Below are positions 1-45,062 of a stretch of 45,062 nt of DNA, in pieces; within the stretch, counting starts at the first letter, position 1; each line of letters opens with the position of its first letter. The translations under genes and the position numbers were made by a program. Source of the DNA: an uncultured bacterium. Lineage in GTDB: Bacteria; Bacteroidota; Bacteroidia; Bacteroidales; CAIWKO01. The stretch spans positions 1 through 45,062 of the forward strand of contig CAIOYH010000052.1 in the NCBI GenBank assembly GCA_903862465.1. Direction: 5' to 3'. The notes below the pieces were generated by a model that did not search any database, was not told the origin of the DNA, and saw nothing but the letters and a program-made list of their open reading frames with translations.

Positions 1-215
1 CATTGCAAAGCTACAAATGATAATTGCAAAGCTACAAATGATAATTGCAAAGCTACAAATGATAATTGCAAAGCTACAAATGATAATTGCAAAGCTACAA
101 ATAATCATTACCAAGCTACAAATAATCATTGCAAAGCTACAAGTAATCATTGCAAAGCTACAAGTTATCATTGCAAAGCTACAAGTTATCATTACAAAGC
201 TACAAGTTATGATAG
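1..215. repeat. 21-bp tandem repeat array, about 10 units, cut by the window edge
   Basis: The unit is close to ATAATTGCAAAGCTACAAATG. The first units are nearly identical; later ones drift (AATAATCATTGC, AGTTATCATTGC). Because 21 is a multiple of 3, the array reads as a heptapeptide repeat (MIIAKLQ) on the + strand, but no ribosome binding site or promoter precedes it and the window cuts it, so I treat it as non-coding. The spread from uniform to diverged units suggests recent expansion at the left end. Confidence 0.85.
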
Positions 216-332
216 CTAGCTTTGCTATTACAATGGATAGGAAATGGTTTATTTTTAATGCGCTGATTTATATTGGCGTAGGATGATTATTTTTTTATGG
301 AGATTATTGTTTATTTGTAAACAGAAAATGTA

Positions 333-340
333 TATCTTTG
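333..340 (+). promoter_or_regulatory. -7 box (TATCTTTG) upstream of the cassette array
   Basis: TATCTTTG fits the Bacteroidota -7 consensus TAnnTTTG. The -33 element is unclear: TTG at 307-309 is 23 bases upstream and TTTG at 314-317 is 15 bases upstream. Transcription would start near 347 and run into the cassette array, so this could serve as the array promoter, like Pc in integrons. That role is inference. Confidence 0.45.
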
Positions 341-359
341 TGGTCTAATATATTTAGGG

Positions 360-427
360 CAGCAAGCGATCAAATTTGTAGGCTTGCTGTAACAGATATA
401 GAAGATATTGCTGCCATGAGGCAGCAA
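360..427 (+). other. Leader with two perfect inverted repeats before the first cassette core
   Basis: CAGCAAGC (360-367) pairs with GCTTGCTG (382-389), and TTGCTGCC (408-415) pairs with GGCAGCAA (420-427) around a 4-base loop. The first cassette core GTTATGG starts seven bases after the second hairpin. The other cassette cores have 5-6 bases between the palindrome arm and GTTA, so this may be a degenerate or deleted attachment site, or the primary insertion site of the array. No TAAC box sits at the expected place to its left. Confidence 0.45.
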
Positions 428-464
428 CTGAAACGTTATGGCTCATTTTAAAAAAGGACAAACA

Positions 465-1178
465 ATGGTTCATTTGACAGAGAAACATTTAAAAATATTA
501 TTGTTATCAATATTAGTATTTGGACTTGTATCATGTCACAGCCAACAAAATAAAATAGAAAATTCTGCGGACACGTTAATGCGACAGAGCAGTAGTAAAT
601 TGGACAGCACTTTTTTATTAAAAACAAGCTTTTTCAATGGACAATTATTTGTTTATGCAATAGTCGATAAGACAGGGAAAGGCCTTTTGCATGCAAAATA
701 TATGAAAAATGAAAAAGTAATCTCAGGGACACAGACAGAAGTAATAATGACACAGGATTCATTAAAATACGGAATTGTTTTTAATGAAAATAAAGATTCA
801 ATGATGTTACATAAACATTGTGTACCGTTTGACAATTTAATGTTCTTTTGCCTGAATTCTGCGACTTATTTAAATGGTACTGACATGTACGCTGTACGTT
901 TAGACAAAGACAATTTAAATTTCTTAAAGTTGACTGGTGACAAATTTGATTTACTTACATCAGAAGGATATTGGGTAGTTCAAAAAAATAAAAAATATTT
1001 TATAAAGGTAAATCCATATCGTGGTTCAAGAGATAACAATGTGACACTTTATGCAATAAAAGATGACTTGATTGTTTTTAAAAAAGAAATTCATGAACAA
1101 TTCTTAGAAGAAAATGATTTTCCAGCAAACAATATAGTAATCCAAATATATAGAAAAATAATAAAAAACGAGCCATAA
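465..1178 (+). CDS. Predicted lipoprotein of unknown function (cassette 1)
   Basis: The 237-residue product starts with a lipoprotein signal peptide: a basic start, a hydrophobic run and the lipobox LVSC, followed by HSQQ. It is therefore likely anchored to a membrane through an acylated cysteine. The remainder is a polar, lysine- and asparagine-rich domain that I do not recognise. I chose ATG 465 over the in-frame ATG 438 for three reasons: ATG 438 is part of the cassette core GTTATGG, an AAAGGA stands six bases before 465, and only the 465 start puts the signal peptide at the N-terminus. The stop codon (TAA, 1176-1178) lies inside the TAAC box of the attachment site, so gene and site are tightly packed as in integron cassettes. 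Confidence 0.75.
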   Translation: MVHLTEKHLKILLLSILVFGLVSCHSQQNKIENSADTLMRQSSSKLDSTFLLKTSFFNGQLFVYAIVDKTGKGLLHAKYMKNEKVISGTQTEVIMTQDSLKYGIVFNENKDSMMLHKHCVPFDNLMFFCLNSATYLNGTDMYAVRLDKDNLNFLKLTGDKFDLLTSEGYWVVQKNKKYFIKVNPYRGSRDNNVTLYAIKDDLIVFKKEIHEQFLEENDFPANNIVIQIYRKIIKNEP

Positions 1179-1307
1179 CAGGAGGCTTGCAAAAAGCGGG
1201 CGGTGAGCGAAATTTGAAACGACAGTTCTTTTAATTATCTTTGGGGTTAGTGGACACGACAGTTCTTTTAAATGCCCGCCATTTGCAAGCCCCGATCGTT
1301 AGCAGTA
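1170..1307 (+). other. attC-like recombination site A
   Basis: The layout is TAAC box (1176-1179), 4 bases, left arm GGCTTGCAAA (1184-1193), a central region, right arm TTTGCAAGCC (1282-1291), 6 bases, GTTAGC core (1298). The arms match perfectly over 10 bases and continue with GCGGG against CCCGCC. The centre carries a 16-base direct repeat, ACGACAGTTCTTTTAA, at 1219 and 1256. The length of about 130 bp is within the attC range. Confidence 0.75.
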
Positions 1308-1315
1308 ATTTAAAA

Positions 1316-1783
1316 ATGAAGACACTTCTTCAAATATTAATAGTATTTCTTGTGACTAATACGGCATTTTCACAAGACACTACTGTGACATGGATAAATA
1401 ATATTGACACCAATGCTTATAAAGTTTGTTTTAAAAAAAGATGTATACCAAAAGAATTTTATTCAATCATCAATATTAAAAAGTCAACAGACATCGCTAA
1501 TGCAAATAAAGACTATCAAACTGGTTGTGTCGGACATGGTTTGCCTCTACATCGTTTAAACTGGTTAGCCAAAGACAAAAATAATCATTGGGTTTTAAGT
1601 ATTTCTAACGGTGGACTTGTTCAAGAAACTTGTTATTTTTTTATCGACAAAGAAAAAGGTAAAATAAATATTAATTGCTTTAATTTGAGACTATCACGTA
1701 ATTGTGAACAATTTGATTTTCCTTTTGGGAGTGCAATTATTAGGATAAAAGAAAAACTATTTTTTAGAGAAGATATAGACTAA
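1316..1783 (+). CDS. Small secreted protein of unknown function (cassette 2)
   Basis: The 155-residue product begins with a clear signal peptide (MKTLLQILIVFLVTNTAFSQ), so the mature protein of about 135 residues should be exported. The mature part holds several cysteines (FKKRCIPKEF, TGCVGHG, ETCYFF, INCFNLRLSRNC) that could form disulfides in the periplasm. The family is not recognised. A longer reading frame opens at TTG 1241, but that start lies inside attachment site A and would bury the signal peptide, so ATG 1316 is preferred. The gene starts 18 bases after the upstream core and ends about 26 bases before the next site, a typical cassette layout. Confidence 0.75.
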   Translation: MKTLLQILIVFLVTNTAFSQDTTVTWINNIDTNAYKVCFKKRCIPKEFYSIINIKKSTDIANANKDYQTGCVGHGLPLHRLNWLAKDKNNHWVLSISNGGLVQETCYFFIDKEKGKININCFNLRLSRNCEQFDFPFGSAIIRIKEKLFFREDID

Positions 1784-1808
1784 ATGAAACGAGTATTTAA
1801 TAACAAAC

Positions 1809-1908
1809 TACTGCTAACAGGCTGTTGCTTTCAGTGGCAGACAGTTTGTAAATTAAAGATAACTAACTCCAATGCCACCGAAAAGCAACAGCCGGCACGT
1901 TATCGGTT
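1809..1908 (+). other. attC-like recombination site B
   Basis: The layout is TAAC box (1815-1818), left arm GGCTGTTGCTTT (1820-1831) extended by CAGTGGCA, right arm AAAGCAACAGCC (1882-1893) preceded by TGCCACCG, 5 bases, GTTATC core (1899). It is the shortest of the four sites (about 95 bp). Its arm sequence differs from the others while the architecture is conserved, which argues for selection on structure rather than recent duplication. Confidence 0.75.
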
Positions 1909-1971
1909 ATGCTAAGGGAAAACCACTAATTTTGAACAAATAATATATTAACAAGACAAAAAACAAAAAAA

Positions 1972-3048
1972 ATGAAAACAGCAATTTTTTTAGGTGCAGG
2001 TGCATCCGCAGCGGAAGGCGCTCCAATTCAATCAAACTTATTCAGGGACTATTTTAATTTAGTAAATAGACGTAGCGGACAGTATTTTCCAGAACATGAA
2101 AGAGAGTTAGCAACATTCTTTCAATTAATGTTTGACATTGATGTCGACCATGACAATCTTGACAACGTGGTATTTCCAACATTTGAAGAAGCTCTTGGTG
2201 TTCTTGATTTAGCAGACATAAAAAATGAATCATTCAAAGATTTTCCAAATATTAATTTTGCTGCTAATAGCGGGCGCATAAAATTTCTAAGAGTATATCT
2301 AGTTTTTTTAATGGCCGATATAATCCATGAAAGTTTAAAAAGCAGCAAAGATATTCATAGACAACTAATAAATAAACTCAATAGTTTAAATCAAATTGAC
2401 GACACAATTTTCTTAACGACAAATTATGATATTCTATGCGACAATGCGTTGCTTGATCTTTATAGCCTTGACCCTCCTAAGAAGGTTGACTATGGAGTAG
2501 ATTTTGTAAATTATAAAGAGGGCACATTCGTGCGCCCTGACCTTGATAGTATTAAATTCTTCAAACTTCATGGTTCATTAAATTGGCTGTATTGTCCTAC
2601 GTGTAACAATCTTCGAATTACACCATATGAAAAAGGAGTTTACAATATTATGACAAATCCGTCCGAATCATTTTGTAAGAATTGTGAAAACATGTATTCT
2701 CCGATCATTATTCCTCCAACATTTTATAAAGACCTTTCAAAGATTTTTCTCAGTATGGTTTGGAATAGGGCTGAAAGTGAATTGTTAGATGTTGAGCATT
2801 TAATTTTCTGTGGTTATTCATTTCCTGATGCTGACATTCATATAAAATATTTAATCAAAAGAATTCAGAAGAATAGAAAACAGCCATATAAATTGAAAAT
2901 TACGGTTATCAACAATCATCCCGGAAAGAAACCAGATGTAAACGCAGAAGAAAAAAATAGATATATTAGATTTCTTGGCAGACAGGTTGATTATACTGAT
3001 TATTCGTTTGAAGATTTTGCAAATGATCCAAATATAGTTATGAAATAA
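1972..3048 (+). CDS. SIR2-like NAD-binding protein, candidate anti-phage NADase (cassette 3)
   Basis: The 358-residue protein has the SIR2-fold signatures in order: GAGAS at residues 8-12 (NAD-binding loop), TTNYD at 149-153 (conserved Asn), FKLHGSLNW with the catalytic-type His at 200, two CxxC pairs (C208/C211 and C235/C238) that look like a structural zinc site, and GYSFPDAD at 281-288. It resembles the SIR2_2-type proteins found in bacterial defence systems (for example the NADase parts of Thoeris and DSR) more than protein deacetylases. No extra sensor or effector domain is visible, so it may act alone or with an unlinked partner. The gene lies in its own cassette, 73 bases after the core and 23 bases before the next TAAC-box arm. 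SIR2-like fold is confident; the NADase and defence role is inferred. Confidence 0.85.
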   Translation: MKTAIFLGAGASAAEGAPIQSNLFRDYFNLVNRRSGQYFPEHERELATFFQLMFDIDVDHDNLDNVVFPTFEEALGVLDLADIKNESFKDFPNINFAANSGRIKFLRVYLVFLMADIIHESLKSSKDIHRQLINKLNSLNQIDDTIFLTTNYDILCDNALLDLYSLDPPKKVDYGVDFVNYKEGTFVRPDLDSIKFFKLHGSLNWLYCPTCNNLRITPYEKGVYNIMTNPSESFCKNCENMYSPIIIPPTFYKDLSKIFLSMVWNRAESELLDVEHLIFCGYSFPDADIHIKYLIKRIQKNRKQPYKLKITVINNHPGKKPDVNAEEKNRYIRFLGRQVDYTDYSFEDFANDPNIVMK

Positions 3049-3071
3049 TATATTGAAGAATAGATAGCACA

Positions 3072-3209
3072 AACCGATAACAAAGGCTTGCTATCAGCGG
3101 GGCAGCGGGGTTTTAGGACAGTGCAGTTCTTTTATTCAGCGGCGGGGTTTTAGGACAGGAAACGGCTTCGATTCGCCCCGCCGTTAGCAAGCCTCGACCG
3201 TTATCAGTA
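3072..3209 (+). other. attC-like recombination site C
   Basis: The layout is TAAC box (3078-3081), left arm GGCTTGCTATCAGCGGGGC (3085-3103), right arm GCCCCGCCGTTAGCAAGCC (3175-3193), 6 bases, GTTATC core (3200). The arms pair over 19 positions with three mismatches. The centre contains CGGGGTTTTAGGACAG twice and the CAGTTCTTTTA element also seen in site A. A 25-base stretch near 3154-3178 is identical in site D. Confidence 0.75.
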
Positions 3210-3253
3210 ATTGTAACGATTGACAGTGAATATAGAATTTAAAATCTAATAAA

Positions 3254-3475
3254 ATGGACAAAATTAATTGGAGAGAAATATGCAAATTTTTATCGGGTGC
3301 ATTTTTTGTAACCGCAGGAGCAAGTTGGTATTTCGCCTACCTTAAAATTGATCTTCCATTTATGGGAACAACGATGACGCATCAATTTCTGTTCATTCGT
3401 GGTTTCATTCATTTCGTATTATTTCTGACAACATTTTACTTTGGCTTTATCAAGAAAAAAAGACAACGACAATGA
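3254..3475 (+). CDS. Small membrane protein, two predicted transmembrane segments (cassette 4)
   Basis: The 73-residue product has two hydrophobic segments, around residues 10-29 (LSGAFFVTAGASWYFAYL) and 46-64 (FLFIRGFIHFVLFLTTFYF), and a strongly basic C-terminus (KKKRQRQ). By the positive-inside rule the C-terminus should face the cytoplasm. The family is not recognised. The gene fills a short cassette of about 421 bp between sites C and D, with ATG 54 bases after the core. The two ends of this cassette do not match each other beyond TAAC, unlike its three neighbours. Confidence 0.65.
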   Translation: MDKINWREICKFLSGAFFVTAGASWYFAYLKIDLPFMGTTMTHQFLFIRGFIHFVLFLTTFYFGFIKKKRQRQ

Positions 3476-3490
3476 TTAAACAAGAACAAC

Positions 3491-3630
3491 GAACCGCTAA
3501 CAAAGGCTTACTATTAGATGGACAGCGGGGTTTTAGCAAAGTGTCGTTCTTTTATTTACCTTTGGTGTATTTGGACAGGAAACGGCTTCGATTCGCCTCA
3601 CCGAATAGCAAGCCTCAGCCGTTATAACTA
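3491..3630 (+). other. attC-like recombination site D
   Basis: The layout is TAAC box (3498-3501), left arm GGCTTACTATTAG (3505-3517), right arm AATAGCAAGCC (3604-3614), 6 bases, GTTATAAC core (3621). The central part is closely related to site C, including the shared 25-base stretch, while the arm sequences have diverged in step: GGCTTaCTATT pairs with AATAGcAAGCC with one wobble. Confidence 0.75.
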
Positions 3631-3641
3631 ATAAAAGAACT

Positions 3642-4238
3642 ATGAACAAAAAAAACGACATTAAAAAACTTTTTCTAAAGTCGCTTATAGTATCCCTATC
3701 AGCAAGTGGATTATTGGGAATATTTATCTTTCTTTTCGGAAAATTTGGCGAGACAGAGATCAGACTATTATTGACTACATTAAGTATTGGTGGTTGTAGT
3801 TTGACAGGTCTTTGTTGCGCTACAATTTATCCCTCCGAGAACTATAAAATATTTAGTGTAATTGGCATCGTAATCGCCGGATTATGTTTTATCTTTACTT
3901 TGTTCGTTATATGGAGAAGCGACTTTGATCACTTTGAAAACACGTGGAAAATACTGTTGTCATTCATAGTATTAACAACAACTTTTGCACACATGTCGCT
4001 ACTCTTAAACATAAGAACTGTAAATCAACTCGTGATGAATGTTTTGATTGCGACCCTACTATTTATTTCTATTGTAGCTTGTATGCTTTTACTATTGATA
4101 TTTTGCGAATTTGATTGTGGTGAATTCTTTTTCAGACTACTAGGTGTTTCCACCATATTAGTTATTCTTGGAACCATTGTAACTCCCATACTCAATAAGA
4201 CACAGAAACAAGATGATTCGGAAGAAGATACTTTTTAA
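3642..4238 (+). CDS. Polytopic membrane protein of unknown function (cassette 5)
   Basis: The 198-residue product has about six hydrophobic segments, beginning with SLIVSLSASGLLGIFIFLFG and ending with LLGVSTILVILGTIVTPIL. The N-terminus is basic (MNKKNDIKKLF) and the C-terminus acidic (DDSEEDTF). The family is not recognised. ATG 3642 lies 21 bases after the core of site D, which fits a cassette gene. No complete attachment site follows its stop codon, so it appears to be the last gene of the array. Confidence 0.65.
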   Translation: MNKKNDIKKLFLKSLIVSLSASGLLGIFIFLFGKFGETEIRLLLTTLSIGGCSLTGLCCATIYPSENYKIFSVIGIVIAGLCFIFTLFVIWRSDFDHFENTWKILLSFIVLTTTFAHMSLLLNIRTVNQLVMNVLIATLLFISIVACMLLLLIFCEFDCGEFFFRLLGVSTILVILGTIVTPILNKTQKQDDSEEDTF

Positions 4239-4413
4239 ATAACCGCCTCTATAGGCTGAGATACCAACCTCATTTCTATCTATCCTTTTAGGCTGTGCTT
4301 ATAAAAAAACAATAGAACAATGAAACAATAAAACAATTTACTCCATCCTCCCAACTTTTCATTTTTCATTATTAATTTTTCATTTCAAACCACATGTGCC
4401 AAGTCTCCTCCCC
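4239..4413. other. Intergenic end of the cassette array
   Basis: A TAAC at 4240-4243 overlaps the end of the last cassette gene and is followed by GCCTCTATAGGC, but no pairing right arm or GTTA core follows. Then come AACAATAGAACAATGAAACAATAAAACAAT and a TTTTCATTTTTCATTATTAATT stretch, both low-complexity motifs typical of this genome's intergenic DNA. No terminator was seen. Confidence 0.5.
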
Positions 4414-6309
4414 CTACTCCTTCACCACTTTCTTTGTCAGAAATAGCTGTTTATCATCTCTCACTTGAAGGAAATAAACTCCATTGGCGAGCGGTTGCGT
4501 GCTGAAAGATAATAGGTTTTTGCCTTCCAAGGCATTTGTTTGCAGCAAAAGTTTTACTAACCTGCCGTTTTCGTCATACAAAGAAACATCTATACGAGCA
4601 TCATAAGGAATATGTAGCTCGATAAATAGCATATCGTTTACCGGATTAGGATATGCTGTCAGGCTCGAATTGTTATGGATGTTGTTATAGCTTTGAATGC
4701 TTGCATCAGGAGCAGCTTTTTGAAGTTGCGCTATCCAAGTGCCGTGCGCTCTAGTAAACGTATTGATTTTTTTGCCAAAGCATCCCGACACCCAAACCTT
4801 GCCGGGATCATTATACACCCGCTGCGAGCCTGAATAATCGCCCCAACGTTCGGGATCGGTACCGCCAAACAAATTCACATAAGAACTTGATGTTTTTATT
4901 TTTCCCATAGAAGAATAGATACCGCTGATTCCATTATAATTATATGCAGCGAAACCGGGGTTGGTAAATTTTCCTGTATAATTTACAGATATTATTGCGG
5001 AATTATCCGTGCCTCCATTTCCGGTATAGGCAATATTGGGATAGCCTAATTCCAAGGTATCAGCCATAAGCGTCAGATGAACGGAAGGCGTAGTTGACAC
5101 ATTGTTGATGATGCCATGATACACGGTGGCTTTGCCCGTCACGGTGTCCATGCAGTTGCCCACAAACTGAATTTTATCATGCTCCATAAAACCTCCCAAC
5201 ACGCGCGCATCGTTGGTGGCAAAGGTTTGATTCGATGGCTGCAAAGCATCAGGCGGCATACCATAACATCTATCGGATAAAACAGGGGTGATGGTCATGA
5301 CCGTATTGGTGTCGCTTAGAATGTTTGTGATATGAAGCATAAAAATAGTGTCGTTTTGAATGGCGAAATTCCTATTAGACAATAGATACATATCCGGTCC
5401 CGTCAGGGCACTTCCCCCTTGAATAGGATGCATGTTACGTATGGGTTTGTCACCGATGTTGATTTCACTCCAAAGCTTGGTATGTAACGTATCGCCATTG
5501 TAGCCCCTGTTTTTATCAATCTGCCAAATAATACTTTGTTTGAAAGATGTTTGCCACGCGCCGGTATCTTTCAACAGATTAACCGTGATAAACAATTCGT
5601 TTTGTGATAAAGCAATGGCAGGAAAATCGGTCCAACTCGTATCCGACAACGGATTGCCCGGAATGCTGTAAAGATTCCAAAAACCCAAAGGGTCGTTGGT
5701 TTGAGAAAAAGCAAGCACGATATTGCTAAGACTATCCAAAGTTCCTGCAAGGTATGTCATCACAAACTTGTCAGCCGCCGGATCATAAAGCAATTTGGGA
5801 TCATACTGATTGGCATTAAATGGCAAGGTGTCTGAAAAAACGGATAAGGGGAATGTCTTTAACAGCGTATCGTTTTGGGTATCGTAAATATAAATGGAGC
5901 TGTTGATGTCCGAAATGAGCATGCCATTGTTGTTCACGGCAAGAGTGTTATCGGTGGGGGTGCTGTTTACAAACAAATTCCCTTCAAAACTTTTCATTAT
6001 CACACAAGTATCCGGTGAAGTCTTTATGGCAGACTTATTGGGATTTTGTGGAATGTTTTTTCGTGGAAATCTCAGTTCTGCTTCCATCTTTATTTTCTTG
6101 ATAGATGTTTCATAGGCTTTGTTGCCTTCAAAAGACTTTTCGAGATTCAGGAGCGTAACATTCCAATTGGGTTTAATGGTGGAAACATTCACCGTATTGT
6201 ACTTGGCAAAAGTAAACTCGGTGGTTTTATAAGTGGTGTGTTTCTGCGCATAGGTGCAAACAGATAAAATGGACATGATAATAATCAAGAATAAACGTGA
6301 TGCTTTCAT
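4414..6309 (-). CDS. T9SS-secreted protein with C-terminal sorting domain
   Basis: The 631-residue product has a signal peptide (LFLIIIMSILSVCTYAQ) and, over the last 80 or so residues, a type A sorting domain: TAYPNPVNDMLFIEL, then GRLVKLLL, then LANGVYFLQV and the terminal KKVVKE. Such domains send proteins across the outer membrane through the type IX system and are then cleaved. The central 450 residues are rich in aromatic and Asn/Asp residues and read like a beta-propeller or a recorded-data type exoprotein (YDPAADKFVMTYLAG, PERWGDYSG). No catalytic motif is recognised. It stands alone, convergent with the cassette array. Confidence 0.85.
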   Translation of the reverse strand: MKASRLFLIIIMSILSVCTYAQKHTTYKTTEFTFAKYNTVNVSTIKPNWNVTLLNLEKSFEGNKAYETSIKKIKMEAELRFPRKNIPQNPNKSAIKTSPDTCVIMKSFEGNLFVNSTPTDNTLAVNNNGMLISDINSSIYIYDTQNDTLLKTFPLSVFSDTLPFNANQYDPKLLYDPAADKFVMTYLAGTLDSLSNIVLAFSQTNDPLGFWNLYSIPGNPLSDTSWTDFPAIALSQNELFITVNLLKDTGAWQTSFKQSIIWQIDKNRGYNGDTLHTKLWSEINIGDKPIRNMHPIQGGSALTGPDMYLLSNRNFAIQNDTIFMLHITNILSDTNTVMTITPVLSDRCYGMPPDALQPSNQTFATNDARVLGGFMEHDKIQFVGNCMDTVTGKATVYHGIINNVSTTPSVHLTLMADTLELGYPNIAYTGNGGTDNSAIISVNYTGKFTNPGFAAYNYNGISGIYSSMGKIKTSSSYVNLFGGTDPERWGDYSGSQRVYNDPGKVWVSGCFGKKINTFTRAHGTWIAQLQKAAPDASIQSYNNIHNNSSLTAYPNPVNDMLFIELHIPYDARIDVSLYDENGRLVKLLLQTNALEGKNLLSFSTQPLANGVYFLQVRDDKQLFLTKKVVKE

Positions 6310-6327
6310 AGTGTAGATTTAGTATGG

Positions 6328-6335
6328 CAAACTTA
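6328..6335 (-). promoter_or_regulatory. -7 box (TAAGTTTG) for the T9SS protein gene
   Basis: On the minus strand TAAGTTTG matches TAnnTTTG and lies 18 bases before the start codon. No TTG -33 element is visible at the usual spacing. Confidence 0.5.
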
Positions 6336-6495
6336 CATTAAATTTTTGAATTACGTGGACTTTTTTCTCAGATATTTATAGTGATGAAGAAAAAGATGCA
6401 GAACTACTGAGAGTTGTGAAAAGTCTATCATCAAACAAAGGCTCACTATTCGTACAGAATATTCTTCTATGGTTGATATTTCCCCCGTAAAACAT

Positions 6496-6529
6496 AAAAG
6501 GCTTGCCCCATTTCGGGACAAGCCTTTTT
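6496..6529 (-). terminator. Rho-independent terminator downstream of pepD
   Basis: AAAAGGCTTG (6496-6505) pairs with CAAGCCTTTT (6519-6528) around a loop that is itself partly paired (CCCC with GGG). It lies 23 bases after the pepD stop codon. The A- and T-rich stem ends would allow it to work in both directions. Confidence 0.75.
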
Positions 6530-6551
6530 GCTACTTACATTCGTAGTAGAA

Positions 6552-8051
6552 CTATAATGATTTCAATACGTCCACAAGCAAATCCCAACAATTCTGCACG
6601 GTGTGTATTTCAATCTTTTCGCCGGGCGCATGCACTCCCAACATACTCGGACCGAAAGAAATCATATCAATACCGGGATATTTTTCACCAATCAAGCCAC
6701 ATTCCAAACCTGCATGTATGGCTTTGATGATAGGCTTTTTGCCATACAACCTTTCGTAGGACTTGACCGAAATAGCCAATATTTTTGAATCTAAATCAGG
6801 CTTCCAACCGGGGTAGCCTGATGCGTGTGACACCTGAACACCTTTGTGGGCAAAAGCACAATCCACCATGTCAATCATATCTTGTTTCGCTGATTCAATA
6901 GCGCTACGTTGACTCGTAGCCACTTTGATTTCATTGTCTTGCAATTCGGGAATTTCTTTGTCGTCCTCAGCGTCTTTAGCATCACCACGCATTTTAATGG
7001 AAGCCAAATTGGTGGACGTTTGCACCAATCCTTCAATGTCGGGCGACATGGTGATGACACCATGAGGGCAAGCGTAGAGTGCGTTGAGTAATAATTTCTG
7101 CGTATCTAAATCCAGAATATATGAAGGCGTTTCTTCGCCTGTGCATGCAATGGTGAGTTTGGGCTCATTGGTTTTGTATTCTGCCTTGATGTCGGAGGCA
7201 ATTTGAGCAAAATATGCAGCAAAAGCCGTCATATTTTCAAGAGGAACCATACAAATGCATTTGCCTTCACGGGCAACAGCATTGCGGAGATTACCCGCTT
7301 TGATATACGAAACACGCACACCAAACTTATTCGTCACATTCCACAATATCCGCGTCAAGAGTTTCACAGCATTGCCCCTGCCTCTGTTGATATCTTCGCC
7401 GGAATGTCCGCCTTGAAGGTCGCTCACGCTGATTTTGCACCCTTCGTAATTAGCAGGAACATCATCTTTGGTATAGAAGAAACGTGCCACAGTGTCGCCA
7501 CCCCCGGCACAGCCAATGGTGAACTCACCGTCTTCCTCCGAGTCGAGATTAATGAGCATGCGGCTGTTTACAAAATCTTCTTTCAAGGAGAAGGCACCCT
7601 TTAAACCTGTTTCTTCATCCACAGTGAATAAACATTCGAGGGGTCCGTGCTCAATAGTATTGGAAGCTAAGACCGCCATTTGTAATGCAACACCGATGCC
7701 ATTATCAGCTCCTAGCGTTGTTTCATAAGCAATAAGCCAACCATTTTCGATAACCGCTTTTATAGGGTCTTTTTCAAAGTCATGTTTGGTATCGGAATTC
7801 TTTTCACATACCATATCCAAATGGCTTTGAAGCACGATGGAGGGTAAGTGTTCTTTACCTGACGTTGCCGCTTTACGAATCAGCACATTGCCGACTTCAT
7901 CTGTAAGGGTTTCCAACTTGTGTTGTTTGCCAAATTCTTGAAGATAAGCAATAATCTTTTCTTCTTTGCCCGATGGACGCGGAATTTGCATAATTTCATA
8001 AAAATAACCCCAAACGCTTTGTGGTGCGAGGTTTTTGATTTCGTTATTCAT
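6552..8051 (-). CDS. pepD: Aminoacyl-histidine dipeptidase (cytosolic non-specific dipeptidase), M20 family
   Basis: This 499-residue metallopeptidase cleaves dipeptides such as Xaa-His in the cytoplasm for peptide turnover. M20/PepD signatures are all present: SHLDM with His77 and Asp79, GADNG with Asp116, DEETGLKG with Glu146/147, NLDSEEDG with Asp170, and a C-terminal His near 474 in GVHAPGEK. The length is close to the E. coli enzyme. There is no signal peptide. It is the last gene of a four-gene leftward run, 12 bases after the flavodiiron protein gene, and is followed by a terminator. The start ATG 8051 gives the usual N-terminus (LAPQSVWGYFYEIMQIPRPS). Confidence 0.95.
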   Translation of the reverse strand: MNNEIKNLAPQSVWGYFYEIMQIPRPSGKEEKIIAYLQEFGKQHKLETLTDEVGNVLIRKAATSGKEHLPSIVLQSHLDMVCEKNSDTKHDFEKDPIKAVIENGWLIAYETTLGADNGIGVALQMAVLASNTIEHGPLECLFTVDEETGLKGAFSLKEDFVNSRMLINLDSEEDGEFTIGCAGGGDTVARFFYTKDDVPANYEGCKISVSDLQGGHSGEDINRGRGNAVKLLTRILWNVTNKFGVRVSYIKAGNLRNAVAREGKCICMVPLENMTAFAAYFAQIASDIKAEYKTNEPKLTIACTGEETPSYILDLDTQKLLLNALYACPHGVITMSPDIEGLVQTSTNLASIKMRGDAKDAEDDKEIPELQDNEIKVATSQRSAIESAKQDMIDMVDCAFAHKGVQVSHASGYPGWKPDLDSKILAISVKSYERLYGKKPIIKAIHAGLECGLIGEKYPGIDMISFGPSMLGVHAPGEKIEIHTVQNCWDLLVDVLKSL

Positions 8052-8063
8052 GGTTTTAATAAT

Positions 8064-9284
8064 TTAAGGTTTAGCAACGCAATTCAACTCTAGCATTTTT
8101 AAGCCAAAGTCAATGCCATAATGATAGCATCTATTCAATTCCTCACCGGAAGGGGTGAATTTGATGAACATATTTTCAGAGAACAAGATTAATTTCAGAT
8201 TGGTGAGATTGCCTTCAATAATCTTTTGAACCTCGCCACCCCAACCGTACGAGCCAAAGCATCCGGCAAGCTTACCTCGGTCGCGCAATGGAGACATGGC
8301 GGCAAACATCATATAGATTGGCAAAAAGGTATTTTGATTGATGGTTGGGCTGCCAATGATAAATGCAGAGGCTTGGTTTATCTTGAGTTCAATTTCTCCA
8401 AAGGACATTTTCTCAATATCACACAAATCAACCTCAATAGTTTTATGCTCTTCGAAACCTTTGGCAATAGCTTCTGCCATCATTTTGGTGTTGCCATAAG
8501 CAGAAACATAAGCTATCATCACTCTTTCGTTTTTGGGTTCGACAAATGCTTCGCGGGCATATTTTTCGGTTAGGTCAACGTACTTCTTCCAATCATGGGT
8601 AAGTACAGGTCCGTGTCCGGTGCAAATGGCACGGATGTCCAAAGGTCTGATTTTCTCTATGGCTTTCAGTGCAAACTTGCTGTAGATTTTCATGATGACA
8701 TCAAAATAATACTTGAAGGAATCATCAAAATCACCTACTTTATCATCATACATTTCGGGATGGCAAAAATGCGCACTAAAGGAGTCGCAGGTAAACAGTA
8801 GTTTATCTTCTTCCAAATAGGAATACATGGTGTCGGGCCAATGCAGGTTGGGCGCACCGATGAAACGGAGCGTTTTATTGCCAAGGTCTAGGGTGTCGCC
8901 ATCTTTCACAATGATATGGGCGAAATCCCGATTCAACAAGTCGCCCAAATAGCGCACCACATTGCCTGAACCGACAACGATTACCTGAGGTGCAAGTTGC
9001 AGCAAATTCGCTAAATTGCCTGAGTGATCAGGTTCGGAATGATGAACGATGATGTATTCAATTTCTTCGGGTTTGGTGACGGCTAAAAGCTTTGCCAAAT
9101 AAACATCCCAAAACTTTTCCTTAGTGGCATCAACAATGGTTTTCTTTTGTGCATTGATGAAATACGAATTGTAGGTGGTGCCATATTGCGTTTCCATCAC
9201 AATATCAAAGTTGCGAATGTCTGCATCGAGCACACCAATCCATTTCACATCTGCTGTAATATCTAATATTTTAGTATCTTGCAT
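8064..9284 (-). CDS. Flavodiiron protein (A-type flavoprotein, O2 or NO reductase)
   Basis: Flavodiiron proteins reduce O2 to water and/or NO to N2O at a di-iron centre with electrons from FMN. The N-terminal metallo-beta-lactamase-like domain (residues 1-250) has the di-iron ligands: HxExDH at 82-87 (HSEPDH), His148, Asp167 and His225 (CTGHGP). The C-terminal flavodoxin domain starts near 256 with the phosphate loop SAYGNTK at 262-268. At 406 residues it is the basic two-domain class A form, without extra rubredoxin or flavin reductase domains. Its electron donor is not encoded nearby. It lies 15 bases after parC and 12 before pepD, so it is probably co-transcribed with them. Confidence 0.93.
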   Translation of the reverse strand: MQDTKILDITADVKWIGVLDADIRNFDIVMETQYGTTYNSYFINAQKKTIVDATKEKFWDVYLAKLLAVTKPEEIEYIIVHHSEPDHSGNLANLLQLAPQVIVVGSGNVVRYLGDLLNRDFAHIIVKDGDTLDLGNKTLRFIGAPNLHWPDTMYSYLEEDKLLFTCDSFSAHFCHPEMYDDKVGDFDDSFKYYFDVIMKIYSKFALKAIEKIRPLDIRAICTGHGPVLTHDWKKYVDLTEKYAREAFVEPKNERVMIAYVSAYGNTKMMAEAIAKGFEEHKTIEVDLCDIEKMSFGEIELKINQASAFIIGSPTINQNTFLPIYMMFAAMSPLRDRGKLAGCFGSYGWGGEVQKIIEGNLTNLKLILFSENMFIKFTPSGEELNRCYHYGIDFGLKMLELNCVAKP

Positions 9285-9299
9285 AAAGTAGTGTATCTA

Positions 9300-12098
9300 T
9301 TAAAATTCAAATTGGATTTGGAAACTTCCTGATGAATCTTTGTTGTCTTTATTATCTTTCTTGGGTTTTGTTTCCTTCTTGGGTTTCTTTGCCGGAGCAT
9401 CTTCCTCTGTTGGGGTATCTTCTGTGATTATATCATTGAAATCGCTAATGTCCTCAACGACTTCCTCAACCTTGAAGTTGGTCATGCGTATCTCTTTTGG
9501 AATTGAAGGCGTTTCATCAGCTTCTTCCTCCATTTGCTCGATGTCGTCAAGGATTTCCGGTTCTTCTTCTTCCACAACTTCGGGGATAATGCGATGCATG
9601 GACACAATAGGGTTGGTTGATAAACGCTTTCCCTTGGCTTTGTAGCTCTTCACACCGATGAATTCCACCAAATCTATCAGCTCGGAAGGTTTGCTGCGCG
9701 AATGTTTCGCATCGAATATCAACTCAACGGAAGGATTCTTTTCCTGCATAAATTCAATTAGGTGTGAATTTGCACTTTCGCTGATGAAGTACGACTTCTT
9801 GTCGGTATATTCCACCGTAAAACGTTTGGCGAAGCTAAAGCCCACTTCCCCATCGTGATAAATCACTGTATAAACTTTCTCGGGATTATATTTCTCGATG
9901 ATGAAAAGGTCTTCATCAAAATGGATGGAGAAATCGGGATTATAGATTTTGAAGTTGCCCGACTTCATAAAGGTGATGATTTTATCTTCCGCTTCGAAAG
10001 CGCCGAGCCATTTGCCGCGTTGTTCTGCATTCAGACGATTCACGCTGTCGTCGAACCAAATATCGCGTGCGCCCAAGGTGGAAACGCCTTCATCTTTCAA
10101 TGAAATCTTTCTGACGATATGTTTGGTAAGAATATTGCCGATGGAACTGCGTCCCTTGATAGCAATAGTGCTGAAATCATAATTAAAGGTCAGCACCTTC
10201 AAACGGGGACGTGGGCGCAGGTTCACTGTGATGATTTCGGCTTCACCGTTGGGATTCACCGTAAAATACAAGACTTTGGTATACGTAGTACCTTTCGTCA
10301 GGGAATATTCTTTGTCGCGCGTTACGCCCGTCACCGAAAAGCGTTTTATCATAGCAGGACCCGTTTTGCCATCCTGATAAATCATATTATAAATGGTGCG
10401 TTCGTCGTTCTTCTTGAATACATTGATGTAGATGATATCCTTGCCGACAAACACCTTATCCGATACCTTCGAAACTTGGAAAGTCCCATCGGATTTAAAA
10501 GCAATGAAGTCATCAATATCGGAACAATCGCAAACGAATTCATCTTTCTTGATGCCCGTACCCACAAAGCCTTCGATGCGGTTGACATAGAGTTTTTGGT
10601 TGGCAGCAGCCACCATCGTAGCTTGAATGATGTCGAAGTTGCGGATTTCGGTCTTGCGCTCTCTGCCCGGACCGTATTTCTTTTTGATGCGTTCGTAATA
10701 GGCAACGGCATAATCAACCAAATGGTCTAAATCATAATCCACCTGCACGATATCGTCGCGCAAGGAACTTATGATGTCTTCGGCTTTATCAGAATTGTAT
10801 TTCGATATGCGGTCAATGGGGATTTTGCGCAAGCGATGAATATCTTCTATGGTTACTTCGCGTATGAATTCCTTAATATAGGGTTTCAATCCATTGTCAA
10901 TAGTCTCGTCAATCTCTTGGTCGGTTCTCGATTTGCGGATAAGTTGATAGACTTCTTTCTCAATAAAGATACGTTCGAGGGATAAGAAATGCAGACGCTC
11001 CAAACATTCTGCTTTTTCGATTTCCAACTCCAACTGCAGCAAATCGAGGGTGTTCTGCACAGATATTTCGAGGATTTCGCGCACATTGGTGAAGCGTGGG
11101 GTTTGCCTGTCAATCACACAGCAATTGGGAGAGATGCTTATTTCGCAATCCGTGAAGGCATATAAAGCATCAATGGTAGTATCGGGAGAAACACCCGGGG
11201 TTAGATGTATGAGGATTTCAACGTTGGCAGCTGTGTTGTCATCTATCTTGCGAATTTTTATTTTGCCTTTTTCGTTGGCTAACACGATAGAATCAATAAG
11301 GGTGCCCGTATTGGTTCCGAAAGGAATTTCGGTGACTACAAGTGTCTTTTTGTCCAATTGGTTGATGCGTGCTCGGACACGTACCCTGCTGCCTGTGGCA
11401 CCATCGTTGTATCGAGAGAAATCAGCCATGCCTGCCGTTGGGAAATCGGGGAAGAACTCATACTCTTCGCCTTTCAGATGGTTGATGGAGGCGTCAATCA
11501 GTTCAATAAAGTTGTGCGGAAGTATCTTGGAAGCCAAACCCACACCAATGCCTTCAACGCCTTGGGCAAGCAAGAGGGGGAATTTGACGGGCAGCGTGAC
11601 AGGCTCTTTATTGCGTCCATCGTAGGAGCTTTTCCATACGGTGGTTTTGGGATTAAATACTATCTCGAGGGCAAACTTCGACAAACGCGCTTCAATATAA
11701 CGCGGAGCCGCAGCACCATCGCCCGTCAGGATATTACCCCAATTCCCCTGAGTTTCGATGAGCAAATCTTTTTGACCTAAGAGCACCAACGCCTCACTGA
11801 TGGACATATCGCCATGTGGGTGATATTTCATGGTGTTGCCGATGATGTTGGCGGCTTTGTTGAAACGACCATCGTCAATCTCTTTCAGGGCATGCAAAAT
11901 ACGGCGGTGAACGGGTTTCAATCCATCGCGCACATCGGGCACAGCACGTTCGAGGTTGACATAAGAAGCATAGTCGAGGAACCAATTTTTGTACATTCCC
12001 GACAAATGGATGGTCTTAGGAAGTTCTTCCTGCGAATCGCTTGACATGGCAGCGTTTTCTTCTGCTTCCGCTTCGTTTAGTATGTTCGGTTCATCCAT
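9300..12098 (-). CDS. parC: DNA topoisomerase IV subunit A (ParC)
   Basis: This subunit carries the DNA breakage-reunion activity that unlinks daughter chromosomes. Conserved blocks are present: RAVPDVRDGLKPVHRRIL (51-68), YHPHGDMS (92-99), QGNWG (117-121) and the active-site Tyr134 in APRYIEARL. The C-terminal half is a degenerate beta-pinwheel domain and the protein ends with an acidic stretch and a lysine-rich tail (KKPKKETKPKKDNKDNKD) before SFQIQFEF. I call ParC rather than GyrA because the GyrA-box QRRGGKG is not seen. The length of 932 residues is long for ParC but usual in Bacteroidota. No parE lies beside it; the neighbour 12 bases upstream is a BatA-like gene. Confidence 0.93.
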   Translation of the reverse strand: MDEPNILNEAEAEENAAMSSDSQEELPKTIHLSGMYKNWFLDYASYVNLERAVPDVRDGLKPVHRRILHALKEIDDGRFNKAANIIGNTMKYHPHGDMSISEALVLLGQKDLLIETQGNWGNILTGDGAAAPRYIEARLSKFALEIVFNPKTTVWKSSYDGRNKEPVTLPVKFPLLLAQGVEGIGVGLASKILPHNFIELIDASINHLKGEEYEFFPDFPTAGMADFSRYNDGATGSRVRVRARINQLDKKTLVVTEIPFGTNTGTLIDSIVLANEKGKIKIRKIDDNTAANVEILIHLTPGVSPDTTIDALYAFTDCEISISPNCCVIDRQTPRFTNVREILEISVQNTLDLLQLELEIEKAECLERLHFLSLERIFIEKEVYQLIRKSRTDQEIDETIDNGLKPYIKEFIREVTIEDIHRLRKIPIDRISKYNSDKAEDIISSLRDDIVQVDYDLDHLVDYAVAYYERIKKKYGPGRERKTEIRNFDIIQATMVAAANQKLYVNRIEGFVGTGIKKDEFVCDCSDIDDFIAFKSDGTFQVSKVSDKVFVGKDIIYINVFKKNDERTIYNMIYQDGKTGPAMIKRFSVTGVTRDKEYSLTKGTTYTKVLYFTVNPNGEAEIITVNLRPRPRLKVLTFNYDFSTIAIKGRSSIGNILTKHIVRKISLKDEGVSTLGARDIWFDDSVNRLNAEQRGKWLGAFEAEDKIITFMKSGNFKIYNPDFSIHFDEDLFIIEKYNPEKVYTVIYHDGEVGFSFAKRFTVEYTDKKSYFISESANSHLIEFMQEKNPSVELIFDAKHSRSKPSELIDLVEFIGVKSYKAKGKRLSTNPIVSMHRIIPEVVEEEEPEILDDIEQMEEEADETPSIPKEIRMTNFKVEEVVEDISDFNDIITEDTPTEEDAPAKKPKKETKPKKDNKDNKDSSGSFQIQFEF

Positions 12099-12110
12099 AG
12101 GTTCATCAAT

Positions 12111-14159
12111 TTATTTCCACAGGCGCAAAAGTAATACTTCTGCAGCAAGAAATAGCAAAGCAAGCAGCACAAAAGTTTTCCACAATTTGATGCCTTGGTT
12201 CATTTCGGTGATGATTTGCGTGAGCGGTTTCGAGGTGGATTCGATTATTTGCGTGTTCTGTAATTTATTCTTATCAATAAAAGCATTGATTTCTGAGGAG
12301 GTGAAGCTCGTGATATTGGACTCCTGACGATTGTAGTTGAACGAGATGCACGACTGCTCTACGTTTTCGTTCATCAACAAATAATTCCCATTGTTGAGCA
12401 CCTGATTGTGAAACATCAGGCTGAGGATGCCTGCCGTTTTGCGTTGTTCGGGGATGATTTCGTCGCTGCCTTTCGCTTGTTTCAGTTTATAAATGGATTC
12501 TTGAACGGTGTCGCGGGCGGTGGAGATGTTGACCACTTCGTCGCGACCGATGGTGTAGTACAGTTTGTGTTGGGGCGAACTCAACATGGCTATCTTATAA
12601 ATGGTGGGGACAAAAACGGCATGTTTGGGGAAGTTGCTAAAGTCGGTCTGCAAGGGAACCGCCATCAGATATACTTTGCCGTTGCCCACCGATTGCTGAT
12701 TGAGAAACATGTCGCCATTCTGCAATTTCAACAGAAACTCCTGATTGGATTTGCTGATGTGGCTGATGCTGTAGTAAGACATCACCTGCGGCAAATCAAT
12801 GTTTTCGGGGAAGCTTTCGAACACGTCGTTATACACAGGGTTGAGCAAGTTGATGGCAGAGATTTTCTGCGTAGCTTTTATCAATGCGCCATAATAGTCG
12901 GAGCCCATAGCGTTCAGGAAGCTGCGGTAGGACTCCACATTGATATGCGCCGAAGGTACCACAAACAAACTGCCGCCTGCCGCCACAAATTTCTGTAACT
13001 CTTGCGCCAAGCCCGTGGAGATGTCGTCAATCTCGTTCAGCAGTATCAGATTGTAGGAAGCCAATTCGCTATAATTAACGCCATTGACAGATATGTTTTT
13101 GAACACAAACGCAGAGTCGTTGCCCAAAAGCGAATTGAGATAGACACTCGGTTGGCTGCCGTTGATGCTCAACAGGGGGATGGACTTCAAGATGGAGTAG
13201 GAGAAATAAAAGTTGTCGTCCCACGTAATGGGACTGTCGGTGATTTCTAACATGCACTGATGGATGCCCGATTCGGCATCGGTGTAGGTGATGGTGATGT
13301 CAGCCGTGGTGTTGGGTCCTATGTCGAAGCTGCTGACGGCTTTCTGCACATTGTTGACCATCAGTTTGAGCGGCACTTTCTCCACCGCCGCATTCGCCAA
13401 ATTCTTGACGCGGGCAATCAACTTCGCCTTTTGACCCACCAAATGCACAGGCGACTCGAACCAACAGGAATCAATGTAGAGATTGTTTTGCGTGTTGGAT
13501 TTGAGGGGCACGAAATAATATTTGATGGTGGTGTCGGGCTTAAACTGATCGCTGAGGGTGGTGTTTTTTTGGAAGTCGGAGATATAATACACGTTTTTGG
13601 AAGCGTTGAGGATGTCTTTGAAACTCTCGGATTGGCGACGCGCCACCTCCGCAATGTTTTTGGCAAAGGGACTCACCTCCACCTCGCGCAGCATCTCGGC
13701 AAATTCGTCGCGCGAGGCAAAGCGATAGTGGCGCGGGTCGAAATTGTTGGTCACCAACTGAAAATAGTCGCTTGGTTTGTAGGCAGCGGTGATTTCGAGG
13801 GCTTTGGTTTTGGCTTCTTCTATCAAATTGCTGTTGATGCCATCGGCTTGCATGCTGAAAGAGTTGTCTATATAGATGCTCACATAGCTGACGGCTTTGG
13901 GGTTGGCGGCATGTTTGGCATAAGGTATATATGGCTGCGCAAACACCAATACCAAGGCAATTATTGCCAAGATGCGCAGCATTAAAATGATTAAATGGAG
14001 CAGTTGCGAACGTTTGCGGGTTTCTTGCTTCACCTCGTTGATCAAACTCACGTTGGAGAAGAATACTTTTTTGTAGCGCCTGAAGTTGAACAAATGGATG
14101 ATAATAGGCACTGCCACTGCCAATAAGCCAAACAAAAAATATGGGTGTAGAAACTGCAT
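12111..14159 (-). CDS. BatA-domain membrane protein with degenerate VWA domain
   Basis: The 682-residue protein starts with the BatA N-terminal double-membrane-segment domain: HPYFLFGLLAVAVPIIIHLFNF, a basic linker, then a second segment LIILMLRILAIIALVLVFAQ (about residues 57-76). A von Willebrand A-like domain follows, with the metal-site motif DNSFS at 98-102. A long extracytoplasmic region and one last membrane segment at the C-terminus (LWKTFVLLALLFLAAEVLLLRLW) complete it. Proteins of this class are linked to Bat aerotolerance operons, but no MoxR, BatB or BatD gene is present here. It heads the leftward operon with parC, the flavodiiron protein and pepD. The precise role is unknown. 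Confidence 0.85.
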   Translation of the reverse strand: MQFLHPYFLFGLLAVAVPIIIHLFNFRRYKKVFFSNVSLINEVKQETRKRSQLLHLIILMLRILAIIALVLVFAQPYIPYAKHAANPKAVSYVSIYIDNSFSMQADGINSNLIEEAKTKALEITAAYKPSDYFQLVTNNFDPRHYRFASRDEFAEMLREVEVSPFAKNIAEVARRQSESFKDILNASKNVYYISDFQKNTTLSDQFKPDTTIKYYFVPLKSNTQNNLYIDSCWFESPVHLVGQKAKLIARVKNLANAAVEKVPLKLMVNNVQKAVSSFDIGPNTTADITITYTDAESGIHQCMLEITDSPITWDDNFYFSYSILKSIPLLSINGSQPSVYLNSLLGNDSAFVFKNISVNGVNYSELASYNLILLNEIDDISTGLAQELQKFVAAGGSLFVVPSAHINVESYRSFLNAMGSDYYGALIKATQKISAINLLNPVYNDVFESFPENIDLPQVMSYYSISHISKSNQEFLLKLQNGDMFLNQQSVGNGKVYLMAVPLQTDFSNFPKHAVFVPTIYKIAMLSSPQHKLYYTIGRDEVVNISTARDTVQESIYKLKQAKGSDEIIPEQRKTAGILSLMFHNQVLNNGNYLLMNENVEQSCISFNYNRQESNITSFTSSEINAFIDKNKLQNTQIIESTSKPLTQIITEMNQGIKLWKTFVLLALLFLAAEVLLLRLWK

Positions 14160-14180
14160 CGAACGATTTTAATTAAAACG

Positions 14181-14188
14181 CAAAATTA
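14181..14188 (-). promoter_or_regulatory. -7 box (TAATTTTG) of the BatA-parC-FDP-pepD operon
   Basis: On the minus strand TAATTTTG fits TAnnTTTG and stands 21 bases before the start of the first gene. The downstream genes follow with gaps of 12-15 bases, so one promoter probably serves four genes. Confidence 0.55.
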
Positions 14189-14226
14189 CTAAAAAAGTTG
14201 ATTCGATGGGAAAGTTTTTTGATTTA

Positions 14227-14392
14227 TGGTCATTTGTTGTCATTGATGGTCATTTGGTTGATTGATTAATTTGTTGATTGGTTAATTAGGGGTCATTAGG
14301 TGGTCATTAATAGTAATTGATAGTCATTCGAATACCAAGCTACAAGGGGAAACCACGGAGACACTAAGAGCACTAAGAAACACTAAGAAGAA
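14227..14392. repeat. Dispersed intergenic repeats (GTCATT family and CACTAAG family)
   Basis: The stretch 14227-14330 is a run of drifting TGGTCATT / TTGTCATT / GATTGATTAATT units about 10-11 bases long. From 14350 to 14392 a CCACGGAGACACTAAGAGCACTAAG-type stretch follows. Both families recur elsewhere in the window (28418-28502, 18660-18735, 44899-45062). No coding potential is seen. Confidence 0.7.
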
Positions 14393-14422
14393 AACAATAT
14401 AACAATCCAACAATATAACCAT

Positions 14423-14454
14423 AAAAAAAGGCTTGCCACAACTGACAAGCCTTT
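14423..14454 (-). terminator. Rho-independent terminator after the 14478-15428 gene
   Basis: AAAGGCTTG (14427-14435) pairs with CAAGCCTTT (14446-14454) around a 10-base loop. The A-run at 14423-14429 becomes the U-tract in the leftward transcript. Confidence 0.75.
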
Positions 14455-14477
14455 CCCTTTAATTAAATATCTGATAC

Positions 14478-15428
14478 CTATGAAATTTCCTGAGTGGACA
14501 TTTCCATAATAGCATCGGCGATAGTTTCTTCATCGTTTCTGATTTCGATGGTGATTTCTTGGGTGACGAAGCCTGCTTTGCTGAATTGAACTTTATAAAA
14601 TCCTACTTTCAACTTCTGAGTGCGAAAGGTGCCATCAGCTTTGGTATAACAATCGGCGATGTTGCCATCCACGACATGAACCAAAACTTCGGGTTCAGGA
14701 ATAACGGTATGACCACGAGTAGCCATGCCTGTCAAAGTGCCTACATGCTCGGAATGTTTTGAATGACTACGTTGAAAATAATGCTGTGTGAAAAAATCAT
14801 TCACCTTTTCGGGTTGATTTCTAAAAGTGTTAGCAAGCACCAATATATTGCTAAACAATTTGTCAGCCCAAGCCAATTCGGCTTCGTTGCGGTTGGTGCG
14901 AGCTGCCCTTGTAGCGCCCATTTTTTGGGTTTGCAAATTGCGCGAAGTGGCATAGCTCGATTGAAAAGCTTGAAATTCATGCAAAACTGCGATGCCGCCT
15001 GCTTCGGTGGTATGGTCGGTGATGGCTCCTACCATAGCTCCCAAATAGCTTTCGATAGCGCCTTTATCCACATTATGAGTATAAGCTTGCACTCCTAAAG
15101 GGAAAAATGTGTCATACAAAGGATCGTTGCGTAATTTTGTTGATATGAAATAGGCATCCAACAAAGTGCAACGAGCAGAAAAATCTGCCATAACTTTGTT
15201 CACTAATTTGGTTTGAGTTTTTTGAATCCCTATTTTCAGTAGCACATTTGTAATGTCACCAAAAAAATCTTGATGTACGGGCAGAAACTCTGCCAACATA
15301 TCATCCCATTGGTGGTTGGTGTTTTGAGCGGTGGTCTTACCTATAAAAACCTCGCTGCCCATTTTTTTACTTTCAAAAGATACGTCTGTATGCAACAGAA
15401 AGTTGGTAAAAATTGTTTCGATTATCAT
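14478..15428 (-). CDS. Protein of unknown function with C-terminal carboxypeptidase-regulatory-like domain
   Basis: The 316-residue protein has no signal peptide or membrane segment. Residues 1 to about 225 are largely helical and not recognised; the piece from about 95 to 225 (AYTHNVDKGAIESYLGAM ... AELAWADKLFSNILVLANTF) looks like a helical bundle. The last 80 residues form a beta-sandwich of the carboxypeptidase-regulatory type: PEPEVLVHVVDG, then ADCYTKADGTFRTQKLKVG, then FYKVQFSKAGFVTQEITIEI. That domain usually mediates adhesion or protein contacts. The gene is monocistronic with its own promoter and terminator. Function unknown. Confidence 0.75.
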   Translation of the reverse strand: MIIETIFTNFLLHTDVSFESKKMGSEVFIGKTTAQNTNHQWDDMLAEFLPVHQDFFGDITNVLLKIGIQKTQTKLVNKVMADFSARCTLLDAYFISTKLRNDPLYDTFFPLGVQAYTHNVDKGAIESYLGAMVGAITDHTTEAGGIAVLHEFQAFQSSYATSRNLQTQKMGATRAARTNRNEAELAWADKLFSNILVLANTFRNQPEKVNDFFTQHYFQRSHSKHSEHVGTLTGMATRGHTVIPEPEVLVHVVDGNIADCYTKADGTFRTQKLKVGFYKVQFSKAGFVTQEITIEIRNDEETIADAIMEMSTQEIS

Positions 15429-15459
15429 AGCTATTTGATTTAATTATTAATTCGTGCCA

Positions 15460-15467
15460 CAAAATTA
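15460..15467 (-). promoter_or_regulatory. -7 box (TAATTTTG) for the 14478-15428 gene
   Basis: TAATTTTG on the minus strand matches TAnnTTTG, 31 bases before the start codon. A -33 element was not identified. Confidence 0.5.
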
Positions 15468-15596
15468 CTACTTTTTTTATTATCCAAGTAAATTTCTAAA
15501 AAAAATATCTAAAATTGTGCTTTTTTATTTTTTAATCTGCAAATTCATCCAATATTACGCCTTATCAACGCTATTTATTTTTGCGCGTATTAGGTC

Positions 15597-15888
15597 AGCA
15601 CATTGCTATTTGGTATCCGCCGAACGGCGGGGTAGGCATAGCAGTCTGCTATATGATATCCGCCGAACGGCGGGGTAGGTGTAGCAGTCTGCTATATGAT
15701 ATCCGCCGAACGGCGGGGTAGGCTTAGCAATCTGCTATATGAAATCCGCCGAACGGCGGGGTAGGTTTAGCAGTCTGCTATATGATATCCGCCGAACGGC
15801 GGGGTAGGTTTAGCAGTCTGCTATATGATATCCGCCGAACGGCGGGATAGGTTTAGCAGTCTGCTATATGATATCCGCCGAACGGCGG
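15597..15888. repeat. 43-bp tandem repeat, seven GC-hairpin units plus a degenerate one
   Basis: CCGCCGAACGGCGG occurs at 15617, 15660, 15703, 15746, 15789, 15832 and 15875, exactly 43 bases apart. Between copies lies GGGTAGGTTTAGCAGTCTGC followed by TATATGATAT, with few changes. Each unit holds two small palindromes: CCGCCG-AA-CGGCGG and AGCAG-T-CTGCT. A degenerate start (AGCACATTGCTATTTGGTAT) precedes the first copy. The repeat lies between two leftward genes and is not a CRISPR because there are no unique spacers. Confidence 0.92.
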
Positions 15889-15938
15889 GATTATAATAGC
15901 TTTATATGGAATGAGATATGAATTCTGTCACATAAAAC

Positions 15939-15975
15939 ACTAATGCCCCAACAGAAAATCTATCGAGGCATTAGT
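15939..15975 (-). terminator. Hairpin downstream of the DGG-repeat T9SS gene
   Basis: ACTAATGCC (15939-15947) pairs with GGCATTAGT (15967-15975). In the leftward transcript the stem is followed by UUUUAUG. It lies 67 bases beyond the stop codon; a weak U-tract makes the call moderate. Confidence 0.5.
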
Positions 15976-16042
15976 TGTTATGAAGTTTGCAGTTGGGGAT
16001 TGCGCATAACTTATTTTAGGCATAATTTAAAAGGATAAGGCT

Positions 16043-18154
16043 TTATTCCTTCACAAATTTCCTTACTACACTTCCTTCTGAAGTGGCAAGTTTTATGAAG
16101 TATAATCCTTTGGCAAGCGAGCTGATATCTATTTGATGTGAGCTTAATGTTTTGGTGAGAAGTGTTTTTCCACTGATATCATATACTGTTGCTATGGTAG
16201 AGGTTAAAAGTCCATCAATAGTAAGAATGTTTGATGCAGGACTAGGATAGATGGAGATTTTATCACTGTTACTCATCTCATCAATTCCAATGCTAGTGCT
16301 TATTATCTGAATATTTGATTTGGTTGAAATGTAAGCACCTTTAGCCGTGGGGTTGCAGGGCGTATGCAATGCTTCAATATAATAAATTGTATCGGTTGCA
16401 GGTGGATTAAGGTCGGTATAGGAAGTTAATGTTCCTTGTACGGAATCAATAAGGTGCATTGCACCACCATTTCCACGCCATATTCTAAAAGTTCCCACCG
16501 TGAATCCTTCATAAGTTTCCCAAATTAAATTCTTTTGAGGTGGAATACCAAGGTTTATATTAAGATGTATGGTTTTATGTGGTGCGCTTTTCGTGCAAGC
16601 TTCTAATCCATACGAATCAACAGTGGTGATTTCATATCTGTCGGCTTTTTGCGCAGGATTTGATGCCAAATCAACAAAGGTGCTTAAATTGCTATTCGAT
16701 ACATTCCCAATCATTGTATATACACCGCTCAGGGTGCTTTCTTTATATATATTATACGATGCTACAGAACTTGTGTTAAAGGTCTTTTCCCAAATCACCC
16801 TATTTTTCTGTAGTGCAGAATCAACTGTTACAAGACAAATTGGAGGCAACGCTAGGCAAGGGTTTTTACGCAATGTGTCAAGCGTTCCAAGTGTAGTAGT
16901 AGTTTGAAACGCTAAGCCTCCCGAACCTACAGTTGCACCTTTATATATGGTAGTAGCGCAAGTTTGGGATGAAAAAGTAGGTATGCCACCTTCACAAGCT
17001 GCAATGCCCAGAGAATCGGTTTTTATTAAGTAGGCTCCGCCTCCATAACTGTTTGTATTACCTGCTAAAACACAACCACCATCATTTGTTGGCGAAACGC
17101 CATAAATATAAGAGTTTGCACCATATTTTTGGGACCAGACTAGATTGCCATTTATATCAGTTTTTATTACCATAGCATACGCTGTCATTGATTGTGTAGC
17201 GCTTCCTGCAATCAGATACCCGCTACCCGGGGCTAGACAAATGGAGTTAAGATTAGTTGAACCAGATATGTTAGTGAAAACAAATGCATTATTCCATGTA
17301 GGGTTTCCTGATGAATTGAGTTTAATAATGCTAGCTTGTGAGAAGAAACTTCCTTGTTCCGAAGTGCCAAGTACCAAATAACCACCGTCAGTGGTTTGAA
17401 TTATTGATTTCCCAATAGGGCTAGTAGGCGTTATTCCTCCAGTTACTTGATAAAAGCCCCTTGTCCATAAGGTGTCGCCTGCGGCATTTAATTTTATTAC
17501 AAGAATTTCTTTCGTAGTTGTGTATCCTGAAGTCCCTGTAAGAATATAGCCTCCATCGGATGTTTTTTGTATGTCATTACAAAATTGTGTGCTATTGGTT
17601 ACAGGTGAACCATACGTTTTTGCCCAACTAATATTTCCGTCGGAATCGGTTTTAATTACATAAACACTTGTAATTCCTGAACCATAACTATTCGTTGAAC
17701 CTCCAACAATAAAACCGCCATCAGTAGTTTGTTTTACTGAATTTGCTGCATCAACCATGGTTCCACCATACGTTTTTGTCCATAACGTATCTCCGATATT
17801 ATTTAACCTCGCCATATAAATTCGACTTTTAAGGGTAGTGGCATTTGTGAGCGTGCCCGCTGCTATAAAGCCACCATCACTAGTTTGCTGTACACATTTA
17901 AGCTGTAATGCGTCGGTGGTTGTTAATGTTTTACTCCACATTGTGTTTGCATTAGCATTTAATTTCAACACAAAGTTGGCTGTAGCTGATGTCCTACCAA
18001 CTAAAATGTTTCCGCCATCAGTTGTTTGCTGAACAGCAGTAAAAATCAGATAATGGGAGTAAACTCTTTGAAAGGGAGTTTGTGCCTTTCCGAGGGATGT
18101 GATAATTGTTGACAACACTATTGCCAACAAAATTCTTTGTAAAAGTGTTTTCAT
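16043..18154 (-). CDS. T9SS-secreted DGG-repeat protein (beta-propeller-like)
   Basis: The 703-residue protein has a signal peptide (LLAIVLSTIITSLGKAQ) and at least six repeats of about 50-55 residues with the core T(T/S)DGG(F/Y)I(V/L)xG(T/S) (TTDGGNILVG, TSDGGFIAAG, TTDGGFIVGG, TSDGGYILTG, TTDGGYLVLG, TNDGGCVLAG), each followed by an I(K/R)L/T-N-x-x-G-x-x-xW element. This resembles delta-60-like propeller blades. A fibronectin-like region follows (ALQKNRVIWEKTFNTSSVASYNIY). The last 75 residues are a T9SS type A sorting domain (ISIYPSPASNILTIDG, then LAKGLYFIKLATSEGSVVRKFVKE). It is therefore exported to the cell surface or medium. Role unknown. Confidence 0.88.
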   Translation of the reverse strand: MKTLLQRILLAIVLSTIITSLGKAQTPFQRVYSHYLIFTAVQQTTDGGNILVGRTSATANFVLKLNANANTMWSKTLTTTDALQLKCVQQTSDGGFIAAGTLTNATTLKSRIYMARLNNIGDTLWTKTYGGTMVDAANSVKQTTDGGFIVGGSTNSYGSGITSVYVIKTDSDGNISWAKTYGSPVTNSTQFCNDIQKTSDGGYILTGTSGYTTTKEILVIKLNAAGDTLWTRGFYQVTGGITPTSPIGKSIIQTTDGGYLVLGTSEQGSFFSQASIIKLNSSGNPTWNNAFVFTNISGSTNLNSICLAPGSGYLIAGSATQSMTAYAMVIKTDINGNLVWSQKYGANSYIYGVSPTNDGGCVLAGNTNSYGGGAYLIKTDSLGIAACEGGIPTFSSQTCATTIYKGATVGSGGLAFQTTTTLGTLDTLRKNPCLALPPICLVTVDSALQKNRVIWEKTFNTSSVASYNIYKESTLSGVYTMIGNVSNSNLSTFVDLASNPAQKADRYEITTVDSYGLEACTKSAPHKTIHLNINLGIPPQKNLIWETYEGFTVGTFRIWRGNGGAMHLIDSVQGTLTSYTDLNPPATDTIYYIEALHTPCNPTAKGAYISTKSNIQIISTSIGIDEMSNSDKISIYPSPASNILTIDGLLTSTIATVYDISGKTLLTKTLSSHQIDISSLAKGLYFIKLATSEGSVVRKFVKE

Positions 18155-18340
18155 AATAATATTTTTTTAGTTTTTAAGTAAGACAACTTATTTATAAAAA
18201 TAGTTGCATGGCATATCAATTAAAATTAATTTATTTTCAAACAGTTGTCCATTAAAAAAAGTAATAGAAATTTGTTTTAGTTTCGTTTATAAAATGGCAT
18301 TGTATCTTGGCACATTTTTTATATAGCGATGAATGATATT

Positions 18341-18432
18341 TCGCCCCTAAAGGGGCTTAGGAATGTTTGGGGTTGGTTTTTACCCCGACCTGACTGTCGG
18401 GGCTACCGATATTAAGCCCTTACAGGGCTATG
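18341..18432. repeat. Triple-hairpin intergenic element
   Basis: Three hairpins lie in a row: GCCCCTAAAGGGGC (18343-18356), CCCCGAC...GTCGGGG (18383-18402) and AGCCCT-TAC-AGGGCT (18415-18429). From memory, similar CCCCTAAAGGGGC / AAGCCCTTACAGGGCT elements recur in Bacteroidota intergenic DNA; I cannot check that here. It occurs once in this window, at the left edge of a repeat mosaic. Confidence 0.7.
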
Positions 18433-18470
18433 GGTATGATTGATTAAAAGTCCATAGGATAGCCCGTTGG

Positions 18471-18568
18471 CACGCGCGCCAAGGATTGTAGTGGATAGCC
18501 CACAGCGCAGTTATTCAGGCGCGAGGACTAGGAACGGAAAGCCTGACCCGACGTAGGAGGGGGGCGCC
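18471..18568. repeat. Dispersed structured repeat, copy 1 (GGCGCGAGGACT family)
   Basis: The core GTTATTCAGGCGCGAGGACT at 18510-18529 is identical at 29019-29038. The flanks also align: GGATTG-n-AG-n-G-n-A-n-AGCCCACAGCGC before it and CG-n-AAAGCC-n-GACCC after it. GC-rich and palindromic pieces suggest a folded RNA or DNA element of about 100 bases. Confidence 0.8.
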
Positions 18569-18795
18569 ATAATAAAAATCCAAGCTCCAAGATCCAAATA
18601 CCAAGAAACCCTACGAATTACGAATTCACGAATTACGAATGGCACACTTTGTGAATCTTGGTGTCTTTGTGCCTTAGTGTTTTCGTGTCTTAGTGTTTCT
18701 ATGTGCTCTCCGTCTTGTCCCGTACCAAAGGTCGGGAGCCTCCGTGGTTTTTTCTTTGTCCGCGTCAATCTGCGAAATCTGCGGGAAACTTCTCC
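18569..18795. repeat. Low-complexity repeat mosaic
   Basis: Successive short-period stretches are seen: CCAAGATCCAAATACCAAG, TACGAATTACGAATTCACGAATTACGAAT, then GTGTCTTTGTGCCTTAGTG with drifting copies, then CTCCGTGG and TCTGCGAAATCTGCGGG. The CTTAGTG part is the reverse complement of the CACTAAG family at 14350 and 28454. No supported gene: the reading frame across it has no family resemblance. Confidence 0.7.
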
Positions 18796-18796
18796 C

Positions 18797-20653
18797 TCAA
18801 TAATTAAACCTCAAATATTCCTCAAACAACACCTGCAAATAGGCTTTGCCATTGTCCAACAGCATCGCATCGGCAGCCGCAGACATTTTTTTTTTGCGAT
18901 ACACCACCTGATTCAAGTCGTGGTCGAACACAAGCGTTTGTTGGGGTGTGATGATGCCGAAACCATTGTCGAAGGTGTAATAGGCAAACTGCGGCGTGTG
19001 GACATTGAAGAGGTTTTTGCTTTTCACAAACTCTTGGTGGGGAAGCTGCAATTGCCCCAACAGCATGGCGGGGAAATCAATCTGCGAGCCGATGAGGGAG
19101 TCCACCTGTCCGCAATAGTCGGGTTTCAACACCTTGCCATAGAACAGCAGGGGCACATGATGGCGTTCGGCATCGTTGGCGGTGCGGGCATTGGGAAAAG
19201 AGTGGGCGTGGTCGGAGGTGATGATGAACAAGGTGTTGTTGAACCACGGCTGCCGTGACGCTTGGCGCAGATAGTCGGCGATGCATTTGTCGGTATAATG
19301 CACCGTGTTTTTATACTTGTCGGCATCGGCATTGCCCCCAAAGACCTTCTCCACCGTGGCATCAAAGGGTTCGTGGTTGGTGCTCGTCATGATGATAGAG
19401 AAAAAGGGTTGCGCATCGCGGGCGGCTTCCGCGGCTTGGCAGGCAAACAACTCTTCGTCATAAGCGCCCCAATCGGTTGTTTTTTTCCAAGGATAATTGG
19501 TTTCGTTCATGATTTTGGTGAATCCCGAAAGGTTTAGAAACGCCTCCGTGTTGGCAAATTGTATGTCGCCCGAATAATAATAGTTTTCGGAATAGCCGTT
19601 GTTGCCGAGTATCTTGGGCATATTGGTGAGTTTGTCGAACTTGCCGAACTTGCGCAGGATGGTAGTTTTCGGCTGCGCCGGAAATCCGCACAGCAAGGAA
19701 ATCAAACCTTGTTCGGTGCGAAAGCCGTTGGCATAAAACTTCGTGAACAGCAGGGATTGCTTCGTCAGGCTGTCTAAATGGGGCATGATGCCTGCTTCGC
19801 CACCCAAGGTGGTCATACATTCGGCGCTCACACTCTCCATCAAAATCAGGACGATGTTGGGGCGCGCCACGGTGAGGATATAGGCAGTGGAATCGCGCGG
19901 CGAACGTTGCATCGCATCCACCATCCCTTGGGCTTTTTCTTGAGCGAAATAGCGATAGGGATTGACGGTGTCGTCAGCAATGACGATGATTTCCATGAAA
20001 TTCCAAAAGCCATTCAGGGCGGCATTGTTCAGCACGGGATATTTGGAATAATACACCCAACTCTTGCTCAAGGGAAACTTCTGAAAGCCGCCGCGCATCG
20101 CAATGACCAACAGAAACAATAGCAGCGGCGCCAAGATGATTTTAAAGCCCCAATGGATTTTGCCCGACAAATCTATCTTCATATATCTTTTATAGAGATA
20201 GAAAATCACAGCGCCTTCCACCATAAAAACGAGGATGAACAGCCAATAGGGCACGGCTTTGGCAGCCTGCATCATCTCGCCCGGATAGAGCGCATAGGAG
20301 AGTGCTTTGCTGTTGATTTTGGAGCCCCACATGGAATACAAACTCGTGTCAACGCAGGTGATGAACAGGCAGACCACTATCAAACTATAGTTGACGATGT
20401 GGATGCTTTTGACGATCCATTTTTTTGTTTTGAAGAAGAAAGAGGTCAGCAGCAGCAGTATGGGGATGCTGATTAGGAAAGCCGTTGCCGCCAAATCCAT
20501 CGCAAAGGCATAATAATAGGACCAAAGGATTTCCGTGAAGGTGGTAGGTTTGAGTTCGCCGTGGTTATAGATGAGGAAAAACGTATGCTGCAAGGCGAAC
20601 AACAGCAGCCAAAACCCAATGAGCTTCAGTAGGAAAAGGAGAAGGTTTTTCAC
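18797..20653 (-). CDS. LTA-synthase/sulfatase-family membrane protein
   Basis: The 618-residue protein has about five N-terminal membrane segments (residues 1 to about 190), then an extracytoplasmic alkaline-phosphatase-fold domain. The domain opens with RPNIVLILMESVSAEC (metal-binding Glu), carries the nucleophile-type Thr in NGFRTEQGL, and has the later metal site in FIITSDHAHSF plus a His in ERHHVPLLFYG. The family transfers or hydrolyses phospho- or sulfo-groups; members include lipoteichoic acid synthases and phosphoethanolamine transferases. A Gram-negative of this type makes no LTA, so the substrate is unknown, perhaps an envelope lipid or glycan. It follows cysN by 15 bases at the end of the sulfate-activation operon, which may hint at a sulfated substrate. 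Confidence 0.85.
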   Translation of the reverse strand: MKNLLLFLLKLIGFWLLLFALQHTFFLIYNHGELKPTTFTEILWSYYYAFAMDLAATAFLISIPILLLLTSFFFKTKKWIVKSIHIVNYSLIVVCLFITCVDTSLYSMWGSKINSKALSYALYPGEMMQAAKAVPYWLFILVFMVEGAVIFYLYKRYMKIDLSGKIHWGFKIILAPLLLFLLVIAMRGGFQKFPLSKSWVYYSKYPVLNNAALNGFWNFMEIIVIADDTVNPYRYFAQEKAQGMVDAMQRSPRDSTAYILTVARPNIVLILMESVSAECMTTLGGEAGIMPHLDSLTKQSLLFTKFYANGFRTEQGLISLLCGFPAQPKTTILRKFGKFDKLTNMPKILGNNGYSENYYYSGDIQFANTEAFLNLSGFTKIMNETNYPWKKTTDWGAYDEELFACQAAEAARDAQPFFSIIMTSTNHEPFDATVEKVFGGNADADKYKNTVHYTDKCIADYLRQASRQPWFNNTLFIITSDHAHSFPNARTANDAERHHVPLLFYGKVLKPDYCGQVDSLIGSQIDFPAMLLGQLQLPHQEFVKSKNLFNVHTPQFAYYTFDNGFGIITPQQTLVFDHDLNQVVYRKKKMSAAADAMLLDNGKAYLQVLFEEYLRFNY

Positions 20654-20668
20654 AGCCGCATCAACATC

Positions 20669-21943
20669 TTAGATAATCATGCCCGCACCCAAAGTTTCGT
20701 TGGTAGCTTCATCAATCAGGATGATGCTGCCCGTGATGCGATTATTTTTATATCTATCGAAGAAGAAAGGCTGCGTGGTGCGTATAGAAACGCGGGCAAT
20801 GTCATTCAATCCGACGCTGTTGTCTGTTTCATCGCGATGCAGGGTTTGGATATCCACTTTGTAGCGTATGTCTTTTATCACACAGCGGGCATCTTTCGTG
20901 GTATGTTTGATGGCGTATTTGCCGCCATTCACCAATTTTTTCTCGTTCATCCAACACAACATCACATCAAAATCCTGACCGATGTTGGGCAGATTGTTTT
21001 CGCGCACTATCATGTCGCCGCGGCTGATGTCTATGTCGTCTTCCAAAAGTATGGTGACCGACATGGGCGAAAAAGCTTCCTCCACAGGACCATCAAAAGA
21101 GTCTATCTCTTTGATACGGGAAGAAAAACCCGAAGGCAACACCATCACCTTGTCACCTTTTTTGAAGATACCGCTCGCCACCCTACCTGCATAACCGCGA
21201 TAATCATGATATTCATCTTTATAAGGACGTATCACGTATTGAACGGGGAAGCGACAATCCACCAAGTTTTCGTCGCTGCTGATGTGGATGGTTTCCAACA
21301 GATGCAACAAGGGACCATCTTTATACCAAGGCATATTGACCGAAGAATTCACCACATTGTCGCCGTTCAGGGCGCTGATGGGGATAAAGCGGATGTCGTG
21401 CACATCGAGTTTGGTGGCGAAGTTGGTGAAGTCTTTCTTGATTTGGTCGAACACGCTTTCGGAATAATCCACCAAGTCCATTTTGTTGATGCACACCACA
21501 AGATGCGGAATTTTCAACAAAGAAGCGATGAAGGAATGTCGCCGCGATTGCTCGATGACGCCTTTGCGGGCATCAATCAAAATCAAAGCCAAATTAGCCG
21601 TTGAAGCGCCCGTGACCATATTGCGTGTATATTGAACATGTCCGGGGGTGTCGGCAATGATAAACTTGCGCTTGGGCGTAGCAAAATAGCGATATGCCAC
21701 ATCAATGGTGATGCCTTGTTCGCGCTCTGCCCGCAGCCCGTCGGTGAGCAATGCCAGGTTCACCTGTGTTTCGCCACGTTGCTCGCTTGCTTGTTTTATA
21801 GCATTATATTGATCTTCAAAAATAGATTTCGAGTCGTATAACAACCGTCCTATTAATGTGCTTTTGCCATCGTCAACACTGCCTGCTGTCGTAAAACGCA
21901 GTAGTTCCATGTCGAGATATCCATCTTTTAAATTCGCTGCCAT
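20669..21943 (-). CDS. cysN: Sulfate adenylyltransferase subunit 1 (GTPase subunit)
   Basis: CysN couples GTP hydrolysis to formation of adenylyl sulfate by CysD. The 424-residue protein has an EF-Tu-like G domain: GSVDDGKSTLIGRLL (G1), DTPGHVQY (G3), NKMDLVDYS (G4) and the CysN-specific RRHSFIASLL segment. Beta-barrel domains II and III follow. There is no fused CysC kinase domain, consistent with the separate cysC upstream. It follows cysD after a 123-base gap that contains drifting GATTTATGATTTTAGATG and TTTACTTTTTACC stretches, so co-transcription is likely but not certain. Confidence 0.95.
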   Translation of the reverse strand: MAANLKDGYLDMELLRFTTAGSVDDGKSTLIGRLLYDSKSIFEDQYNAIKQASEQRGETQVNLALLTDGLRAEREQGITIDVAYRYFATPKRKFIIADTPGHVQYTRNMVTGASTANLALILIDARKGVIEQSRRHSFIASLLKIPHLVVCINKMDLVDYSESVFDQIKKDFTNFATKLDVHDIRFIPISALNGDNVVNSSVNMPWYKDGPLLHLLETIHISSDENLVDCRFPVQYVIRPYKDEYHDYRGYAGRVASGIFKKGDKVMVLPSGFSSRIKEIDSFDGPVEEAFSPMSVTILLEDDIDISRGDMIVRENNLPNIGQDFDVMLCWMNEKKLVNGGKYAIKHTTKDARCVIKDIRYKVDIQTLHRDETDNSVGLNDIARVSIRTTQPFFFDRYKNNRITGSIILIDEATNETLGAGMII

Positions 21944-22066
21944 TTTATTATTTTTGATTTATGATTTTAGATGTATGATTTACGAAGCATGATGAACATC
22001 CAACGCTATGACCATATACCTTAAACTAATAAATATACTATTTACTTTTTACCAATTACGTTTTAC

Positions 22067-22972
22067 CTAAAAGTATCCCTCTTTCTTCCGATCTTCCATA
22101 GCCGCTTCGGAGCGTTTGTCGTCAATACGGCTGCCGCGTTCGGTCACCCGAGTGGCTGCCACCTCTTCAATGATATCTTCAAGGCTATTTGCATGCGATA
22201 GCGTAGCACCCGTGCAGGTCATATCGCCTATGGTGCGGAAACGGATGTGCATATTTTCAACCTTTTCCGTTGGTTTCAATTTCATGAAATCTGAACAGGA
22301 ATAAATCACACCATCGCGCACAAAACAATCGCGGTCGTGGGAGAAATATAAAGAAGGCATGTCAATTTGTTCGTGATAGATATATTGCCACACATCCATT
22401 TCGGTCCAATTGCTCAAAGGGAAAACGCGGAAATGTTCGCCGATGCGCTTCTTGCCATTGAATAGGTTCCACAATTCGGGGCGTTGATTCTTCGGATCCC
22501 ATTGTCCGAACTCATCGCGATGGGAAAAGAAACGTTCTTTGGCGCGTGCTTTTTCTTCATCGCGGCGTGCTCCGCCCATAGCCACATCTATCTTATGCTC
22601 CTCGATGGTATCCAACAAGGTGACAGTTTGCAATACATTCCGACTTGCATTGTAGCCTGTTTCCTCTGCTGCACGACCTTTGTCAATGGATTCCTGAACG
22701 GAACCGACTATCAATCGTGCGCCGATTTTCTCCACCAACTCGTCGCGATATACTAAGGTTTCCACAAAGTTATGCCCTGTGTCGATGTGCATCAGGGGGA
22801 AAGGAATGGCGGAGGGCCAGAAAGCCTTACGTGCCAGATGCAACATGACGATGGAATCTTTTCCGCCCGAAAACAACAAGGCGGGGCGCTCAAATTGAGC
22901 AGCAACTTCACGCAGAATGAATACAGATTCTGCTTCGAGAAGTTTGATATGATTTAGATGATAGTTAACCAT
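22067..22972 (-). CDS. cysD: Sulfate adenylyltransferase subunit 2
   Basis: CysD makes adenylyl sulfate from ATP and sulfate. The PP-loop is SGGKDSIVMLHLARKAF, with the family motif PFPLMHIDTGHNF after it and the usual C-terminal part (ERGSRIDDKRSEAAMEDRKKEGYF). The preferred start is ATG 22972, giving 301 residues and the N-terminus MVNYHLNHIKLLEAES, which matches CysD family N-termini. The longer frame to 23044 would extend into cysC and add a non-homologous stretch. With this start the gene overlaps the 3' end of cysC by 19 bases, suggesting translational coupling. Confidence 0.95.
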   Translation of the reverse strand: MVNYHLNHIKLLEAESVFILREVAAQFERPALLFSGGKDSIVMLHLARKAFWPSAIPFPLMHIDTGHNFVETLVYRDELVEKIGARLIVGSVQESIDKGRAAEETGYNASRNVLQTVTLLDTIEEHKIDVAMGGARRDEEKARAKERFFSHRDEFGQWDPKNQRPELWNLFNGKKRIGEHFRVFPLSNWTEMDVWQYIYHEQIDMPSLYFSHDRDCFVRDGVIYSCSDFMKLKPTEKVENMHIRFRTIGDMTCTGATLSHANSLEDIIEEVAATRVTERGSRIDDKRSEAAMEDRKKEGYF

Positions 22973-23577
22973 TTTCTTTTTTGATATCTGATTAAAGGTA
23001 GAATTTTTCGCATTAAATATTTCGCAGTCTTTTTTATCGTCCACAAATCGGTACGCAGTTCGATGTCGGCATGTTTGGGCATCTCATAATTAGAACCTAT
23101 CCCTGTGAAGTCTTTTATCTCGCCCAAACGAGCTTTCTTATATAAGCCTTTCACATCGCGTTGTTCGCATACCTCAATAGGGCAATTGACAAAGACTTCA
23201 ATGAACCGCTCGTTGCCGATAATTTCCCGAGCCAAATCGCGCATGGCTTTCTGTGGAGAGATAAAACTACAGATGACTATCAAACCATGATCTACAAACA
23301 GCCGAGCAATTTCGGCAGTCCTGCGAATATTTTCCATACGGTCGGCATCCGAAAATCCCAGGTCTTTGTTGATGCCATTGCGTATGACATCACCATCAAA
23401 CACCTTGGTAAAATATCCTTTGCGTTGGATTTCTTTTTCCAACGCAAGGGCAATGGTGGTTTTTCCTGCACCCGATAAGCCTGTAAGCCATATAACTTTC
23501 GGGTCTTGGCGCACCAAAAAACGTTTGCGATTTCGACGTATGTAACTATTGAAATCGGTAAGTATCCGCATTTTCAT
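22954..23577 (-). CDS. cysC: Adenylylsulfate kinase
   Basis: CysC phosphorylates adenylyl sulfate to PAPS, the universal sulfate donor. The P-loop GLSGAGKTT is followed by FDGDVIRNGINKDLGFSDADRMENIRR and by FVNCPIEVCEQRDVKGLYKKA, all typical of the family. The reading frame opens at TTG 23607, but a -7 box overlaps that position, so ATG 23577 (or ATG 23571) is the likely start, giving about 207 residues. The C-terminal 25 residues are basic and extend beyond the usual kinase core. It heads the cysC-cysD-cysN run. Confidence 0.93.
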   Translation of the reverse strand: MKMRILTDFNSYIRRNRKRFLVRQDPKVIWLTGLSGAGKTTIALALEKEIQRKGYFTKVFDGDVIRNGINKDLGFSDADRMENIRRTAEIARLFVDHGLIVICSFISPQKAMRDLAREIIGNERFIEVFVNCPIEVCEQRDVKGLYKKARLGEIKDFTGIGSNYEMPKHADIELRTDLWTIKKTAKYLMRKILPLIRYQKRKWLTII

Positions 23578-23604
23578 TAGTTTCTCTCTTTCTGTTTCAT
23601 GCTG

Positions 23605-23612
23605 CAAAAGTA
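23605..23612 (-). promoter_or_regulatory. -7 box (TACTTTTG) of the cysCDN operon
   Basis: TACTTTTG on the minus strand fits TAnnTTTG. It overlaps the upstream TTG of the cysC frame, so the transcript should start near 23598 and translation at ATG 23577. This is the main reason for the shorter start. Confidence 0.6.
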
Positions 23613-23742
23613 TAAAATATTATTCACTTGGGAGCGTATGATGTTATCTAATATAGTATTTATGTCAATAAAATACTTCCCGCAGCATCAAAATTCTTTG
23701 CAAGTCAATCCAATAATTCAGCAGTGCGAACGTTTATCTTTC

Positions 23743-23750
23743 TAATTTTG
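23743..23750 (+). promoter_or_regulatory. -7 box (TAATTTTG) for the DUF1573 gene
   Basis: TAATTTTG matches TAnnTTTG 35 bases before the start codon. No convincing -33 TTG is visible. Confidence 0.5.
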
Positions 23751-23785
23751 CATACGTATTTGTTTCACCTATTATTCCTATTTAC

Positions 23786-24910
23786 ATGAAAAAACTCCTA
23801 TTTCTATGCCTTTTGATTGCTTTTGCACATAGTGGCGTCGCCTACGCTCAAAGAGCCACCCTAAAGTTTGACAAACTTGAATACGATTTCGGAACCTTCA
23901 AAGAAGAAGGCGGAAAAGTGAAATGCCGCTTTACATTTAAAAACGATGGCGAGGACACCTTGAGGATATCCACTGTGAAACCAGGCTGTGGCTGCACCAC
24001 CGCCGAATGGACAAAAACAGGCGTATTGGCAAAACAAAGCGGTTATGTGGATGCCGAATTCGACCCAGCACAACGCCCGGGGATTTTCAGCAAATCGCTC
24101 ACCGTATATTCCAATGACCAAAACCAACCCATCCTTTCGCTTACCATCAAAGGACAGGTGCTTGCCAAACCCAGAGCCGTGATTGATTTGTATCCGATGA
24201 AGATGGGTAACCTACTCTTCGAATCATCGCAATTCAATTTGACCAATGCGAAAAACAATGAAATCCGCAGCGATACCATTAAATTCTATAACAATTGGAA
24301 CAAATCCATCGACATTACTTTTAAAGATTTATCGGAGTCGCTAAAAGCCGAGGCGGTTCCTGCAAGCATCAAACCTAAAAAAGAAGGCTTGATTATCATA
24401 CATTATGATGTTGCCAAACGCAATGATTTTGGCTATATCTACGACCGCATGTTGTTGGAGACCAACGACAGTATCCAACCCGAAAAGACCTTAAACATCA
24501 GCATGAATATTGTGGAAGACTTCTCGAACCTGACACCTCAGCAGCTTGCCGATGCTCCTGTTATTAAATTCGAAAGCAACACTTACAACTTCACTTCTGC
24601 AAAACAAGGCGACAAAGTGGCATGTTCGTTCAAATTTACCAACGAAGGCAAAAGCGACCTCATCATCCACAAAGTGAAAGCCTCCTGCGGTTGCACAGCA
24701 ACAAGCCCCGAAAAAACAACGCTCAAACCCGGCGAAAGTAGCAAAATCAATGCAACGTTCGACACGACAGGCAAAAGTGGCAAGCAGTATAAAACAATAA
24801 CTGTGGTGACGAACGACCCCAAGACTGCCACCTTGATGCTAAGCATCGAAGGCATGGTGGATAAACCCGAAACACAAACCACACCCGACACCAATGCACC
24901 TAAACATTGA
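23786..24910 (+). CDS. Exported DUF1573 (ASPM-SPD-2-Hydin-like) tandem-domain protein
   Basis: The 374-residue protein has a signal peptide (LLFLCLLIAFAHSGVAYAQ) and two DUF1573 domains. The first, residues about 30-130, contains YDFGTFKEEGG, FTFKNDGEDTLRI, KPGCGCTTAEW and SKSLTVYSND. The second, about 260-360, contains KFTNEGKSDLIIHKVKASCGCTATSPEKT and YKTITVVTND. Each has the family CGCT motif. The middle region (about 135-255) is a diverged Ig-like domain. Such proteins are common exported or periplasmic proteins of Bacteroidota, but the biochemical role is unknown. It ends in a C-terminal Pro/Thr-rich tail (PETQTTPDTNAPKH) and is followed by a strong terminator. It is divergent from cysC. 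Confidence 0.88.
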   Translation: MKKLLFLCLLIAFAHSGVAYAQRATLKFDKLEYDFGTFKEEGGKVKCRFTFKNDGEDTLRISTVKPGCGCTTAEWTKTGVLAKQSGYVDAEFDPAQRPGIFSKSLTVYSNDQNQPILSLTIKGQVLAKPRAVIDLYPMKMGNLLFESSQFNLTNAKNNEIRSDTIKFYNNWNKSIDITFKDLSESLKAEAVPASIKPKKEGLIIIHYDVAKRNDFGYIYDRMLLETNDSIQPEKTLNISMNIVEDFSNLTPQQLADAPVIKFESNTYNFTSAKQGDKVACSFKFTNEGKSDLIIHKVKASCGCTATSPEKTTLKPGESSKINATFDTTGKSGKQYKTITVVTNDPKTATLMLSIEGMVDKPETQTTPDTNAPKH

Positions 24911-24927
24911 TAAGCGTCTAACATAAA

Positions 24928-24966
24928 AAAAACGCCCTGAAATGTATTATTTCAGGGCGTTTTTTA
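24928..24966 (+). terminator. Rho-independent terminator of the DUF1573 gene
   Basis: AACGCCCTGAAAT (24931-24943) pairs perfectly with ATTTCAGGGCGTT (24949-24961) around a 5-base loop, followed by TTTTT. An A-run precedes it, so it may work in both directions. Confidence 0.92.
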
Positions 24967-24980
24967 TTTTACAGTTACAA

Positions 24981-25099
24981 GGGATACTATAAATTAGATT
25001 TTTCGAGGCGGACAAGATTTTTAAAAGCGGAGTTTACTAAGGTAAATGAGCATTTTAAAAATTGAAGTCCAACGATGAAAAAGCAATTTATAGAATCCC
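24981..25099. repeat. 119-bp imperfect-palindrome intergenic element
   Basis: The ends GGGATACTATAAATT (24981-24995) and AATTTATAGAATCCC (25085-25099) pair at 14 of 15 positions. Inside, ATTTTTAAAA pairs with TTTTAAAAAT and GTTTAC pairs with GTAAA(T), giving a nested cruciform-like fold. I see no reading frame. It lies between the DUF1573 terminator and the rho stop codon. From memory, similar elements occur in other Bacteroidota intergenic regions, but this cannot be checked here. Confidence 0.7.
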
Positions 25100-25105
25100 G
25101 TAAGG

Positions 25106-26944
25106 TTAACCGTTCATAAATAATAAGAACTCCTCATTAGTTTGAGCAAATTTCATCTTATCTTTCAAGAACTCCATAGCTTCCACAGGATTCATATCTG
25201 CCAAGTGATTCCGTAAAACCCAAATACGTTGCAGTGCTTCTTTTTCGTGCAATAAATCATCGCGACGTGTGCTCGAAGCAACAATATCAATAGATGGGAA
25301 GATGCGTTTGTTAGACAATTTGCGCTCCAATTGCAATTCCATATTACCCGTACCTTTAAACTCTTCGAAAATAACTTCGTCCATTTTCGAACCGGTTTCA
25401 GTCAGTGCGGTGGCGATAATAGTAAGTGAGCCGCCATTTTCAATCTGACGTGCAGCACCAAAGAACTTTTTAGGTTTCTGCAAAGCGGAAGCTTCCACTC
25501 CACCCGAAAGAACTTTTCCGGAGGCAGGAGCAACAGTATTATACGCACGTGCTAAACGTGTGATAGAATCCAATAATATCATAACATCGTGACCACATTC
25601 CACCAAGCGTTTTGCTTTTTCGAGAACGATGTTGGCAATCTTCACATGTCTTTCTGCAGGCTCATCAAAGGTTGACGCAATCACTTCGGCATTCACGCTG
25701 CGTTGCATGTCTGTGACTTCTTCAGGACGTTCATCCACCAACAAGATGATGAGATATACTTCAGGGTGATTAAAGGCAACTGCATTGGCAATTTCTTTTA
25801 ATATCATGGTCTTACCTGTCTTAGGCTGTGCCACGATTAATCCTCTTTGGCCTTTACCTATCGGAGTGAACATATCCATGATACGTGTGGTCATGGTCAT
25901 GCTGGGATGTCCCGTTAGTTTCAGTTTTTTCTCAGGGAATAAAGGTGTGAGATGGTCGAAACTTACGCGGTCGCGCACTACGTCAGGACTGAGTCCGTTG
26001 ATATGTTCTACTTTAATTAAAGGAAAATATTTTTCTCCTTCTTTGGGAGGCCGAATCTTTCCTTTGATAGTATCGCCTGTTTTCAAACCAAAAAGTTTGA
26101 TTTGCGATTGCGATACATAGATATCATCGGGTGAATTCAAATAATTGTAATCAGACGAACGCAAGAAGCCATAACCATCCACCATAATTTCGAGCACACC
26201 TTCGCTTGAAACTATGCCATCAAATTCAAAAGAATATTCAGGTTGTTTTTCACGTTGCTGGGGAACACGATTGCGTTGTTGATTGTCGCGATGGGGGCGT
26301 TCTTGGTCGTTTTGTTTGTTATCTCCATTAACAGGAGCAGGTGTAACTTCATTTTCGGATTCATTCTTTGCAGGAACAGCGCCATGAACGATTTCAGGTT
26401 CGAGAGGAGCAACGGCAGGTGTTACATCTTCTAATCCGAAAACTTCGTTCACAGGATTGTTGTCGTCGCCATCCAATGAAGGTAGCAGAAAATCAAATTT
26501 CTTAGCTTCTTCCTCAAAGAGTTCTTTTTTATACACTAAATCCGGCGAAGGTGTTTCCACTTTCGGAGTTAGTTTAGGTTTTGGCACCACCGGTGGGGGC
26601 GTATTACGTGTTTGTTTATGGTTCTTTGTGCCATAAGCAAACTTAGGATTCTTTGCAGCGGGTTTTTCGGCTTGCGTAGGTTTTTCTTCGGTTGCAGGCT
26701 TCGGTTTCAGTTCGGGATTGTCAATGCGTGTGCGGCGTTGGGTGAGTTTTCTGCGGTTGGCGCCGTTGGCTTCGGGGGCTTTGGGTTCGTGTTTGATTGC
26801 TTCGGGCTTAATCGCCTGAATGTCCAAAATTTTGTGTATAATGTCTTTTTTTCGGAGGTCTTCAGCATCGGGGATACTTAGTTTCTCAGCAATCACACGC
26901 AATTCAGGAATTGTCATTCCATTGAGGTCAATGATGTTGTACAT
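25106..26944 (-). CDS. rho: Transcription termination factor Rho
   Basis: Rho is the hexameric RNA-dependent ATPase that ends transcription of untranslated RNA. The 612-residue protein has a Rho_N domain at 1-45 ([20 protein letters not shown]), then about 190 residues of Pro/Glu/Asn-rich, probably disordered insert. The RNA-binding cold-shock domain ([16 protein letters not shown]), the Walker A region ([19 protein letters not shown]) and Walker B ([17 protein letters not shown]) follow. The insert makes it far longer than the 419-residue E. coli protein; such inserts are common in Bacteroidota. Single gene with its own promoter and a leader of about 120 bases. Confidence 0.96.
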
Positions 26945-27072
26945 AAATGTTTGATTAGTTTTAAGGTATTATTTGTTCAGATAAACAATAATTAGAATTT
27001 TTTCAGATTTGTTTTTTTTGAATTTTCAGCAAGCGAATGTTGCCGAAACTTGTTTTACAAGGATAATCGCTG

Positions 27073-27101
27073 CAAAAGTACATAAATAAATCTAATTGCA
27101 A
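27073..27101 (-). promoter_or_regulatory. rho promoter (TTG-18-TACTTTTG)
   Basis: On the minus strand TTG (27101-27099) stands 18 bases before TACTTTTG (27080-27073). The transcript would begin near 27066 and leave an AT-rich leader of about 120 bases before the rho start, which could host autoregulation; no clear structure was seen. Confidence 0.6.
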
Positions 27102-27130
27102 GAAAAAAAATATTTTTTTGTGTGTAAATT

Positions 27131-28360
27131 TCATTGTTTGTTGACCAATTTCACATCCAAAGCATCGCGCAAAGCATTCCCCGTAAGCATGAACGCAAGT
27201 ACGGTCAGCATGATGGCTATGCCGGGGATGATGGCTAAATAAGCCGAGTCGAGGATGATATAGCCGTAATGTTCTTTTATCATGGTGCCCCACGAAGGCA
27301 TGGGAGGCTGCACACCTATGCCTAAAAAGCTCAAACCTGCTTCGATTAAGATAGCTGAGGCGAAATTCGCCGCAGAAATAACGATGACAGGCGACATCAC
27401 ATTGGGCAAAATATGATTAAAAATGATGCGGCTGTGCTTATAGCCTAAAGCAACGCCCGCTTCAACGAATTCTTTTTCGCGGATGCTCATAATTTGACCA
27501 CGCACCACACGAGCCACCTCAACCCACATCGTGAGCCCAATGGCAATGAACACTTGCCAGAAGCCTTTTCCCAACACAAACGTGATGGCAATAACCAATA
27601 ATAAGGTAGGGATGGACCACACGACGTTGATGAACCATAGAATGAGATTGTCAACCCAGCCGCGAAAATAGCCCGCCAAGGCGCCCAACAATATGCCAAT
27701 CAGCAGAGAGATAAATACCGAAATGAAACCCACCGACAGACTTACCCGAGTGCCTATCATAATCTGACTGAGAATATCTCTGCCAAAACGGTCGGTGCCT
27801 AACAGGAAACGTTTGGAAACGATATGTTCGTTTTGGATTTGTTGGGTGAGTGCTGCGAGTGGTACGTTTTGTATCTGCCCGTCAACATCGGCAAATGTAA
27901 CATTGTTACCTTTTATATATACGGCTTTGGTATCTTGAACAGCATAGACCACATCTGCCATGTTGAAGGCTTTGATTTCGCCTTCGTTGGGAGTCATGCC
28001 CGTGTATTCTTCTATAAAAATGCTGTCGTTGTGAAAATAATAGCGATGGATGGGGATGTAGTCGTAGTTTTGTTCTACGCCCGAAATCATTTGTTTGAAG
28101 AAGTTGGTGTGGCGTCCAGCTTGGTTTTTGCGCACTTTGAGCATCGTGACCTTGAAGCCCGGTTTCTTGGTGTTGAGTTCGAGGAATTGGGCGTTGGCAA
28201 AGGGAGTGGGGTCGGGCGTGATGAGATAGCCCAACACGGCAACAAGAATCAGAAACACAATAAAACCCATAGCTACCAAAGCAAAGCGATTCTTGAGCAG
28301 TTTGCGGAATGCCAGTTTGGATAAGGAGCCTGAGGATATGTATTGTTTTTTTTGGAACAC
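27131..28360 (-). CDS. ABC transporter permease, oligopeptide/dipeptide type (OppC/DppC-like)
   Basis: The 409-residue inner-membrane permease has a first membrane segment near residues 28-48 (FALVAMGFIVFLILVAVLGYL), a long extracytoplasmic loop of about 150 residues, then the family signature RFLLGTDRFGRDILSQIM. Five membrane segments follow, with the EAA-type cytoplasmic loop EFVEAGVALGYKHSRIIFNHILPN that contacts the ATPase. OppC-type permeases work with a partner permease, one or two ATPases and a binding protein, none of which is in this window, so the transporter is split. The 150-residue loop is longer than in E. coli DppC. ATG 28360 gives a basic N-terminus. Confidence 0.9.
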   Translation of the reverse strand: MFQKKQYISSGSLSKLAFRKLLKNRFALVAMGFIVFLILVAVLGYLITPDPTPFANAQFLELNTKKPGFKVTMLKVRKNQAGRHTNFFKQMISGVEQNYDYIPIHRYYFHNDSIFIEEYTGMTPNEGEIKAFNMADVVYAVQDTKAVYIKGNNVTFADVDGQIQNVPLAALTQQIQNEHIVSKRFLLGTDRFGRDILSQIMIGTRVSLSVGFISVFISLLIGILLGALAGYFRGWVDNLILWFINVVWSIPTLLLVIAITFVLGKGFWQVFIAIGLTMWVEVARVVRGQIMSIREKEFVEAGVALGYKHSRIIFNHILPNVMSPVIVISAANFASAILIEAGLSFLGIGVQPPMPSWGTMIKEHYGYIILDSAYLAIIPGIAIMLTVLAFMLTGNALRDALDVKLVNKQ

Positions 28361-28377
28361 TATAGGATTTTATGGTG

Positions 28378-28385
28378 CAAAAATA
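28378..28385 (-). promoter_or_regulatory. -7 box (TATTTTTG) for the permease gene
   Basis: TATTTTTG on the minus strand fits TAnnTTTG, 17 bases before the start codon. The permease is probably transcribed alone. Confidence 0.5.
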
Positions 28386-28417
28386 CTATTTTAAACTGAA
28401 ATGTATAGAAAATATAT

Positions 28418-28502
28418 TGTCATTGATGGTCATTTGTTGTCATTGGTGGTCATTGTAGAGGCAACCACTAAGGCACTAAGAACACTATGTAACACTAAGA
28501 GG
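28418..28502. repeat. GTCATT and CACTAAG dispersed repeats, second locus
   Basis: TTGTCATTGATGGTCATTTG with further GTCATT copies (28418-28455) is followed by AACCACTAAGGCACTAAGAA and a drifting copy (28459-28502). The order is the same as at 14227-14392, so the two families travel together. Confidence 0.7.
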
Positions 28503-28570
28503 TTTACCCTAATAATACTACCTGTTAAATGAATTTTCGCAACCTCTGAATCACTTCTTGGCACCAATGA

Positions 28571-28760
28571 ATGACTCAGTGGCGCCACTGGATGACTCAG
28601 CGGCGCCACTGGATGACTCAGCTGCACCACTGGATGACTCAGAGGCGCCGCTGGATGACTCAGAGGCACCACTGGATGACTCAGAGGCACCACTGGATGA
28701 CTCAGAGGCACCACTGGATGACTCAGAGGCGCCACTGGATGACTTATTGGTGCCAAGAAG
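28571..28760. repeat. 21-bp tandem repeat (GACTCAG units), about nine copies
   Basis: GACTCAG begins at 28573, 28594, 28615, 28636, 28657, 28678, 28699 and 28720, exactly 21 bases apart, with a degenerate ninth unit. The unit is close to GATGACTCAGAGGCACCACTG. Some units hold the palindrome GGCGCC. The period makes open frames on both strands (APLDDSE on +, LSHPVAP on -), but nothing else supports translation. From 28761 to 28962 the sequence decays into related TGACTTATTGG-type text with no gene. Confidence 0.9.
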
Positions 28761-28962
28761 TGACTCAGTGGTGCCATTAGGTGGTTCGGTGGGGTCAAGA
28801 AGTGCCTTGGTAGGCTCAATAAATGACTTGTTGAGGGCAATTAGTGATTTATTGTTGAATATAATTGAGTTAGTGAGGTCAAGAAGTTAGTCGGTGTTGG
28901 GAATTGTAGCGTCATTTTATAACATATCATCATTATAATGGACATTTAAAAATGATTGGTAG

Positions 28963-29094
28963 ACCGCCTGAAGCCTGAAACGGAGCGCAAGGGATTGGAG
29001 CGTAAAGCCCACAGCGCCGTTATTCAGGCGCGAGGACTTGCAGCGTAAAGCCCGACCCCCCGATTTTCTCGGGGGGATGCGCCCAAAAGAAAAA
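28963..29094. repeat. Dispersed structured repeat, copy 2 (GGCGCGAGGACT family)
   Basis: This is the second copy of the element at 18471. It shares GTTATTCAGGCGCGAGGACT (29019-29038), AAAGCCCACAGCGC before it and GCGTAAAGCCCGACCC after it. Here it ends with CCCCCCGATTTTCTCGGGGGG, a perfect GC hairpin (29056-29076 region), that copy 1 lacks. Both copies lie in long gene-free stretches. Confidence 0.8.
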
Positions 29095-29284
29095 AATCCC
29101 CGCATAGGTGATGCAGTCGGGCAGGAAAATTCAATGAAGAAAATGTGCACTTTTCGTATCATTTCTTAAAATTTTTTAAGCATGTTTTGAACATTAGTGA
29201 CTATAATAGTAAATTTTCTTTTTGTGTAATTTTAACTATATTAGGCTAGTATAAATTCAAATAATTAATATGTAAAAAAAAAAC

Positions 29285-29316
29285 TTGCGCAGCGCACCAA
29301 ATTATGTTTATATTTG
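29285..29316 (+). promoter_or_regulatory. Promoter (TTG-21-TATATTTG) of the papain-like protease gene
   Basis: TTG at 29285-29287 and TATATTTG at 29309-29316 are separated by 21 bases. The same layout precedes the metalloprotease gene at 38922-38953. The transcript should begin near 29323. Confidence 0.6.
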
Positions 29317-29322
29317 TACTCG

Positions 29323-29574
29323 CATTTATAACGATCAAGATAGATCATTTTAATAAGAAGTGAAACAGATTTTTGTTTTAGAGTTTGTTGTTTATGTTTT
29401 ATCTTAGCTCTTCTAATGTTGTTGACGATAGTGTTATGTTTTTTGCCGTTTTGATATTAGTTGAGAGTTGTTTTATGATATGATTTTAAAGAAAAGAGCA
29501 AATGCTTTTTAAGCTGGTAGAAGCTTTGCTCAAATTAAAAATACCGGTAATAATTTAATTTAGGAGAAAAAACT
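29323..29574 (+). promoter_or_regulatory. Long 5' leader (about 250 bases) with hairpin and strong Shine-Dalgarno
   Basis: The leader is AT- and T-rich with no open reading frame of note. GAGCAAA (29496-29502) pairs with TTTGCTC (29525-29531), with a possible inner pairing GCTTT/GAAGC. AGGAG at 29562-29566 stands eight bases before the ATG. Bacteroidota genes seldom carry so clear a Shine-Dalgarno, so translation of this gene may be controlled or the gene may be a recent arrival. Confidence 0.45.
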
Positions 29575-30450
29575 ATGAGTGAACAAAAATTAGGAATGGG
29601 ATGGTTGCCAGACTATCCGGATTTTAGAGATTACACAGGCGAACAAAAAGAGGTCAAAGCTATGCTTGCAAAAGTTGGAGTTGCAAAAGCAATTCCACTT
29701 GGGTTAGCTCCTATGGTTGATTTAAGGGCTTGGTGTTCTCCAATCGAAGACCAAGGTTCGCTTGGCTCCTGCACCGCTCATGCTGGTGTTGGAATGGTAG
29801 AATATTTTGAAAGAAAAGCGTTTGGAAAACACATTGATGCTTCTAGACTGTTTCTTTACAAAGCTACCCGGAATTTATTAAATTGGACAGGAGATACGGG
29901 TGCATTTCTCCGTTCCACTATGGGTGCCTTAACGCTATTTGGTGTGCCACCGGAAGAATATTGGAAATATGATATAGCTAATTTTGACGTTGAGCCGAGC
30001 GCATTCTTATATGCTTATGCTGATAACTACAAAGCAATTAGTTATTATCGTTTAGATCCTCCGGGAACTACATCTGCTGCATTATTAACTCAAATTAAAA
30101 CATATCTTTCAGGTGGTCTTCCATCAATGTTTGGGTTTACGGTATATGATTCTATTGTGCAGGCAAAAACAAATCTAGGCAAAATTCCATTTCCGACCGC
30201 AGGTGAAAAAATAGTAGGTGGACATGCTATTATGGCAGTTGGTTATGATGACACTATGAAGATTAAAAATACAAATGTAGGAGCTATTGAAACAACAGGA
30301 GCTTTATTGATCAGAAATTCATGGGGAACATCATGGGGAACCAATGGCTATGGATGGATGCCTTATGATTATGTGTTAAGAGGATTAGCTACTGATTGGT
30401 GGTCTTTGTTGAAAGGCGCATGGATTGATACCGGAGCGTTCAAAGCTTAA
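29575..30450 (+). CDS. Papain-like (C1 family) cysteine peptidase without signal peptide
   Basis: The 291-residue protein has the complete C1 catalytic set: Gln60 in EDQGSLGSC, nucleophile Cys66, His217 in GGHAIMAVGYDD and Asn248 in IRNSWGTSWG. It begins directly with YPDFRDY and VDLRAWCSPIEDQG, as in bacterial C1A-like peptidases that lack a long inhibitory propeptide. No signal peptide, membrane segment or sorting domain is visible, so it is either cytoplasmic or exported by a route not visible in the sequence. It is a single gene with its own promoter, leader and terminator in a 1.2-kb repeat-rich setting. Confidence 0.92.
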   Translation: MSEQKLGMGWLPDYPDFRDYTGEQKEVKAMLAKVGVAKAIPLGLAPMVDLRAWCSPIEDQGSLGSCTAHAGVGMVEYFERKAFGKHIDASRLFLYKATRNLLNWTGDTGAFLRSTMGALTLFGVPPEEYWKYDIANFDVEPSAFLYAYADNYKAISYYRLDPPGTTSAALLTQIKTYLSGGLPSMFGFTVYDSIVQAKTNLGKIPFPTAGEKIVGGHAIMAVGYDDTMKIKNTNVGAIETTGALLIRNSWGTSWGTNGYGWMPYDYVLRGLATDWWSLLKGAWIDTGAFKA

Positions 30451-30496
30451 TACCTTTTTATTTGAATAAATCATAACTAATCAAATTTTATATGAA

Positions 30497-30534
30497 TAAA
30501 AGGCTTCGTCAGTGATTACTGGTGAAGCCTTTTT
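30497..30534 (+). terminator. Rho-independent terminator of the cysteine peptidase gene
   Basis: AAAAGGCTTC (30498-30507) pairs with GAAGCCTTTTT (30523-30533), with CAGT/ACTG pairing in the apical part. Confidence 0.85.
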
Positions 30535-30677
30535 ATGTACGAATGTATCAAATTGGCTTTATTTAATACATCTGCGAAAGACATGCTGCCTGAAGAATGT
30601 ACATGCGTTGAAACCAATTGATATCAAATATTTCAACATTTTAATAAACGAATAGACCAAATCTCACTAGCAATGCT

Positions 30678-30685
30678 TAATTTTG
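30678..30685 (+). promoter_or_regulatory. -7 box (TAATTTTG) for pheT
   Basis: TAATTTTG matches TAnnTTTG and lies 17 bases before the pheT start, so the leader would be only about ten bases. The next genes follow closely and may share it. Confidence 0.55.
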
Positions 30686-30702
30686 CAGAAATTTAAAAAA
30701 CA

Positions 30703-33162
30703 ATGAAAATCTCTTACAATTGGCTCAAACAATATACCCATTTAGAAACACCTGCTGAAGAACTTTCGATTATTCTAACCGATTGCGGTTTGGAAGTTGA
30801 AGCCATGGAACACATTGGTGTTGACAAAAGCCGCTTAGAAGGAGTGGTTGTGGGCTATGTTTTAGAAAAAGACAAACATCCCAATGCCGATAAACTCAGT
30901 TTGACAAAAGTTGATATTGGCAAAGAAGAACCTTTAGCTATAGTTTGTGGAGCCGCGAATGTTGCAGCGCATCAAAAAGTGTTGGTTGCCACTGTTGGCA
31001 CAAAAATTATCAGTGCTAAAGGCGAATTCGTGATTCAAAAATCCAAAATCCGAGGCGAAGTCTCCGAAGGGATGATTTGTGCCGAAGACGAACTCGGATT
31101 AGGCGATTCTCATGAGGGTATTATGGTTCTCGCCGATGATGCTCCTATCGGAATGCCGGCAGTAAACTATTTGAATGTTGAAGAAGATGTCGTGTTCGAA
31201 ATAGGGCTCACACCAAACCGGTCGGATGCCACATCGCACATAGGCGTTGCTCGAGATATACTTGCAGTAATCAATGCCGCAACAAGCAGTAACCATCGCT
31301 TGCATTTGCCCGATGTAAATTCCTTCTCCATAGATTCAAATTCACTGCCCATTGAGATTATTGTTGAAGATACAAAAGCTTGTCCACGATATACAGGTAT
31401 AACAATAAGTGGCGTTACGGTTACAGACTCACCGAAATGGCTTCAAGATAAGTTAAAAGCTATTGATTTACGTCCCATAAATAATATTGTGGACATCACC
31501 AATTATGTATTGTTTGAAACGGGTCAACCTTTGCATGCTTTTGATGCGCAAAAAATTATCGGACAAAAAGTAATTGTCAAAAAGCTTGATGATAAAACAA
31601 AATTCACGACCCTCGATGGCGTTGAGCGCGAATTGAGTTCTAACGATTTGATGATATGCAACGCTAAGGAAGCGATGTGTATTGCAGGCGTTTTTGGTGG
31701 AGAAAAATCAGGGGTTACCACTGCAACTGTAGATATCTTTCTCGAAAGTGCTTATTTCAATTCCACTTCAGTCCGTAAAACATCCAAACATCATGGATTA
31801 AAAACAGATGCATCATTCCGATTCGAACGTGGCGCTGATCCCAATATCACAGGATATGCCATAAAGAGGGCAGCCATGCTTATAAAAGAAATCTCAGGCG
31901 GGGTCATCTCTTCCGAAATCATTGATGTATATCCCTCAAAAATCGAAAACACAAAGATGGAGTTTTCGCTTTCAAAAATGGACAGCATCATTGGTCAGCA
32001 TATTGATAAAAGCCTTGTTGAAAACATCCTTGTTTTGTTAGGAATTATTATCACCAAACAAACCGAAGATACATTATACCTAGAAGTACCTCCGTTTAAA
32101 ACCGATGTAACGCGTCCCATAGATGTTGTGGAAGAGGTGCTTCGCATTTATGGCTATAATAAAATTGCTATGGGTGACGAAATGCGTTCCTCATTGAGTT
32201 ATTTCCCCAAACCTGACCCTGAAAAAGTGCAGAATATTATTTCGGACTACCTGACATCAAATGGTTTCTTTGAAATCCTAACCAATTCGCTCACCAAACA
32301 ATCGTATTACGAAAACAACAAGGCTCTTTTCGCTACAGATAACTTAGTCTCCATTGTAAACCCATTAAGCAAAGAATTGAATGTAATGCGACAAACCTTG
32401 CTATTCTCAGGTTTGGAATGTGTAGCATTCAACAAGAATCATAAAAATCAAAACATTCTATTTTACGAATTTGGCAAAGTATATTCCTTAAACAAATCTA
32501 ATCCTGGAAACCCTCTCGATAAGTACAACGAACAGAAACACCTTGCTCTTTTTGCTAGCGGTAACATACAGGATAAGAATTGGCAAACCTCCGAAAAGAA
32601 GGTGGACTTCTATTATATGAAATCTATTGTTAACAATATCATTAAAAGATTGGGCATTGATAAAAAAGCATTTACAATATCAGGAGCACAGACTCCTTTG
32701 CTTTTCAGTGAGCAACTAACCTATTCGTTAAACGATGTTATTGTCTGCGAATTTGGAAATTTACAAACTGCTATTTTGAAACAAACGGATATTAAAGAGC
32801 CTGTTTATTATGCGTATCTCAATTGGGATGTGCTTCTCTATGATATTCCTAAACGAAGTATTCAATATGCCGAGATCCCCCGTTTCCCTGAAGTGAAACG
32901 CGATTTGGCGTTGCTGCTCGACAAATCCGTCAAGTACAATCAAATTGAACAAATTGCCTATCAAGCCGAACCTATTCTAATCAAAAAAGTTTCGTTATTT
33001 GATATCTATGAAGGTGAAAATATTGGTGTAAATAAAAAATCCTATGCCATAAGCTATATATTGCAAGATGAAGAAAAGACCCTCACCGACGAGCGGATTG
33101 ATACGTGCATGAACAAACTAATTGAAGCATATACAAAACAATTGAACGCAACTTTAAGATAA
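30703..33162 (+). CDS. pheT: Phenylalanine-tRNA ligase beta subunit
   Basis: PheT pairs with PheS to charge tRNA-Phe in the cytoplasm. The 819-residue protein shows the full bacterial domain order: N-terminal ISYNWLKQY, the tRNA-binding OB domain (about 40-150; HPNADKLSLTKV, IVCGAANV), the B3/B4 editing domain (RPINNIVDITNYVLFETGQPLHAFD), the B5 domain (about 400-475), the catalytic-like core and the C-terminal ferredoxin-like anticodon-binding domain (RFPEVKRDLALLLD, VSLFDIYEGENIG). The pheS gene is not adjacent, as is common in Bacteroidota. It leads a + strand run with the radical SAM gene seven bases after it. Confidence 0.97.
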   Translation: MKISYNWLKQYTHLETPAEELSIILTDCGLEVEAMEHIGVDKSRLEGVVVGYVLEKDKHPNADKLSLTKVDIGKEEPLAIVCGAANVAAHQKVLVATVGTKIISAKGEFVIQKSKIRGEVSEGMICAEDELGLGDSHEGIMVLADDAPIGMPAVNYLNVEEDVVFEIGLTPNRSDATSHIGVARDILAVINAATSSNHRLHLPDVNSFSIDSNSLPIEIIVEDTKACPRYTGITISGVTVTDSPKWLQDKLKAIDLRPINNIVDITNYVLFETGQPLHAFDAQKIIGQKVIVKKLDDKTKFTTLDGVERELSSNDLMICNAKEAMCIAGVFGGEKSGVTTATVDIFLESAYFNSTSVRKTSKHHGLKTDASFRFERGADPNITGYAIKRAAMLIKEISGGVISSEIIDVYPSKIENTKMEFSLSKMDSIIGQHIDKSLVENILVLLGIIITKQTEDTLYLEVPPFKTDVTRPIDVVEEVLRIYGYNKIAMGDEMRSSLSYFPKPDPEKVQNIISDYLTSNGFFEILTNSLTKQSYYENNKALFATDNLVSIVNPLSKELNVMRQTLLFSGLECVAFNKNHKNQNILFYEFGKVYSLNKSNPGNPLDKYNEQKHLALFASGNIQDKNWQTSEKKVDFYYMKSIVNNIIKRLGIDKKAFTISGAQTPLLFSEQLTYSLNDVIVCEFGNLQTAILKQTDIKEPVYYAYLNWDVLLYDIPKRSIQYAEIPRFPEVKRDLALLLDKSVKYNQIEQIAYQAEPILIKKVSLFDIYEGENIGVNKKSYAISYILQDEEKTLTDERIDTCMNKLIEAYTKQLNATLR

Positions 33163-33168
33163 GAAACC

Positions 33169-33942
33169 ATGGCAGGAACTTTATTTGATTCTATTATTTT
33201 CGGACCCCTGAGCAGTAGAAGGCTTGGCACTTCTTTAGGAATAAACCTATTGCCAACCACTATTAAATTTTGCTCTTTCAATTGCATTTATTGTGAGTGT
33301 GGTTGGACAGAAACCAATAGCATCGAAAAAGCACAACTTTATACCGCTAAAGAAATTAGCACCTCACTTGAAGAGCGGTTGATTTATTTAAAAGAGCAAA
33401 ATATTAGTTTAGATTCTATGACCTTTGCAGGAAATGGTGAGCCGACCATGCATCCTCAGTTTGTTGAAATTATTGAAGATACAATACGTTTACGAGACCT
33501 ATTTGCTCCCAATTCAAAAATAAGTGTTTTGTCTAATTCAACCATGCTTGGCAAACCTCACGTGATTGAAGCCTTGGTTAAGGTCAATAATATTATGAAA
33601 TTGGATGCAGGTTCCGAACACATGTTCCAATTAATCAATAAACCGAAAAACCGTATTACTTTAGGAGAAATCGTGGAACAATTAAAAAAGTTTCAAGGAC
33701 AATTGATCATACAAAGCATGTTTGTTCGTGGCGAAATGGAAGGAGTGTCTATTGACAACACCATTGACTCCGAAGTAGAAGCATGGCTAAAGCATCTTGT
33801 AGCCATTCAGCCTAAAGAGGTGATGATTTATTCTTTAGATCGCCGGCCTCCACTTGCTTTGCTTGAGAAAATCATGGAGCCACAATTGGAAGTGATAGCC
33901 GAAAGAGTAAGACAATTAAACATTAAAGCTAGCGTTTATTAA
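33169..33942 (+). CDS. Radical SAM protein of unknown specificity
   Basis: The 257-residue protein has the radical SAM cluster motif CxxxCxxC (CSFNCIYC, about residues 36-43) and the second signature TFAGNGEPTMHP, a GGE-type SAM-binding motif. The opening IIFGPLSSRRLGTSLGINLLP is typical of a conserved family of small radical SAM proteins related to the COG0731 group, some members of which are tied to tRNA modification. No auxiliary cluster motif is visible at the C-terminus. It starts six bases after pheT and 18 bases before the next gene, so a role linked to tRNA or translation is possible but unproven. Confidence 0.88.
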   Translation: MAGTLFDSIIFGPLSSRRLGTSLGINLLPTTIKFCSFNCIYCECGWTETNSIEKAQLYTAKEISTSLEERLIYLKEQNISLDSMTFAGNGEPTMHPQFVEIIEDTIRLRDLFAPNSKISVLSNSTMLGKPHVIEALVKVNNIMKLDAGSEHMFQLINKPKNRITLGEIVEQLKKFQGQLIIQSMFVRGEMEGVSIDNTIDSEVEAWLKHLVAIQPKEVMIYSLDRRPPLALLEKIMEPQLEVIAERVRQLNIKASVY

Positions 33943-33960
33943 CATGGAATATAATTGTAT

Positions 33961-34371
33961 ATGCTACGCTATGAACCTAAAATATTAATTGCTTTTGGAG
34001 AAGCTGTTAGTGGCAATAAAAAGCTCTTTCGTTGGCTTGCCGAAAATGGTTTTGCCGAATTAGCTGCGCTATCCAACTGCATAAATTCTGACAACGAAGC
34101 TTTCTATTGGCTTTTACGAAACGGTTATCCCGAATATGCTATTTTAAGTAATGCTATGGATGGGTACGATGATGCCTATTTATGGCTTAAGAAACATAAC
34201 TTAAAATTCTATATCGTCTTTGCCGATGCTTGCCGCAATCAACCTAAAGCTATTGCTTGGCTCAAAAAAAACAATTTTGAGGTATTCAATCATCTCGCAT
34301 CTAAAATTTACGATGTCCTCGAAAAGCAACGCCGCGATTCGTATGACTATCACAAAATCCGCATGAGCTAG
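33961..34371 (+). CDS. WL-x-x-N-G repeat protein of unknown function
   Basis: The 136-residue protein consists of about four repeats of roughly 33 residues: LFRWLAENGFAELAALSNCI, FYWLLRNGYPEYAILSNAM, YLWLKKHNLKFYIVFADAC and IAWLKKNNFEVFNHLASKI. The consensus is (A/L)xxWLxxNgxxxxAxLsnAi, suggesting an all-helical repeat fold usable for protein binding. An earlier in-frame TTG at 33955 exists, but ATG 33961 is the better start. The gene follows the radical SAM gene by 18 bases. Family not recognised. Confidence 0.65.
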   Translation: MLRYEPKILIAFGEAVSGNKKLFRWLAENGFAELAALSNCINSDNEAFYWLLRNGYPEYAILSNAMDGYDDAYLWLKKHNLKFYIVFADACRNQPKAIAWLKKNNFEVFNHLASKIYDVLEKQRRDSYDYHKIRMS

Positions 34372-34415
34372 CCGCCCTTCTCTATTACTTATTCTTATAA
34401 AGGCTCACATATTCA

Positions 34416-35987
34416 TCAGAATAGAGTTTCTTTGGATTGCTTTTTAAATAAAAAGAACATTTTTTTATCGCACTCATTATTTGTAGTGTCAAGTCTTCCT
34501 ATGACAAATATATAGCCTATAACTTGATCGCTTGACGAGGATGTTTCCTTGGAAGGAAAACAAGAACTCAAATCATTCGATGAATCTAGAATCATCCTAG
34601 GTATTTGTTTTTTATTCCACATTAAAGGAAAATACTGTTGATCACATTCGCCATTATCCAAAATAACGACCGATTTATCCATGCCTAAATATTTAGAAAA
34701 ATTCAAATACAACCAATTCTCCGAACGGTTTATAGTCAACACAGTACTATTGTTGTCTACATACTTTGAAGGATAATAACATTGCATCGCTGTTTGGCTG
34801 AGAGATGTTATGATTTTATCACGATAGCTAATAAGTTTAAAACTATAAAACAACGTTATGCAAATAGCCACTAACAATTTATATTTATGGATGTTTTGCA
34901 GCCCAAGCCAAACTATATAAAATAGAAAGAACAACAATAATATCCGCAATGAAAAATATCCTGCCCAACCATCCGAATTGGGTAAGACAAAATAAGCCAA
35001 AAGCATAGTTCCACTAAAAAGAATCCAAAAATCATGTTTATTAAAAACATTTACAAGCGCTTGGACATTTTCTTTTAGTGATTCCCCGAGTCTCAATTTT
35101 AAGCCAAACAATCGTTTAATTAGTACCACCAACCCTAATCCAAGCAAGACATAAAATAGTTTGCTTGTCATCACAGCTTCTTCCTGCTGAATAAATCCGA
35201 TAATGGGTTCTATCACTTTTATATTGCGCAACATCTCCGTCTTTGGCAAATATTCATTGTTTCCTTCAGGCTTGTTCGAAAAGAAAAGAAACGCCCAATA
35301 GCCACTTATCCCAAAACAAAACAAAACAACTAGGGTTTTATAAAATAGTGTCTGAAAATACAATACCATTTTTTCCTTTTTCGCAAGCATTCGCTGAGTT
35401 TCATCAATAAATAGTAATACAAGCATGCATGGCAAAAGAATTCCATAGATTAAAATATGCGAAAAGTAAGTCAGCGTAATCAAAACAAACAGTCCGAAAA
35501 TCCTTTTATAATTCAACTTGTCTTTTATTCGTATCCAATATCCCAACGTAAAAAACAAAAAAATTAAAGCCATAGAGAAATTATAAAATCCCAAGAAAAA
35601 CATATAAGTGTAGCAAAATGGGAAAATCAGATACGACGCCAAATAGTTTTTGGGCGACAAGGTCTTTATTAAATACCGAAAGGCAAAAGGAAAGCCCATC
35701 AGATAAGACCATAACAATATCCTTTCAGCGAGGTATGATGGAAACATTACATTTAACATCCCCATCATAAAATGCCCCATCCAATTTGGAACAGGAAAAT
35801 GATTAAAGTGAACAAAACTATTCAGGAATTCGTTCCCAAATAGCAGTTCTTTTATCAGATGCGCATTATATAAATGCGACGGACCATCGAGTGTCGGGAA
35901 AAAATGATGTACATAAATCGGATAGGCATTTGCCAATGCGATTAGAAAAAAAACAAAAACTTCGGTTTTGTTTTTTTTTGAGGTCAT
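34416..35987 (-). CDS. Polytopic membrane protein, GT-C glycosyltransferase-like
   Basis: The 523-residue protein has about ten to twelve membrane segments. The first extracytoplasmic loop carries HHFFPTLDGPSHLYNAHLI, with a D-G-P-x-H motif at about residues 34-38 that resembles the acidic loop of GT-C glycosyltransferases using polyprenyl-phosphate donors. The C-terminal 100 residues are soluble. The family is not firmly recognised. It is the second gene of a pair: it starts one base after the 35989-36804 gene ends, so translation is probably coupled. It is convergent with the WL-repeat gene. Confidence 0.6.
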   Translation of the reverse strand: MTSKKNKTEVFVFFLIALANAYPIYVHHFFPTLDGPSHLYNAHLIKELLFGNEFLNSFVHFNHFPVPNWMGHFMMGMLNVMFPSYLAERILLWSYLMGFPFAFRYLIKTLSPKNYLASYLIFPFCYTYMFFLGFYNFSMALIFLFFTLGYWIRIKDKLNYKRIFGLFVLITLTYFSHILIYGILLPCMLVLLFIDETQRMLAKKEKMVLYFQTLFYKTLVVLFCFGISGYWAFLFFSNKPEGNNEYLPKTEMLRNIKVIEPIIGFIQQEEAVMTSKLFYVLLGLGLVVLIKRLFGLKLRLGESLKENVQALVNVFNKHDFWILFSGTMLLAYFVLPNSDGWAGYFSLRILLLFFLFYIVWLGLQNIHKYKLLVAICITLFYSFKLISYRDKIITSLSQTAMQCYYPSKYVDNNSTVLTINRSENWLYLNFSKYLGMDKSVVILDNGECDQQYFPLMWNKKQIPRMILDSSNDLSSCFPSKETSSSSDQVIGYIFVIGRLDTTNNECDKKMFFLFKKQSKETLF

Positions 35988-35988
35988 T

Positions 35989-36804
35989 TTATCTTCCTGT
36001 CATTACTGCTCCTGTGGCATGATTCAATTGCGAGCCAAACATGCTATGAGGTATGGAGAATATTGCCAAAGTAACAATGGCAGCACCAATAATAAATCCC
36101 GGACGAAACTTCTTTCGATTGGCAAGCAACGCAATAACCCAAGCTATAAATGCTATCAACGTTTTATTATCTGTCAAATCCCATCCATATGGTACGCCTG
36201 TCCAAAACTCATTGAAAGCAAATTTCTGAACTATGGGTCCCAAAATCATACCCCCACACAAAAGCCCAACAAATGTAATAAACGCCCACATTCTCGCTTT
36301 ATCTATTTTAAATGCAGCAAACAATCCTGCCAAATTCGCCAACATCATAGCAAAGAACATACAAATGATATGTGGTATCAAAATATAAGCGGGAACATCC
36401 CCCTTAAATCGTATAACATTGGGTTTGTCAGCCAATACAGGAAATGATTTCTCTCCCGTGCGAAATAGCAGAAAGTATTCTAATTTCCCCGCAGCAAGTT
36501 GTTTCGGTAGCGACCCTGACATGCCTTCTGAAGTCTTACTCATTGCGATGGTATCCCATTTGTAATTCGTTGGAAAAGGTCTGTAAATTAAAAATCCACG
36601 CACTTCATTATCGTTTACAGGAATCGTAATCTCACAATCAGAACTCGTACTATGACTGCGGTCTAATTTGAATTTATAGGCTTTGCCGTTAATCTCAGTC
36701 GTAACACTTTTCGGATATGTTGGTCCGGTTGTGCGTTGATAATATGCTGCTGATAGCGTAATGGTTACTGCAAGCACCCAGCCGATAATCTTTTTCTTCT
36801 TCAT
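35989..36804 (-). CDS. Membrane protein of unknown function with extracytoplasmic domain
   Basis: The 271-residue protein has an N-terminal membrane anchor or signal segment (IIGWVLAVTITLSAAYY), an extracytoplasmic beta-rich domain of about 100 residues (YPKSVTTEINGKAYKFKLDR, GFLIYRPFPTNYKW, GKLEYFLLFRTG), and four C-terminal membrane segments from about residue 140. The family is not recognised. It lies between the M28 peptidase gene and the GT-C-like gene, all leftward, with 45 bases to the peptidase stop codon on its upstream side. Confidence 0.6.
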   Translation of the reverse strand: MKKKKIIGWVLAVTITLSAAYYQRTTGPTYPKSVTTEINGKAYKFKLDRSHSTSSDCEITIPVNDNEVRGFLIYRPFPTNYKWDTIAMSKTSEGMSGSLPKQLAAGKLEYFLLFRTGEKSFPVLADKPNVIRFKGDVPAYILIPHIICMFFAMMLANLAGLFAAFKIDKARMWAFITFVGLLCGGMILGPIVQKFAFNEFWTGVPYGWDLTDNKTLIAFIAWVIALLANRKKFRPGFIIGAAIVTLAIFSIPHSMFGSQLNHATGAVMTGR

Positions 36805-36849
36805 GGATCTTAAATTAAATTTGTGGATTAATAATTGTTTGTTTTATGA

Positions 36850-38598
36850 TTAAAGTTGAATTAAAAGTACTTCTTTTTTTCCGGTCCTTATCACATCAAT
36901 CGTAATAGTTTGCCCGGGATTAATAGATTTCAAACGTTCCATATAATCGTAAATATCGTTTATGGGTTTTCCGTTAATGGCAACAATAATATCACCTTTC
37001 AGCACACCGCCTCTAAAAGCAGGTCCGTCGGGAGTAACCGCTGCAACACCTAATCCTTTCACATCCTGTTCGGCAAAATCTGGCATGATGCCTAAGGTAA
37101 CTTTCATCCCCTCACGCTGACTGCCTTGTTTTTTCGAACCTGCCTCCAAAAAAGCCAAATTATAGGTGTTTTTCATCAAATCTTCAGCCACCTTTGCAGT
37201 ATAGTCCCCAATCACATTGACGCCGGCACAATTAATCTTATCAAAATCATCCTCAGGCGTATGATAATCACCATGAACACCAGTGTTAAAATACAAAACG
37301 GGAATACTATCATTATAGAAGGATGCATGATCTGAAGGTCCAAACCCTTCTTTGCTCAACGAAAGTTTTAGCTTCGTGGTGTCGTTGTTCTGTCTTAATA
37401 CTTTTTCAGCATCAGCAAAAGTGCCCACGCCCCCAACGGTAAGAGAATGTTTTGCATTTAATCGCCCAACCATATCATAATTAATCATGAGCTTAATTTT
37501 CTTTTTATCCACAGGCAAATGCTTCACAAACCATGCTGAACCCAACAAACCTTCTTCTTCACCTGTGAATGCCACAAAAATTATGTTGTAGTTTCCTGTG
37601 AGTTTTGTTTTCGAAAATCGATCTGCCATCGCCATCACCGAAGCGGTACCCGAAGCATTATCATCAGCCCCATTATGTACAGCAACCGTATCGGGTTTGC
37701 GCGATCCCGACCCGTGACCGCCCATACCTAAATGGTCATAATGCGCTCCTATTACAATATAGTTTTCCGTTTTTTGTGTACTCATCAGGCGTGCAACCAC
37801 ATTGGCAGATTTCACCTTTTTTGCCACGATCTCCACCGCCGCGTTCAACTTCCCTTTCAATTCAAAAGAAATAGTATTTGTTGCTTCCGATGATTTTGGT
37901 TCCAAAGCAGCAATCGTTTGTTTTCCACTACTCAAAATTTTATCTGCAGTCGCAGGGGTAATATTTATTACACAGATTCCTGATCTAGACTTCGTCTTTT
38001 CAAGGCTCAACGCAACCAATCCACTTTCTTTGCCCTTGCCGTCTTTCGAAACTAAGATGATGCCGGCAGCGCCATGATCTTTGGCAGCAAGCATTTTATT
38101 GCGGTCGGCACTAAAATTCGCAAGTTTGGTTTTATACTTGTCGGGGGTGCCTCTCAGTACCATCACCCATTTGTTTTTTACATCCACATTCTTATAATCA
38201 TCCCATTTCATGCTATCGTTACTAAACGAAAAACCATAGCCCACAAAAACTACCCCCGCAGCTATCAGAGTATCCTGACTAAAAGAATAAGGGATATAAT
38301 CAGTTTCGGGCTCGAATTTTTGTTTGTTAAACTCAAAATAATTCTTCTTGCCCAACTCAGCCCCGGTCACTACATCCAAATATTGATAACCATTATCAAA
38401 TAAAAGTTCCAAATTATCCGCAACAAAAGCGTTACGAATATACGATGCAGCCATTTCAGCACCTAGTGTCCCTGTCTGTCTTCCTTGAAGAGAATCAGAG
38501 GCTAAAACTTTGATATACTTGCATGCATCATTGGTTTGTGCCATCGAAAATATGACAACAAAAAGAAGCATGACGGTGAGCATTACAGATTTTTTCAT
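36850..38598 (-). CDS. Exported M28 family zinc peptidase with PA-type insert and PDZ domain
   Basis: The 582-residue protein has a signal peptide (SVMLTVMLLFVVIFSMAQ). Residues about 100-230 form a protease-associated-like insert. The M28 domain has all zinc ligands and the catalytic Glu: His286 (GAHYDHLG), Asp312 (GADDNASG), Glu347/348 (TGEEEGLLG), Asp375 (NYDMVGR) and His446 (DYHTPEDD). A PDZ domain occupies about 495-582 (GVAAVTPDGPAFRGGVLKGD). The combination points to an envelope aminopeptidase. The gene has its own -7 box and leads the leftward group. Confidence 0.93.
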   Translation of the reverse strand: MKKSVMLTVMLLFVVIFSMAQTNDACKYIKVLASDSLQGRQTGTLGAEMAASYIRNAFVADNLELLFDNGYQYLDVVTGAELGKKNYFEFNKQKFEPETDYIPYSFSQDTLIAAGVVFVGYGFSFSNDSMKWDDYKNVDVKNKWVMVLRGTPDKYKTKLANFSADRNKMLAAKDHGAAGIILVSKDGKGKESGLVALSLEKTKSRSGICVINITPATADKILSSGKQTIAALEPKSSEATNTISFELKGKLNAAVEIVAKKVKSANVVARLMSTQKTENYIVIGAHYDHLGMGGHGSGSRKPDTVAVHNGADDNASGTASVMAMADRFSKTKLTGNYNIIFVAFTGEEEGLLGSAWFVKHLPVDKKKIKLMINYDMVGRLNAKHSLTVGGVGTFADAEKVLRQNNDTTKLKLSLSKEGFGPSDHASFYNDSIPVLYFNTGVHGDYHTPEDDFDKINCAGVNVIGDYTAKVAEDLMKNTYNLAFLEAGSKKQGSQREGMKVTLGIMPDFAEQDVKGLGVAAVTPDGPAFRGGVLKGDIIVAINGKPINDIYDYMERLKSINPGQTITIDVIRTGKKEVLLIQL

Positions 38599-38622
38599 AA
38601 TATAGATTTCAGAATTTGACTA

Positions 38623-38630
38623 CAAAGATA
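38623..38630 (-). promoter_or_regulatory. -7 box (TATCTTTG) for the M28 peptidase gene
   Basis: TATCTTTG on the minus strand fits TAnnTTTG, 24 bases before the start codon. No clear TTG -33 element was found. Confidence 0.5.
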
Positions 38631-38921
38631 CGAAACTTCAGGAAATCTGAAACAATTATGCTTGAAAATTTATTAAAGAAGTTTTTGCTTCGCATAGAAT
38701 TATTATAACGCAGAGATATTTTATGGAAGTTCATTTCGATCTAAAATTGAAATCTTTTGTAAAAACTGTATTACCTTTATCTTTATTCTTAGTGAAATGT
38801 TTTAAATGATTCGTATTTTTTATTAATACTATATGATTCAGTAAATTCTTTATTTTAAGTATTTTCGAAACTATATTCGTATAGAATGGATATATATCAA
38901 TAAATAATTCCTAGAAAACAC

Positions 38922-38953
38922 TTGACTTTTGGGTTTCGCTTGTTGTAACTTTG
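38922..38953 (+). promoter_or_regulatory. Promoter (TTG-21-TAACTTTG) of the IPT/TIG metalloprotease gene
   Basis: TTG (38922-38924) and TAACTTTG (38946-38953) are 21 bases apart, the same layout as before the papain-like protease gene. The leader to the start codon is about 180 bases. Confidence 0.6.
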
Positions 38954-39142
38954 CATAAATGACATTTTAATCGTTAATTTCTTTCATCGATTCTGACATT
39001 GATGTTTTCTTTTTGATTTATGGCGGTATTACGCTTTTAATACTTGAATAAAATACAAAAATCAGCTTTAATGATCTAGATAATGATAATTACGGGAGGC
39101 AGCCGAAAATCCTTTGAAGAGTAGGCATAATAAATCAATTGT

Positions 39143-41797
39143 ATGAAAAAAACAGACAAGAAAGATTCTGCTGTTGGTGTAGGTCGAGGACCTAGCATCA
39201 CAAAGTTTACCCCGGTAGTTGCGTATCCGGGATCCATTATCGAAATTAAAGGAACAGGTTTTGGTCCGCTTCGTGAAAACAATGTAGTATCTATTGGTGG
39301 AGTGAAAGCTCGGGTTATTGAAGCTAGCAAAACTTATTTAAAGGTAATTTCGTCTTATAAAACAAAGAGTGGAAAAATAAAAGTTACGGTTGGAGCGGTA
39401 GCAGCACTATCTGCTGTGAATTTTAAACTTAAAGAATATCCAACTCCGGGTAGTGCGGAAGATGGTCCTCCAATATTACTTGAAGGAACCGGAACCCCAT
39501 CAAATGGGGATGTGCCGCCAACTGGAAATTTAAATGTTTTAGTAGTATTAGTCAACCCAACTGACGTTGTTCCTGCAAATCCTGTCAATTCGAGAACTGA
39601 TGTGGTGAACAAATGGAATTCGGTAACTACTTTTTATAATCAAGCTTCTTACAATACACTGCATGTTGTGCCAACGATAACGAATACATGGCATACTTTA
39701 TATGGAAATTTGAACGACTATGTTGACATAGCGGGAATCAATAATATACGCAAAGAAATGTTGAATCGATTGATGGCGGAATGTGCTCAGCATGCTGTGA
39801 ATGATGGTTTTAATTTGGATAATTATCAAATGATTTCATGTGTGATTTTTTTGAATGGAACATTTATTAGAGCTTGGGGCGGAAGTTCAAACAATCATTT
39901 CGTGTTTTTTGATGCAGCACTAGGTGCAAACATCAACCTTTCTTCTACAAATCAAATTAATCAGTTGTGGATACAAGAATCTGCAAATTGGGGACGCTTT
40001 GCTCATGAAACTGGACATAACATTGTTTCGGTTCCAACTAGTATTTCCGGTCTTTCTGAATACGGTTCTAAAGCTCTTGGTGAAGATATCTATAAAAGTG
40101 ATTTAGCAGATGGTTCAATTGCTACTGCTGCAAGCTTCGATATGATGGGAAGTCATGATACACATCCTGTTTTTTCGGCATATCATCTTGAAAAAGCTGG
40201 TTGGGTTAACGGAACAAATATTTTGAATTTGAATTGGGACAGAAATCCATTTTCAGGAACTTACGATCTTGTTGCGCATGGATTGGCTCAAAATGCATTT
40301 GCAGGAAGATATCATATCGTAAAAATAAAAGTTACGGATGGATTGTTTTATAACATTGAAGTTCGTCAACGCCCGCCTGCCGGTTCGGCACAAGTTTTCG
40401 ACGATCAGATTCCTTTAGATGTCGCTGCGCATAATGGTGGTGTTATTGTTACAAAAGTTTTTACGGATGTAGTCAATAATAATCAGCAGACACGCTTTAT
40501 TTCGTTATTACATGACGAGCATGTATTATCAATAAATCAAATTGCTGTTGATCCTGCAAGGGCGTTAAAGATTACCGTTCTCAACGATAATATTGCCGCA
40601 AATCCACTAGTCTGTAGAGTAAAAGTTGAATGGGCGCAGACAATATCTGATGATCCGGCAGGACAGTTCGATTTAAGAATTGATCCATGGGATGGTAATT
40701 ACCAAACTCCGGATATTTGGATTGACCGCAATCCTTTTGGATCATTCGACCAAGCGCTAGATGCTCAAGGACGCCCTCGTGGAAATGGTGACAAGCCTCG
40801 TCCACAAGAAATAAATCACTTTTACACTCGTGTGCATAATGATGGTGTTATTCCTGTTTCTAATGTGAACGTTACTTTTTATGCTATTTCTCCTCCGGGT
40901 GTTGGTGATAATGGAAATTGGGCACCTATAACTACTCGTGTCATTGCCAACATCAATCAAAATGACAAGAGTGATATTTTTGCAAACTGGGTTCCCGCTG
41001 TTGGACAACATACATGCTTGAAAATTTTTATTCAGCCACAGTTGGGCGAAATTTCAGGAGGAAACAATTCGGCTCAAGAAAATGTATTTGAATTTGAAGC
41101 TCCGGCAGCTAGTGTGCCAGAAGCTGTTTACATTCCTGTTGCTGTAAGGAATCCTCTGAAAGAAAGAACCATTGTTCATCTTTCTGTGAATGGTGTCAAG
41201 TATGGTTATGTGGCTCAGTTTCCTAATGCATGGGTTTGGCTGGATGCTTTGGAAGAACGTAATTTAATCTTGACGGTTGTGCCGATTTTAGATTATCCGG
41301 TTTACAAACGCAATGAAAAAACTACCGACTATGCTACCAACATTAATTTGACAGGCTATGTTCCTCGGGAGTATCAGGAAGAAATAAAAATCACAAAATT
41401 CCCTGCTTCAAAGTTGTTAAAAATTGGCGGTATATATTCAAAAGTGAAACCTAAAAAGAAAGCGACACTAAAGATTTGGCAAGAGATAAATGAAAAAGAT
41501 AAAATGACAATAGTCGTATGTGGAAAATTATCTGAGCAAATTGTCAACCAAAACATAAGAGTTGACATCAGCAGCCCGATAATGGAAACGATGTATGTCG
41601 GTGCAAAAACAGATGCTACCGGAAGTTTTATGGTCAGAATTAATTTTAATACTATCTTCAAAAAACTCTTAGCAGCTAAGAAGGTGCATGACGAAAAGGA
41701 TTTTGCTTTGCAAATTAAAGCACTAGCCCAAGCATTTGTTATCAATGCAAGCGAAGTTGCCGAAACTTCATCAAACAGCATTGATTTAGTTTTCTAA
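39143..41797 (+). CDS. IPT/TIG-domain zinc metalloprotease (M6-like) without signal peptide
   Basis: The 884-residue protein begins with a lysine-rich start and an IPT/TIG beta-sandwich at about 18-95 (ITKFTPVVAYPGSIIEIKGTGFG). The protease domain follows from about 128; it holds the zinc motif HETGH at 288-292 and a Met-turn-like FDMMGSHD at 332-339, as in M6-type metzincin-like peptidases. The C-terminal 500 residues are several beta-sandwich domains (GDNGNWAPITT, VPEAVYIPVAVRNPLKERTIVHLSVNG). There is no signal peptide, membrane segment or T9SS sorting domain, odd for such a surface-type architecture. The gene is single, with its own promoter and a shared terminator. Confidence 0.82.
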   Translation: MKKTDKKDSAVGVGRGPSITKFTPVVAYPGSIIEIKGTGFGPLRENNVVSIGGVKARVIEASKTYLKVISSYKTKSGKIKVTVGAVAALSAVNFKLKEYPTPGSAEDGPPILLEGTGTPSNGDVPPTGNLNVLVVLVNPTDVVPANPVNSRTDVVNKWNSVTTFYNQASYNTLHVVPTITNTWHTLYGNLNDYVDIAGINNIRKEMLNRLMAECAQHAVNDGFNLDNYQMISCVIFLNGTFIRAWGGSSNNHFVFFDAALGANINLSSTNQINQLWIQESANWGRFAHETGHNIVSVPTSISGLSEYGSKALGEDIYKSDLADGSIATAASFDMMGSHDTHPVFSAYHLEKAGWVNGTNILNLNWDRNPFSGTYDLVAHGLAQNAFAGRYHIVKIKVTDGLFYNIEVRQRPPAGSAQVFDDQIPLDVAAHNGGVIVTKVFTDVVNNNQQTRFISLLHDEHVLSINQIAVDPARALKITVLNDNIAANPLVCRVKVEWAQTISDDPAGQFDLRIDPWDGNYQTPDIWIDRNPFGSFDQALDAQGRPRGNGDKPRPQEINHFYTRVHNDGVIPVSNVNVTFYAISPPGVGDNGNWAPITTRVIANINQNDKSDIFANWVPAVGQHTCLKIFIQPQLGEISGGNNSAQENVFEFEAPAASVPEAVYIPVAVRNPLKERTIVHLSVNGVKYGYVAQFPNAWVWLDALEERNLILTVVPILDYPVYKRNEKTTDYATNINLTGYVPREYQEEIKITKFPASKLLKIGGIYSKVKPKKKATLKIWQEINEKDKMTIVVCGKLSEQIVNQNIRVDISSPIMETMYVGAKTDATGSFMVRINFNTIFKKLLAAKKVHDEKDFALQIKALAQAFVINASEVAETSSNSIDLVF

Positions 41798-41816
41798 AAT
41801 AACTAATCATGTTCAA

Positions 41817-41858
41817 CAAAAAAGCCTGCCGAAGTAATTCGACAGGCTTTTTCTTTTC
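41817..41858. terminator. Bidirectional Rho-independent terminator
   Basis: AAAAAGCCTGCCGAA pairs with TTCGACAGGCTTTTT around a short loop (one mismatch). It lies between two convergent genes with A- and T-runs on both sides, so it can end both the metalloprotease and the AsmA transcripts. Confidence 0.88.
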
Positions 41859-41871
41859 AAAAACATTTCCA

Positions 41872-44685
41872 CTATTTCTTCAACTTATCCGCTTGCACTT
41901 TCGTATCTGCAATAAGTTTATCCCCTTTCGCTCCCGCTTCCTGTTGCAATTTATCCGATTTCTCCTTGGCGGTTTTCACCAATTGTTTCGCCGTCTCTTT
42001 CGCTGCCGCTTTCGTAAACGGGTTCGTCGCCCCATCCACTAATGCCTTCCCTTGTTTCTCAGCTTCTGCCACCAACAAATCGCCTGCATTTTTCGCTTCC
42101 GCTTTCAGTTGTGCCGCTTTCGTTTCCGCCTCTTTTATCAATTGTTGAGCCTGAGCTGACGCCGCTTCCTTACCTTTATCTATCACTTCCTCCACCTTCT
42201 TCGTCACTTCTTCTTTTGCTTTATCTTTCAAATCCTGCAACAAATCTTCCATGCTCCCCTTCAAACCTATCTTAAACTGTGGCTTTTTCGTCGTGCCCGT
42301 AACCAAAATATCCAACAACACCGTCTCCCCAACATTCACAGGAACCCCCGTCGAAGAAGCTTTCGCCGTCAGGTCGCTCAACACACTGTTCGCTTTGCCC
42401 CCAAATTCGCTGCGCGGAACGCCCAACTTCATCACCAAATTTATCGTATTATCCAATTTGATATACCCTTCCACATTCAAATTACTCTTGCTGAATTTTA
42501 TATCCGATGGCTTAATAAACAAGGTGCCATTCACGATGCTAAACGTCAAGTTGATATTTTGAGCACGTATCGTTTTAAACAGATTTATCTTCAACGCCTC
42601 CGACAGTTTATTCAAAATATCGGCATTGGTGATGGTGATATCCGCCGTAGTCAATCCCCCCGAAGCATTCACCGTGGCATAATCCGGCGACATATTCTTC
42701 TTCAAATTCGACGCATATTTCATGCTTATCGAAAAATTCCCTGACGCATGCTTCAATATCTTGGCAAACTTACTCGCCGCCCTCAGATGTTCCATCACCT
42801 GCGGTATATCGAGCCCTTTGCCATCCACCTGCAAATCTATCTTCGGAACATCAGGATTCGCTGTGCTATAACTGCCCCCCAACACCATGCTGCCGCCCAA
42901 CAAATTCATCGAAAGTTGATTCATGTTTATCTCATGATTGCGCATCACCACATTCCCTTTAATCGTCCTAACATCCATTTTCTCATACAAAAGCTTGTCT
43001 ATTTCCGTCGCGAGTTCAAAATCTATATTCCCCGGCACTTCTATCACCGTCATCGCCGACGCCGTTTCTTCCTCTTCGGGTGGGGGAGGGGTGCCCGTTT
43101 CTTTGCTCATAAACCCGTTCACATCAATAAAACGCGAGTCAAGCTTAAAATTCCCTTTCAACAACTCGTTTCGAAAGATATACGCCAAATAATTCTCCAC
43201 CTTACCGCTTGCCTCAAAATCGCTTTTCCCCATCGTCGCATCAAAACCTACCAACTCCAACATCGCAGGACTAAACCGCAACTCTGCCATACGTATCTTC
43301 GCCACATCTGCCAAATCTTTCGACCCATATTCAAATTTCTCAACCTTCAACGAACCCTTCGCGTCAAACTTCTCGTACTCTTTTTTGTCAATAAACGACA
43401 TACGACCTTTCAACTTGATGTCTGCCGTGAAAATTCCGTTCAAGCTTTGCCCCGCTTCCAACGGATAAAAATCCTTCACCTGTGCCAAATCCATACGCCC
43501 CTTCACCCACGCATCCACTTGCGCATCCGAAACAGGCGTCGCCACATAAATCTGCGCATCCACAGGATTATTCCCCATCTCCACATGAAGCTTCTTCACG
43601 TTGATCAACGTATTATCCGCACTGCCGCCCTTATTGCTGATAGAGGCATCTATCGCAATATTCGTCACAGCTTTTGGCAAACTCGGATACTGAAACGAAC
43701 CCTTATCCACCTTCAAATTCAGTCCAAAGGCAGGAAAATCTTTCCCTGTGTATTTGCCCTTCGCGAAACCATCAAAACCCAACGTACCCGTAGCTTTCAC
43801 ATTATCGAAATCCTTCATAAAAATCGCAGGCACCAACGACAAAAAGTTCTTGAAATCCGTCTGTGCTGCCCCAAACTTCAAATCCATATCATAACCTTCC
43901 TTCAGCAGGGCGATAAATCCGTCCAACTTCAAAAAAAGTGCGTTAAAGCGAAACTCATTATCTTTAAAGGTATATTTCGAATTTTTCAAATCAGCATCAA
44001 AATCGGCTTTAATCTCCACTTGCATCTTATGGGCATATTTCACCCCGCCGTACGAAAAATTCAACGTATCTATCTTCGTATCCGTTGCCAAGCTCGTCAT
44101 GTCCGCCGTCAAATCGCCCGACAGCGTATGGTTGAGGTTCTTCACCTCCGCGTGCATATTCCCATCCTTATCATCAAAACGGATATACCCTCCACTGATA
44201 CTAAGTTTTTTGATACTCAATTTAAACTTCGAAGGTTGCGCCGCTTCGGGCTTAGCCGGAGTAGGAGTGGAGGGTTTGCTGATATCCCAATTCGCTTTCC
44301 CGCCTTTCAACACTATCAGCCTGATTTTCGGTTGCTCAATCGCTATCTTCCTTATCGTATATTGGTCGCCGCTAATCACGCTAAACAAACCGATACTCAC
44401 CCGCAGTTTCTTGATATTGGCAAGCGTATCCTTCGCAAACTCCTTCTGTCCCACAACGGTCAACTCGTCTAAACCCAAGGTGAAATTCGGAAAATTGCGA
44501 AACAACGACAGATGATAGTCCTTGAAATCAACTGTAGCAATCAAGCTTTTGTTGATTTCGCTTTTCACAGCCTCCACAATTTGTTTCTTGAAGATGAGCG
44601 GCAACACTATTGCCATAACAACAATAAATCCAATGAAAATCCCGAAGATCTTCATTGCTTTCTTTATAATTTTTCTACTTTTCAT
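41872..44685 (-). CDS. AsmA family outer-membrane biogenesis protein
   Basis: The 937-residue protein has one N-terminal membrane anchor (IFGIFIGFIVVMAIVLPLIF) followed by the AsmA N-terminal region (LSLFRNFPNFTLGLDELTVVG, IRKIAIEQPKIRLIVLKGGKANWDI) and long beta-strand repeats, then the AsmA-like C-terminal region (about 560-800). AsmA-family proteins span the periplasm and are linked to phospholipid transport to the outer membrane. The last 130 residues are unusual: an Ala/Lys/Glu-rich amphipathic helix (KEEVTKKVEEVIDKGKEAAS ... AGAKGDKLIADTKVQADKLKK) resembling apolipoprotein-type or LEA-like helices. The gene is single. Confidence 0.88.
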   Translation of the reverse strand: MKSRKIIKKAMKIFGIFIGFIVVMAIVLPLIFKKQIVEAVKSEINKSLIATVDFKDYHLSLFRNFPNFTLGLDELTVVGQKEFAKDTLANIKKLRVSIGLFSVISGDQYTIRKIAIEQPKIRLIVLKGGKANWDISKPSTPTPAKPEAAQPSKFKLSIKKLSISGGYIRFDDKDGNMHAEVKNLNHTLSGDLTADMTSLATDTKIDTLNFSYGGVKYAHKMQVEIKADFDADLKNSKYTFKDNEFRFNALFLKLDGFIALLKEGYDMDLKFGAAQTDFKNFLSLVPAIFMKDFDNVKATGTLGFDGFAKGKYTGKDFPAFGLNLKVDKGSFQYPSLPKAVTNIAIDASISNKGGSADNTLINVKKLHVEMGNNPVDAQIYVATPVSDAQVDAWVKGRMDLAQVKDFYPLEAGQSLNGIFTADIKLKGRMSFIDKKEYEKFDAKGSLKVEKFEYGSKDLADVAKIRMAELRFSPAMLELVGFDATMGKSDFEASGKVENYLAYIFRNELLKGNFKLDSRFIDVNGFMSKETGTPPPPEEEETASAMTVIEVPGNIDFELATEIDKLLYEKMDVRTIKGNVVMRNHEINMNQLSMNLLGGSMVLGGSYSTANPDVPKIDLQVDGKGLDIPQVMEHLRAASKFAKILKHASGNFSISMKYASNLKKNMSPDYATVNASGGLTTADITITNADILNKLSEALKINLFKTIRAQNINLTFSIVNGTLFIKPSDIKFSKSNLNVEGYIKLDNTINLVMKLGVPRSEFGGKANSVLSDLTAKASSTGVPVNVGETVLLDILVTGTTKKPQFKIGLKGSMEDLLQDLKDKAKEEVTKKVEEVIDKGKEAASAQAQQLIKEAETKAAQLKAEAKNAGDLLVAEAEKQGKALVDGATNPFTKAAAKETAKQLVKTAKEKSDKLQQEAGAKGDKLIADTKVQADKLKK

Positions 44686-44800
44686 ACTATATAATTTTAG
44701 GTGTTTTTGATAGATTTTAAATTCGATGCCAATTTACTACTTTTTTATCTATTAGGAGATATATTCCATAAAAAATATTTTTCCAAACCCACCATTTGGT

Positions 44801-44866
44801 CCCCGAGCGCTGTCCCGAACCCGATCCCCAGGTGGTCCCCGAGCGGAGTCGAGGGGTCGAGGGGTA
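44801..44866. repeat. CCCCGAGCGGAGTCGAGGGG-type short repeat
   Basis: Two related copies are present: GGTCCCCGAGCGCTGTCCCG (44799-44818 region) and GGTCCCCGAGCGGAGTCGAG followed by GGGTCGAGGGG. It resembles, from memory, CCCTGAGCGAAGTCGAAGGG repeats found in many environmental genomes. Non-coding. Confidence 0.5.
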
Positions 44867-44898
44867 GATTTCCCAACCCAAAAGTCCCAAAAGTCCCA

Positions 44899-45062
44899 AT
44901 GACAATAAATGACCATTAATGACAACAAATGATCATTAAATCCCGCTCAATTATTGCCCCTTTTTAAGGGGTTGGAGTTAATTTGACCAATTCAACAACT
45001 TAGAGAAAAATGACCCAATGACTCAATGACCACAAATGACAAGCATTGACAATCAATGACAA
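44899..45062. repeat. GTCATT-family repeats (reverse orientation), third locus, cut by the window edge
   Basis: GACAATAAATGACCATTAAT with further copies (44899-44940), then AATGACCCAATGACTCAATG and AATGACAAGCATTGACAATC, ending at the window edge. It is the reverse complement of the family at 14227 and 28418. Between the two blocks (44941-45007) no gene is seen. Confidence 0.7.

Follow-up and report, generated by a model that had tools for sequence, protein, structure and literature searches.

The palindrome that lies beside rho in the window (the whole stretch of 45,062 nucleotides that was analysed) is best explained, at odds that we put at roughly three in four, as a 122-bp non-autonomous MITE, a stem-loop of the ERIC superfamily that is moved by different host transposases in different lineages and whose core probably acts as RNA. 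Its copies are dispersed and noncoding, they carry terminal inverted repeats and 4-bp target duplications, filled sites have empty counterparts, and the interior folds with compensatory changes. All but the last of these features, together with the number of copies, bear out the MITE-like nature that had been proposed in an initial annotation of this DNA.

The element and its copies in the genus

On the + strand, where the conserved core has the form CGGAGTTTAC-N4-GTAAATGAG, the complete element extends over positions 24979-25100, as judged from the alignment of copies, the analysis of their ends and a full-length match to a model, R1. It had been placed at 24981-25099 (119 bp), and the comparison of copies extends it by two bases at its left end and by one at its right end. 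Its ends are GAGGGGTTCTA...TAGAACTCCCG, and in the compared copies they abut 4-bp duplications. The parts of the element described next are read on that strand. The left terminal inverted repeat (24979-24997) forms the 5′ arm of the outer stem P1 and the right one (25084-25100) its 3′ arm; the outer arms as initially delimited (24981-24995 and 25085-25099) match each other at 14 of 15 positions, as had been claimed. Stem P2, defined by covariation, pairs 24999-25004 with 25077-25082. Internal loop B is conserved in the consensus on both its 5′ side (AGGC, 25005-25010) and its 3′ side (AACGA, 25070-25076). Stem P3, also defined by covariation, has its 5′ side at 25011-25028 and its partner within 25050-25069; the nested inner arms of the initial annotation, 25017-25026 and 25053-25062, do pair, at 10 of 10 positions. 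The apical core (25028-25051) consists of an internal loop GGA/GA, a stem GTTTAC/GTAAAT and a variable tetraloop (25038-25041). The palindrome is real, but it is not confined to rho. The description of it as near-perfect needs to be qualified: two conserved internal loops make its symmetry imperfect.

That the whole element can fold as a single hairpin was confirmed: the + strand from 24978 to 25101 gives one hairpin of -42.5 kcal/mol, compared to -16.5 kcal/mol (sd 3.0) for dinucleotide shuffles (z -8.8). The reverse strand folds as well (-34.1 kcal/mol, z -7.8). The GC content is 0.34 and, depending on the reading frame, 0 or 1 of 26 copies is open in any of the six frames. The core can be read as a peptide (PEFTxVNEDF), an interpretation that we rejected because stop codons break nearly all of the 26 copies. 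At the window element and throughout seven other loci, every Rfam family stayed below its gathering score; the weak Rfam matches in the window, some of them over the element (e.g. one of 17.3 bits to a microRNA model, at 24981-25099, for a threshold of 90), were judged to be due to chance.

A search of the window's genome (G000; 230 contigs totalling 4.2 Mb) for further copies gave at least 40 element matches, 78-100% identical and mostly about 120 bp long, which is the reverse of the absence of copies that had been named initially as a refutation. This is a lower bound, 40 of 63 candidates having been scored, and among the 40 rows two are the halves of one interrupted copy (contig C47) and three are copies cut by a contig end (C27, C82 and C214). 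Among genomes of the same genus, G003 has at least 21 matches, G001 has one and G002 has five short ones. The genes next to the copies are various and lie in either orientation, as read from mechanically defined ORFs.

Flanking duplications had been suggested as a check, and exact 4-bp target duplications were found around 15 of 33 copies, compared to 4.2 expected from shuffling (none of 2000 shuffles scored as high). They are missing in the other 18, and lengths of 2, 3, 5 and 6 bp gave no signal among the same 33 copies. The test set was drawn from 60 BLAST rows in stretches of G000, G003 and G001, with six orthologous duplicates omitted; the 33 copies are those with both ends recognisable at no more than one mismatch, and the window copy is not among them. 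In that copy the expected places of the duplication are occupied by TTAC (24975-24978) on the left and TAAG (25101-25104) on the right, which are not identical, the duplication being decayed or absent there. When the ends were searched for more loosely, 47 copies were kept and 4 bp was again the best-scoring length. Twelve sites of G003 were also sought in G000. Three alignments had a resolved empty junction, the others being blurred by indels; two of the three go with a perfect 4-bp duplication (TAAA and TATA) and the third with TAA only.

A GC-rich insert (CCGAGCC..GGCGAGCTCAGCGAAGC) is present, nearly the same, at the junction of P1 and P2 in three G000 copies (L028, L029 and L039); a similar insert is found at one end of a G003 copy (L294) and a related one elsewhere in another G000 copy (L041). 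These inserts perhaps represent a nested small repeat.

Conserved fold and probable relatives in other phyla

Model R1 is based on 26 copies from the window's genome. When 149 genomes of the order (133 genera) were searched with it, 36 genomes (34 genera) gave matches. In a broader alignment of 67 members, 92.0% of the cells are paired versus 68.4% after shuffling, the covariation score of 0.548 compares to 0.151 on shuffling and to no more than 0.123 on sliding, and of the 45 pairs, 41 are changed on both sides. The fitting of this alignment by R1 and the refinement of the tested structure on it both lean towards pairing. In the P4 cells of the apical core, pairing reaches 98.5%. Identity between lineages, calculated for 33 of 66 members chosen for a P1 less than 70% identical, is 39% in P1, 56% in P2, 53% in P3, 71% in loop B and 88% in the apical core, the last value being inflated by the many members that were gathered through an exact core pattern (those from the order-wide R1 search were not). 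Replacement of helices is visible already among the copies of G000, e.g. GTTTAC/GTAAA versus GTCCCGAC/GTCGGG. A core pattern with a fixed N4 overlooked 17 of 20 Alistipes copies; the six of these that were inspected have a core with a 5-base loop, three of them with GCATAC/GTATGT stems.

The stems contain 138 G.T versus 30 A.C cells (one constant G.T pair omitted), an excess which is partly built in, since the alignment model reads the strand on which the core is given here. A MAFFT alignment of the 26 copies gives 102 to 6, a count inflated by relatedness. Such an excess agrees with what would be expected if this single strand were the one that folds.

From named genomes, at least 120 stretches contain an exact match to the 30-bp degenerate core pattern; most are Bacteroidota MAGs, and the isolates include Deefgea, Iodobacter, Chitinilyticum and Sphingobacterium. 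A second model, R2, was run on genomes selected because the core pattern had matched in them, with candidates scored in part. Among the matches listed at E ≤0.1, there are 14 in the Deefgea genome, 5 in Iodobacter, 3 in Chitinilyticum and 1 in Sphingobacterium, 15 in a Gallionella MAG, 112 in a Methylococcales MAG, 40 in a gammaproteobacterial MAG, 18 in a Chryseobacterium-labelled MAG, 33 in an Amoebophilus MAG, 36 in an Alistipes MAG and 5 in a Rikenellaceae MAG, counts that may include weak matches and reverse-strand matches of one and the same copy. In a phylum-wide draw the family is patchy, with matches in 35 of 296 genomes and 6 of 140 genera. One family from outside the window's class (f136; genomes of 1.6-2.8 Mb) accounts for 31 of these 35 genomes, each with 1-10 matches (at most 11 scored), and constitutes a separate expansion.

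The set of viral contigs contained no exact match to the core pattern, and phages gave no match at E 1e-5. The plasmid collection gave a single one, in a plasmid-labelled Staphylococcus aureus record (NZ_CP077935) which carries an rRNA operon and perR. There, the 16S-23S spacer holds a hairpin (L212:5967-6076) that gives a full-length match to R1 (47 bits, E 6.5e-9) and is 87% identical to the window element over 47 bp. It differs from the window element in its location, the spacer of an rRNA operon, and in its outer stem, which is unrelated. The R2 score of this hairpin, 69.6 bits, is not independent, the sequence being one row of the alignment of R2, and the match concerns one record only within the plasmid collection. 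In a cross-phylum family, a mobile element would thereby have a relative in a staphylococcal rRNA spacer.

Strain typing has long made use of ERIC repeats. To locate the E. coli loci we used as query a 44-base sequence which we take to be the ERIC core. R1 fails to find ERIC, in which it recognises no more than the apical motif (6.8 bits). R2, which was trained without ERIC, matches it over the full model with 34.1-34.6 bits: in 97 kb of the K-12 genome, the two ERICs, located in the ybhI/ybhJ and fbaA/pgk intervals according to gene tables and the 44-base match, rank first and second (34.6 and 34.1 bits), the third match being at 14.8 bits. The link to ERIC rests on this R2 result, whose E value is about 1e-4 per 97 kb with a rough calibration. 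The motifs AAGGC, GGAGYTTAC-N4-GTAARTGA and AACGCAG of ERIC occur in the same order as their counterparts in the element. Like the element, ERIC (also IRU or RU-1; MITEEc1, and MITEPlu5 in Photorhabdus) is one long imperfect hairpin present in dispersed copies, and its length, given as 123-127 bp (PMC2229807, PMC6267812), is close to the 122 bp of the window element. The two differ in the apical loop (GA/GA in ERIC, GGA/GA in the element), in stem lengths and in the sequences of stems and ends; the element does not match the ERIC consensus, and what is common to both is limited to the short core motifs. ERIC hosts are enterobacteria or vibrios, whereas the element resides in Bacteroidota, and for that reason we file it as a relative of ERIC and not as ERIC itself. 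Among the titles listed in literature searches, which lacked most subscription papers, none concerned a relation of ERIC across phyla; this is weak evidence of novelty.

The interior of the element (loop AGGC/AACGA and apical core) probably belongs to one superfamily with enterobacterial ERIC. An alternative is that we are dealing with an ordinary, lineage-specific MITE derived from a lost insertion sequence, with a functionless interior whose likeness to ERIC and to the elements of other phyla is due to convergence of hairpins. We consider this unlikely. It accounts for mobility by terminal repeats and duplications alone, and it gains from the facts that MITE transcripts commonly make stable hairpins (PMC10969869) and that neither a partner nor a function is demonstrated here; but it does not sit well with the recurrence of an exact 30-bp core pattern in so many stretches of named genomes, including isolates of four genera, with loops that are conserved while the stems covary, or with the way R2 singles out ERIC.

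Within the superfamily reading, the role of the core is the least certain step. We prefer to see in it a place, at the RNA level, where a host factor lands: folded as RNA, one strand of the core would most likely recruit a host ribonuclease or another RNA-binding factor, as a result of which insertions near genes would be tolerated. This is modelled on the proposal made for ERIC in Yersinia, where a review describes RNase E-dependent destabilisation of upstream transcripts (PMC2229807; also PMC10969869). Against an RNA role, genes are found in either orientation relative to the copies, an arrangement that such a reading would not necessarily predict.

More tentatively, and with somewhat less than even confidence, one may take ERIC for the branch, in enterobacteria, of a family of selfish stem-loops that is ancient and extends across phyla, whose constant RNA core would recognise a factor shared by most bacteria and whose outer stem would repeatedly become the terminal repeat of a resident transposase (IS630-like, IS5-like or others); the hairpin in the staphylococcal rRNA spacer would have been domesticated. 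For ERIC, a constant core with exchangeable ends separates the question of origin from that of the role of the interior: in a cross-phylum family, the ends would tell which transposase each branch uses, and the constant loops would point to a shared host factor.

Terminal repeats and the search for a mover

The terminal repeats are specific to lineages, and the length of the duplications varies with the lineage. Duplications of 4 bp are also found in G132 (7 of 10) and G088 (6 of 10). In the Chryseobacterium-labelled MAG the terminal repeat is another one and the duplications are of 5 bp (8 of 14, versus 1.3 after shuffling). In the Amoebophilus MAG, TA is present on both sides of 13 of the 14 copies for which both ends were found (12.1 after shuffling), and in the Methylococcales MAG most ends bear CTAG; both patterns are indistinguishable from fixed ends. 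In the gammaproteobacterial MAG (G157), the repeat GAGACCTTTGCACGA and duplications of 5 bp are found around the ERIC-like hairpin (3 of 4, a small result that 38 of 1000 shuffles also attain) and also around elements scored as having another interior (9 of 11, reached by none of 1000 shuffles); one of these 11 (138 bp, G157:C81) is in fact a match to the model, so that the split is nearer to 4 of 5 and 8 of 10. A similar sharing of ends was seen with AGTGTNTGTCNATAAAGTC, which, or a near variant of it, is common to ERIC-like hairpins and to hairpin elements with another interior (L311, L312, L317 and L337).

In its genus, the element is probably moved by cut and paste with a 4-bp stagger, through a DDE transposase that works in trans and uses the terminal repeats; a stagger of other lengths would apply in other lineages. 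Because the terminal repeats have changed, the superfamily has probably changed transposases: it would have exchanged its terminal repeats between lineages and kept its core. Known MITEs offer parallels. MITEPlu5, a 123-bp ERIC-related element of Photorhabdus, is reported to end like IS630 and to be flanked by duplications of TA (PMC6267812), as against 4 bp in the element's genus. BrickBuilt and other MITEs of Porphyromonas gingivalis, also a member of the Bacteroidota, have ends that resemble those of resident IS5-family elements, and GAGACCTTTGCAAAA is the published terminal repeat of an IS5-family element (PMC4596501); BrickBuilt is set apart, by its description, by a minisatellite interior and duplications of varying length (PMC4596501). 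RUP of Streptococcus pneumoniae is a 107-bp MITE whose proposed mover is an IS with similar ends, and differs, again by description, in its IS630-type insertion at TA (PMC2229807).

In G000 and G003, whose assemblies are fragmented, no transposase with matching ends was found among the PF01609 matches (eight rows) and the stray copies of the terminal repeat. The search for a pair of terminal repeats enclosing a transposase gave none for AGTGTNTGTCNATAAAGTC at 30 loci in other genomes of the order, and none for GAGACCTTTGCACGA at 30 loci out of 77 sites in G157; overall, no autonomous partner was present among the loci examined in G000, G003, G157 and the AGTGT group. Two candidates were discarded: the IS5-family elements among the PF01609 matches, whose ends differ, and an IS1182-family element of G000 and G003 with ends AGTGCCTGTTGCACAAC, for which neither ends nor flanks fit. 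The latter encodes a 499-aa transposase, and its right flank, GCAAACTTCG, does not differ between G000 (L373, contig C45) and G003 (L374, contig C289), reflecting either site-specific or orthologous insertion.

Another possibility is mobilisation in the form of single-stranded DNA, in the manner of REP sequences, with a Y1 (RAYT) transposase recognising the hairpin. HUH substrates have a conserved structure, as the element does, and Y1 transposase genes exist in the four genomes of the genus that were searched. REP and REPIN sequences are likewise palindromic, intergenic and present in multiple copies, but they are short and tagged and are not known to produce a target duplication, and the element has no link to Y1 genes in its genus: among the 18 of 19 Y1 loci that were scanned, weak matches (22.6 and 21.4 bits) occur at L055 only. 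Because of the 4- and 5-bp target duplications and since none of the 18 Y1 loci scanned has its gene flanked by the element, we reject mobilisation of this type as very improbable; an outer stem that varies between lineages also speaks against it. At L055 (G003:C283, 1900-2208), other palindromic repeats (CTCCGCC..GGCGGAG, GGGCTAAAGCCC) are clustered beside the Y1 transposase gene, and are likely to represent a REP/RAYT system in the same genus.

The rho site

The window copy is bordered on one side by the rho stop codon (25106-25108) and on the other by a gene for a DUF1573-domain protein, both gene identities being confirmed by Pfam. Between the latter and the element, and outside it, lies a palindromic terminator-like hairpin (24927-24965) with 17-bp arms that match at 100%; hairpin and stop codon are positioned as initially annotated. 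The element is present at the same rho site in G003. In G001 the same genes and a terminator-like hairpin are found, and the element is absent. The copy probably entered the interval from the rho stop codon to the terminator before two species of the genus diverged.

A cis-acting RNA element of rho, either a stabiliser of the 3′ end or an autoregulatory site, is hardly credible, for although the element is within the predicted 3′ UTR of rho and folds stably on both strands, at least 40 or so copies lie beside different genes and rho lacks one in G001. For the same reasons, and because G001 keeps its terminator-like hairpin at the empty site, the idea that the element serves to provide a stable 3′ end for rho mRNA is unsupported. 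From its place in the predicted 3′ UTR it may have an incidental effect on this mRNA, whose 3′ end is more likely to be formed, to judge from a consensus scan, by the terminator-like hairpin, which on the rho strand follows the element.
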